NCBI RefSeq assembly: GCF_040807025.1
Contig: NC_090982.1
Coordinates: forward strand, 77,851,931-77,915,930
Length of the DNA stretch: 64,000 nt
Source: Struthio camelus
Taxonomy: Eukaryota > Chordata > Aves > Struthioniformes > Struthionidae
Reading direction: 5' to 3'
Made by a program: the position numbers and the translations under genes. The notes below the pieces were generated by a model. The model saw nothing but the letters and a program-made list of their open reading frames with translations, did not search any database and had not been told where the DNA came from. Positions 1 through 64,000 of the stretch are shown here, piece after piece. Numbering within the stretch: the first letter of the stretch is position 1; each line of letters opens with the position of its first letter.

Positions 1-876
1 TGCAGCCTTACCAAGCAATCGCGAGGCTGTGATTTTTGGCAAGATCTAAACCTCCCAACAGTAGTGGTTAGTGCAGCTCCTCCTTCAAATCTGCCCCTCT
101 GTTCCATGAGGTCCTTCTGACCTTATTTTCTCTAAAGATTGGGATGATGCAGAGAGGTCAATATTAAGTGTCCAATGAAGCTCCTTTTGCCTAGTTTCCT
201 ACAGAAGCTGGGAGCAGCCCCTATCCATAGGCCACAGCATGTAGGAAAGAAACTGTTTTCAAGGTTCAGTGCCTTGAAAGCTGGGTCCTACTGTATGGGA
301 AAGGCTGGGGATGCCCAGCTCCTGGCCCTGCTCCTCGCTGCAGCTTCGCCCCCAGCACGTACTGATTTGGAGTGGCAGCCCACGGCAAGTCTCGCCCAGT
401 TCGGTGCGTGCAGCACTGTTTCACCTGCTGCAGCGCACAGGCCACTGTTGCTTCATCGAGCGCTAAGCACTCTTGGGTTACGCCAGAAAAAAAAAAAAAC
501 ATTTAATTTGAGGTAGTCTTAGATAGTCAAAGTTCGGGTTATGGGCATGGAAAGAGGGGGCAAACAGGTCCGGTATGAGATTCAGTAAATCCAAAGGAAG
601 AGATGGTGGGGGCAGGCCTCTCTAAAAAGGCCTAACACACCAACAGCATTCCCACATGTCCCTGTTAGAGATGAGCAAACTGAAGACGGGAAAGGGATCA
701 CATCGAGAAGGAGCCAGGAAGAGAACTGCAGCCCCTGCAGCGCAGGCGCGCACGGCAGCTGCGGCTGCTCCGTGGGCACAGGGAAACCCCAGGCCTCCAC
801 CAGGAACCATCCTGACGATGCCACCACATTATCCCATGCCAGGAGCTCCACAGAGGGACAAAAATTCACCTGCAGA

Positions 877-903
877 GGATGGATGGATGGATGGATGGAT
901 GGA
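877..903 (+). repeat. (GGAT)n microsatellite
   Basis: About seven uninterrupted GGAT units are directly visible. This is a simple tetranucleotide repeat, followed by purine-rich sequence to about 945. No function is suggested. Confidence 0.9.
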
Positions 904-3784
904 AGGTGGGAACGACAAAGGGAGGGAGGGAAGAAAGAAGAGCCTGCTATGCCTCTTCATGGTGGTCTCACTGAACTCATCTGCTGGGACTCTCAGGTAC
1001 AAACCAGACTCTGACCTGCAACAGGCAGAGATAAAACCAAGGAATATGGTGAGCCCCAAGAGGTGAGACCTGATCCCAAGCAACCACGAACCCGCACAGC
1101 ATCAGGACTTCGTGAAAATGCTTTTCTTGATCCCTTTGCTGGAGGTGCGCAACCATGCCAGGGCAAGAAGCCCATGAACACTTTCAATGCATCCTAATAC
1201 CCACACTTTAGCTTGGTTATTGAAGACCCCAGGGCATCCCTGCTCTCCACAGAGAGCCCATCATTCCCCATTGCTGTGCTGCATCACTTCACCCATTTCC
1301 ACATTGCTCCTTTTTGCTCAAAAAGACTCTGAGAGAAGGTCTTGGTAGCCACTATGTACCCAGTACTGGCTTCACCCCAGGGACCCCCCAGTCCAGGTGC
1401 TGCAGGACTGGAGCCCACTGGCAGCACCCGGTGGGTGCTGGCTCCTCAGGTCCCCTTTCAGAGGGAAGGTGTTGGGCAGCAGAGCCACCACAGCTGAGGA
1501 GCAATGCATGGGTGCCCACAGGCACATCCTCCGGGATGCTGCCCAGCTGCCCTCACAGCCCTTATCCGGGCACACAGGGACATGCCAGCTCTAGTGCAAC
1601 ATAGACAGTTTTCTGGGTCAGGCAGGTCTCAGCTCATTCAGTGCAGGCTTGTAGAGGGCACACACCGCTCAGCGTCACGGGTGCTCGCAGGGGACATGCT
1701 CCGTGGCAGTACCCGTGGCAAGCACTGGTTTGTGCCACCCAGGCTGCTTTGGCCAGTTTCAGTGGTTTGGTGTCTCCCTGCTGCTCCCTGGGCCAGGGGT
1801 GCACGCAGTCTGCTTTAGCAGCATCTGTCCATCCTGCAATGCTGAGTCCAGGCCATGCCAGGGCTGGGGCAGCACCCTGTGGGGGATGCGCAGCCCAAGC
1901 CCCCGGGGACCAAACCTCCCCTGCCAGGGCAGGCAGAGCCCAGCTTTCCCTGGGAGGGAGCCGGACCCAGCCCTGCTGAAAATAAGCAGGGCTGGACTGC
2001 CACCTTGTGCCAACAGGCAGCATCCACCGACCGAGAAAGGCATGGCAAGGGGTTTTTAGTAACCCAAAAAGATGAGGATATACCCCAGGGCCTCAGAGGA
2101 ACCCCCACTGACCTCAGCACCCATCCGGGAGCAGGCAGCCCACCTGCAGCATCTCACTGTGGCTGTGCAAAGTTCGGCCCTGCCGTTCAACAGCCGTGTT
2201 GGAGGAATCGCCAAGGCGGTGAAGCCGGTAGCCCCCCAGGTCGCCCAGGCTGCGCAGGGTGCAGGATCCCAGCAGGGCCAGCTCCGGATGTACAACAAGC
2301 TGCAGAGCTCCAGGTCAGGGCTTAGCCCCAAACGGTGAGCACGGCCAGAGAGAAATGCTGTTGGCTCCCCTGCAGCTCAAGCAACGGACTGTGCCAGCCC
2401 ACAGCACAAAATCTGGGCACAGGCAGGTGCCCAGAGCCATACCGGGAGCGAGCCAGCAGCCTCAGGTCAGTGCCGTCAGGGCGCAGGGCAGCGGCAGCAG
2501 AGCCTGCAGCGTTGGGAGGCATTTCTGGGTGGGCCGCGGGATGCACCGCCTCGCCACCAGCTCAGCCAGGCGCCTCTGCCACCACCAGTGAGGTGACGTC
2601 AAGGGGAAGTTTGCCGTGCGCTTTCGGCCGCGGCACCGGGGCTCGCACATCTGGTGGCAACAGAGGCTGCCGGCCCGGCCAGGCGGGCAGCAGCGAGGCA
2701 GAGACATCACCGCGTGGCTCCGGGCAGCCCTGGCACGCACCGGCCCCAGTGCGGCCCTCGCTGACTAGCTGCCTGGGACAGATGGCTATCTTGGTTAGCA
2801 AATAATGGAGTTTATCAGTCCCTCCCTTATTTTTAAAGTCAGGTACAAAGGAAGGAAAACGTTTCTGTAGGGAAGCTGGCACAGGAGAAGCTCAGGCACA
2901 GGACAGCAAGGGAGGGATGCATTCCCCTGTCCTGGTACATCACTCTCCAGGGCCAGCTGGGACAAGCAGCGCCCTGTCCCACGCCTGCTCCTCCCTGGGG
3001 CTCCCTGGTGCTATGCTAAACCTGCACCGCATTACCCAAATCACTTGCTCCATGCTCACGGCAGAGAGCAGCCGGGTTGCTCCAGACAGCAGCACTGCAC
3101 AGGGAACACGCACATGGGAAACCAAGGCTCCTGGGCTTTCGTTCAGAGCAGTACTACAGCCATATCCCTCACTTTCCTGAGCCCTAGTGCTGTGCTAGTT
3201 AGATCAGGCACAAATTACTTCCTCCGAATTGCCCAGATGGTAATCAACAGCAACTGATTCTAATTTACCTCTCTTTTGCTGTTTTGCTGGCTGCCCCTTG
3301 CCTTCCCTGTGCTATTAAGTTAAGCTAAATTGGTTGGAGTGATGAGTGTCTCCAAGTGGTAAAGCACTAGCCGAAAGATCATGTTGTCTTGCTGTGCTAC
3401 AAGATTTATTTTCCTCTGGAAGCAAATACTGAGCTTGTATCCCAGCTTGGCTGGGCCAGGCCTGGAGTGAAGCTGGCAGCACCTCTTTCTATGTTTTCAC
3501 CCTTTGCATCACAGAGAAGGGCTAGGGCCCTCTGGGCGTCCTGGCTTGAGCTCTGCCCTGCTTGCAGGACTGCTGGAGGATCCATCTCTCTGGTAGGAGC
3601 AACACCCTGGGGGCTGGGGTCAGACTGGGATAGCCCTAGTGGGGATTTTGGCTGTCCCAGAGGAGAAGAGTGAGTGGGGGCTTGCTTCCCTGGTGCAGAG
3701 CTGGCCCATGGTGTTCCACTAGCTGGTTCCACTGCTGAGCATGGGGTGGCAGCTGGCCCCCACCCTTGAGCCCTGCTGGCAGGG

Positions 3785-4040
3785 ACTGACAGTGGGAAGG
3801 GACCCTGGATGTCCTTAGCTAGACCTTCTGCTTAGAATGGGTCTGTAGCCATCCCTGCTTCATATCTGCTGTGGCTTAGCAGTATTGGAAATCCCCAAAG
3901 ATGGACATCCGCCCTCCAGGTACTTGCCCTGGGGTTGCAGATCTCTCCTGCTGAAACTTTCTCTGCTGTCCACTCTGAACCTGCTAAGTGGCAACTTGTG
4001 GCTGCTGCCCCTCACTACACCACATGCCAAACAGCTCTGG
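3785..4040 (-). mobile_element. CR1-type LINE 3' end remnant, reverse orientation
   Basis: Read on the + strand, the segment begins with 'gggaagggaccctggatgtc', followed by 'agaccttctgctt'. This resembles the reverse complement of the CR1 3' tail ('...gaccTCC/aggtcccttcca...'). It continues with 'ccccaaagatggacatccgc', then a stretch resembling the CR1 segment that reads, in reverse, 'ccatccctgga ... ggcaacctg ... aaactttct ... gtctaaacctgcc ... ttgtggctgctgcccct'. The match is from memory of the CR1 consensus and is diverged. There is no open reading frame, so only the untranslated 3' end remains. CR1 elements are the dominant LINEs of birds, turtles and crocodilians. Confidence 0.55.
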
Positions 4041-7000
4041 GGCAGCAGCTCCAGGATGAACCTTTTGAGTGTTGCCTACAGCTAAGATCCCTATCTTAAG
4101 GACCCCCCACGGGCATGTCAGACACAGAGGGAGCAAAATGCTGTGGCTACAGCCAGAGCCCTAGGCTAGAGCGCAAGGTTAATGGCCCATCTCTTTAGGT
4201 GGGCCACTAGTTGCTTTGCCTCTCTGTGCCTGAGTCCTCTCACAGTCCCAAGGGGGCTGCAATGCTGCTGTCTTTGGCAAGGCCATGGAAAGAGACATTA
4301 CTGTAGCTAGGAGGGGGGTGTGAGGCTCCGGAAGAAGACAGCAACCAAGCCCAACCCTAGCACCACTGCTGGATAAAGTGACATCAGAGCCTTTTCTCCA
4401 CAGTAGAGCTGTCAGGCCCCCTATGCCTAGCAAGACTCTGAAGCCAAGCAGACACCCCCAATTTGGGATGAGGTATTGGGGCACCTGGGCTCGCTCGGGT
4501 GACTCCAGCTGAGTTGTGACCCTGGGCCCCACTCTGAGCAGCACAGGGAAGCGCTCCTGCAGGTGCAGCAAGGAAACGCTGCTCCTATCCCCTCCACGAG
4601 GGGAGGAAACTCTCCAAGCGTGACTCATATCTCCAGTTTTACAGCCATTTCGGTCGAACAGGTAAACCAAGCTTGTTGCTCGAAACAGGTTCCAGTAGGC
4701 GAAAGGTCCCGTGGTGCGAGCATGCGTTCCCCTAATGCAGACACCTCTGTGGGCTCTGGCTTGGCCATGCTGGGCACCATGGGGCTCTGGGGTGCCTCCC
4801 CTCCCTAACAATGGCATCGTGGCATCACATCAGCTGGGGAAGGAGAAAGCAAGGCAGGGTGTGGCCTCTCCACCCTGCTAAAATGCTGGAGAAGGTGAGA
4901 GGCAGGAAGGGACCTGGAGCGAGGAGGCTGTGCTGAGAGGTGACTGGGGGTTAGTTAGCTGCTTGCAGCAGGATCCAAGGTCTTTCTGCAATGTGCAGAG
5001 GGCTGAGACTGCAAGAAAAATAAAAGAACAAGCCCTTTTGCAACTGCCTGAAGAACAGATGACTGTGTGGCTATGCAAAAGGAGAATTGACATGCAACGC
5101 TCCTCTCCTTCTCTCACACCCCTGCCCCTTGGACTTTTTCCTTCTCCTTTGCCAGCTGGGATGAGGAGTCATGTGGGGTGTCCAGCCATCACTCCCAGCA
5201 GGACGTCTGGTCCGGCCTTGCTGTGGGTCTGTGCCCAAACCACCCAGCATGGCTCGTGAGGGGCCTCTGAACAGCGTGACAACTGATTCCTACAAACTCT
5301 TCCAAGGACCTTTTAAAATTCCCTGTGACCTCTTCCTGGCAGAGCTCCAGGTTTTTCAGTGCTCATTTCTTCATATGCTCCTTGCACTGTTTTACCGATA
5401 TGGACCTGGGTTGGGTGCGCGTAGCGTGGTCCAGCCTGCTGCATGGGCAGAGGGTAAGTGATGCAAGGGTGCCTACAGAAGCACATCTTGCCCCATAAAC
5501 TTTGAGACATGATACGCGTACTTTTGTAAGGCGCTTTTATGACTGCAAACTTACTCATGCCAATGAAACAAGCTTGTGCATGGGGAAGTCACCTTTCCAT
5601 AACTAAAACCTACAGCAGGAGCCTCATTGGTGTCAGCCTGCAGAGTTCCTAATCCTGTTTGAGATCCGCACCCCAAGAGCCTCTCCAGCGAGAGCAGCCA
5701 GCCTGGCAAACTGGCTGAACCGCCCCAGCCCAGCGTGTGAGCCGGCCCATCGGGGCAGTGCTGGCAGCGTCGGCAGGCAGCTAACCCAATGATGAACTCA
5801 CCAGTGCAGAGTCACCTCGCCAAGGCACCGTTCAAAGGGAAGCCCTGCAGGCAGCAGAGCTTATTACGGAAGGACGTTGTTCCATCACGCGCTGCCTGGG
5901 ACACCCCATTTTCCTGGGAAAACACTCTCCTCCCAGCCTGTCCAGCAGGCAAGCCACTGGAAGATATCTAGTATGGTGCAGATCCCTGTGTAAGGTATTT
6001 AAACCTCTTTTTGCCCTGCTTTTTGCATTGTCTTAGCTAATCTTGGGGAAGGGGTTTGCAGAGAGTGGAGGAAAATCACTCCCTGAAAGCCATGGCTGTG
6101 CTGTCACTCTGGGGAAGGAGGCGTTGCTCTAGTGCAGGAACTTTCCCCCTTCCCTATCTCCTCTGAGCTTCTGGAGGTTTTCCAGCCTCTCTCTGAATGG
6201 CTGCTCTCAAGTCTATGCTACTCTTTGCCATCAAATGACCACAACTGAATTTGTGGAGAGGGAATTGGATGGGAGCAGACAAAAAAGCAGCGTGTGCCAA
6301 TCTGCAAAACAATCCAGGGCAGAGAGGGACCTGCTGGCCTCGATCCTGTGCTGCGGGGAGAGGCGATGAGCTGCCCTCAGACAAGGAGACGAGGTAACAG
6401 CTAGCCCCACCTCGCCTGTTAAAACGAGTTTTTACATCCTGCTCCTTAATCCTGTTTTTGGAACTGGAACATGTTTTAAAAATCAAGGAAGGTTGCTAAG
6501 GGACAGTGTACTCGGCAGGGACACCGCTTGCAAACCCTAAGCACTCAAGAGCAGGAGGTAAATAACTTGGGATATTATAAATCCTTCACTGCCCGCACGA
6601 TAAACAGAAATGTATTATTCTTGTCAAGGACAAAGGAGCCCATATTTCCCCACAGCCAAGGAGCTGAACCAGCAAATCTTTTGGATTCAGCTCCGTGGCA
6701 GGTTCAGCTGCGACTGAAGTTGTTCCAGTTCAGTTCCTGTTCAGGCCAATAATGGTTCGTTAACCATTTCTTAACCCCAGACTCATTTCAGCCAGTTTAG
6801 GCTGGAAAACATGGCCTGTACAAGCAGCTATGGGATGGGGACCAAGCGGCTTTCAAACCCTCTTGTTTCCGTGGCCTCTGCTCGCATTCCCAGCTGGACG
6901 CTATAGCTCCTCACCAGTGTTGCAGGGCTGACACATGGGGCTGAAAGGGCGGAAAAGCTAAATGTTGCCCCTGGAGAGCATGGGAAACTCACGCTGTGGC

Positions 7001-8436
7001 AGATGAGCAGGGGGCAGGGGGGACCTGCTGCCCTTTGCAGGCTCTCCCTTGCCGAAACCAGCACCTGCACGCACACATGCACACAGATGGGCACGTCCAT
7101 ACACCAAAGCATGCGGTGGTGGCGTGCCTGCAGGTGTCCACCACACGCTTCCAGCAGCGATGAGGACATGTAGATGTCCTCTGCAGGAGGGCAGGAACTG
7201 AAGCTCTGGCCGGACACCTCCTAAGGGGAAAAGGATGGGGGTTTCTGCAGCTGGGGAGGAGCTGTTGGCGATGCCTCTCCACACGCTGTAGTGCGTACAG
7301 ATCCTTCGTTTTGAACAATGCTGTGATGGCCTATCAGTTTTTCACTGATGCTATTTTGATGTGATTGCTGGAAAATTAGGGAGGATTCTCGTTCAGCAGA
7401 CCTGAATGTAAGTGCTCAGGTTGTGTCCCGTTTGAGGAAAACACAGCAACAGTTCAAACTGGCTTCCAGCCTGGGCTGCCTCACAACATAATCTGCTTCT
7501 CTCTGCTTCAGGCATGTCTCTATTCTGAAATGAAGAAAATGTGCCATCTCTTTCAAGGCAGTGGCTCCCGAACCATCGGGAGCAAAGACCCACTGATGGA
7601 TGATGTGTTCCTATCATCACACCTGGAACTGTGGAAAAATAGCCCACACCCTCATGGAGCCAGCGTTTTTGGAACAGCCATGAGTTTTTGGAAGAGGCAT
7701 GAGAAAGATCTCCTACAGTAACAACCTGGGGCCCCAGAAAAAGAGGAGGGTCCCATGTTTGTGGCTGCTCTGCATCCACATAGTAGCACACTTGTCCTGC
7801 CACTTCTTTCTGTAAGCATAGACCAGGGTGTGAAATGGCTGGCTGTACTGCCCTATCCTTTGGCACGGCTATTCCTGGAGTGCGCTGAGCATGGCTTTGT
7901 CCATGACAGCATGTCTGAAAATAATGCCCCTGAAAAGGGAGCGAGCTGAAAAGGATGTTGGAGCTGAGTAGCCGGTATGTTGTCAATTAGCATCCATCTT
8001 GCTGCACGCTAACATAGTCAGAAGACGAGATCCTAGTTATATTTATCATTTGACAGTACTGGTCTCTGCTATTTTTAGAGCAACATTGCATCTGTGGCTC
8101 ACTGAGAAGCAAGATAAGTCAGCTATGGGGTTGACTTTCACAGGGTCTAATCCAAATTTGCTGCAGTTAATGAGTCATTTCAGTGATCCAAATAGCCCTT
8201 GGTCAGGCTTTTGGGCTAAGTCAGACCCTAAGAACTGCTATTCCCAGAGGCCTGTCTAGCCCAGGGTCTCCATCAGACAGTAGCAAAGCCTGCTGCCCTT
8301 AATGCTTGTTCTGTGCCTAAATATTTCTGACTAGTCATTTTTTAAGGCCGCAACAGCCTATCAGCTATCCTTGCAAGATCATTCCTGACACAGTATAGAC
8401 CTTTTCCAGCACAGTATCGCTCTGATCAGCGTGTGA

Positions 8437-9060
8437 GTGTGTGCCGTGGAGTCCTGTCAGCTCACGGAGGCTGGGGATGCCCTGACGGTCCCACCTGAGG
8501 AAGCTGTGTCTGTGGGGCTGGGGGCTGCGGATGGTCCCACCAGGAAGCTGTGTCTGTGGCGGGAGGAGGCTGTGTCCATGGCCCAGGTGGTCCTGCCCAG
8601 GGTCAAGCCTTATCTGTGGGGCTGGGGGAGCCTGAGTGATTCTGTCTGGGGGCGGCCATGCCTATGGGGCCGGGGGGGGGGGCATGTTCACAGAGCTGGG
8701 GGGCTGTGTCTATGGGGCTGGGGCAGGCCGTGTTGGTGGGGCCAAGGGGGCGTGTCCCTGGAGCCGGGGCGAGCCTCATCCGTGGGGCCCCATCCATGAT
8801 TGCAGAGCTGGGGAAGGCCGCGGCTGGGGGGCTGTGCCTATGGGGCCGGGGGGTTCTGTGGGGCCAGGCAGGCCATGTCCATGGGGCCAAGCTCCTGTAT
8901 CCATGGGGCTGGTGGAGCCATGCCCGTGCGGCTGGAGGGGTGTGTCCGTGGGGATGGGGCGGGGGCTGTGTCTGTATGGGCAGGGGTCCCACGTCGGTGG
9001 GGCCAGGTCCCCACATCCATGGGGCTGAGCGGGGCCGGGTCCATGGGGCAAGGTGAGGGA
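8437..9060. repeat. Degenerate G-rich minisatellite beside a CpG island
   Basis: The + strand is built from imperfect copies of a short G-rich unit. Variants of 'ggggctgtgtctatggggc' alternate with 'catgtccatggggcc' and 'ggggctgggggg'. Spacing is irregular, so this is an old, scrambled tandem array. The lack of stop codons leaves long open frames on both strands (repeated Gly-Ala-Met-type and Pro-His-Gly-type peptides), which I read as an artefact of composition. It abuts the CpG island that starts at about 9120. Many G3+ runs could form quadruplexes on the + strand. Confidence 0.7.
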
Positions 9061-9119
9061 CCCTGCTGCGGGTCAGAGGTGAAGGGTCACGGCTGCGGCA
9101 GCCCCCCCCCCACCGGCCG

Positions 9120-9600
9120 CTGAGGCTGGCCCCGCCCCCCAGGCGGCGGCCAATGGGGAAGCCGCTTTGCGTGAGACCGCCCCTTCCCCGCTGTCATCAC
9201 AGACCCGCACGTGGAGGGGGCGGGCCGGGGGCGGGGCCCCTCCGCCGCTCGTCACCACTCCCCCGCCTGCCCATTGGCCGCGCGGCCCCACGGCTCGCCT
9301 CGCCCCTCGCCGTGCCCCGCCCACCCCACCAATCAGCGGGGAGGAGGCGGGCGCAGGGGGCGTGGCGCCGCGGGCACCCGGAAGGAGCGGCCGGAGTCGC
9401 GCAGCAGTCGGGGCCGAGGCGGCGGCGGCGGCGGCGGCGGGGGGCGCTGGTGGGTGCCGGCCGCGGCGGGGGCGGGGAGGCGGGGGAGGGGCGGCGGGGC
9501 GGGGCCGGCCCGGCCCGGGCGGCGGGGACGGCGCCGAGGGGGTTAATGTGCCCCGTCCTCGCCGCCACCCCGGTTCCAGAAGGTTCGGGGGCCTGTTGGG
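9120..9600. promoter_or_regulatory. CpG-island promoter with CCAAT boxes and GC boxes
   Basis: This is a dense CpG region. CCAAT is at 9150-9154, its inverse ATTGG at 9273-9277, and CCAAT again at 9329-9333. GC boxes include 'ggggcggggcccc' near 9230 and 'ccccgcccacccc' near 9316. An ETS-like 'cccggaagg' sits near 9377, followed by a GCC-trinucleotide-rich stretch (9417-9440). Spaced CCAAT boxes plus GC boxes are typical of TATA-less NF-Y/Sp1 promoters. The gene it drives is not visible. Candidates are a distal ATOSB first exon on the + strand or a minus-strand transcript such as UNC13B. Direction is not proven, although the GCC-rich 5'-UTR-like segment lies to the right. Confidence 0.7.
9380..9449 (+). 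other. Possible non-coding first exon
   Basis: If the CpG island fires rightward, a 5' untranslated exon could run from about 9380 to 9449. It would end at a donor-like 'gctg|gtgggt' (GT at 9450-9451). There is no ATG-started coding frame in it. The start is a guess, and no downstream partner exon can be proven. This is a hypothesis only. Confidence 0.2.
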
Positions 9601-10050
9601 GGGCCGGGAGGGCGGGGGGGGGGCCGGCACCGGTGCGACCGGGGAGAACTGGGGGGACAGTGACAGGGTGGGGGCGGGGGGCCGTGACCGTGGGGGCCGT
9701 GAGCGGGGAGAGCTGGGGGACTGTGACTGGGGGCGGGGGGGCTGCAGCATAGGGAGGGCAATGACTTGGGGAGGGGGATGTGCCCAGGGAGGGGGGCTGT
9801 GACTGGAGGGAGAGGTTGGGGGGGGGTTGTGAGTAGGGGAGGGGGCCATAGCAGGGAGCCTTGTGGCCAGGGCTTCTGCTGGGGGGGTTGCTGTGACGTG
9901 AGGGGGGGGGACTGTAGCACGGGTTGCTTTGATAGAGAGAGATCTGGGGCTGGCGGGGGGGTGCTGAGTGGGGGACTGTGAACAGGGCTCCTGCTCAGGG
10001 AGGGGTGCTGTGGCTGGGGTGGAGCAGGCTCTGCTCGGGGGGCTGCACCC
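9600..10050. repeat. G-rich, stop-poor low-complexity tract
   Basis: The + strand carries many runs of four to nine G interleaved with 'ctgtgactggggg' and 'gggctgtg' motifs. It looks like a loose, diverged repeat tract trailing the CpG island. It produces proline-rich open frames on the minus strand, which I do not accept as genes. It has quadruplex potential on the + strand. Confidence 0.55.
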
Positions 10051-10569
10051 CTACCCTGGCACCCTCCTCCCTGCCACCCCTGAAGGCCCTGTGCCAGCTC
10101 TGGTCCCTGTGCTGGGTCTGCAGGTATGAACTGGGCTAGCTCAGGCGAGCTGTGCCGTCTCCCAGTATCATCCTCCAGGGCCACCTCCTCTCCGCTGTGA
10201 CACAGGGACGGACAGTCTGCCCACAGCAGTGCGGACAGGATGGGGCCTCTTCTTCTGCCTCTTCCTCTTCCTCCTCTAGCGCACCAGCTCAAACCCAGCC
10301 CCAGCTGGGAGTAACTGGGTGCTCTCGTGCCCCTTGGACTGTCGATGCCTTAGGGACCGGTCCCTGTGGGGCTGTGCCAGGGGCTTAGAGCTGCTGCGCC
10401 GTGCTGTGCCCCTGCCACGCAGCGTGCCGAGCTGGGGAGCAGGACGCGCAGCTAGTCCGGCGCCTGCTTGGCCTGCACCTGCCCTCTGGGTAAATCACAC
10501 CATTCGGTGTGGGGCTGCTAAAGCAGTGCTGGAGCGGATGTGAATCCCCAGCATCCGTGGTGAGAGGCC

Positions 10570-10585
10570 TGCTGCCCTCTGGTGA
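10570..10585 (-). promoter_or_regulatory. Candidate CTCF-binding site
   Basis: The minus strand reads 'tcaccagagggcagcagg', which agrees well with the CTCF core (CCASYAGRKGGC followed by A/G G/C). The site lies about 1 kb right of the 9.4-kb CpG island. It is called by eye from the motif alone, so occupancy is unknown. Confidence 0.5.
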
Positions 10586-11397
10586 CAGGAGGCACAGGCG
10601 GAAGGGCAGTTTGGGAGGACATTTACTCACGTAAAAGGAGCAGCTGGGGACTTGGGATTTTCAAACATGTCTCTGCGGCTGCAGTACCCAATTTCTGCAG
10701 AACTCACAGGGGTGGTGCTCAGCGTACTCTTGGAAATCCCAAATGTTATGTTTGGAAAGCATTACCAGAGCTGCCGTTCGTTAGGAAAGACGCATGTGAT
10801 GTCTGTGTGTTAGGAGCTGGGATTGTGGTGGGCTTGCTCAGAAACCACCTGTGCACATGGCCCATGTGGTGACATGTATGGGGGGCATGGAGTTATCACA
10901 GGGATCTCTAGACTTTTTTTTAAGAGGAGTGTAGAGTTTCCCGCTGCTGTGGAAAGCACATAGGGTATGGTCTGGGAATGCCATGCTGCCTTTTAGGATA
11001 CTTTTAAAGTAACTTCCATTCAGTGCCTGTGTGAGAAGTATTGCACAAGGAAAAATCTGCTCATGGTTGTGTCCTCCTCTGCCTAAATTGCTTGTGGTAG
11101 CCATAGCAAAGAGGTGCAGCTGGGACCTTGTGGTTATTGTGGCAGTATTGAATCCTGACACGAAGAAGAGGTTGAGGAAACTTGCTGATATCTGAGGAAG
11201 GTAAACAAGTTGTGGCAGGTGAAACTGGAGAGAAATTTCCAAATCTTAACAGTGCTGGAGTTGCTTTTGGCTGAGCGCTGCTTTAAAAAAGCCTTTGGGA
11301 TCTGGAGAACTGAGTCGTCTTGTAAAGCCCCACTGCCTTCTTATTTCATCTCAGCGTGCAGAATAGCGGCAGTGGATCTAGAGGGGGTCCTGGCATA

Positions 11398-11400
<3 letters not shown>

Positions 11401-11433
<33 letters not shown>
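11401..11433 (+). repeat. (GA)n microsatellite
   Basis: Sixteen uninterrupted GA dinucleotides are followed by GG. It is directly visible and probably polymorphic. It is also a GAGA-type homopurine tract. Confidence 0.95.
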
Positions 11434-11435
<2 letters not shown>

Positions 11436-14078
11436 CCCTGCTGGGGACTACATGTCCCAGCATGCAGCGCTCTCGGCACAGCTGAGCAGCCAGTTTGGGC
11501 AGTGCTGCTGCTGGGATCTGCAGCCTCCTGGCAGTTTTATCTATGCTGTTTCTGCTGGTAGAGCAGAAACAGGACCTGGGTGGGAAGAGAGTTTTACTTC
11601 TGTCCTTGGGGACAGTGTCTCGATACTACAAAGTTTTTTGTCAGCGCGGGATGTCACGTTGTCACCACAGTGTCTTTTGCAGAGGAGACAGAGCACCTGC
11701 TTTTGCTTTCTCTGCAGCGACTGCTCCTGAGTCCTCCTTGGCAGGTTCCTGCTGACTCTCATGAGCTCTGAACACATCCCTTCCCGTGGGCCCTGGGGTG
11801 GCCAAGACGTGTGGGGCCAGCAGAGCCCTCTGATCATTGTTGCAGCCATAGAGCTAGCTGTTCTCGGGAAGCTGCGCTTGTTGACTGAGGTCACTGCCTG
11901 GGTGCCTGCTCTTCCTGGGTCCGTTCTGCAAGTGGGACAGGGCTGGGGCTGTGTTTCGGCACTACCACTGATGCACCTTGTTTCTGTTCCCCTGTGTGAG
12001 GAAGGTTTCTTACCCCTTGCTGGAAGGAAAGCTGGTGGTGATTACTCTGTGCTGACTTCAGGACTTTGCTGTCGGAGGCATGGCTCACTGATGGATTCAC
12101 CCGCTCTGCCATCTTTTCAGCAAACTGGGCAGAGGAGCTCTCTATACGTTGTCATTCACCTCTATCCTTCCTGCAGAGATGGACTTCAGGGGATAATGGA
12201 TCACTTTAATTTCACTTTTAGGGTTGTTGCTTCATTCCTGGCAGCATTCTCAGCAGGCAGATCCAAGTGCCCAGGCCCTATATACTCCTATATATAGCGA
12301 TATAGCGATGAGCTTTCCTGGGCTGTGTTCCCTCGGCGGTTTCAGGTCTTGTTCCTTCTGGGCACGCAGAGCAGCAGGAAAGGAAGTTCCCTCCCTGAGT
12401 TCAGCTGACCTTTGAGGGCTGGGAAGCACATCTGCACTGCTCTTCTTCCTCCTTTTTGTCTTGTACCAGCTTTTACTCCTGGTGCATCTCTGCCCTCTGC
12501 TTCTCAGTCAGCCTGTGCACGAGCTCCCAGACCTATTCTCCTTTTAGGGCTGTCATACTGCTTCTGACTCTCAGAGGATGGTTCAAGGGAATGGTTATTA
12601 GTCCCACTCTTGAAAGTTGATGTTCCTTGACTCCAGAGTCTTTCCCAGTCCTTTACCTGCGCTTAGTGCTCTGACCCTGGCTGTGCTTGTTCCCTGCAGC
12701 GCTAGAGTTGGTAGATGCTCTCGTTTACTCTCTGGAAATCCACAGCGCCTAGAGGACCAGGATGCTCTCTGGATACAGAATAAGAAGACACACCACTTAG
12801 CAGTATTTGAGTATGGGACAACAGATGCGGAAAGGGAAACGTGAAGCCATGTTGCTTAGAAAAAATGGTGCCCACAGCTCACTTCCAACATAGCTGTAGT
12901 CAAATTTATCAAAGATATCACAGCTGGAGGAATTGATGAGTGAGGTTTGATGCAGGACAGGTGTGAAGGGCAGCGAGAGAGAAATCCCAAAGGGAGTCAT
13001 TTGTACATTAACAGATGGCTTGCGGAGGACATCATTGTGGGTTATTTGGCAGTACGGTTCTTCTGTGGGAGGATTTTGCCTGATTTTTCTCCGCCTTGCA
13101 CCACATGAGAGGGACCCCCTTCCTCCAGTGGGTTGTGTGGGCTCGGTTGCGTTTCTGAGCCTTCTTTCCGTCCTTTCTGTCTGCAGCACCTGGCAGTTCT
13201 GCTTCCTGACGCCCTGTTATTTGACCGACTCTTATTCTTTCTTTTTCAGTTTTGCTTGTGATCACGCACAAGTGAGCCAGGTGACAGTAACCTCCTGAGA
13301 ATTCAGCTTGATCTCTCAAAGTTTGGAGTTTGCTTAAAAGCTTTTTTCTTCAGCTGGGAAGTTTCCTTGCAAATCTTTGTTTTTCCTTTGCTCCTCTCTT
13401 TCATAGTCTCATTTGCTTTGTCTTGTGAATGCTTAGCTGCCAGTGAATATATTTCCCCATGTTTCTGTTAGTGTCCTCAGCTGATTGTGAATCCTGAATG
13501 AACAGCAGCTGAGCTCACATGCTCTGCCTTTCAGAGAGCTTTTTCAGGACTGGCTAGTGGTTTGCAGTCATACTCGCCTGTGTTGTGGCCTCAGCAGCTC
13601 CACCCCCCACCGCCACCCTGCAGCTAAGCAGCGTGATGGTAGAACAATACTTGGATGGGAGGCCTCCAAAGAAGTCCTGTGTGCCGTAAAAAAAAAGTAC
13701 GGTTAGTGATTCATCCAGAAGTGCTTTTTAGTAATGAATCTTTGTCCCAGGCTAAGGCTGATGTTAACACTGGGATTCTTGTTATTGGAAGTTAGCAAAG
13801 ATCCAAAGCCTTTTATGCAAGAGCTGAAGTGATAATCCAGATCTCCTGGCCTCAGTCCATTCGGGGTAATTGCATTCTTCCTGGGGAGTGTTTTCAACCA
13901 GTCCCTATTGGATGGTTCACCATCACTTCCTGTGCTAGGGCAGTATGCGGGTGGCAATACTTCAGTGGTGTCCAAAGCAATTCATGTCACTGGGGTGCTG
14001 AGGCTTAGAGCCTTCTGAGAGTCTTGTCTAAAAGGCAATATGGCAGAGCAGAGAACTGGTGGAGGGTTGGTGTGTGGG

Positions 14079-14123
14079 TTTTTTTTTTTTTCTCTCTCTC
14101 TTTTTTTTTTTCTTTTTTTTTTT
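14079..14123 (+). repeat. T-rich / (CT)n pyrimidine tract
   Basis: A 13-T run, then CTCTCTCTC, then T11-C-T11, form a 45-base pure pyrimidine tract ending at 'agtacac'. It is low complexity. It looks like a long splice-acceptor tract, but no exon that I can support follows it. Confidence 0.85.
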
Positions 14124-17100
14124 AGTACACACACATTGTACGCATACTGGGGTTTGTTCTGCTTGTAAGCTCTCTGGAAACACAGCTGTGGTGACTAGCA
14201 GGCACAGCTGTTACAGCTTCGAGGTGGGCTCTCGTCCTGGGGCGGTGGTACAGAATGCCTTGCTAGCTGTATGGCTGCAGACAGCATTTGCCAGAAACTT
14301 GCTGGGTACCCTCATGACTGTTTGAAGGACCAGTGCTCTGCCAGTGAGCTGGTGTACAGGCTGTGTTTCTGCGTCATGGTGTAAAGGCTGAGGCAACGCC
14401 TGTGCTTTCTGGGGGATAAGCAGTGCAGCCTGCTCAGCAGTCTGCAGTGCTCTGCACGCTGCCGTTGTCCCGGTCGGAGCTGGCTTACGCTGCCAGTGTT
14501 GCTGCAGATCGCCTGTGTGCCACAGAGCGGTACCCAGAGCAAGGGGCCAGTCTGAGGAGCGGGGACTGCCCTTAACCAGCTCTCGCTGATTGTGCCTGCG
14601 GCTGGGGGAATGTTAGACGTGGTTTTGGAGAGGCTGTTATCATCCTGATTTTCAGGGCCTGCTGGACACAAGGGCCTAGCTCCCACACAATGTGGTCTCC
14701 AGTAGGCTATAATTACAGTAGTGGGAACCCGGGGAGGAGTTTTAAACAACGTCTTTGTGACAGTTCTGGCAGGCCTCACGGAGATTTCTATTAAGCAGTT
14801 GTCGTTTCCCCCCTTCACTGTAGCCTGGGAAACGCTACAGCGTTCGATTTGGCTCGGTCTGTTTAGGTTGTTGAGAGCTCCGACTTAGCCGGCAGCAAAG
14901 TTTGGCCCTTTCTGCCATGGCTCTGTGTTTCTGCACTCTGATTTAGTGGGTAGCTTGTGGAGACCGTAGTGAGAGTCTGTACTAGCAGCTAAACCATATG
15001 CCAGTGCACCCACCGAAGTACAGGCAAAGCCTTGTGTGGTGGAGCAAAGCACAGCTGCAGAGGGTGGAGAAGAATAAAGCCAAGGGTATAAAAAGTCCTT
15101 TACTTCCCACTTCAATTCAGTGAATGTGGACAGTGGCAGTGACCATAGCAATCCTCTCCAGCGATCCAGCTCTGGCTCTTTGGGGGAATCATACGTTCAC
15201 CTGGAGTCACACGGGGAGTTGGGGTGGTGAGGTGGAAGAAGCGGGGCGGCTGTAGCCGGAGGGATGGCCTTAGCACTGGTAAAAGATGCTGTGGGATCTT
15301 CAGGTGCTGGGGTGCTCAGGGTCTCTCAGTGCTGTACATGCCACAAGCCCGCCTGCCTGCCTTGGGGTGAGAGCAATTACTGACTGTCTAGCGTTCAGAG
15401 GGTCTTCCTGTGTGGGCAGGTTATTTCACAGCTGCATTTAACCTGTATCTCTGCACTGTGCGCTTGTCTTTCCAGGCAACCCAGCACAGCCGGAACAAGC
15501 CATCCCCAGACCACGGTGTGGGAGCCGACAGCTGAGAGCTGCCTTTCCAACCTGTTTTAGCCCTGCACCAAGGTTAGAACCAGTCTGGTCAATACCCGTT
15601 TCCCTTCCTTTACCGGGGCTGTGTGATGGTCACTGGGAACCCTGTCCTTTCCTCCTCCCTCTCCTCAAGGGTCAGCTCTGTGGGGCCGGTGTCACTGCAG
15701 CCAGGTGTTCACATAGCCCAGGCTTCCTGGATGCTCCTGCCTCCCACCTCGCTGGCAGTGTGGCTAAGGGAGGCTGGATATCTATGACCTGTCCTGTTAA
15801 GACTGTTGAACCCTGCACGCGGTCAAGAAGCTCAAGGGCAGTATATTTTAAGCCCTTGAGAACTTGTTGTCTGTGCTGCTTGCTGAATCTGTCCTTTCAT
15901 GCATTGGCACGTTGAACAGGAACGTTTCCCAGCTGCTGGTCTCTTCTGCTCACTGTCCTTCACCTGAAAAAACAGAGCTAAGACCTTGCCTGGAGTTCAT
16001 GACAGGATGCAGGGCTCTTTGCTGGGCTGTTCGCTCCCTTGTGGCTTGCTCTTTTGCCTGGGAATCTCTGTAAGTCCAGGTCTTACTGCTGCTGAAGTTT
16101 GGTGCAGAGATTAGGACGGTCTGAGCTGTGCTCAGTGCGGGGGATACAGCGATATACCTGCCAAAATGAGAGGCAGGCTTCCTCCTTCAGGGCCCTTGCT
16201 GTTTGTGGGCTCATGCTAGTTCAGAAAGCCTCAGGTAGCCCAAGGACTCTCTTCTGTCTCGTGCAAAGAGCTTGGTGTAGTATTGGGACACGGCATAAAT
16301 TGCTTTTCAGAGCATTTGTCAGAGAAGAGGTGAGATTCATGCTTGCTCACAGACATGGTGGATGAACCCTCCCCTCCACGTGCACACTTCTTGTGTACTC
16401 AGGGAACTCTAATTCCAGTGTTTTTACCATAGCTGCCTCCTTTCCCCAAAACCCCTTGCACATTACTGTCTTTCCCCGTCAGCACTGGTGCTGGCTGTGT
16501 GCTGCCACATTGCTCTGCCTCCTGCTCTCCCCACCAGTCCAGAGACTTTTTTCAATTGGAGTCTGGGCCTCATCCCTTCCTTTCCCTTCTGTTTCCCAGA
16601 GAGTGAAGCCTGATGCTGAAGTGGTACCCACAGCAAGCGAGGCAGGGATGCATTCACCTGGGAAGTTAGGAGGCAGAAAGGAAGAAGTCCCTCACCCATG
16701 TCAGCCCTGCCCTGTGCAGTGCAGACTTCCAATCACACAATGCAGTAGCAGCAAAGCAGCCCCTTTATCTGGCTGAGGAGGGGCAGTCACTAATACCTGC
16801 TCCATGCTGAGATCCCAGGTCTCTCTGAGCAACAGAAAGGAGATGGATTAAGTAGTAAGAGCAGAGGGAAGATTTGGTCTCTGTTCTGCTGGAGTTACTT
16901 ACAGATCCCAGCCCACCAAGTTCACAGTCTCCTCTCAGGGCTCCCCTACATTTTGACAAGTGGCATTTTAACCTAAAGCTCACCATGTTGGATCCACTTT
17001 AATCCCCTTGCTGACCAAACAGCTTGATATCTTCAGGGACAGCAACTCTCCCACACACGTATAATGCAGTTTCCTCCCACTTCCTGGCCATAACATGAAA

Positions 17101-19389
17101 CTTTTTCCCTCTCCTGTAACCCAGGTGATAGCAGTGAGCTGGTACTTGGACTGAGTTAATCTTTCTAGTTCAGTTTAATGCAGCCGGCAGTAATCTGGAA
17201 GCAAGTACACCTTGCAGATCCTTGAATAGACTTCTGGCACCTCTGTCAGGAATGAGGCATGATGCCCTTGCTTGCAAGCTCCGTAGACCTGGCTAAGAGG
17301 GGGTTTATACCCTCAACCAAAAGTAATCAGCGTGACGCTATTCAGTCTGTCGTTAGCACATTGTGGCTACCATTGTCCCTTGGCCTTACTAGCCGAGGTA
17401 GTGCTAGATATTCTTTCCACAGGAAACCCCAAAGAAATGCTGTTCCCCCTTCAGAGATGGGACTCTGGGTTCCTTGTGGGTATTAGCGCTGGAGTTATGT
17501 GAGGAATCCCCTCTTTGCCCTACCATCTCTGTTGCGAGTAGGCTGGGCATTCAAAGATGTTGTTCTTGGGAGCGCTGGGACAGCTGAATCCTCGTTCAGT
17601 TCTCACTGCTCCCAAGAATGGAGCAGAGGATCATCTGCTGGGGCTAATTTTAGGCCCCCGAGCATTGCCTGTGTCCCTCTGAAGTCCTATTTGTGTGCAA
17701 TCTTGCCGGCTCCCTGCTAAGAGCTATGTGAGAGTCCTGTATGTTAGTGTGCAGAGGTTCTGCAGGGCCGTAGTGTCCCGGAGATTAGGAAGAACTTTGA
17801 TTCCTCAGTTACTTAAGGTGTCTAAGCCAAATCCTTTCCCTATCAGATGTATATGTGACCCTTTTTTACAGCCCTAGTGCCAGCACCCTCTTTTCCCTTT
17901 GGACCTTGCTTTTGTGGATGCCCATGCATTGCACAGTGGGAAGCTGACTACAAGCTGCCAGCTTCCCTGCCTTGACTGCCAAAAAATGCAGCATCCCTCC
18001 TGTTGCAGCAGTCAGTTCGTGTTGTCTTGGAAGGGTGCATCCACACCGAATGCAGTCTTCCACAAAGCCTTTGGGTGTGGAAATATCCCAAGACCCACAA
18101 ACGAGAGATGAGAGCACCGCTCTGGCCTTTTCTGTACGGCTGCATGGCAGCGTGGCATCTGCCACTGATGTTCTCCAACCAAGCATAGCACAGGGTGAGG
18201 CCTCCTGGCCTCACCCTTGTTTATCTACCCAAGATTTTTGGCTTCTCTGAGCTTTTTGGTTTCCACCTGCTCATGTTATTTTTGTCAGGTATCCCGGTTG
18301 AGCTGAGGTTAACGCTGAGCTTTGTTAAGTTTCATGTTGAGGCAAGACATAGCTCTGCAGTTTTGGCCCGACTTTATTTTTAGCCCCTTTAAGACATGGT
18401 TAATGGTATCGGAAGGAAGTTGTATGGTCTCCTGAGCCCCATGAGTCACCTTGGATCAGGACAGAGGCTTTGCTAGCTTTTGCTGTAACGCTCAAATGAT
18501 GTAACCGTTTGTGGTGGGCCTTCCTGGATGTGTGGAAGGGCAAGGGAAGGAGCAGCAGTGGGGAGGGAAGCTGAGCTTTTCAGAGTGTTTTGTTTTTTGG
18601 TTATCCATTCTGTTAAGTCATTAAATTAATTCATCAAAATATGTTGGCAGGTATCACACCTGGATGTGGTTCAGCAGGATCTTTTGTCTTTCCCTTGCAT
18701 CTCATCTGTGTAGGAAAGGAAAGAAAGAGGGGAATTCTGCTTACATGCTAGGTTGGATAATTTTTTAACAGCACATAGCAACAGTCGACAACAGTTTTTA
18801 GGACAGGAAGTGAAGCAGGATCTTGTCTCCAATTCAAGCCACAGCAAGGTTAAGTGCAGCAGAACAAACCTGCCTAAAATGGAAATGGGCTGGGACTGGA
18901 GACCAGAGACTTATTGTCTTAAGGGATGTCTGCTAGGCTGCAAGAAGAAAAATCCTGGACCTCTGTTTCCATCAAACCTGCTACTGGCACAAGGTAGAAA
19001 GAGGTGCGTGGAGCTTTCTCACATCCAGAAAGCCCTCCTGTGCCACTGGTGACAGCGCAAGAGGGCTGGCTGGGCTGGGCAGGGGGCTGCATATCGCTAC
19101 ACGGAGTAGGCAGTACAGGAACGCTTGGCTTGACAGATGGTAACGCTGACTGGCAGAGCATCCTCCCTGCCGCAACGCAGCGGGAGGATAACGGCTAGGG
19201 GGGCTCCCATCTTGGGAGTGGACGAGGTCGGGTGTGGGCACCTGGGCCCGGAGCAGGCACCTTGCAGTTGAAGGGGGTAGGGATGATGGCTCCTGGGGGT
19301 GGCTTCCACCTCTGCCCCCTTTTATTCCTCAGGGTGATGAGCTTTTGGGGAGCCCGATGAGGCTTTCGGGTACCCGGAGTAGGTGGTGT

Positions 19390-19620
19390 ATGGGGTGCGC
19401 TGCGTTGGGGACGGCGAGGCTGGGGGGAGCCGAGACAAAGGAGGGAGGCAGCGGGACACGCTTGGGGGGATTGCTATGGCAACCCGCCGCTGGCAGCAGC
19501 ACCGCGCTTTCCCCAGCCTGCGCTGCTGCGGACGAGCAGCCAGGACCAACACGCAGCCCGGTGCGGCCACGGCCCTCGACGTATCTCAGGTGGCCAGGAT
19601 CCTGGCACGCCGTTAGGAGC
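19390..19620. promoter_or_regulatory. GC-rich patch with an RFX X-box-like palindrome
   Basis: This patch is richer in CpG than its surroundings ('ggggacggcgagg', 'aacccgccgc', 'gctgctgcggacgagc', 'ctcgacg'). At 19470-19483 it carries ATTGCTATGGCAAC, which matches the RFX X-box palindrome (GTTGCCATGGCAAC) at 12 of 14 positions. X-boxes mark promoters and enhancers of ciliary and other RFX targets. No exon is recognised beside it, so it may be an enhancer or the promoter of an unannotated transcript. Confidence 0.4.
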
Positions 19621-21299
19621 TCCTTCCTGGCAAGCCTGTCTCCTCTGCATCTTTGGGCTCCTTGCGTGCTAACCTGACATCCGGAGCTCCCCCAGAGCCG
19701 TTCTCCCCAGGCCCCTGGGCAGCAGCCGCTTTTGTCCAGTTCTTCCTCTTTTGCCCCTCGCTGGGGGATGGGCCGGCACCTCCTGTTTGTAGACCTGTTC
19801 TGTTTGAAGCCTGGAGTTGCAGATCAGGCCCAGCCTGAAAGAAGCCGCTCTCCTAAGCCCTCTCCCTGAATCACAGGGAGTAGCTCGTCATCCTGCTGCC
19901 CTTGCTCATCCTCAGGTAACTGGTGTCAGTGGATCCAGCCATCCCTGCGTCTGCCAAGGATGCCTGGCCCTGTACGGTGCCCTCCATCCCGCGCAGCCTG
20001 CTTGCCTTGCTCCAGGGTTTCTATAGGCTGATGGAAAACAGACGCTCTAATTAGCTACGTGATATGACCCTGAGGCCTGCCCCCAGAGCAGGTGAAGGAA
20101 AAGTTGAATATTTCTGAAGCTGCCTTTGGGCAGACCCTTCGCCAGACCCTGGTAGGGGGCCTCGTTCTCCTTACTGGATGCAGCAGGGAGCATTGTCCCA
20201 CTGGCTGCACAGAGGAAATGGGTCAGGAAGCCAAGCTCCAGCCTGGCCATAATGTGAGTGTGATTAGGACCTGACCTATCTTCTGTAAAGTGCCTAAAGC
20301 CTTGGGTGTGAGCCAGGGGCAAGGGACTGGCTGGAAGCAAGCAGAACTTGCTCATCTTAACATGTACTGGTATGTGAGCTGTAAACCTCTCTCGTTACAC
20401 CTCTCAAAGGTCAGCACTCGCAGTGAACCGCAACACCCTGCCCCCAGCTCTGACCCAGCCCTGAAAGATAAAGGAGCCTGCCCCACCTCCGGAGGATGCT
20501 CTGAACTTGTGCGGGTCAGATGTGTGGGGCTGTTATGGGGTAGTGCACTCTGTTACGGTGCCTGTGCTCAGAGTTCAGCCGGGACTAGGACATTCAGGCA
20601 GAAATGGAGGGGAAAGGGTGCGTGTCTATGGGCTGCCTGAATGATGCTGTATTCACAAATGTCATGATCCTTTGCCTAAGCTGTGAGCGCTCCTTCCATC
20701 TGTGAACCAGAATACAAAGCCTCAGAAATGCCTATGACAACTATTTCACTCTTTGCAGTCTACTGTAGTATCCAAATCAGATTTAGGGTGATTTTAAGAT
20801 CTGTGTAGACTGCCCAACTCTGTCCTGTGCTACAGTTCCAGCCATCGTCTGTAAAATGTCTCCTGGACTCCAGACTCTGGTGCTCCCGAGGGAGAACAAA
20901 CAGGCAGGTGGAAACTGGAACATGGAGCCTAAGTGAAAGCTGTTCGTGGCAGATAGCTGTGCCCTTCCTCCCTCAGACTTCCAAGGCAGGTTCCTTTTCT
21001 TTACGAAGGGGAGCTGCTTGCTCGCTCTGAACTGGCAGCTGAAGCTCCCTTCCCGTGAGGGAAGCTGAGATATTGGGGCAATTTCAGATTGACAGCTCAA
21101 GAACTGCTTTTCATGTATTTGACCTTCAGCACTTGGTGCTAGAACTGGCATTGCAAAATATTATGGGCAGTAATGGCAGAGCGTGACCAGAATTCATTGA
21201 GCCAAGCGGTAGTTCCCTCTCACCCTGTTTTTGCAGCCTATTGTTTCTGATCCTTGCTCCGATCTGAGGCCCCGAGGTGTACTGCGAAATATCATGGAG

Positions 21300-21440
21300 T
21301 GGCAGCAGAGCCCAGTGGATAAGGCTCTGAAGTACGTGTGTGCTGGCATGTTGATTGCCAGCTTTTAGGGAAGAGAGTGGAGGTTTTTTTGCATTTATAC
21401 AGCACCTAGCACGCTGAGATCCTTGTCTAAGACTGGAAAT
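21300..21440 (+). mobile_element. Decayed SINE-like element (tRNA-like head and shared tail)
   Basis: The left part contains 'gcccagtggataaggctctg', which resembles an A-box/D-arm head of a tRNA-derived SINE. About 80 bases later comes 'catttatacagcacctagca'. A very similar tail, 'catttatacagtacctagta', occurs at 34601-34620. The shared tail supports a repeat family. I cannot name the family; MIR-like core SINEs of turtles and crocodilians are the closest idea. Confidence 0.35.
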
Positions 21441-23960
21441 GCTGAATGCTGTTATCTGATGAGTTATATCAGTGTCATCTTTTGAGTGCTACTCCCTCTT
21501 TTTGTGTTTTGCCTGCTCATTCTATACATTTTTAAGCAGAGCACAAAGGAACAGAAAAACCCAAAGGCAGTGGGGTCACATTCTCAGCTACCGATTTGGG
21601 GAGGAGTTAGACATGCAGTGCTGGAATAAGCATTTAGGGAGAGGCAGCCAAGAGAGATTTCCTTCTGGATGAGCTGTTCTGTCAAAGTTCGGAAAGTACT
21701 GTGTGGTTACGTGCTGTGTTTCGCTGTTGCCATCTCCTAGGCTGATCTGGAACATGCAAGCCTGCTTATAGTCAGATGGGGACACCGAGTTGAACAGTGT
21801 AACTGAAAAACTGGCCAATGTCCTTCTGGACATCAGCAGCCACCTTAATGCTGCCTCTACTGAAGTCCCCAGCACAGTTTCAACAAAGATGTGTCTTTGA
21901 GCCCAGAAGTAAACTTTGGCTTGATGGGTGTTTCTACTTGCATTCCCTAAATTGTGAGAAGATAGTTGAGCCCAGCGGTGGTATGCAGCTGTCACTGTCT
22001 GGAAGATGCATAAAGAATAGTCTGCAAGAGCCAACTCTTTACTCAGCTGAGACTTGGGGAAAGCATATCTGGGCTGTCTGTACTCGGGTTTTCTTACTGC
22101 CAATCAGCAATGCTGTAGCTATGCAGAGAAAGTGTAGCATAGACAGGTTAGCGCAGTCACTTGTATCCTTTCTGTGCCGGCGTTTCCATCACTGATGAGA
22201 TTGGAGTAGCTGGACCAGTAGTGGACAAGAGAGTAATTCACTTCTTGTGGCCCTCTGTGCTGTGGCTGCCAGCAAAAGAAAGCGGCTGTGGCATCAAGTA
22301 GTAGGTCTGAGCTTTTTGTTTCCATTCATATTCTGGGAGCACGCAACAGCCAAAATACTAACAGTTTTTGAGGAATTAGCATGTTTTCAGCTTTTTGTCT
22401 TGGGCTGGCCTGCCTACCTCTCCCCAAGGCTTACCATCTGGGATCTAAAGGGATTTGCTGTGATCTGTCCTGGCCGTGTAATAAGTCTTCATAGAGAGAA
22501 CATACGAATTTGTGGCATCAGGCTGCCATCCTGAAAGTGCTTCTCTTGCTGCTGTGCCTGTTTCCTGTAGCTGAAGGGCTGTTTCATGGCTTGTGTTTGT
22601 TGAGGAAACAGACTTCAGATTTGAAATAGCTCTCCTCTTTCTGCTCTGCAGCTCTCTTCCTGGCAGTTCAATAGGAATGATTTATTATAGATTACAGCTC
22701 TCTTTAATTGTGTTTCTCTACAATGTCATACTGCTAGAGTAACTGAAGAAAACCCAGTGATGCTTCCGGAAGGAAGGCTGATATCAGAGGCCTGTCTTGC
22801 AGCAGAGGCTTGAAGCACAGAGTAACAGTTTACCAGGAAGCGCTTGTATTCATTTGCTGGTTGCTTTTGGATAGGAAAAGGCATTTTGCCCTTGAAAACT
22901 TCCCTACAACACAGCTCTAAACATTGGCATTGCTGATGGAGCTGCCTTCCGTAGCCTGAGAAAGCTGCAACCAAAATGATGATCTGGAAAGAAAAGTCAA
23001 GTTCTGTCTTAAAATGAACCCCTAAGATGAGTGGGGTTTTTGTGTGTGTGTGTGGTGTTTTTTTTTTTTTGGTTGGTTGCTTGGCTTTTAGCACCTAAAA
23101 GAAAATGTATGACTTCTTGTACAAATCTTTGCAAGGAAAGAGCATGGAATTACCTTTGGAGTGAGCCTGTCTGGAACTTGATATGTCTCAGATGTGTGTT
23201 AAGAGAGAAATGAAAAGATTGTGCTATAAAGTGATAGCGAATAATGAATTTAATCTAATAGATTATGTCCAGGGAAATAGAAGTGGGCTAACGATATTGC
23301 CAATAAATGTGGTGCTTCACATGGTAATAACAGGAAATACCAGCTGAATCACTTTCCCAGGGGGAACCAAAAGGATCTGTTCTTCAAGGAGTCCCCAAGA
23401 AGATGGAACCAGGCAACTGAGTGACCTGAAGCTGGAGAGAGATGCCAAGAAACTCATAGATGAGCAGTGCACAATAGCTGTGCGTCGTTCCGCAGCATAA
23501 GCTTTGCTTTCCCCTTCAGTCGCCCTGCTGAACCAGACAACAGCCTTGGACTCTTAACCTTGTGATCATGACAAATGCAGTAGAGAAAAAGTAACTTTAA
23601 TAACTTTAGTGAAATGTCTGAACTGGAGCCAACGTGAACAAGCCTTCCTCCTCAGCCTCTCGCTCTAGAAGGTAGGTGGGTGGTGATTTGCTGCTGCACC
23701 AAACCTAGACGCTGTAAAGGATGTTGGCCTACCTGGTGTGGGTGCTAGAGCTAGTTGTGCTCAGCTAGAGCTGAGGAGCAGGGACTGCCCTTAAGACCTG
23801 ATTCCGGGAAGTCTTAACAGTTCTTACCTGGTAGGCCAGGCCCCAAACTGCTTTTGGAGGTTTGTGGTGAAAATGCAGAGCCAGTCTGAGGTCAGTACAT
23901 AGAAATTTGTCCTTTGCTCCTGGAGCTGGACCAGAGGATCCAAGTCTTTACTCAAACATG

Positions 23961-23980
23961 AAAAAAAAAAAAAAAAAAAA
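23961..23980 (+). repeat. Poly(A) tract of 20 bases
   Basis: Twenty consecutive A are followed by 'ccaaaccaaaac'. It could be the tail of an old retroposed sequence, but I see no recognisable body to its left and no target-site duplication. It is therefore listed only as a simple repeat. Confidence 0.85.
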
Positions 23981-26900
23981 CCAAACCAAAACTAAACAAG
24001 TTCATGGGTAGCTTTAAGACCATAGTGAAAACTGGGACTGGATCTTGAGATGCATGAGTGTTTTGAGCATAAGGCTGGGAGCAAGGAAGCTAGGATTGTA
24101 TGCTTAGTTCAGGCATTCTGCCCAGGAGTTTTCAGGTCAGTCATAGCACTTCTCCGTATCTTACTCCTTGACAGGAAAATGGTTAAGAGGGGCCATTCCT
24201 GCTGTTGGGGCTGTTAGTGACTCTGTCAAGTGTTGTGGCAAATGTAGTGGAGTCTCCCTCCCGCAATGGAGAATTGTTTCGCTGGCCAGAGCAGGCAGAG
24301 AGATGACACAGTGGCAGACGAGGATATTCTGGTAACACTAATCAGGAGATGAGAACGGATGGCTGTATTGGTAAGGGCAAAAAAAGCAGGAGCCTGGGCC
24401 TGGAGGAAGAGGAGAGCTGACAGTGAGGTGGGGGAAGCAGTCCTTGTGGAAAGGATCCTGGTGTGGAACTTTACTGGAGAAAAGGAGGAAGAAAGAGCCT
24501 TTGCTTGCTGGAAGGAGGATGCCTTTCGCTCCCTGGGGAAGAGCAGTGAGGCTATCTTGCCTGAGTGGATCCACAGTGGGGCAGACGAGTATTTTGTAAG
24601 AGATACCAAAGAAGTGTGGGACGAGGAGATGCTTGCAGCTGCTCACGCATGAATTTGTGCATTGCCAATGCGATCAGCACTTGGACCTCTCTGACCTGCT
24701 CTGAGCAGGCGAAGGCTGCAGAGTGAGCAGAGTCAAATGCAATGCCTCAAGGGAAGGCATCTCCCAAATGCAGAAGAGGAAACAGCCCTGGGTGCCTGCA
24801 GGCACGTTTTGCTTTGGCAGAGGGGGGAAGTTGCCTTTTAAATGACCTACCCAGGCCAAAGCTGGATATTTGCATGTGTAGTTAAGCAGGAAAGCCCAAG
24901 TCTAGCTGCTTTCCTAGCCATTCGGCTTAGTGCTATCTGCTCAGGCTGCCATTTGGGCACAGCAGCAGAAGGAGCAGCAAAAGGAGGGAAGGAATGGATG
25001 CCTAAAACCTGTGTTTCCCTTCCCACAGCAAGGTGGAAAGAGGGACATGGTGAGTTTCCATCCTAAGCCTCATATGGCCCCAGCCAGCCAGCCAGCACAC
25101 CCAGGTTGTGCAAGGAGGCTGCAGGATGTGCTGAGTCAACATGAGCATCCCCCCTCGGTGTGGGGGTTGCTGAGGGCTGCCAAGACGATGGGATTTTCCA
25201 GCTTGCAGGAAGGGTGAGCGCCAGCTGTGAACCACACGGCATGCTTTCCAATTTTAGCAAACTTGAATTTGTGTTACGGACCAGAAAAGGCAGTTGAGTC
25301 CTTAAAACTCTTTCAGACTGGGTTAGCAGACGCTTGGCCGTTCAGCTCCATCCCTTGCTGCAGACACGTGCTCCTCAATCTGAGCTTTTACTAAGAGAAA
25401 TTCCACATCTGGTCCTTACGTTGGACCTGATAACCTTGGATGTGAACAAAGGGCTAATGCTTCACTGTCATCTAGCCAGGAGATGAAAAGTGATCCCAGG
25501 AATACTCCATATATCCTGCGGTCCAGGACCAGCTATTCCATCTCCCCAGGTCCTTGGCAGAGAGGAGAGGCTGTGAGAGGAACATACTCTATTCCAACCT
25601 CTGTCCTTTTGCTGGCAACTCTGAGCAGGTCACTGCAGCCAGCATGCAAGTTAGTAGCATTGAGGCTGCTCTACTTTTTCAAGCCCTGGGCAGGGAGAAA
25701 TGTGGAGAGCAGAGAGCTGCTGTGAGAAGGATGACCCAGCAAGGGGTTCCTGGAAGCGGTGACTTCCTCTGTTCACCTTGGTAGATTGCTCATTCTCAAA
25801 CTAGTGATCTGTGCGTCAGCCCTTGTAACCAGGAAGCATTTCAGCAGAAGCATCAACTTCGTGCACTTCTTGCAGCTTAGCAAACTGCCCCCATCCACAT
25901 TCAGGAAGCCTGAAGTTCTTCTGTAGTTTCCCCTAACCTCTCTTCCCATCCTGCCCTTTGACAGCACCTGTACTGTAGAAGCAGGTCACTGACATAAAGA
26001 TGGGTGAATAAACTGGCTCCTCTCTGCTGACAGTTCCCAACTGGCTAGCCTGAAATGTGCTATTTCAAGGCAGCAAGGTGCTGTCTCTGTCCTTTGGAGG
26101 GATGCTCTGCCACTCTTTTTTTGCCACTTGGGCTGTAGAAGAGGAACACAAGGCAGTTGCAAGGGATCCTGTTTGGTGTAGGAGAGACCTCAAAAGCAAG
26201 AGTAGCTTAGCTATCTCCTGTCTGTTCGTCCCAGAGCCTGACTGAAGGATGGTGTTAAGGATGGTGTGTTACATCTGTTATTCACAAATGGAGAACTGTC
26301 GCTAGGAAATTGTTGCTGTCTGGCTCAACTCAGAGCAGTCCCCTAGCTGCTCTAACAGGATGTCGGACACATCACTGGGTTTGCTCTCAGCTCCCCCTTT
26401 TTCCTGGGGCTACAGCAAGGAGCTGGCCTGGTCTAGGAGCTCACATAGGTCTACTGTCTCAGAGACTCCCAGAGCTCGCAGAGAAGCCTATCTTTTCCAA
26501 TACTAACAAGTGGATTCAAGCATGTCAATTTTAATTGCTGGGCCTGTCCCACTGGCAGCTGCTGAGTTTTGTTCAAGCACTTACCCAGCTCTGTGACCTT
26601 GGTGACACCGTGACCGTGGTGTTGGCTCTGCCTTTGACCTCACTGATGACATGCAGTGAGTACTGCAGATGTCCCACCCTACCTTCCTAGAAGGGACCCT
26701 GGAGACTGAAGCATCCTGATAAAAGGAGAGGTGGCATGTGGGGCAAGTCACTGGCTCCCTGTGTGATCCTGGGTAAGACTTCTGTTCTCTATGTTTTGGT
26801 TTTCTTTGCCCTGAAAAGGGAGAAAGGCTCTGTGAGCGTATGGCAAGAATCAGGAGGCGCTGGGTACTGCACCTCTGTGTCATACCTGTAAGAATCCAGG

Positions 26901-29900
26901 GAGCTCCGTTAGCTGAACCAACAATTCTGACATATAGTCCTGAACTTTGCTCCTGGGTGAATATGACCAGAGCCCCTGGTCAGCGTGACTCTGACTCGCA
27001 GGGTATGGAGCAGAAAGAGTGAAAGAAGAGTGTATGTCTGATCTCAGTAATTTTTTTCCATAATCGATGGGAAATGGGTCCTTCCGCCATGAGGCTGCTG
27101 TAAGCAGAAGCGCAGATCTGCACGCCAGGCGTGTTGCACAGGCCGGCATCTTCTGTGCACGCCCGCTCTCTCTCGCGTTCCTTGACACAGATGGATGTGC
27201 TCTGGTACACGCAGCCTCTCGCCGGCGGGGAGGCTCATGCTGCAGCTCTCGCTGGGCTCCAGCACGGTGAGCAGCTGTGATGTGATGTGCAATCCTGCTT
27301 TTGTAGGCTCTGTCTACACTGGTTCCCTCTAAGAAAGAGGCTGAGCTTAGCCAAAGAGCTCCTGGAAAGAAATGATGCTAGGATGAATGTGAAGGGAGAG
27401 GATTTGGGGCAAAGCTTGTTTCATTTGAACTTCTGCCCCTAGCATTAGGGGAATCACTAGTCTGAGAAGCAGTGTGCGGAGGATACGTATACATCGTATC
27501 ATCATGCATATAGCTTCTTGTATTGTCCAGATTCAGGAACTGGCCAAGCCTGCAGGCCCCGCAAGGACCGCGGCACTAGCTGATGCTGAGCGACAAAGCT
27601 GTGCTTTAGAAGAAAGCCCTTCCCAGCTCCCAGGAAGCTGAAAGCACAGTATCCCTCTGCCCGAGCTCTGTGCCCATACCTTGGTCACCCCTCTGCCATC
27701 TGAAGGGCTGCTCACACTGTTTTTTAGCAGAGTTAGGTGAGGAGGGGAGCCACTCAGCTCAGCTCATCTTCTCTTCCCAAGCAGGGTCTTGGGCTCCCAG
27801 CTGTGTCTTTTGCAGCTGCCTGGAGAATTAAGCTGGGAAAAGCCATAGCCTGGGGTGGCCTGGGAAGGCATGTGCTGGCTGTACCTAAAGGAGGTTAGGT
27901 GGCAGGCAGCTAGCATATGGGTCTGCGCTGCAGCAGCACCAGCTAACCCTCCCAGAGCCAGAGGTGGGGGACAGGCTGCCAAAGGCCTGATAAAGTGAAC
28001 GGGTTTGCCTGGAAGGCAGCCTGGGAGCCTGGAGGAAACCCTCCCCCAGCCTCACTCCTTATCTCAGCAGTGCTTACACATGGCAGCGCTCCCACTCCCG
28101 GGCTGCCTTGCTGCCCCCGTCTCCCCGATGCGGACTTGAGCCAGTGGCGTCATCTCTGCCCCTCCTGCCGCTGCGTGCTGCGGGAGTCAAGGCGTTTGGT
28201 GTAGCCTGGCCAGTTTTCCTGCCTGATTTGCTGCCTCGCAGAGCTTGTGGCATTGCCCTGACAACTGTGGCAGGGTTGCACACGCGCGGGCTGTGGCACA
28301 AACCGCGCAAACGGGTGAGTCAGGCAGGAGGAGGGGGTGAATCACAGGGGAATGAGTCAGCGGGAAGCCAAAGGCAGGTGCTCTCCCAGGGCTGGGCTTT
28401 AAGGGAGCCCAGGGGCCTGGCAGCCCAGGCTTGGAGATGGGATGGAGGTGCCAGAAGAGAGCTGGGAGAGCCCCAAGGCTTAGTAGGGGAAGGTAGCACC
28501 TGTGGCCGCTGCAGAGGCAGCGCGTCCTGGGCAGCAGAGCGGAGGGAACGGGCCAGGATCCCCGGTATCCGGCTTGGCCATGTGCCGCACGTGGCCTGGG
28601 CAAGCACCGAACCTGTTCTCTGCTCTCGTCTCCTCTTGCCTTCAGTACTCTGCTGTCCTGGTGGGGCCTGGGAAGTCGCTGGTGTTGAGGCTTTCCTGGG
28701 AGAGACTGAAGACGAGCACTGCAAGGGAGCAGTGTGATGACCAGATATCCCAGCTTCCGGTACGTAGGGTGAATCCTTGTTCCCTGGGAGGCTGTGGGAT
28801 GTCCAGCCAGCCCTGGGCAAACTGAGCAGGTCTCTGTCCTGGCTGGATACTGTCCACTGACCTTCTGTTGCGCTCAGAGTGGGAGAAGATGGAAAAATTA
28901 ATGATCCCTGCTGGGCAGAGAAGGTTAAACAGATAGTTTTGTATTGAGTGATCATGGCATGTGGGAAGAGCCAGGATGGAATGATGCACTGCAGGCCTGG
29001 GGGCACAGGGGGATGCTGGCTCCAAAAGCCCGTCTGTGGTCTGGGCTCTGGCCCTGCTGCAGACCCTGTTGGGGCGTTTGAGGGGGTCATAGAGGGCTGC
29101 TTCCCTCATCCGGGGACCTGTTCTAGGCTGTTTTGTTTTTGTCTTCCCCAGCTGGCCTCCGGTGAGTTTGACTCCTTCAGATGGTGCTGCCCATAGGCAG
29201 GTCCCCTACGGACAGGATGGAGGTGGGCCCTGTAACAGTGCCACAGCAGCAAAGCCAAAGCTCTGTGTGTTTAGGGCCAAACTTCTTGAAGCAGGTACTT
29301 GAGATTCCCGATGCAGGGTGACATGGGCATGTTGCAACGGGAACTGAAGTCTATATCCTGGTATTTCTAACGAGGAGAGCTGTGGATTGAATTCTCAAAC
29401 CAAAACAGTTCCCACTGGTTTCAGCGTTGTGGGAAATAGTGTCCCTAAGATCTGCAGGTCTGTTGCCTAGGCTGGCTGTAGGTACCTGCTGTCCTCCCTG
29501 GGTGTGTGCTTGGCTGCAAGGTATGGAGATCAACAGGCTCCAGCTTTCTCCAGAGATACCCTGGGGGTCTGGCCCTTGCCCTGGGGCTGAGGCAGGTTGG
29601 CATGCTGCACTGCATTGTGTTTGCAGCCTGTTCAGGTGAGAAGAGGAAGGGCTCGCAGGCAGATGTGTGTCTTGTCTGCTTGTGGGAGGCACCATGCTGG
29701 GGTAGGACCAGGTGGAGTCCCTCTGCCCAGCCTGGTGGAGTGACTTCCCTCCTGCCATGGGTGACTGCTCCCTCTTCCCAGTCAGCTGCTTTGCCTGTTG
29801 CAGCTTGTGAGTTCAGGTGTTGCAGATTAACCCTCTGCCCCTGCTCTAAGTGGACTGGGTGAAGTGAGAGTGAGGGTGTCCTGTGCCCTTTTACAGGAGT

Positions 29901-30314
29901 TTGCCTGTATCCGTCTGGCCACCAGACTGGCTGAGAGCTCCTCGATGGTGGTGGTTGAAATGGATGGAACGATGTTACAGGAGAGACAACGCTATCCGTG
30001 CTTAGTCTGCATCCCCATCTTCCAGCTGGGCCGTGGCGGGCTGTGGCTAGTCAGTGTCTCCCTGTTGCACAGACCTTCCCATCCCTTCCTCAAAATGCAG
30101 AGCCTCACCCAGGCTCGCAGGGGGCTGTGTCCTCAAGGCAGTACTTCTCCACCAGAGGTGTGGCTGGCATTGAATGCCTGCCCAGATCCAAAGCTCCCAG
30201 ATCCAAAGTGTGACTAATTGCAGATTAACGCATTTCTTTCCCCTTTTGTCCTTCCCCGCCCTGAACCTGAACTGCTTCTGCTGTCAATGGAGGAGGTTTT
30301 GGGCTCCCCAGGAT

Positions 30315-30726
30315 AAGGCAGACATGGACAAATGGGAGAGAGTCCAGCTGAGACGCGGAGGGGCTGGGGTTCAGGGCAGATAAGGAGAGGCTGAGAGCAG
30401 TGTGGCTGCACAGCCTGGGGAAGCGAAGGCAAAGGGGTCTCATTGCTGTCAGAGGCTGCCTGAGGGGGATTTGGAGAGAAGCTGCGGCAAGGCTCTTCTG
30501 GAAAGTGTCCAGGGACAGGATATTGGGCAACGGCACAAGATGCATCAAGAGAAATTCCCGTCAGATTTTAGGAAAAATATTCCCCATGACAGCAGTCAAA
30601 TCCTGGAGCAGACCTGGACAAGGGACGCAATCTTCAACTTTGGAGGCCTTCAGCCCTCAGTGGGGCCAGGCCCTGTGCAACCTGCTCGAGGTTGGCTCTG
30701 CTCAGAGCAGGATTGGACTGAGACCG
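30315..30726 (+). mobile_element. CR1-type LINE 3' end remnant
   Basis: This segment aligns in order with the CR1 3' region as I know it. It runs 'gacaaatgggagagagtcca', then 'ggagaggctgagagc...gctgcacagcctggggaag', then 'ggggtctcattgctgtc', then 'agattttaggaaaaatattc', then 'caaatcctggagcagacctg', then 'gtgcaacctgctcgaggttg', and ends with 'gagcaggattggactgagac'. It is truncated and diverged, with no reverse-transcriptase frame left. It is the best-preserved transposon in the window and the main evidence for a sauropsid source. Confidence 0.75.
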
Positions 30727-32009
30727 CCCCCCCCACACACAAAGTCTCCTCCTGCCCATGTTTTTTTTACGGATCTGCAACTCTCAGGGCAGTTGGCCAT
30801 GAGCTGTGACATGGCCTGTTGGACCGACCTGCCTGCAGGTGCGCAGAGAGCTCAGAGGTTAGTTTTGTGTATCCCCTTTGCTGCATCTCGGCATGGTGTG
30901 TATCAGCCCTTCTCCTGGCTGGGTCTGTCTCTCGTCCCTGTGGTGCTAGCAGTGTTGGGGAACAGAGGCACTGTCTGAGCAGCATTGCTCAGCTCATTGC
31001 TCTGCCTCCACCTATCTTAGCTGGAGTACCTTTCTCTCCAGAGGACTGTATTTTCCCCTTACCTGCATGAGTATGAGGAATTTGGCTCTGACACAGAGAC
31101 AGAAAAGCACAGGGCAATAAACCATCCATCCCGCTCCGCTGGCAGTGTGGAGCTGTGTTCTGCAGTGGATGTTCGTGTTACTAGGAGGCTGGAGAGGACA
31201 CTGGCCCCCAACCCCTCTGGGTGGAAGGGCTCCAGGTTTATCTTCCCTTTGGTGCCTGTCTCAGGCCCAGAGACAGCGGCGATTGGAGGGGAAGTCACCA
31301 GTAGTCTTTTTAAAGGCTCCAGCTGCCTGACCATCCCAAGCAGATAGGGAGCAGATGGAGGCTGAGATGAGCCCGGAGGACTGTCTGGAAAGAATTACTT
31401 GCTCCCAGTATTTTTTGCTTCTTTGCCAGCCTTTTATTCTCATGGCTGCTCTTTTCTTGATCCTGTCCTTCTGCAAGGCTGGCTGCTGGCAGCCTCGTCA
31501 GTCTTGTCTTCAGAAACAATTCTGTTCTGCAGTTTGAGTCTCCTAACTGTGACCCTAGTGTCTAATGCCCCAGAAGCCTGTGTCTGGTGTGTAAGTGCTA
31601 GAATGGTTTTTAGTGCTTGCCCTGTCCCCTCTGCCAGAGTCACAAATCGGAGCAAAGGGGGTTGTGTGTAGCCACAGAGCCTGGGCACAGCTGACCTGCA
31701 GCAGTAGCTGCATGCACCTCCCCATCTCAGAGGCTGGGAGGATGTCCCCAGCATTCAGGCTCCCCGGACACTTTTACGTGGGTTTCCACTGTCGAGAAGG
31801 TTCCCATGGACCTGTATTTGTCCCCAGACCCCTTTTCAAGTTGCTCATCTCAGCCTTTTCCTCGGGCTTGTTGGTGCTGGGCTACCCCCTGGGTCACTAA
31901 GCTGTGGTGTCTCTCCCTTCCCCCAGCTGCCTCTCCTCGCAGTCTGGGTGTTACTCAATACCGCTCTGGGCGCTGTTGCGTTACTTGGGTATCCCCGTTA
32001 CAACACTCG

Positions 32010-32085
32010 CGCGCATCGAGAGCAGCAGGGTCTGATGGTCTGAGCCAAGAGGCCCCTGAGATCTGTTTCCAGCTCTGGAGGTAAA
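32010..32085 (+). mobile_element. Possible short CR1 tail fragment
   Basis: The sequence 'gggtctgatggtctgagcca' followed by 'agaggcccctgagatctgtttccagctctgg' resembles the CR1 terminal 'ggatggtct...aggtcccttccagctct' segment. It is short and diverged, so identity is uncertain. Confidence 0.3.
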
Positions 32086-34596
32086 TCACTGCATGCCTTA
32101 GGACTAGTCGATTCCTCATAGCCCATGGAGAGCTGTCGTGGCTTTTGTGGGCTCTGGATCCCTATGAACATCAGAGCTGGGGGGGAAGGGTCTGTGTCCC
32201 TTGTGGCATGGCTGCCATCAGAATTTAAGGGGTGTTTTGACCCCGTTGCCACAGTAAAGCTGGTTTCTCAGATCTCTAAGCTTTGCGTATTCCTGCGGAA
32301 GGTGTGCAGCAAAACGTGGACTGCTGCAGCAACAAGCAGAGTTTGCAAGGGAGTTTTCTTGTTTTATAGGGGCTGATGTGGGAGCTTGTGTCTTGTGCAG
32401 TAAGGTTGTCTGGGGATGCAGCTGTGTCTTGAACTCACCCCTGTTCCCTATCACTTCCGCAAAGACGGAGGATGCTGATACGTCAGCATACCCTGCGCTG
32501 TGTGGTCTGTGCAGGCTGCACCTGCCTGATAGCCCCGAGGGCAGATCCTTTCTGGCCTCTGTCTCGCATGAGGCACTGGTTGGGCCTTGGCTTCCTTAAT
32601 GCTGCCATCTCTGTGCAACATCTGGGTGTTAGGCCCTGTTCGTACCCCAGGTGCCTTGCTGCGCAGAGGCCTGGGCTGCCATTTCAGAGCCCTGCCCTCG
32701 CTATAGGGTGGCGGTGGATGTGCGGGGCAGAGGGCTTTGCTGAGGCTCAATTCAGAGCATGCAGACCGGGATGTTTGCCGGTTCCACGGGATGAAGTAGG
32801 AGCTGGTGCAATGCTGCTGGGCCTTGCATCCTGCTGCCTTGCGTGGGCCTGTGGCTTAGGTATGTCTGGGGCTGGCGTTAGATACACCAATTCCTCATCC
32901 CCTCTTGTTCCCCTTTGAAGGGGCTTGTGCACCTCTATGTTTGCTGCCAGCATGGGCAGCAGCGTGAGTGTTCAAGTGATGGTGGTGACAACCTTTTCCT
33001 GATGCCTCGGCAGATCTTTTCCCTCTCCCTCCCTTCAGGCTTGCTGGAAGGGAGAGACCTTGCCTTCATCTGACAAGGTACAGGACGCTGAATTGATGGT
33101 AGAAATGCCCCTTCTCTGTGATAGCCCTCCTGGATTTGGCCAGATCTTTACAGTCAAACAAGTACAGAGCCTTGCCCTTACAGCCCAAATACCTACCCAG
33201 CCAGTATCACCGCTTTAGCTTTCACTAGACTTAAGGCTTTCTAAATCGCAGCTGGAAAGGTGCGCGTTGGGTGGGTGTACGTGGATATGTATATAGGGTA
33301 TCTCCTCCCCCCATGCCATGCAGATGTCTAGCACGGGCAATGGAAAAGACACTGAACGTCGCCACCGTTGCTGTAGCCTTATCTGCAAGCTGCAGCTTCG
33401 AAGTGCTGAGCCAGAGGCCTGAGCGCCTGTGCCCAAGCGCCTCCCTTGGAGGGCTCTTACGGTAAAAGGAAGTGTATCGCAAGAGGGGTTGCGGTGCGAA
33501 TGGGCAGTTCCCACGGGGTAAATGCTCCATACACAATTCTTGCTGCCCTTCTCACCACAGGCACTGGGCCTGTTCCCTCTTCCAGTGCCCAGCTTTGATG
33601 CCTACGTGTCAAGAGCCGCTTCAGGTAATGCAGCATCCCTGGGACCTTCTCCACTGCTCTGCAGTGCCTTTATGATAGTTTAGGGGACATTGGAAGGATG
33701 ATGCTCCTGTGGCTCTCCCACACGGGTATCAGGGACTCCTTGGTGGGTCTCATGTCAGTTGTGTGCAAAGAGGCTCGGGCCAGCAGGGCTGTAGGTAGGT
33801 GAGTGGCAGTCAGGGATGGGGAAGACTAGGGTAGGTTATGTCACTTGCTGCAGAGATCAGGAGGGGACAGAGCCCAGATCTTTATCTGGGGACTTTGGGG
33901 ACATGTGTGGGGGTGCATGTAAACAGAGCAGGGTCTGATGGTTGGGGAGGGCAGAGTTTGGGGTGGGAGTGAGGAAGAGCATGCTTTAGGGGACACTGAG
34001 CCGGGCTGCCGTGAGAAGGATGTAGGGAAGCTGAAGGTCTGTGTATCTGGGCTCAGGCAGTGTCGATGATTACAGGGAGTCGGTTGCGGGAGGGGCTGGA
34101 AGGAGTTAGCTTGGTAGGGAGGGTAGGACGGGGCTGTGAGCGGCTGTGGTTGTGCATGGTGGTGAGGGCGTCAGAGGTGGGTGTGGAGCTAGGGAGCAGA
34201 GTGGAAGCTGCAGAGGTCCTGTCACCACCAGCCGTTCCAATTGCTATGCCATCTTCTCCCAGCTCGTGAAGCATCAGCCCCCTCGCAGGCCTGCAAGGGG
34301 CAGGGGTTCCCTTCTGCAACTTCATCGCCCAGAGCACCCTCTTGGGGCCCACGTTTCTGTGCCCGGCTCGCAGCAACGATGAGTTGCCTGTTCATGCTGC
34401 ACAGTTAGATCACGCTTCCTGCGGAAGACTACCTGGGACAGGGATGTGAGCAGCAGTGAGTGATCTGCCTTTCCACTGTGGTCAAGTTAAACAGGTCAGG
34501 ATAGGGTTCCCCAGGGTTTCCGATACAGGCAGTGACCCCGGGGCATTATTACTCCTCTTGGGACACGAAGTATTCAGACTAAAAGAACTATTACTC

Positions 34597-34650
34597 CTAA
34601 CATTTATACAGTACCTAGTACAGTGAGGGTGAGGTCCTGCTTGGGCCTGG
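34597..34650 (+). repeat. Second copy of the SINE-like tail
   Basis: 'catttatacagtacctagta' at 34601-34620 differs from 21392-21411 at only two of twenty positions. Flanks are diverged. It supports an old interspersed repeat family whose name I cannot give. Confidence 0.35.
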
Positions 34651-35620
34651 GACGTACCCCCCTTGGACAAATGTCTGTATTGAACTTTCAACAAGGCGGA
34701 GTGAAGGTGCCCATAGTCATAGCCAGAGACCCCAGGTGTTGTGCAAGCACAGAGCAGAAGTGATCCCTGCCCCTCCGTCAGGACTGATCAGGCTTCTTGT
34801 GGCCGTCCTGTGACTGGGTGGGTGCACGCACATGTGACTTTGTAATTGCTGACAGTGGAAAATTTTTCCATCGGTTCCAGTTGGCACCAAGGTCTGGAAC
34901 GGAGCAGCGAGTCTGTGTGGCTGTCTGGCAGCTTGGGCCCAGGTTCCTCAGCTGCCACCTCCAGAGGCTAGTGGAAAACTGAAATGGAGCCCGCAGACAA
35001 GTCTCTGCGCATGGAGAACTAGGGGCTTGCTTTTGCTGCAAAGAAAGCTGTGGGCTCCTTCTTCATTACCCCAGGGTAACTACCACAGCCGCTCTCCTGC
35101 AGGAAAGGCAGCCAGGCCACCATGCTACTGCAAGGTCAACTCGAGAGAGCGTGCAGCTTTGAGCTCTGCAAATTTGCCTTGTTGTAAAACTTGCACATGT
35201 GGTGTTGGCCGTGCTTTCCCCTTGGGAGCGGTGGCACGCAGTAGTTACCCCGGGGTGAAAAGACATAGCTCTTTATGAAGCGAAGCAAGCCCGGAGGAAT
35301 TTTCCCCTTGTGGCCAGCTGTTGTCCTGGGCCTGGCTTGCGTCCTCCAGCACTTCCCACTCTGTGCTTCCTCGGGGAGGGGACCGGAGGCCGGCCCACCC
35401 TGCAGACTCCTTTTGCCGGGTGAGTGGGTGCCACCTCGGGCTCGGAGGGGTAAGTGGCTGCGGTGGAGCCCAGCAGCATCCTGTTGTCTCTGCAGGGATC
35501 CTCTTGGGCAGCAGAGAGTTTTCCCCACCCCCAGCTCTGCCGCTGCCTCTTTGTTTTCTGGCAGAAGCCTCCGTGCCTTTTCATTGCCGTTGAGGCGCTG
35601 AGCAGGAGCCTACATGTGCC

Positions 35621-35640
35621 GTGTGTGTGTGTGTGTGTGT
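35621..35640 (+). repeat. (GT)n microsatellite
   Basis: Ten uninterrupted GT dinucleotides are directly visible. Confidence 0.9.
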
Positions 35641-35967
35641 CTCGCCGGGAATGTGGTGCGGGCTGGCGAGACCTGCCGGGCTGCGTGTCTCCCTCGCAGG
35701 GCTGCGGAGGCCAGCTGGCAGCTCTGGGGGCTCCTTTCCGTGGGCTGTTCCTCTGCTCGAGCAGGGCTTTGAGGCTGCTGGTTTCCTCTGATAAGCGCTC
35801 TTTTACACTGGCAGCGTTTCTGCACCTTGCCACAAGTGGAGTAAGTTGGATGGGAAGGGGACAGTTCTCAGCTCGGCTCTGCTCGGGGCTCGGGCTCTCC
35901 GCTGCGGTGCTCTCGTGCCGGCGCTCCTGCTGAGAAGATACCTGAGATTAGAGCAGTGCAAAGGGAT

Positions 35968-35988
35968 GGGGGGGGGGGGGGGGGGGGG
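35968..35988 (+). repeat. Homopolymer of 21 G
   Basis: There are twenty-one consecutive G after 'aaagggat'. Such tracts are rare, hard to sequence and prone to length error, so the stated length may be an assembly estimate. It could form a quadruplex or triplex. Confidence 0.9.
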
Positions 35989-38826
35989 AGAGCGGGCTGC
36001 GGATCCGAATACAGCAGTGGCTAAGAATTGCTTGTGCTGTGCCTGCCTCTCTGTGTATTTGATCTCTCGACTTCCAGCGGGGACTGAATTCCTGTGCTGG
36101 ATTCTGGGCTCAGCTCTTGTGAAAGGATCCAATTATTTCAGAGCTTTGAGCATCTCCATTTGCTGCCCATATTTGCAGTGCCCGGGTCTGCGCTGGCTGG
36201 AATTCCGAGTGATTAACGTGACTGTGACATCCCTCCTAGGGGTGTTATCTTTGCTTGCTGTCCCCCACCGCCCCCCTCTTCCTCCTCCAGCAGCGAGCGA
36301 GCGAGACAGGCAGGCAGAGACAAAGGTCTGTCCTCAACCTGGGCTGTCCTCCCCGTGAGCGGCTGCTGCATGGGATTTCCCCCTCTGCGTGCTGCAGGTT
36401 TCGTGGGCTCCTGATTAACGTTGGAGCCGGGAGGCTGTATCGCTGAGGTTTGAGCCTGCTGGGCTGGGTGGGCAGGGGGTGCTGCCGGCTTTGGAGAGCT
36501 GGCTGATTGTCCTGCTGGATTTTAAGCTGCTTTTCATTCTTTGACTGTGCTTTTTCTGGGGAGAGGGGCAGCTGTGCATGGGGGGGAGGTTAGCATGGGG
36601 GGGGGGGTGTGGGAGGGTTGGACATGGGGGAAGAAAGCTGTACACAGGTGGCTGTTGTATAGTGGGGTCTGCCTGCAGACCCTGCAAGCCCCCCTTCCCA
36701 GCCGCAGGCTATTGTCAGCGTCTCTGTTTGCATGCGACGCACCGAGGCAAGGTGTGCGGAGGTTATCTGCGTGGGGTGTCAGAGCAGGGGGTGAGCCGCC
36801 AGGCCAGCAGCTCTGAGCTGCCGGGAGAGATTTCATTGTGTTATCGCAGGTTGGCTGAGTGGAAGGGCTCAGTCCCCACGTAGCCCCCTATGGCACCTTG
36901 TGCGTGGGCCTGGGGCTGGGAAGGCACCGTGCACCTCCGGGCAGACCTCAGCCCTCAGGGAGGCCAGGGAGCTAATGGGGTGTCTGGTCACTCAGGAGCC
37001 TGCTGGAGCCACAGCGAGGCTCCTTGCAGGGAGCCTGCTCTGTGCTCGGGGCTTCTGCACCCTGCTTTGGTGCACCGGGACGGTGTCCCCTCTTGCGGGC
37101 TGGGAGGAAGGGCAGCAGCAGCAGCACCTCCCTGACACGGGTGCTGCCAGGCAGAGGAATGTGTAGGGTTTGTCTCTGTCTAAGCTGCCCTTGAGGGTTT
37201 CTAGGAGCTTGCAGCTTCTAACATGGGCACTCCCTCTTGCCCCATGCTTCCCTTCTGGGCTTGGGCTTCCTCCCTGTTATCTGCACAGGGGCCAGCACTG
37301 AGCAAGGCTCTGCAGCTGCATAAATCTGGTACAGCAGGAGGCTTCCTTCTGAGGAGCCCCTGAGAGCAGTACTTGTCCCTGCAGTGGAGCAGGGATGCTC
37401 CCTCTCTGCATCATCTTTTTCTTTCCCCTCTCCCTTGTTTCCACCAAGTGTGGGCTTCTTCCTCCCTGACCCAAATACCAGGGGAGAGCCAGAGCCGTGT
37501 CTACTCCTTTCATCTCTCCCTCCAGGTACAGTTTGCTGCTGGAGCATCTCCCTCACTGGTTTCTCCACAGGAGTCCCACCTCTCCCATGGATAGTGCTAT
37601 AAGTGGTTTCCGTCTCTCTGCTGACTACGGTACATTTGGTCTTGCAGGCCGTGGAGAAACCGCTCTGATGGCAACATTGCTGTTGGTGCTGCCATCCTCC
37701 AGCAATGTGACGGAAACTTTCTGCCTGCTTCTCAAGCTCAGCTCTTAGCCTGTGCCAAGGAGCTCATGGTTTTACACTTCCACTGGTTAGATTTCCCCTA
37801 TTAAGTCTTTTTCTTGGGTTCAGACAGGATTGATGGAGCCGTGAGGTATCTTCCAAGCAGTCACAGTTTCCAGCAGTTTCTGTTGCCTCTTCTCTTGCCT
37901 TGTGCTCTGCTTGTACTGAGGCCGATCCCTTGCCTTCTTGTAAGGCCGCTCTCACTGCCGCTCTCTTTCCTTGCTCTGTGGTTCTTGCTTCACCCTGCAG
38001 GGAGGCTGGGAAGTTTTGGTCTCCTAAGCCCTTCCCAGGAGAGGGAGCAGGAGGGAGGCAGGCAGGGAAGGTCTGTTCAGGGATTCCTTCTCTGTGGTCT
38101 GAATGATGCGAGGCCGCTCTCGGCCTTGCTGGCCCCTCTGCGTGGCTGTCTGCCGCAGGCAGCAGGGCTCAGACCACAGTCTTCTGTCCCTTGGCCATGT
38201 GTCCGCTGACTTGCTGGTCTCTTTGGGAGACCTGTGTGGATTCCCACTGTGTGAGCTTGGCCCCTTTGGGCACAGCATTCCCTTTCCTCCTTGCGCCGGT
38301 GTCACACTGGTAACCCTGCTGGGCTCCCCTTTCCAAAGACTCTGCCTGTCCTGTCCCTTGGCATGGTGCAATACAGTTAAAATGGCAACAGATCCTTTTA
38401 CAGCTCAGAGGCTTTGGCTGCAGCCTGACGTACAGTACAGCTGCTGCATCGCCCAGCTGGGAACCCTTCCTCACCTGCCATCCTGCTCTCGTGCCGCCAG
38501 ATTGAGGCCACGGTCTGTTTATTGTGTCCCCCCGATGTGCTAATAGGAATGAAGCCAACAGGTAATCCAGGTCTGTGACCCTCAGTCCTGGCTGTACCAT
38601 CCTGCATCAGATGCTGGATGGGTCGGGGTCTGGTGGCTCAGTGTCACCAAGGCAGTGAAATGCAGTGTCTGTGCCCCAGCACCTGGGACGTGCTCCCTCC
38701 CTGCTGGTCCTCAGGCACTGAGAGTGTCCTGGCTGTTGAAGCCTAGTGCCCTTTCTCCAAGCTTGGCCAGGTGAGATGCAGAGAGGAAAGCTGCGTCCGA
38801 CATAGCTGTGGAGCCAGGTGCTAGGA

Positions 38827-38935
38827 GACCTTGGAGAAGTGGGGATGTGACCCTTGTGGCACTGCAGTGCCATAGAAGGGGACCTTGGAGATAGTGGGGA
38901 TGTGACCCTTGTGGCACTGCAGTGCCATAGAAGGG
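38827..38935 (+). repeat. Direct tandem duplication, about 54-55 bp, two copies
   Basis: The unit starting 'gaccttggagaagtggggat' at 38827 is repeated from 38881 with one inserted base ('gagatagtgg' for 'gagaagtgg'). Both copies share 'gtgacccttgtggcactgca' and end 'gccatagaagggga'. Near identity of the copies implies a recent duplication. Confidence 0.9.
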
Positions 38936-40563
38936 GATTCCACCTTCCTGATCACAGCGCTCCCTATCCTAGGCTGCCTGGCAGACCTCCAAGGGGATGT
39001 GCAAGGAGGTCCCTCCCACGGTGTATTTGTAGACAGAGGGAACCCTTTCAGGCTAGCGCTGGCCTTACCTGGTGACTGGCATTGAAATCTCAGCTGGGAC
39101 AGGTTTGTGGTGTCAGCGTGTCAGCCTCACCTGATGGACCTGTTCTCCTGAAACGCAGCTGCCTCTGGGGAGCAAATGGCTCAGCCCACCAGCACAAGGA
39201 CCTGGGAAGGGATGTGACCACAGAGGAACGCGAGAAAGAGAAAGAAATGACGCAGGTTGAAACTGCAGATTTGTCCCAGCATGGAGACATGCAGGAAGGA
39301 TGTGGCTTTCTCCAGCCATGCCATGCTGACTCTTTTGCTGCCAGCTGCTGACTTTGCTTCCCAGCGGTCGATTGTGCCCTGCAGGTTGTGGTACGAATCT
39401 CCCCCGGGGGTGGAAGAGGGAAGCAGCTACCTGGTGTAAGAGTTCTCCACCTTCCAGACAGGCAGAGCACAGTGAGTTAGCACCTCCACGTCCTCCCACG
39501 GTCCACAATTGTGGGTGTTCACCTGCTCTCCTGTGTGCCTTCATGCAGGCCCAGTGCAGGGTGCCAGGAGGAGCTGTCTTTACAAAGCCTCAAGGAGCTT
39601 GAGGCTTGAGATCGGACATTTGATGTGCCATGCTGTGGATTTGCCCTGCGGTGAGCGCTTCCAGGGAGCCAGCATATTGCTTCTGTGTCCTGGCTGATCC
39701 CTGGCGATGCTCTTCCTTTGGTACTGCTGGCAGTGGCTCTCGGGCTGACCTGCTCTCGGGGACTGGCTGCAAGTGCCTATTAATTACAGATGCCGTTGGG
39801 AATATAATGAAAGGCCAGGCCATTTCCTGGGGCAGCCAAGGTCAGCCCTGGTGCTGCAGTGAGCACTGCAAGAGACCTGCTGACACTAGGACTCCAACTG
39901 GAAAGATTTTGGGTTGCAGAATTTGCCATACTAAGGTGCCAGAATAGGGGGGCACTTGGGTGTTCGATGTTTCCAAGTATCCCTTCAGGGATTTTGTTCA
40001 TCTGCCTGGCCCTGCTGTTTCCAGTCCGGCCCTATGCAGCGGGGATTCTGGCTGGGTTGGGAAGTGGGGTGTGAACTTCTCTTATCTGGGTACTGATCTG
40101 CACCCTGCCTGGGGGGCAGTTGCTCAGGGAGACACAGGTTCTGTTGGGCCCCATGCTTCATGGAGGGATGATCTGACAGGGTGGCAAGAGATGGGCTTCG
40201 CACCCAGCCTAACCGGAGCCTGATGCATTGCGGAGAGTTAGGCGAGGCGATATAGGCCTAAGCTATGCCGCCTTTGGGATGGTGCTTTCGGTCAGGATGG
40301 CCAGCCAGCCAGGCAGCGACTTCCCTCTGGACAGCTGCTGCAGTGGACCCCCAGGCAAGGGCTGCACGGGGGGAGAGGTGGGGAGTGTGTGGGCCCTAAG
40401 GACGGGCAGCGCTGCCTCCTTTTGCCCCTGGGGCAACAAGGCTCATGGGCTGCCCCATGATGGAGGGGCTAAGGGAAGAGATTCCCAAGGGCTTCTGCCT
40501 GCTGTGAAGGTGTCATGTCGTAGGCTGCTGCCCAGGCTGACTCTCGTCCTTGCCCTCCCCCAG

Positions 40564-40676
40564 GCATCAAAGGTACGGTGTTGGTGGATTATGACCGCAG
40601 GGAAGCCGTGGCTGTGCCCAGGAAGCTGCGTTGCATCCGCAGATCTCCTTCGTACATCAAGGGCACCTTTGAGCAG
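40564..40676 (+). other. Orphan coding-like exon A, gene unknown
   Basis: A good acceptor ('gtccttgccctcccccag|') precedes the segment and a consensus donor ('gagcag|gtgagt') follows it. One frame is open across all 113 bases after two leading bases. It gives 37 codons beginning IKGTVLVDYD, continuing through VPRKLRCIRRSPSYIKG and ending TFEQ. Amino-acid content (charged, few prolines, no low complexity) and codon choice look like real protein, unlike the chance frames around it. I do not recognise the family. It ends at a codon boundary, which fits exon B. It could also be a 5' UTR exon of ATOSB, since it cannot be joined in frame to the ATOSB start exon. Confidence 0.4.
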
Positions 40677-41266
40677 GTGAGTGCTGTGCACGTGAAAGGA
40701 CTGCTGTCTTTGCTCTGGGGGAAGCTGGTGGGGGGCCATCACAGCTCAGGGCTGTCAAGCTCCCTGTTTCTACCTTCCTGCCAGACATCGCTTATTAGAG
40801 GAAGGAAATTGCAAGCTCTTCTCCTTGTCTGTAGGGCCAGAAAGTGACGTGTGCTGTGGGTGAAAGGGATGGGAGGTGGACATGAGACCAGTGGCCTGGG
40901 GAGTCTGATGATTCGCAGCATCTTGGAAAGCAAGCCATGAAATGGTCACCAAAATAAGTAGGAATCTGTCCAAATGCACAGGTTTTCATGAAGGTAAGCA
41001 AGTAAAAGAGGTATAAAATACAGGAAAGATGAGAATTCACAGCTTAGCTTGAAGTATTTGTGGTTTAAATGGAAATCATGGACCATACTGCCCAAGAGGG
41101 CCTGTAGATGTGTATGGCCTTTGGATTTGGGAGGCTGAAAGTCTGAACACGAATACTGCCTTCTCTGCCTGTGTGACACCACAGGCAGGTGGCACCCTCC
41201 TGCTCTTCTGTCGGTGAGCTCCTGAATTATTCCCGCCCTGCATCTTCCCCTCTCCTTCCCCGTCAG

Positions 41267-41468
41267 AGCTGCTGTGGAGACCGAAGAGCTGGAGAGGACA
41301 GCGCAGAGGTTCGAAGGCACACCGTGATGGTGGGAGCCATTCCACGGCAGCCACGCCGCTTCTGGGGGGTGCCCGGCTGGCAGGTGTCTTCAGCTAGTTG
41401 TGCCAACGACTATCCACTGCAGGACGGGGAGCCTAATCTGGAGCCGTGTGGGGTTCTGCTGCAGAGGG
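41267..41468 (+). other. Orphan coding-like exon B, gene unknown
   Basis: It is bounded by a pyrimidine-rich acceptor ('ctctccttccccgtcag|') and a donor ('gaggg|gtgagtg'). It begins at a codon boundary, which is the phase exon A ends in, and is open for 67 codons. These include HTVMVGAIPRQPRRFWGVPG and NDYPLQDGEPNLEPCGVLL. It ends with one leftover base. Joining it to the exon that starts at 42668 meets a stop after eight codons, so it is not an N-terminal extension of ATOSB by that route. No family is recognised. It is either part of an unknown small gene or a 5' UTR exon that happens to be open. Confidence 0.35.
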
Positions 41469-42667
41469 GTGAGTGTGGGAGGCAGCCAGGACAGGCTACA
41501 GAGTGGCAGGTTGCACCTTTCATCGCTCCTCCTAAACAACATCCCTGGGCCCGACTGCCTTGACCTAGCACCCTCCCATCCCCATCACAATGTGGGGCAA
41601 AATACCGCTCGCAGCCTCAGTTCCCAGATGACCTTGACCCAATTGAGGAATCGTTTTCCCTATTGCATACCTGCCCCAAGCCTTTGGAGCCACGGGAGCA
41701 GACAGAGCTATGGGGACAGGCTGATGGCGGCAGGGCTGCCAAACCAGGGCTGCTTGTCAGGCTCCGGAGCTCCTCAGCCCGGCAGTTACTTTTCGGCAAA
41801 GATCCCATCTCCTGAGGTCTTGTGACCGTTCCGGTATTTATCGTGGCAGACACAGCTCCTGGCTAGGACTCTGATGGCTCCGAAATTGGACTTAAAATCA
41901 AAATTGAGACCCCATGTAGCGCAGAGTAGGCCAAACCCTCAAGGTAGGTGGGAATGAGTGATGTGGATGGGTTGTGCAGGAGCCCATGGTGGGCTCTGCT
42001 CCTTCAACTCCCTGATTGTAGGTTAGGATAGGCTGGAGGCATTGTTAACCTGCAGCCCCCAGAACCACCCACCTGCAAATTCAGGTATTTGAGGTCTCTG
42101 TTTCAAGCCAGCTCAGAGAAGGGCTAACTGCAATGTTAGATCAGGTTCCCTCAGGCTGCACAGCCTGATTTCTGGCCCCACTGTGGGTTTGAAAGCGTAG
42201 GGAGCCAGCCCTGCCTTGTTCAGTGCATGCGGCTGGGCAAGGTTTCCTTGGCAAGCGCTTGGAGATCTTGTTGCTCTTGCCCAAAGGGGTGATTACAATC
42301 CTGAGCCCCTGGGTCTGGTCTGACCCGCCTGATTCCTGCGCTCCAGAACAGCGCAAGCACGTCAAGTCCCTTGCAGGCCCCTCTTCTCCCCGCTTGTTCA
42401 GGCTTGTCCTCAGTAGCCTCCAGCCCGGCTGGAGACTCCTTTTTGTGCCCAGGCCAGGAAGAAAGTGCTGATCCTGCAGATGGGTGATGCCACGGGGTTC
42501 CCTAGAGAGCCACACCAAGCTGGTTCCTCTTCCCGTCCCCAGAGAGGGAGGTCTGAGCAGGGCTGTATGCGGAGCCACCCGGGTCCCAGTACGTCCCCTG
42601 CTACTGAAAGGCTGGCTGAGGATCAGGATCCTGGGCTGATCTCCTTCCTCTTGCTCTGTCCTTCCAG

Positions 42668-42848
42668 ATGCTGCGCTGCAGCGCACTCCATAACAGAGGG
42701 CTCACCCGGACGTCCTGAGCAAGGGGGGTCCAGCTCCCACCTGCTGCCCTCACACAGTGACCCTGTGGCACTTTACTGTCCCTTCCCTGCTGCTGTATGG
42801 GGCTGTTTTGACTCTGGCTCCACTTGGGGTCCAGCCAAGTAAGGCTCC
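42668..42848 (+). other. ATOSB: ATOSB 5' UTR part of the start exon, with a short upstream ORF
   Basis: A strong acceptor with a long pyrimidine tract ends at 42667 ('ttgctctgtccttccag|'). The first three bases of the proposed exon are an ATG that opens a 16-codon upstream frame (42668-42718, MLRCSALHNRGLTRTS, stop). An in-frame TAA at 42840-42842 sits just before the main start at 42849, which fixes the main ATG as the first possible in-frame start. The context of the main ATG is weak (T at -3, C at +4). The uORF could therefore lower ATOSB translation, if this acceptor is the one used. Confidence 0.5.
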
Positions 42849-45800
42849 ATGCGGCACATCCACACGGAGGCGTCCCTGCCCCCAGAGCGCAGCACGGACT
42901 CTGGCCTGTCCCGGCCAGGTGGAGAGGCAGCCTTAGAGCCTTCCTCACAACGCTGCACTCGCCGCGGCATCCTCATGGGCTACAACGAGACAGAGATCAA
43001 GCGCCAGAAGGTTTACCAGGTCTCTATCTTCTCCCATCTCTCCAGCTCTTCCGAGAGCACAGAGCAGCGGACAGGCAGCCGACCAGCTGTGAAGAGGGGG
43101 TACCCCGAGCAGCGAACTCCAGAGGGGGCACGCGATCCCAAACGAACTCACTGGGGTGGCGGGGGGGCAGACGGCAAATGGGACGGGGGTCCCGGGCACG
43201 GTTCCCTGGACGATGACGATGCCTTCGAGGATGGTCTGCTGGTGGAGGAGCTATCCCTGTGCGGCTCTGCGCAGCACTTCTCCCACAGCGGGCTGCGGGT
43301 GGTGGAGCACCGATGTGAGGGCAGCCCAAGCCACAGTCCCAAGGCTAGCAGAGAAGACAGGTCGCAGGATGCCTCATCCTCCCGGCCACAGCACATTGCT
43401 TGCAGTACTTTGCACACAAGAGACCATTGCCCTGTCCCACCAGGGGATCAGCCTGAAGACTATGGGGAGAGGGCAAGTGGCCACAACGTACTTGAACTTG
43501 ATTTGCACAATATTGCACAAATGCCCCGGGCAGACTCTGGGAAGAGAGAGAAGCCGAGGGACGGCCCTGCTCATAGCAGCCAGGCTGGCAGAGAAGGGGA
43601 ATGGCCAGTGATGGCCAACGGGTGCAAGGAGCCCCCAGCTCCTCAGACAGCACTCAGCCCCGAGCCCAGCAGCCTGAGCTCCTTGGAGAAGACACCCTGT
43701 GGGAGCAGTCGGCTCAGCGGGAGCAGCTGCCCAGCCAAACGGAAGCTGCTGCCTGCTGGAGAGGTTGCAGCTGACTCCTGCTCTGAGGACGAGAGCCTGT
43801 CCCCACCAGCGAGGAAGAAGAGGGCCCCGCCATGTCATCCAGTGCCCACGGCCTGCCGCAGCACTGATGCCAAGGGGGCTCCTTTCTGGAATCACCTGCT
43901 TCCAGCAGCCAAGGTGAGCATCAGTTGTTGAGGGGTGGGAAGAGGCAAGGAACAGCCTAGGGACATCCAGAGTCCAGGGCTGTGCTTGTGGGCACGTGGC
44001 CCCCAGTGGCACAGCGCCCTGTCCTGTCCCAGTGCCATAGCCCTGGTTCAAACAGGGCAGTGGCTGCTGGCCAGCCCTGAGGAACAGTCTGCAGGGTGTC
44101 ACTGGCTACAGACCTGCTGTGATCACTGGATTAGCCCCTTGCAACCAGCTCTCTGGCATGCTGAGAGCCTCACTTGGGGAGGACGCTACCCCCCCCCCAC
44201 CCCCGCCAGTGACAGCGGGAGTTGGAGACACAGTACAGGGGCTGTTGGCTGCGGCCGAGTCAGTGTCTGACAGCTTTGTGTCAAGCCGTCAGGCTTAGCA
44301 TGAGCAGCTGTCCTCTGTGTGCCTAGGGAGGAGGAAGGCAGAGGGATGGGGACTGCTTCGGCCCCTGTCCATGACATCCCTCGTGGTGCTGGGCCTGCTG
44401 GGTGAGGATTTGGTGGCATGGATCAGGGCTGGACAGCTCTGGCCAGGGAATGGGAGCCCTGGTGCTGTGTGCCGAGATGCTGCTAGCTCCTCTGCGGTAC
44501 TGGCGAGCCTGTTGTGTGTCCCCAGCGTGCCACGAGCCCTCAGAAATGGAGCAGAGCTCTGGGGTTTGCAACCACCCTGGTAGCTCAGGAGCAGCCTGCA
44601 ATTCCATCCTGTTTGCCAGCTGCTCCTGACCAGATCCCTGCTCCCACCATATCCTGCTGGCCAAGGTCACAGCAGGTTCATGCCGGAGCCAGCACGCTCC
44701 TGTCCTTCTGTGGGACATCCCAAGGTGCGGGGACTGACAGGGACAGACAGCAGAGATGCATTGTTTTAGGGCCAGGCAGTGCCATCAGCATGGCACAGCT
44801 CTTTCCCTGCCCATGTACCCTTTTGGGTGACTGTCCCTCAGCCTGGCTGTCCCCAGTGCTGCCGTCCCTCCGGCAGCTTCCCTCGAGCCTCCAGCTCAGT
44901 CATGCCAGCTGGCTCTGTCATCGCTTTGTGTTGTGCAGCCCTTTATGTGGCTTCCAGAAAGGAAAATCCCTGAAAAGGGGACTCCCTGTAAAAGGAGGCA
45001 GCAGGGTGGCCCTAGCTTTAGCACCCACTACTACTGTTCTAGGGACCTGGCGCTGGGCAGGGGTGGGCAAGCAGGACCCTTTGCTCAGCAGCATTGCCAT
45101 GGGCTTTGCATGAATCACCTGGGACTGAAGTTTGACCTGGACTGGCCGGGGAGCTTTGTGGTATGTGGTACCGTTCCCTGGGATGTGCAAGGGGGTGTTT
45201 GTGCCTGGGTCTTTCTGTCTGCAGTGGTCTTTGGCAGTGCACGGGCAGCGCGGCCTCCTTTCCTGCTGCCTGTTGTGGGGTAGCAGGGCAGGGGGTGATG
45301 ATATTTCCTGGGGGTGCGCAGCCCCTGATTGCTGCCCTAACATGGCTCTTGGTCTTGCATCCCCCCAGAGCTCTGCAGATTGCACTACAGTCGGGAGAAG
45401 GCTGAAGAGCGGGCTGCGCCTCAAATCGTGAGTGTCCCAGCAGCCATGAAGCCCTGCTGGCCTTGGAGCAGGGCCTCGGGCACAGCAGTGCGGGCTCTGG
45501 GTGCACGGCACTCCCAGCACCCTGCAGCCACGTGGGAGGGTCAGGGTTGGGGTAATCCCAGTCCTTTTCCTGCCCCAGATGTTTCCCCTCCAGAAGATCC
45601 TGGGCTGTGGGGTGGAGGCGGGTTTCTGCTGCACTTCATGGGGTGGGAAAATCTGTTCAACCTCCATTAGAGAGATGGATGGGGGGCCCAGAGAGAAGGA
45701 CAGGGCTCCTTTCTGCCAGGTAAGGGCCCATACCTTGGAGGACACAGGGGGAGCACAGGGCTTCCTGCTCTCCGGTTTGGCATTGATGCTCTCTCTTCTC

Positions 45801-48494
45801 TCAAAGGCGACATCTCCGGAGCAGCCTCCGGAGAGGGACCCGGCCCTCTGCAGCCCCCTGGACCACCACCACAGTCAGTCATGCTCTGCTGGGCAACTTT
45901 GAGGTAACGGCACCTGTGCTGTGACTGCCCACCAGTGCAGGAGGGAGGGAGTTAAGCCCTGCAGGCGCTGGGCTGGAAACATGGCATAAGGTGCTGAGCC
46001 TGATGGGAGCGTGCTGCTTGGTACAGCAGTTGCACAAGGCTGTATCCCGTGTCCCGAAGGGCCTCACGTGTGTCAGCTGTGGGGAGAGGCATCTGTCCCC
46101 TGGCAGAACAGCTCACCACAGCAGATCCTGCCAGGGGACAGACGCGCTGGGCTGAACTTGTCCCTCAGACCCTATTGAGAGGGCTGCCGCAGAGCTGACT
46201 GGCAAAGCCAGAACGCTCGCACTTGTTCTTGGTGTTAGATGGCTGGTCTCAGCCCACCTATTCAAGGATGGAGTCCATCTCAGAAATAGCAGCCAAGGTC
46301 CCTCACACGCAGTCCTTGGAGAGCCTAGGGCCATGTGAGGGCAGGCTGATGCGTGCTCATGGTGGAGATGGAGGTCGTTTCACATATAGCTTAGAGGTGA
46401 GGGGCAAGCCTAGTGTTGTAAGGTCTGTAACGCTTCCCTCCTCTCTCAGGAGTCCATCCTGAAGGGGCGCTTTGCACCGTCAGGGAGGATCGAGGGTTTC
46501 ACAGCAGAGATCGGAGCCAGCGGCTCCTACTGCCCCCAGCATGCCACCCTGCCTGTCGACGTCACCTACTTCGACATCTCTGAACACAGCGCGCCCTCGC
46601 CTTTTCTGGTACGCCAATGAGGGAGGGCTGGGCCAGTGAGGGAGGTGAGCAGGGGCCGTATGCAGGCACTGGACATCCTCTGGGGCTGCCCCGCTCTTGA
46701 GAACGTGGCACAAGCAACCACATATCCCAGGAGCCCCGGCACATCTCTGTGGCCGTGGCACCGGCCACACCAGGGTCTGCTGCAGGGAGACAGAAGCCAT
46801 ATTTAACCTATGAGGCAAAGGGAGGAAGAGGCAGGCTTCAGATGTGTGACAGGGCTGCCGCTGCCCAGCCGTCTCACGGCTGCTGCTTTGCCATCACCTC
46901 TCTGTTGCTGCTTGTTCTCCTCCTGGTCTGGAGAGGGATTGAGCTGAGCACCCTCTTGCAACGTGCCCCTGGTTGCCTTGTCCCACGGTCTGCTGGTGAG
47001 AGGGACTCTGGGCCCCATATCAGGGCTCAGCTAGGCTCTCCGTGGGCTTTCATCCTCTCTTACATGCTGTTTCTTTTGCCTCCCAGGGAGTGATTGACTT
47101 GGAGGCCTTGGGAAAGAAGGGTTACAGTGTCCCCAAAGCTGGAACCATCCAAGTGGTGAGTCATCCCCTGGCCTCTGATAGCGCAGTGTGGAGGAGGCCT
47201 AGGTGGGCTCCCGTGGCTTTGGAGCATCCCCGGGGCAGAACTGCTCCATTCTGTTGTTTTGCTGGGGCAACAGCCAGAAAGCTCTGTGCAGAGCCAGTGT
47301 ATGGCCACCAGGAGCGCTGCGGAGGGAAGCACGGGATCCCCGGGGCGCTGGCAAGGAGGCAAGGGGATGCGAGACACAAGAAAGGAAGAGGCTGGTGAGG
47401 AGGGGCAGGGGTCTCAACAGCAGAGCTTGTGGGTGCCATGGGAATGAGATGGGAGCATGTGGGTGGAGGTGGGGAGGAAAGGGCTTACCGGTGGGTTGCG
47501 GTATCTGAGCTGTGTGCGCTGGCTCCTCTGTGAGGGACACAGACTGGAAAAGAACTGGGCCTTGGGCTACACCCTCTGGGGCTGGTGTGGAGCAAGGACT
47601 GCTCTTGTGGGCCCTTGGGCCTCCCAGCACAGCCCCAAGATGCCCCAGGCCTGACCTATGCGCCCATGCCGTGGGCACTTCCTAGTCTGACCTCCCCCCC
47701 GCTCTGCCCATAGACCTTATTTAACCCCAACAAGACTGTGGTGAAGATGTTCTTGGTGACGTACGACTTCCAGGACATGCCAGCCAACCACATGACCTTC
47801 CTACGCCACCGCATCTTCTTGGTGCCCGTGGAAGAGGAGGAGGGGGCCGTCGTGGCCTCCAGCGACCCACCAGGCACCAGCCCACCCCGCAGGGTCCTCT
47901 GCTACCTGATGCACCTGAGGTAGGGCAGGCTGGGAGGGATGGACACCTGCTCTGGGGTCACCGCTGGACTCCCAGGCCCCTCTTCCGTGTGTCCCTGTCT
48001 CCTCCAAACCTGCAGGCTCTGCCACTATTGCAGGAGGAGAGCCTGACTTGGTAGCCCTGGGGAGGAGCAGGGAACGGTTGTCCTCTGCCCTAGAAGGGCT
48101 GCGGAGAGACTGGAGCTGCCGTCCTGCCCTAGGGCAGCAGTCTCTGCCCCTCTGGAGGCAGGCAGAGTGGAAGCCACTTTGACCAGGAGCATAAGTAGGC
48201 AAGGAAGATGGTGGGAAGAAGCTTCCTGGGTCGGAGTTGTGTTCCCCTGCCCTGCTCTGCTGCCACCGGCTCCCTCTGAGGCTGCTACATCCTTTCTTGC
48301 AAGTCTGAAGTTCCTCTGCCGTGCTCTCCTCTCCCCTTAGGTTTCACAGCTCCAAGTCGGGGAAGATCTACCTTCATGACGATATCCGGCTGCTCTTCTC
48401 CCGCAAGTCAATCGAGGTCGACTCCGGGATCCCCTATGAACTGAAATCCTTTACGGAGATGCCAAGGAACCCTTGCTACTCACCGTGGGCCTAA
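42849..48494 (+). CDS. ATOSB: Atos homolog protein B (FAM214B)
   Basis: Seven coding exons: 42849-43913, 45369-45427, 45807-45903, 46450-46608, 47087-47155, 47714-47919 and 48341-48494. All have GT-AG borders and matching phases, giving 1809 bases and 602 residues; the human protein is about 538. Residues 1-355 come from one long exon and are mostly disordered, with acidic 'DDDDAFEDG' and the family landmarks QVSIFS, 'CSTLHTRDH', 'KRKLLPAGE' and 'FWNHLLP'. The conserved Atos region starts near residue 402 (LLGNFEESILKGRFAPSGRI) and runs through 'TAEIGASGSYCPQH' and 'KKGYSVPK'. The C-terminal domain (NPNKTVVKMFLVTYDF, 'MTFLRHRIFLVPV', RLLFSRKSIEVDSGIPYELK) ends at '...NPCYSPWA'. Atos proteins are nuclear transcriptional regulators; the fly homologue atossa acts in macrophage invasion and metabolism. 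The extra length compared with human lies in the disordered N-terminal part. Identity is firm; the precise vertebrate function is not shown by sequence. Confidence 0.95.
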
Positions 48495-50150
48495 GCACGG
48501 AGCCGCCTGACCTTCTCCGTTGCCTAGAGCCACTGGGGAGCATCCAGCCCAGCACTTCAGAGAGAGATGAGTAAAGGGCCAGAGAGCAGGCACCACCTTG
48601 AAATATCGCCCTCCCCGCATGGCTGCGTCCTTCCAAGCAGCGTGGACATCGTGGCTGTGCCCTATGGCAGGGTTGGGATCACCAAGGGGGCTTTGTAAGG
48701 AGGGGCAGGGGCTGGTGAGCAGCCCCTGCGCTCCCAAGACATGCCCAGGTCTTTCACCAGTGCTGCTCCAAGCTCGGAGACGTGGCCAGGGTTGAGGGGG
48801 GAGTTAAGCCTGGAAGGGGGGCTCAGGGTGAGGCTGTCTATGCCAGTCCCTGGGCTGGGGAGCAGAAACCGTAGAAGGGTTCATATTTATTAGTATTTAT
48901 TGTTGCTGGGAGTGTGGAGGAGACCTGTGCAGAGGATCAGACGTGCTTTTCTTCCTCCGCAGCCCTCCTGGCCTTGCAGGCACTGGACGAGGTACCCAGG
49001 CAGCGGGCAGGCTGCGCTCAGCAGTGTGGGGCTGCAGGCATTGAGGCAGGGCTGTGGGGACTGTGAGGGTCACCAGCAGCGAGGCACATCTCGGGCTGTG
49101 GAAGGAGAGGGTGACCAACCTATCAGAAGGAACAGGGCCCAGCTTCCCTGCGGGGCCTTTGTTAAAAGCCCTGGGAGAGGCTGAGATTTCTGCTGGGCCT
49201 GCCCCTCTTCAGGCAGCTTGGGGAGGCCCTAGAGGGCAACCCCTCTAGGGCAAGGCAGGCCCCAAGAAGCCTGGGGCTGGCAGGGAAGTGGCTATTGCTA
49301 TGGGCCCTGGGGTAAGAGATATGGCTGTAACACGAAGGGACAAGGAGCTGGGGGCTCTCTGGAAGAGCAGGGACTAGCCCTTCCCGCAAGATTTGAGAGA
49401 AGGTGGAGATCACCAAAAGATCTTGGCCTTGTGCTGATGTGGTAGGGTTGGGGTGAATCCTGTTGCCTTTGGGGCAGCTGGGAACCTGCTTAGAGCAAGA
49501 ACCTGTCACCACGTTGATCAACTGAGAGTAGAGGGGGAGGAGGCCTGGCTTGATCCTTAGGTAGGATGGAGAAGAGAGGAAGCAGCAGAGAGAATCGAGC
49601 ATCAGCTCTGGGCTGGATGTGCAGAAAGGGAGCTGGAGATTATCCAGAGCGGTACCTTTTTCTGCCCCTAAGCCTCAAGAAATGTGTGCAAGAACACGTC
49701 AAGCCCCGGGCAGGGGGGTCAGGGAGGCAAGAGAGGCAGGGTGCAAGACCGGAGCGTCCTTTGAGCGTGCCCTACTGACGCAGAGTCGCTGCTAGGCTTT
49801 TTCTGGAAGACCTGGTTGGGGGTGGGGGAGGCCCAGCCAGGATCTCCAAGGAGGGAGGGAGGGAGGGAGCCCAGCCTGAGGAGGGCAGGAACACCAACGT
49901 CTGCCAGCAAGGGCCAGCACCCAGCTCCTTCCCCCGGCACCCCCAGGGGCGAGGACCACGGGGCAGGGGCTGGGAGGCAGGGAGGGCCAGGCCCGGGCCT
50001 GCTCAGCCCCTGGGCCGGGGAGGTGGAGGAGGCTGGGGCCCTCGGCCCGGGGGAGGGGGGGCGCCCTTGCGGGAACCCAGAGCCGCCGGAGCAGCTGCGC
50101 CCGGTACTTCTTGTGTTTGTTTTTAATTTAATAAACGCTGGTTTGGACCC
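48495..50150 (+). other. ATOSB: ATOSB 3' UTR with AU-rich element
   Basis: No exon follows the TAA at 48492-48494. The first canonical AATAAA on this strand is at 50130-50135, giving a 3' UTR of about 1.65 kb. At 48884-48901 lies 'tatttattagtatttatt', with two ATTTA pentamers, a possible AU-rich instability element. The last 250 bases run into the STOML2 CpG island. An earlier non-canonical poly(A) site cannot be excluded. Confidence 0.6.
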
Positions 50151-50760
50151 CGAGCCCTGGCTCTGCGCCTGCGCGGCCCCGAGGTGCCTGCCGGGCCCCT
50201 GCCGCCCGCGGAACCTGCGCGAGCGGCCGGCGCCCCCGGGGGACACGATGAGCGGCGCACCCGGAAGAGCCCGGCGCGGGGGGCGTTCCGTGCCCGCCTC
50301 TCGCTGGTCAGGGCCGAGGGAGGAGCCGTAGCCCGGCTCGGCCGGCGCGGAAGCGTTTCCGCGGGGACTCCTTTGAGCCCCGGGCCGCCCCCTCCCGTCG
50401 CTTCCGGAGGCGGCGGCGGGCGGAAGTGGCGGGGCCCGGCGGAGCGGCGGCGGCGGCGGCGGCGCGATGCTGGCGCGGGCGGGGCGCGAGGCCGGGCGGG
50501 GCCTGCTGCAGGTGGGGCCGGGGGAGCCCCGGGGGGACGGAGGGGGCCGGGGGAGCCGCGTTTGGGGGTAGCGAGGGGGCGGGGGGGGGCTGAGGCCGGG
50601 GAGGGCCTGAGCGGTGAGGGGGAGGCCTGGTCTGGGGGGGGGGGAGTGGGGACGGGGAGAGGGGGGCGACCAGGATATAGCTCTGAGCGGGGCAGGGGAG
50701 ACCCTGTCCCGCTCCTTCCTCTCCCTTGCGGTGTCGGGTGGCTTTGCCCCTCCCGCCCTA
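49920..50760 (+). promoter_or_regulatory. STOML2: STOML2 CpG-island promoter with NRF1-like and ETS-like sites
   Basis: This is a dense CpG region around the STOML2 first exon, with no TATA box. TGCGCCTGCGC at 50164-50174 is one base from the NRF1 consensus (YGCGCAYGCGC). CGGAAGTG at 50421-50428 is an ETS/GABP core, 39 bases before the ATG, and an inverse 'cttccgg' starts at 50401. NRF1 plus ETS/GABP is the usual pairing for nuclear genes of mitochondrial proteins, which fits STOML2. The sites are called by eye. Confidence 0.65.
50130..50135 (+). terminator. ATOSB: ATOSB polyadenylation signal
   Basis: Canonical AATAAA lies in a short T/A-rich island ('tgtttttaatttaataaac') within otherwise very GC-rich DNA, followed by 'gctggtttgg'. 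It ends only 331 bp before the STOML2 start codon, so ATOSB ends inside the STOML2 promoter region. Confidence 0.75.
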
Positions 50761-53700
50761 AGCGGGGGTGTGAAGGGCAGAGGTAGAGGCGGTGGGCTTC
50801 GTACCTCTGCTGGCCTCTGGGGAAGGTCGTGATGCCCGCACCTCCTCTGGAGTCCCTGCGGTCCGGGGCTCGTCCCTGTGGGCACAACCCACGTCCCCTC
50901 CCGGTGCGTGCTTGGCGGGGGCTCGACGCCGGTTCCTGCCCCGGTGCATCGGGGCTGGCAACAGCAAGCCCAGACAGGAGAGCACAGGCTGGAAGAGGGT
51001 TGTAGCCTGCGAGCAGCAAGGCTGCCCAGTGCAGCACACGGGCAGGAAGGGTTGCGCGAGCAAGTGGAGTCAGGCTCGTAGCTGCAGTTCTTCATCCTAT
51101 TCCTCTTCCTTTCTCCAGCGCTCCCAACAGCTGAAGCATTTAGCGCGGCTGGCCCCGGCGCCGCAGCGCTGGAACTCAGGCCTGCCCGTGAACATCGGAG
51201 TGCTCTTTGTGCCGCAGCAGGAGGCTTGGGTGGTGGAGAGGATGGGCAAGTTCCACCGAATACTCGAGCCTGTAAGGAGCCGCTTTTCTCCCCTTCTGGA
51301 TTCAGCAGGTTCCTATAGCTGTAGTGAGACATGTACTTTGCACGGGGACTTAGGGGATGGTTGGAGCACCTGCGTTTCTTCTTCTAGATTGCAATTCTTT
51401 TGATTGTCTGTGGTCTAATTTTCTTTGGTGGGCTATTGAAAGCAGTGAGAAACCTAAATTCTCCCTGTGCGCGAAGCATGCTTGTTCTGCCTGAAGTATC
51501 TGTAGCACGTAGTGCACTTGGGCTTTTTTTGCACAGCCTTTTCTAGTATGGCTGAGCTCTCTGGGTAGAAAAATATGGCCTGGTTTCTGGGCTCAGTGAT
51601 CTAATCTGAGCCTTAACTACTCTTCTTCTCCCAGGGTTTGAACTTTCTCATCCCTCTGCTGGATCGGATTCGTTATGTGCAGAGTCTCAAGGAAATAGTC
51701 ATTAACGTCCCAGAGCAGTCTGCCGTTACCCTGGGTAAGGAAAAGCTTCTTTGTCCTGCTCCTTTCCTTTTGCTGCATCTGGGAGGAGCAAGGGAGAGTG
51801 CAGGGAAGAATGGAAATGTCCCAGCCTCATACAGTCAGCCCTGTCCTTGGGGATCTGGTTTGACCGTACTAGTGGCATTGTGCCTGGAGGAACCCTAGGA
51901 GGTCCCTCTTGCCCTCTTCTCTGGGCTGCTGCTGCCCATTCTCAGCATGGGTTGAGTGGAGGTGGGCAGAAATTCGTTTTTCAGATCTCGGATGTTTTCC
52001 AGCATTGAACTAGGAAAAATCTGTCCTCAGTTTTTGTACAAGACCTGTAAAAATTTCAAATCTGTTTAATTGAGGTCTGTCTTTCAATTCCAGTATTAAG
52101 GGTTTTTTTTGTTTGCTTCTTTAGTATCTTAAGGTAACTACAGTATAAAATGTTTTGATCTGGAAACTTGAGACTTCTTGTGCGTAAAAACGTCAAAATG
52201 AGACATTTTACATGTAGTGTCAGTGCCTTTTTACGAAGCCTTTCACATCAGGAGATCCATTTGAGCTGCTCCCTCTGTCTATGCTGTGTTGCCGACACCG
52301 TGAAGGAAGGGGACGGCCCTGCCCAGCTCTGCTAATTCTGTCAGGGGAGGGAGCTTTTGCTGTTGCTTTACTTTGCTGCTCCATTGAGGGATATGCCATT
52401 CTTTCCTGGCAGATAATGTCACCTTGCAGATTGATGGTGTGCTCTATCTGCGGGTCATGGACCCTTACAAGGTACCGTCCCCGTTCTGCTAAGACCCATC
52501 CTAAACCTAGAGGCATGAAGCAACTTTCAGCCTCTGGGAGCCTGTGACTGCTCCAGGCCTGGTCTGTGTGTGGTGCGTCGCCCAGCCAGCTGCCTTGGCA
52601 GACCCTTGGGGGCAGCACGCCCAGCTCTCCTGGCTCACTTTTCTAAAACGTGCGCTTCAGCCTCTGTCCGACACGCTGTGCCCTGCGAGGCTGGGGGGCT
52701 GAGCACCCCGTTCCCTGGGGCCTCTCTGTGAGAGGGAAGAGGGGAAGGCAGATCTTGGCTCCAGGTTCTGCTTTTCCTTGGCAGGGGTGTTTGTGGTAGG
52801 CTTCTGGCCTTAGTGCTGTTTGCTGGTTCTGCCTCTTTGAGGGTCTCTTTCAGCACCCCCACAAATTCTTTTGTTTTTCCTGCTGTCCAGGCCAGTTACG
52901 GGGTGGAGGATCCTGAGTACGCAGTGACCCAGCTGGCCCAGACTACCATGAGATCTGAACTGGGCAAACTCTCCCTCGACAGAGTCTTCCGGGTGAGCTG
53001 GGGGAGGGGTCACGGAGCTGCCCGCTTGTAGCAGCATCTCTCAAATCCTTGCAGGGCCTGTGCGGACAGTCTGATGCACTTAACAGCAAAACTCCCTTCA
53101 CTTAACAGCAAAACTCCCTTTGCTTGGAGTGCTTCTGGCATCCTCTTCAGTTGGCCTGTCAGCATTGGACCCTTTGGGGATGGGTCTTGCTTCGATTGTT
53201 CTGTTTGATGGGAGCTGTTTTTGCTCTGTCCTGGGTTAGTCAGAAAAGACAATGGGTGGTGTGTGCCCAGACCCGGCTGATTTGGCTTTGTCCTTCTTGA
53301 GTCAGTGGCTCTTTGCTCCAGGCCCAGTGATGAGCTGGCTGGACCCGGCTCAGGGTATCTAAAACCCTTGTGCTGCGTATGTGGATAGAAGCAGGCGCTG
53401 TTTGTGCTCCTGGGAGGTGTTTATATCCAGATGTACACCAGATGTTTGCTTCTCACCAGTTCCAGCTTTGGGCACTGCCTGCCCCAGGAGAAGGCGACTC
53501 CTACTCGTGTGAAATGTGGGAAGAGCTTGGCCCTGCTTTGCCCCTGTGGAACTCGGGTTTTCTGGATGACCTTGGCCCATGAAGGGAGGTGTCTGACTGT
53601 TTCCCTTCTGACCCCTATCTCATGCTGCGCTCCTCTCTCTCCTCTCTGCCGTTTCTTTTGTGCCTCACAGGAGCGTGAGTCCCTCAATGCCAGCATTGTG

Positions 53701-56408
53701 GATGCCATCAACCAGGCCTCAGACTACTGGGGCATCCGGTGTTTGCGTTATGAGATCAAGGATATCCACGTGCCCCCGCGCGTGAAGGAATCCATGCAGA
53801 TGCAGGTTTGGTGGTCTGGGGCAGACTGGAATGAGAGCAAAGCCTCCCCTCCCATGCAGCATAGCTTTTCTCCTTCCAGAGCTGGTTGCCTAGGGCTCTC
53901 CTGCAGTGAGGGAAGTTGTGAGCGCTTTGACTTCGGCTGCGAACATATGGCTATTGAACAGATAATACCCATCCTTATTTCTGCAGTGGTGGCCCCTGCC
54001 TCGTACACACGAGCCCTGCCAGCAACCCTTAAAATCCCTAGGGCTCTGAAGGCAGCAAATCCCAGAGCTTGGAGAGTCTCCTCTTGAGAAAACCTGGGAG
54101 CTAGATCCCAGGGCTAGTATTGGCCTTGAGCTGCTTGCCCCGCTGGAACGGGAGGAGGGGGAAGCATGCTATCTGGTTAAATGTGACCTAGGCTGCATAG
54201 GGTTGCGCGGGCCAACGGGTCAATGCTTGCTCTTGGAAGCAACTTCTTATTGCTGTGGGTGTTGCCCACACCCTGGCGGTGCCCAGCGCTGTTACAGGGA
54301 GCACCCTGCACTAGGTCGCTGTGGCAGAAGGAAGAGGACACCCAGTATCGTGGTAGCATGGCATATTGTGGTCTGGGCTCACCACTGCAGTGAGCTGAGC
54401 CTGGGAAGGAGAACTATCCCTCCCTGGGGCTCACTCAGTGTTTCATGGCCATGTTCTCGTCCCCTGCTCAGCCATGCTTGCCAAAGCAGGGGCATGGGAG
54501 CGTGCCCTTGCTGTGCTTGCCCCATGGACGGGATGTCCCCAGACTGGCCGTGGCAGGTGGACATCCAACCTGTGTTTGCAGGTGGAGGCAGAGCGACGGA
54601 AGCGGGCAACAGTGCTGGAGTCAGAGGGGACCCGGGAATCTGCTATCAACGTGGCTGAGGGGCAGAAGCAGGCCCAGATCCTGGCGTCAGAAGCTGAAAA
54701 GGCCGAACAGATCAACAAAGCTGCTGGTAGTGCCTTGGCCTAGAACGTGCCATGAGCGCCAGGCCCTAGGGGGATCTGTAGTCCTCTGTACTGAGGGGGA
54801 ACGCTCTCTGGGAGCAAGCTGCACCGCTTTCCGTGTGCTCCGCTGGGCTGCCCAGCAAGCCAGGTTCTCCCCTGGCCGCTTTGGCTGATTCCTCCCCGCT
54901 GGGGCCCTCGGGCTGTGCTCTGGCTGGTGTTGCTGCCCTGCAGACTGGGGCAGCAGGAGGTGCGTTGCAGGGAGGATCGTTGTGAGGGGAGACTTCATGT
55001 GTGTGAAGTGGCAGCTCTGACGTGCGCTCTGCCGTGCTTCGTTCCAGGAGAAGCCAACGCCATGCTGGTCAAGGCCAGGGCCAAGGCTGAGGCTATTCAG
55101 CTCCTGGCAGCTGCTCTGGCACAGCAGGTGAGTGGTGGCTCCTTGGGGCAGCCAAAGCGTTGGTGCTAGCACTGGGGGAGGTAGACCCGAGGCTAGGGCA
55201 GCGCCTGGCTTTCCCTGGGACACTCCCTGTCACCTCCATTGGCAGCAAGGAGCTTTGCAGTCTTGTAAGCTGCTGCTGGAGCAGGGCATTTTGGAGGTGT
55301 GGGTGTGGATGTGCTCTTGGTGGCTCATCATCTTGCTGATGAGCCCTCTCTCCCCAGCATGGCAACGCAGCCGCCTCTCTTTCTGTGGCTGAGCAGTACG
55401 TGAGCGCCTTCTCCAAGCTTGCCAAAGACTCCAACACAGTCCTGCTGCCAGCCAACACCGGTGACGTCACCAACATGGTTGCGCAGGTCAGTGTGGTCAG
55501 AGGGACCTTGTCTCCTTTCCCAGAGTTAGCCAGAGCACGAGGGAAGTGAAGGTGACAGTGTGACAGCCCCTAGCTATTGTGGTGGAGGCGGTGGTGCCAG
55601 TAAAGGAGAGATGTGGAGAAGAGGAGGAATTTGGCCCAGTGGGTGGGTTTGAAATTAATTGATTTCCCAGCTGTGGGCTGGAATACCTGCTTCACAGCAC
55701 TCTGGGGCAGCAGGAGGGTCTCTGCTGTGGCAATCCCTGGCTGGGCCTGAGGGCCTGCGTGGGGGCTGGCCTGAGCCTGCTTGTGGCAATAGCAGACAGG
55801 ACCCTTCCCTCCACCCCACCTGAAATAGAGGCTGGCTGAAATAGGCCAGCTGCAGTGGGCTGAAATACAAGGCTGACTTTCTCCCTGTCTCTTTGGGGTG
55901 TAAATTTACTTCTTTCTTGTCCGTCCCTATGCCTTGAGCAGGACTGAACGTGGAACAAGGGTTCAGGTCATCTCCTGAAGGCACCTTTGTGCACTGGCAG
56001 GAGGTGCTCTTAGCAGGGCTTTCTTATGTTGCGGCGTAGCGTGGCAGCATCGAGGCCTTGAACGTAGGCTGTTTAGAGGCTGTTGTATCCCTGCCTGCCC
56101 TGTGGGGCCTGCACTGTCACAGTCCTACTGCATGTCCTTTCTTGTCCTGCCACGGCCCTGCAGCAAGGACATTTCCTGCTGTCCCCCAGGACCCTCTCCA
56201 GAGACAGGCTGACTTCCCTCTGCCAGTAGTGCCCAGTTTCTCCTCTCCTCCCTGATGGCTCTTTCACTCCCCGCAGGCCCTGGGCATCTACAGCACGCTG
56301 ACCAAGCCACAAGCTGTGAAGACCCAGGACGAGATACCTCCAGTCCACAAGGGCCCCCAGCCCCCCAGCGCGGAGGTGCTTAAGGTGGAACAGGTGAACT
56401 CCAGCTAG
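50467..56408 (+). CDS. STOML2: Stomatin-like protein 2, mitochondrial (SLP-2)
   Basis: Ten coding exons: 50467-50511, 51119-51271, 51635-51734, 52413-52471, 52891-52992, 53671-53805, 54582-54726, 55048-55127, 55358-55486 and 56277-56408. Borders are GT-AG and phases match throughout, giving 1080 bases and 359 residues (human 356). The N-terminus is Arg-rich and lacks acidic clusters ([15 protein letters not shown]), a typical matrix-targeting presequence. The SPFH/prohibitin domain starts near residue 40 ([20 protein letters not shown]) and includes '[20 protein letters not shown]' and '[20 protein letters not shown]'. An Ala/Glu/Lys-rich coiled coil follows ([20 protein letters not shown]). 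The C-terminal tail after '[19 protein letters not shown]' diverges from mammals. SLP-2 is an inner-membrane scaffold that binds prohibitins and cardiolipin and associates with PARL and YME1L. The ATG is set by the conserved MLARA start. Confidence 0.98.
53079..53122 (+). repeat. 22-bp tandem duplication in STOML2 intron 5
   Basis: 'cttaacagcaaaactccctt' occurs at 53079 and again at 53101, a perfect 22-bp period with two copies. It is a recent small duplication away from the splice sites, so no effect on splicing is expected. Confidence 0.95.
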
Positions 56409-56576
56409 CAGGGCTGGAAGGATACTGGACATACTGCTGTGGCAGCACCCCAAGGGAGGGGGATCCAAGTCCAGGGCCTTCCAGGCTACAGGGGATCCTG
56501 TTCTGCTGCTGCCCTCCCCAGTCAGACGCTTTTCTTCCTCTTTTGGTTCTTATTTTGTATTTGGATTTAATCATGT

Positions 56577-56582
56577 AATAAA
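56577..56582 (+). terminator. STOML2: STOML2 polyadenylation signal
   Basis: AATAAA in 'catgtaataaagg' lies 169 bases after the TAG stop at 56406-56408, in the only T/A-rich stretch of the 3' end. This gives a 3' UTR of roughly 190 bases. Confidence 0.9.
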
Positions 56583-57454
56583 GGAAATGGCACTGGTGCT
56601 GCAGCGCATCCTCCTGGCACTTGGGAGCGGGACCCGCTGTGTACTGGGGCAACGAGGCACGGTTTGAGACCGTGTCCATCCTAATCCTGCCGGTTGCTCC
56701 AGTGGCTGCATACGAAGGCATGATGGTCGGCAAGAGGAGCCCTGGGATCCGTCTCCGGGGATATGGGCTCCCCGTCGTGGCCGATTGAGTTCCTGCACAT
56801 CCTGAACCTGGCAGCCTTCGTCTGCTCGTTCTCGCGGTGCCTTTAGCTCTTGCTGTTATCACTCAGAGAACCCGGCCAGCCTCAGGGAAGCAAGAGGGGG
56901 CCGGTTCCGGTGTTAATCCTGAGCGATTAGTTTTGTCTCGGAGGTGTTCACCCACCTCCAGAGGGGAGCAGGCCGGGAATTTGGTTGGATTTAGCCTGGC
57001 TGAATGCCAGCGGCGAAGGAACAGCGAGGCCCTCGCAATGCCGAGGGACGAGTCCCCGAGGGCCACGAGAGCTGCTGCCCTGGAAGAAGAGCTCTGGGCC
57101 GAGACCAACTGGCCGGAGAGCGGACTTAGCCTGGAAAGTGGCTTTGTAAGAGCTGTGGGGGGCTCGGGAGCTGCCAGGCGGGTTAGGAACGGAGCTGAGC
57201 GAAGGTGCGTGGGACAGCGCAGGGCCCCGCTGCTGGGGTCGGTGCGCGGTCAGGGCCTGAGAGGAGACGCTCCCCCGAGCCTGGTTGAAGGGAGGGTGGA
57301 GGAAAGGAGAAGCCAGGGCGGGAAGGGCCACGCTCGCTGCTCGCCGCTCGGTGAAACAGCGATTTGGGCTCGGGCGTGCTGCGGCTCGGCGCCGTCGGGG
57401 GGGGGGGGGGGGGGGCGAGCCCGAAAGGGGGTGGGGGGGGAGCCCCGCGCCCGG

Positions 57455-57470
57455 CCGCCAGGGGGCGCTG
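57455..57470 (+). promoter_or_regulatory. Candidate CTCF-binding site in the PIGO promoter
   Basis: CCGCCAGGGGGCGCTG is a near-perfect forward match to the CTCF core (CCASCAGGGGGCGCT). It sits upstream of the minisatellite and about 100 bases left of the exon 1 donor. Binding is inferred from motif strength only. CpGs inside the motif make binding potentially methylation-sensitive. Confidence 0.6.
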
Positions 57471-57479
57471 CCGCCGCCG

Positions 57480-57568
57480 CCCGCCCGCCGCCGCCGCCGC
57501 TCTTGGCCCACGGCCGCGCGCGCGCTTCCGGCGGAGGCGGCGGCTCACGCCGGGCCCGGCGGCCGCAG
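57480..57568 (+). other. PIGO: PIGO non-coding first exon (start uncertain)
   Basis: A donor 'ggccgcag|gtggga' (GT at 57569-57570) ends the GC-rich stretch. The next acceptor with a recognised coding exon is at 59532. The exon contains no start codon in frame with PIGO, so it would be 5' UTR. Its left border is a guess within the CpG island. Confidence 0.4.
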
Positions 57569-57604
57569 GTGGGAGGGGAGCGCGGGGCGGCGGGGCGCGG
57601 GCCG

Positions 57605-58780
57605 TGCCGGGGGGCGGGAGGGGCGTCGGGGTGGTGGGGGTGTGCGGGCCTCCGAGGGGTGTCGGGGGTGGTGGGGGTGTGCGGGCCTCCGAGGGGTGTC
57701 GGGGGGCGGGAGGGGTGTCGGGGTGGTGGGGGTGTGCGGGCCTCCGAGGGGTATCAGGGGGGTGGGAGGGGTGTCGGGGTGGTGGGGGTGTGCGGGCCTC
57801 CGAGGGGTGTCGGGGTGGTGGGGGTGTGCGGGCCTCCGAGGGGTGTCGGGGGGGTGGGAGGGGTGTCGGGGTGGTGGGGGTGTGCGGGCCTCCGAGGGGT
57901 GTCGGGGGTCGGAAGGGGTGTCGGGGTGGTGGGGGTGTGCGGGCCTCCGAGGGGTGTCGGGGGTGGTGGGGGTGTGCGGGCCTCCGAGGGGTGTCGGGGG
58001 GGTGGGAGGGGCGTCGGGGTGGTGGGGGTGTGCGGGCCTCCGAGGGGTGTCCGGGGGTCGGGAGGGGCGTCGGGGTGGTGAGGGTGTGCGGGCCTCCGAG
58101 GGGTGTCGGGGGGGTGGGAGGGGCGTCGGGGTGGTGAGGGTGTGCGGGCCTCCGAGGGGTGTCGGGGGGCGGGAGGGGTGTCGGGGGTGGTGGGGGTGTG
58201 CGGGCCTCCGAGGGGTGTCGGGGGGCGGGAGGGGTGTCGAGGTGGTGGGGGTGTGCGGGCCTCCGAGGGGTGTCGGGGGGCGGGAGGGGTGTCGGGGGTG
58301 GTGGGGGTGTGCGGGCCTCCGAGGGGTGTCGGGGGGCGGGAGGGGTGTCGGGGGTGGTGGGGGTGTGCGGGCCTCCGAGGGGTGTCGGGGGGCGGGAGGG
58401 GTGTCGGGGGTGGTGGGGGTGTGCGGGCCTCCGAGGGGTGTCGGGGGGCGGGAGGGGTGTCGGGGGTGGTGGGGGTGTGCGGGCCTCCGAGGGGTGTCGG
58501 GGGGCGGGAGGGGTGTCGGGGGTGGTGGGGGTGTGCGGGCCTCCGAGGGGTGTCGGGGGGGCGGGAGGGGTGTCGGGGGTGGTGGGGGTGTGCGGGCCTC
58601 CGAGGGGTGTCGGGGGGCGGGAGGGGTGTCGGGGTGGTGGGGGTGTGCGGGCCTCCGAGGGGTGGTGGGGGTGTGCGGGCCTCCGAGGGGTGTCGGGGGG
58701 CGGGAGGGGTGTCGGGGTGGTGGGGGTGTGCGGGCCTCCGAGGGGTGTCAGGGGGGCGGAAGGGGCGTCGGGGTGCTGGT
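57605..58780 (+). repeat. G-rich minisatellite in PIGO intron 1 (22 core copies, main period 56 bp)
   Basis: The core 'gcgggcctccgaggggtgtc' (with minor changes) recurs 22 times. Positions of 'cctccgag' are 57649, 57686, 57741, 57797, 57833, 57889, 57943, 57981, 58037, 58093, 58149, 58205, 58260, 58316, 58372, 58428, 58484, 58540, 58597, 58652, 58680 and 58735. The main spacing is 55-57 bp. Shorter spacings of 36-38 bp and one of 28 bp mark copies that lack one sub-unit ('ggggcgggaggggtgtcg'). The array lacks stop codons in most frames and so produces long Gly/Arg/Val-rich frames on + and Pro/His-rich frames on -, none accepted as coding. Runs of G on one strand give strong quadruplex potential. 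Confidence 0.97.
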
Positions 58781-59470
58781 GCTTTCTAGGGCTCCGAGGG
58801 GTGTCGGGGTGCTGGTGATGTCTGGGGCTCCAAGAGGTGTTGGGGGGTGGGAGGGGTGTCGGGGTGCTGGCAGTGTCCGGGGCTCCGAGGGGTCTCAGGT
58901 GGGTGAGAGGAGTATCGGAGTGCTGGGACGTTGCTGTGCTGGACAAGGGGTTGGGGGGGGTGTGCAAGGGGCCTGGCGGGTGGGAGAGTTGTCAGGCTGC
59001 CCAGCGGTGGCTGGGGGGTACAAGGGTGGCTGAGGTGCAGTGTGGCGGCTGGGGTGTAGGAAGGGGAATAAGGAGACCCGCTGGTTAGTCAGGGAGATTG
59101 GGGTTGTAAGGGTTGTTAGGGTTGTTGGGGAGTACGAGAGATGACAGGGCACAGCGTGGTGACTGAGGGGCAGGAAGGGTGTCAGGGTGCTGGGTGGTGG
59201 CTCTGGGGTAGGAGGGAGGTTGGGGATGAGGGTAGCTGGGGATTGGAAGGGTGTTGGGGTGCTAGGTGGTGGTTGGGGGTACAAGGGGTGGTGGTTGGAG
59301 ACTACGCAAGGTGTCAGGCAGTAACCCAGCGAGTATGAGGGAGGCTGGTGTCAGGGCAGAGGATGATGGCTGGGGGGGCTCTGAGGAGTATCAGGGCACA
59401 GCAGGATGTGAGGGGTGTTAGGGTGCAGGACAGTGCAGGGATGGGGGGCGACCAGGTTCTGGCAGGGGCA
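58781..59470 (+). repeat. Decayed right flank of the minisatellite
   Basis: To the right of the regular array the same words persist in degraded form: 'ggggctccaagaggtgttgg', 'ggggctccgaggggtctcag', 'gtgtcagggtgctgggtggt', 'gtgttggggtgctaggtggt' and 'gggtgttagggtgcagg'. Spacing becomes irregular and identity falls toward 59470, just before exon 2 of PIGO. I read this as older copies of the same array. Confidence 0.7.
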
Positions 59471-59533
59471 GGTTGGGGGTACCTGGCCCAGATTGACCAT
59501 CGGGGGCTGAATGTTCCTGTCCTTCCCTGCAGG

Positions 59534-62500
59534 ATGCAGCGGTGGCCAGTCCTGCTCTTCCTGGCCTGGGTCTGCTTTCTTTTCTTTGCTGGTATCGGGC
59601 TCTTCATGAGTGGCTTCCTGCTCACCCGGATTGAGCTTGCCAACAGCAGTTCCTGCTCAGACCCCCTCACACCACCACCTTGGGACAGGCAGAGCCTCCC
59701 GCCGGGCTCCTGCTGGATGCCCCAGCGCTTTTCTAAGGCTGTGCTAGTCATCATTGATGCCCTCCGGTTTGAGTTTGCCTGGTTCAACCCGGCCAATGTG
59801 AGCCCACTGCCATATGAGAACAAGCTGAGTTTCCTGCACCACCTAGCAACCTCCCAGCCCCGTCATGCCCGCCTCTACCGCTTCCGAGCCGATCCCCCCA
59901 CTGCCACCATGCAGCGCATCAAGGGCCTCACCACCGGCTCGTTGCCGACTTTCATCGACGTGGGTAGCAACTTTGCCACCTATGCAATCCAGGAGGACAA
60001 CCTGCTGGCACAGCTGGTGCAGAACGGTATGTGTGCTGGGGGTGGAGTCCGGCTGGGAGAGGCCATGCATAAAGCCCAGGTCAGCATTTGTGTGGGACCT
60101 TTAATCCTCTCTTCCCCTGGGAAGGGGACCGGGTGCAACACCTCAACCCTTTCACTCAAGGGTCCTTGGCTGAAGACCACAGGGGTCTCAGTCAGCGTGG
60201 TCACGCAGGCAGGGTTTCTCTGCCTTGTGCTGGGGGTGAGAGGCAGCTGTAACCTTGGGTAGAATTTCTTCAAAGACAATGAGAGAACAGGTAATAACAG
60301 CCGTACTAATGGTGACTGTTGCAAGGTCACCGCCAGGAGCCGCTCTGGGAAGCCAAGGGCATTGCCAATCAGTCGTGTTTGCATTCAGGTGAGATGCACA
60401 AGGCGGGAGGAGCCGGTGCCAGGTACGCTGTGGAGGTGTCACGCAGGCAGCAGGCCTGCCCAGCCAGCCGCCTGCGAGTGTTAGGCAACTACCTTATCTC
60501 ACTCTCTATGTAATTTGGTGCTGCATGCATATATTTAGAGAGCGCAGCTTTAAAGAGCATCTTGTTAGGGTGGGACGATGGAGTAGAGAAAAAGGGACAG
60601 GGTGCAGTCCTGTGAGACCCAGAGAGATTCCCTTCCAGGGCTCCAGCTGGCACAAATACCAGTAGTGCCTGTGCCTAGGATGGGGTGACACTACTGAGTT
60701 GTCAGCTCCCCATGTACGAGGGTAAGATGGGCAAATGCAGTAAATCATCAGTAGTGAAAAATGCTAGAAGGAAACCCCGTGCTGTAGCAGCAGCTGCAGA
60801 GGAGACAGTTCCTGCTCCCAAACTGAAATCGCTCTGAAATCCCGGAGGGGGTAGCTGGCAATAGGTAGGAGAAGCAGAGTGAAGACAATTGGAAACATCC
60901 GTGCTTTTGCCTTCTCTGCATTTGCAAAACCACTGCTGTCGTGTTTAAAGTCTGAGCCTAGGACTGAAGGCTTCTGCCCAGCCCCTGTCTGTCTGTAGCC
61001 ATCTTTTGTCTTGTATTCTACAGTGTGACTGTGAGGCCTTTGGTTTGAGACAGGAGGGTTCTTTCCTGCGCTTCCCTTCGTAAGTGCTGCAGTGATACAA
61101 ATAAGTAACTTTTTAGCCTGTTCAATCCATGGATCTTTCAGCTGAGGGGACATGTCAGAGCTTAATGATAGGTGATGAGGTTGAGCTGCTGGATTTGGTG
61201 CTGGGACCACTTGTAGGCTTAGGAACAGGGCTAACCGTTCCCCACATTCAGATTTGTTGACAACCAGCTGGAGTTTTTAATTGTCAGTCACTTCAAGTGT
61301 GGGTGGGAGAAGAGCTCCAGACCCTGTCCTGGATCTGCCCAGACTCTTTGCACTAGTGTGGATATGAGCATGACTCCAGCAGGCTCCTTGCTCTGATTAA
61401 TTCCTTTCTTGCTTCCCCAGGAAGGAGAGTGGTCTTCATGGGAGACGACACTTGGGAAGGACTCTTCCCCAATAAGTTTTTCCGCTCGTATTTCTTCCCT
61501 TCTTTTAATGTGAAGGATCTTCATACTGTGGATGATGGGATCCTGCAGCATCTCTATCCAACTGGTAAGCAGCTCTTCCCCAGGGGCCAGCTGCACCTTT
61601 ATGTTATGCTGGGGTCCTAGTGCAAATTTGGGGTAGAACTGAAGAGTTTTTTCTTTTCTGGAGTGGCAGCGGGCAGTCATACCTGCTTGTGGCTGTAGCC
61701 CATGGACTACAGTGCCCTAGCTGGATTTCCACAGATAAGCCAGCTTTCAGGGATGACAAGCCATTTCTCTAAATGCCTCTCCTCCATTTGGGAGAGGACA
61801 CAGCTTGTTAGGACTCGTCCACAGTTTAGGCTTCTATAGCTGTCCTAGAAATACACTGCTAGGATGGAGCAGGAAGGACGTCTCTTTCTTCAAACTTAAC
61901 CTTGAAGGGGCCATTTGATCTGTGGCTGCCTGGGCAGGCCCACAGTGCTATAGGAAATACTCACCTGGAGCAGCTACTGGAGTGGGAGGCTGACGCACAG
62001 CACTGCTCTCAGCAGGATATTTGTGGCTCCCAGTCTTGGGGAGAGGGTGAAATGTGACACTGGTGTATGAATTTTAGGTAATTTCAGACTTCTCTTTGAG
62101 GCCCTAGGACTAAGGGGAACGCACCTTGTTTAGTCTGTGTATAAATCTAAGTAAACAAAGATTGCAATGGTCTTTCATGAGGAAGGTGGAAAAGTTGCCC
62201 CAGTGGTGAGTTCCACCTTGTGGGAGAAATGCAATTAGTCATTTAACTGCAAATAAGTTGGTTCTCATGTGTGGAGATCCTGGAGCAAACAGGAAGGGCC
62301 AGAAGTAACTTAATAGATGAGGACAGTCTTGGTGCACCAGGCCCTTGTCCTGGGTGGGACACGAAGGGGCACATTGATGAGTCTGACCTAAAACGTCTCT
62401 GGGAAAGGGCTGGAGTTCTGAGTTCTCCTTTTCCTGACCCTCTCCTTGGTTTAGCTCGGTTTGTCATTCTGAGTTAAGTGTATTTCAAGGTAACTTGGGT

Positions 62501-63594
62501 AACATTGGGCCATTCCTCTCCTGAGGGGCGGTGAATGAAAAACATGGATATTGGCTTGCTTGCTGGGTGTCCAGCTGCCCTCAGCGTTGCACCAGGGCAC
62601 CTACAGACCGATAGGGTGCCTTCATTGCATGCCTGTACTGGCCTGCTTGACCACTGGGATTGAAGAGGGCATGAGGGGAAGAAACGGGTATTTCCAAAGG
62701 CACTCAGAAAGCTCTGGCAGGAGGAGCCAGCAGTAGGGCACTTGTCCAAATCCCAGGCTAGCATCTGATAAGGCTCCTCTTATTCTGCAGTGGATGATGG
62801 TGAATGGGACTTGCTGATTGCTCACTTCCTTGGTGTGGACCACTGTGGGCACAAACATGGACCTGACCATCCTGAAATGGCTAAGAAGCTCACTCAGATG
62901 AATGAGATGCTCAGGTGATCGGAGTGGCTGTGGGGGTTTAGCAGCTTGCCTCTTTCTTCGCCCAGACTGGTGGGGTTTTCCTCAAGTGTTTACAGACACA
63001 GAGGGCAACAGAGAACACGTATTGTGCCGGTTACCACAGAGAACGGCTTTGACCAGCGGCAGCTGGCACCCCAGCTGTGCCACAGGGCAGTGTCAGTGCA
63101 TGTGTGTTCATGTTGGAGTGACAAATCCAAAGTAAGATCAGCCTGAAACTTGTTCCTGGCGACATCCCTTCTGAATTGTCTGATGCATATGTTGCCCTGG
63201 GACCTGGGTGTTCATTCTTGCTAGCTACATCTACAAGGGCTTTTGTCAGTTTGAGTGGGAAAAAAGGTTGATTCCTTGATCAGTTGGTACAGCTCTGAAG
63301 CAGCACTTAGTTTTGTTCAGCTCTTTGTGTAGGCCTCACCTCCATGGTGCACGCAGTTTGGCGGAGATACGTCCTCTCTCAGCTGTGCAACCAGGGCAGA
63401 GGGTTGGGGTTGACCTTCTTTATCCTGGTGACAGGTCCTTGGTAGATCATCTGGGAAATGACACCCTGCTTCTGGTGGCTGGGGACCATGGCATGACGGA
63501 GACTGGAGACCATGGTGGGAACAGCGAGAAAGAAGTGAATGCAGCACTGTTTGTGTACAGCAAAACACCCCTATTTGGCACCGGCCCTCCCGAG
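59534..63594 (+). CDS. PIGO: GPI ethanolamine phosphate transferase 3 (PIG-O), 5' part; continues past the window
   Basis: Four coding exons are present: 59534-60026 (exon opens at 59533), 61421-61564, 62791-62914 and 63435-63594. Phases match, giving 307 codons of a protein that is about 1090 residues in human. Residues 5-30 form an N-terminal membrane anchor ([18 protein letters not shown]), followed by a potential N-glycosylation site NSS at 37-39. Alkaline-phosphatase-superfamily motifs are intact. These are Asp75 in 'VIIDALRF', the 'PPTATMQR' motif (121-128) with the expected Thr nucleophile, '[10 protein letters not shown]' (133-142), 'FMGDDTW' (170-176), '[10 protein letters not shown]' (227-236) and '[14 protein letters not shown]' (269-282). 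The enzyme adds ethanolamine phosphate to the third mannose of GPI precursors in the ER, acting with PIGF. The start agrees with the family (MQ.. directly before the hydrophobic helix); in-frame codons upstream lie in the intron. The later exons with the multi-pass membrane domain are beyond 64000. Confidence 0.97.
60027..61420 (+). other. PIGO: PIGO intron 2
   Basis: It runs from donor 'aacg|gtatgt' to acceptor 'gcttccccag|gaagg'. If retained, the frame continues for about 78 codons to a stop at 60260-60262, which would truncate the enzyme after the first membrane helix and first catalytic motifs. I see no gene or clear repeat inside. Confidence 0.85.
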
Positions 63595-64000
63595 GTGAGA
63601 GGATGTTGATGCTTAGGGAATTTTAGGCTACTGCCTGAGGTGACCTCCAGGGAGAAAACTGCATCCTGGGGTTACAGAGAGTAGCAGTTCGATGAGGATT
63701 GTTCAGATTGAGAGGGCCAGGGAGTCTGTCACCCTTCCTGAGAGAACAGGGGAAAGTCTGACACAGGATGCAGATAGTGTAAGTTTAAAAGATAGGAATG
63801 TGATTAACGTCAGTTTCTGTTGAACAAAATCCATCTTATTGATTAGTAAAAAAATCTGATCGCAAAAACAGACTGCAGATGGGGTGAATGCAGGTTCTGT
63901 TGGGCTGTTTCACTTCTGTAGTAAATCTTTAGCACTTGGCTTGCTGCAGGGCTGAATGAGTGACAGGGCAGACAGCTCCCCTCAGGCCTCCAGGAGAGGG
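63595..64000 (+). other. PIGO: PIGO intron 5 (partial)
   Basis: The donor 'ccgag|gtgaga' opens this intron, and no acceptor with a PIGO-like exon follows before the window ends. It contains no recognisable feature. Confidence 0.75.

Follow-up and report, generated by a model that had tools for sequence, protein, structure and literature searches.

A probably unstable G-rich minisatellite with a stable fossil tail in the putative first intron of a PIGO-like gene

We analysed a stretch of 64,000 nucleotides (the window), in which a G-rich tandem array lies between a likely promoter and the start of a PIGO-like coding region (Table 1). The open reading frame begins with an ATG at 59534, directly after the inferred acceptor, and we take it to be PIGO-like from its resemblance to PIGO. 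It gave no significant match in Pfam or PDB; the Phosphodiest family stayed below the cut-off with an E-value of 0.18 for the joined exon pieces. The upstream neighbour is STOML2-like as judged by a Band_7 hit (E-value 0.00019), which with 22 bits is also below its cut-off of 23.6. The limits of intron 1 are set by the donor CAG/GTGGGA at 57568/57569 and the acceptor TCCTTCCCTGCAG ending at 59532, and we infer that the intron hosting the array is intron 1 of PIGO. Another donor-like sequence (CAGGTGGGTGAG, 58896–58907) is located within a diverged repeat copy. The CpG island contains a CTCF-like sequence (CCGCCAGGGGGCGC, 57455–57468), the sole match to that pattern on both strands of the window, and an ETS-like match at 57525; a second CTCF-like pattern had no match in the window. 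The consensus forms of both factors are presumed ones.

Table 1. Features of the array and its surroundings (positions within the window).
Feature	Position	Strand	Basis
Likely promoter CpG island and putative non-coding exon 1	57340..57568	+	CpG o/e 1.02
Putative PIGO intron 1, 1964 bp	57569..59532	+	donor, acceptor, following frame
Array core, 5' portion with variants of A and B	57604..58042	+	unit parsing, C40 comparison
Marker run of units B5 A4 B3 A4, once per homologue	58043..58154	+	C40 comparison
Uniform block of 586 bp, mainly B19+A37 units	58155..58740	+	unit parsing, C40 comparison
Diverged copies at the 3' edge	58741..58930	+	nhmmer
Fossil repeat, CpG-poor, weak 19/38-bp periodicity	58931..59298, may reach 59396	+	profile search
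PIGO-like gene, region of the first coding exon	59534..60025	+	translation

An earlier reading of the locus, made from the sequence only, had described 22 near-perfect copies with a main period of 56 bp next to the CpG island. The array core indeed adjoins the island, and both the number of copies and the period were confirmed. The 12-mer GCGGGCCTCCGA occurs exactly 22 times within 57644–58741 (first start 57644, last start 58730); its 21 spacings are 55–57 bp in 17 cases, 36–37 bp in three and 28 bp in one. A TRF run on the window recovered the array at 57604–58671 with a period of 56 bp, 19.2 copies, 89% matches and a score of 1301. The comb score at period 56 was 16.9, compared with a maximum of 2.8 among 150 dinucleotide shuffles.

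The repeat unit is a composite of an A unit of 36 or 37 nt, AGGGGTGTCGGGG(G)TGGTGGGGGTGTGCGGGCCTCCG, and a B unit of 19 or 20 nt, AGGGGTGTCGGGGGGCGGG plus variants. Both are arranged head to tail and mostly alternate, giving a minisatellite of 22 copies of a 56-bp A+B unit. Splitting 57604–58930 into A and B units yielded 44 pieces, with full A units side by side at three places and one A unit shortened to 28 nt. The regular core extends from 57604 to 58740, and the 3' end of the span given previously (57605 to 58780) falls inside the first diverged copy. The term near-perfect describes 58155–58740 well, where we counted 1 mismatch and 13 gap positions in 586 bp (nine of these being one deletion) relative to the consensus. 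It is less fitting for 57619–58154 (14 mismatches and 14 gap positions in 536 bp), although this count is inflated because the consensus is that of the 3' half. In 58741–58930 the differences amount to 28 per 100 bp. The units may contain a sub-theme of 18–19 bp opening with GGGGTGT. Since three pairwise similarity scores between sub-units were reached by 1, 10 and 48 of 500 shuffles, an ancestor of 18–19 bp is only suggested.

The + strand of the core consists of 64.6% G, 16.6% T, 14.9% C and 4.0% A, in agreement with the description of one strand as almost pure G/T/C. The GC skew is about 0.6 across 57601–59400, while the best 1-kb window starting outside 56600–59500 has a skew of 0.27. With regard to an R-loop-forming, GC-skewed CpG island, we found 56 RIZ-like motifs (presumed pattern) together with this skew. 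The CpG o/e ratio changes from the island value (Table 1) to 0.92 in the core, 0.64 in 58741–58930 and 0.25 in 58931–59532. Of 80 CpGs counted at three positions of the unit 79 are intact, and the CpG site of the B unit is kept as CG in 14 cases and reads TG in four. The intact CpGs of the core may reflect its youth rather than a lack of methylation.

The quadruplex potential predicted for the array is confined to the + strand. The G4Hunter mean of the core is 1.89, and on the + strand 1114 of its 1137 nucleotides fall within G3+N1-7 motifs (core shuffles average 618 nt), compared with none on the - strand. The first such motif starts at 57571, the third nucleotide of the putative intron. Given this intron, G4 motifs stand at the 5' end of a first intron on its nontemplate strand. 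A short-loop motif is formed by a B unit together with the first G-run of the A unit that follows. Its loops measure 4, 1 and 1 nt, with slight variation in three motifs with a seven-G run and in one more. The motif occurs 14 times in the core (mean 2.9, maximum 8 in 200 shuffles) and recurs with the unit as in CEB1, though not at every unit. No copy of this motif was found in 58741–58930 or 58931–59532; elsewhere in the window, outside the intron, there are two on the + strand. In G4-aware folding the A unit alone was more stable (-30.2) than its shuffles (-18.4, sd 8.8), while the B unit alone was not. The combined AB unit (-35.5) did not exceed the stability of 50 shuffles matched in composition (-38.6, sd 10.8).

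Beyond the core the repeat continues in a degraded form. An nhmmer search with a profile of the core detected three diverged copies (58761–58812, 58797–58848 and 58852–58901) with E-values from 6e-4 to 2.4e-6, and no significant match beyond 58901. A second profile, built from these three copies and the core consensus, matched the tail at 59249–59298 (23.6 bits), 59177–59222 (15.9 bits) and 59347–59396 (11.3 bits). In 100 dinucleotide shuffles its best score was 17.9, and the summed score reached 46.3 at most, compared with 70.5 for the real sequence; among the tail matches only 59249–59298 beats all shuffles. Further matches at 59411–59438, 59110–59149 and 58945–58960 (7.4 bits or less) lie at the shuffle level (mean best score 7.8). 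We therefore set the firm limit of the tail at 59298. Outside intron 1 the best score of the second profile on both strands of the window was 10.6. These searches firmly support repeat-derived sequence over at least 57604–59298, about 86% of the putative intron. The autocorrelation of the tail peaks near lags of multiples of 19. The signal of 58931–59470 was reached by none of 300 shuffles, but by 14 of 300 when the stretch was started at 59000. In seven other non-core stretches 7, 12, 43, 44, 67, 84 and 240 of 300 shuffles reached the signal, with other best periods.

The same genome (a 1.45-Gb assembly) contains a second copy of the array. The window lies on contig C41 and the second array at C40:58360736-58362362, in a stretch that matches the entire window with 123 differences at 60840 gaplessly compared sites (0.20%). 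The two flanks of the array differ at 17 of 7545 sites and at 8 of 4468, respectively. We counted 12 net length shifts of at least 5 bp along the window, the array showing the largest (305 bp between anchors) and the next one measuring 55 bp. The latter falls at a 55-bp tandem repeat with two copies at 38823–38937, where C40 is 55 bp shorter and appears to hold one copy. Close to a run of 19 G in the CpG island (57397–57415), window and C40 differ in length by 9 bp within 57361–57421.

The putative intron 1 has a length of 1964 bp in the window and 2274 bp on C40. A run of units, B5 A4 B3 A4, occurs once in each homologue, and both have the same junction into the diverged copies; from the single occurrence of the run and its order we regard the two runs as probably homologous. 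The sequence 5' of the marker run measures 474 bp in the window and 1260 bp on C40, which is 786 bp longer. On its 3' side a block of 586 bp in the window corresponds to 110 bp on C40, followed by 792 bp in both homologues. Six exact B19+A37 dimers were counted in the 586-bp block, and C40 has one such dimer at another place. The block would represent an expansion private to the window chromosome or a loss on C40. C40 in turn carries, within its part corresponding to 57604–58042, a private 205-bp block; the first three units of this block occur three times at a spacing of 205 bp and are absent as a run from the window. The tail (58930–59532) aligns without gaps and with 2 mismatches in 603 bp. 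Since each homologue has its own blocks and the tail is of equal length, the core changes by blocks, whereas tail and flanks hardly change.

The copy number of the array thus varies between two homologous contigs of one genome: 22 A units in the window correspond to 29 on an otherwise almost identical sister chromosome with flanks differing by 0.2%. This identifies the repeat as real and fast-changing and supports the hypervariable length suggested by the sequence-only reading, in a comparison covering two chromosomes of one genome. C40 and C41 may be a pair of avian sex chromosomes, perhaps the little-differentiated Z and W of a ratite. In the contig order small contigs (C34 with 1.3 Mb, C37 with 0.85 Mb) stand before the large C40 (70.4 Mb) and C41 (at least 77.9 Mb), and this numbering suggests 39 autosomes followed by two sex chromosomes. 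The argument on length variation would hold equally well if the two contigs were unmerged haplotypes of a single chromosome.

The array resembles several known systems. The INS VNTR is a G-rich, promoter-near repeat with a GGGGTGT theme, which our array appears to share; its 14-bp unit and its locus differ. Similar to human CEB1, whose unit has 39 nt as printed in PMC3630100 (37 in our A unit), G-runs are parted by 1-nt loops, a C-containing spacer follows and copy number changes in blocks. Sequence and locus are different from CEB1, the unit here is a 56-bp composite, and the instability was seen between homologues. First-intron G4 elements of the nontemplate strand were described by Eddy and Maizels in 2008, as cited in PMC3630100. 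In our case the G4 likewise lies on the nontemplate strand and begins with the third nucleotide of the putative intron, but those elements are single motifs and here we find a 1.1-kb array. Introns filled with G4-capable tandem repeats have been described for bird genes in PMC6792250 and PMC12954441, so that the novelty proposed for the array is weak as far as its kind is concerned. An open-access literature search found no paper containing both PIGO and minisatellite. In our view the array is real and changes fast; it belongs to a known type of repeat and does not represent a new mechanism.

Based on these results we interpret the locus as a G-rich intronic minisatellite close to the promoter that is unstable in its young, fast-changing core and stable in its fossil 3' tail (probability about 0.8). 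The most economical account of its turnover would be slippage or gene conversion provoked by quadruplexes or R-loops. Transcription through the G-rich strand would open R-loops or G-loops, and quadruplexes could lead to stalled replication or breaks. Blocks of units would then be added and removed by slippage or unequal gene conversion, diverged copies would leave the exchange and decay, and the array would be removed together with the intron by splicing. This account rests on work on CEB1 in yeast, where short, pyrimidine-containing G4 loops destabilise the minisatellite (PMC5491262), and on the G-loops that form at transcribed G-rich strands (PMC3630100). The number of short-loop motifs does not track array length, since the intron on C40, with the longer array, has 9 of them and the window 14, a point against this account. 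The loss of the motif in the tail may be a consequence of decay and not its cause. The array is probably for the most part a by-product of mutation, and an effect on the output of PIGO is possible.

A further-reaching version is rather doubtful in our opinion. According to it, most of the first intron would have been built by one long-lived, self-renewing minisatellite beside the promoter. Units keeping the short-loop quadruplex and the CpGs would continue to expand, each homologue gaining blocks of its own, and would extend the CpG island by 1.1 kb; units leaving this zone would lose both and become stable, ordinary intron. Should C40 and C41 be Z and W, the array would also be a fast-evolving marker between sex chromosomes that are 99.8% alike in this region.

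By itself the array is one more G-rich intronic VNTR. Young, changing and fossil, unchanging units of one repeat adjoin here, and the comparison of two homologues tells the mobile part from the rest: differences in the core amount to blocks some hundreds of base pairs long, those in the flanks to 0.2% of sites. The array therefore offers a convenient natural system for testing why a minisatellite remains unstable.

Turnover could alternatively be driven by meiotic recombination at the promoter CpG island, acting through unequal gene conversion, instead of by quadruplex replication. We take this possibility seriously without favouring it, and meiotic conversion at the promoter would be compatible with the quadruplex and R-loop account. 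PRDM9 was not found in the birds and crocodiles sampled in PMC5519329, and according to this source recombination in birds and canids, which are without PRDM9, is concentrated at transcription start sites and CpG islands. The array abuts such an island, the gains and losses of blocks inside it fit conversion, and PMC12954441 names conversion-type recombination as an alternative for its introns. The changes have no common polarity, however, because the uniform block lies 3' in the window and the private repeat 5' on C40; we therefore rejected a simple polarity from the promoter. The sequence stuttering of avian introns, which PMC12954441 describes for chicken dot chromosomes, is an improbable explanation despite clear similarities. 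Here too imperfect, GC-rich tandem repeats fill an intron that differs in length between homologues, by 15.8% and hence above the 10% allele criterion of PMC12954441. The assembly, whose contigs range from 225 Mb to about 1 Mb, also looks bird-like. In contrast, the window chromosome is large and not a dot chromosome, intron 1 is the single affected intron in the window, and TRF detected no further large array there. A seed derived from exon 1 or exon 2, an occasional feature of stuttering, was rejected, as the respective scores were reached by 139 and 228 of 300 shuffles.

It is more improbable still that the array is a selected regulatory element, with KLF/SP-like sites and G-runs acting as an enhancer or splicing enhancer or with an R-loop keeping the island unmethylated. 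GGGTGTG occurs 22 times in the core (mean 3.5, maximum 9 in 300 shuffles), as expected of one motif per repeat, and the intron has 19 G-runs within its initial 150 nt. In humans, correlations between VNTR genotypes and expression include a case in the first intron of DPYSL4 (PMC8096271), and an intronic VNTR of ABCA7 correlates with exon skipping (PMC5954066). On the other hand, GGGCGGG is with 12 occurrences no more frequent than in shuffles (mean 11.4), and copy numbers that are one third apart between homologues argue against a tight length constraint. An assembly artefact in one or both copies, finally, is very improbable. G4-rich repeats sequence badly (PMC6792250) and the exact copy number could still be off, but two separate contigs carry the array, the order of rare variants is common to both at the edges with private blocks inside, and the window contains no N.

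Three other readings were rejected. A coding function does not fit, because the period of 56 shifts the reading frame and the open reading frames follow composition. With regard to an origin from a transposable element, the repeat search of 1–57500, which would miss old diverged elements, returned a low-complexity family rich in GC, a tandem pair of 45 nt and a GC-rich inverted pair, and nothing else. A CR1-tail pattern, in the form we presume, had no match. As to an RNA gene, we found no tRNA and no Rfam match at gathering score.

On other contigs of the genome weaker matches to the array have identities of 68–79%. Two G-rich arrays identified by TRF, with a 19-bp unit (L011 3109-4403, contig C1) and an 88-bp unit (L012 3040-4115, contig C34), have the GAGGGGTGT theme in common with the PIGO unit. 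A 31-bp G-rich satellite that shares GGGCCTCCGAG with it fills L013 1-7000 (C3) and L014 1-9000 (C21) with 225.8 and 290.3 copies. When the 19-bp, 88-bp and 31-bp arrays were aligned with the PIGO unit, 0, 0 and 2 of 500 shuffles of the unit reached the respective scores; as these arrays were picked as the best matches of the whole genome, the scores do not establish common descent. The junction of the units had no exact match in collections of genome contigs and viral contigs, both of which are without vertebrates. Within the window a perfect tandem duplication of 22 bp is located at 53077–53120.
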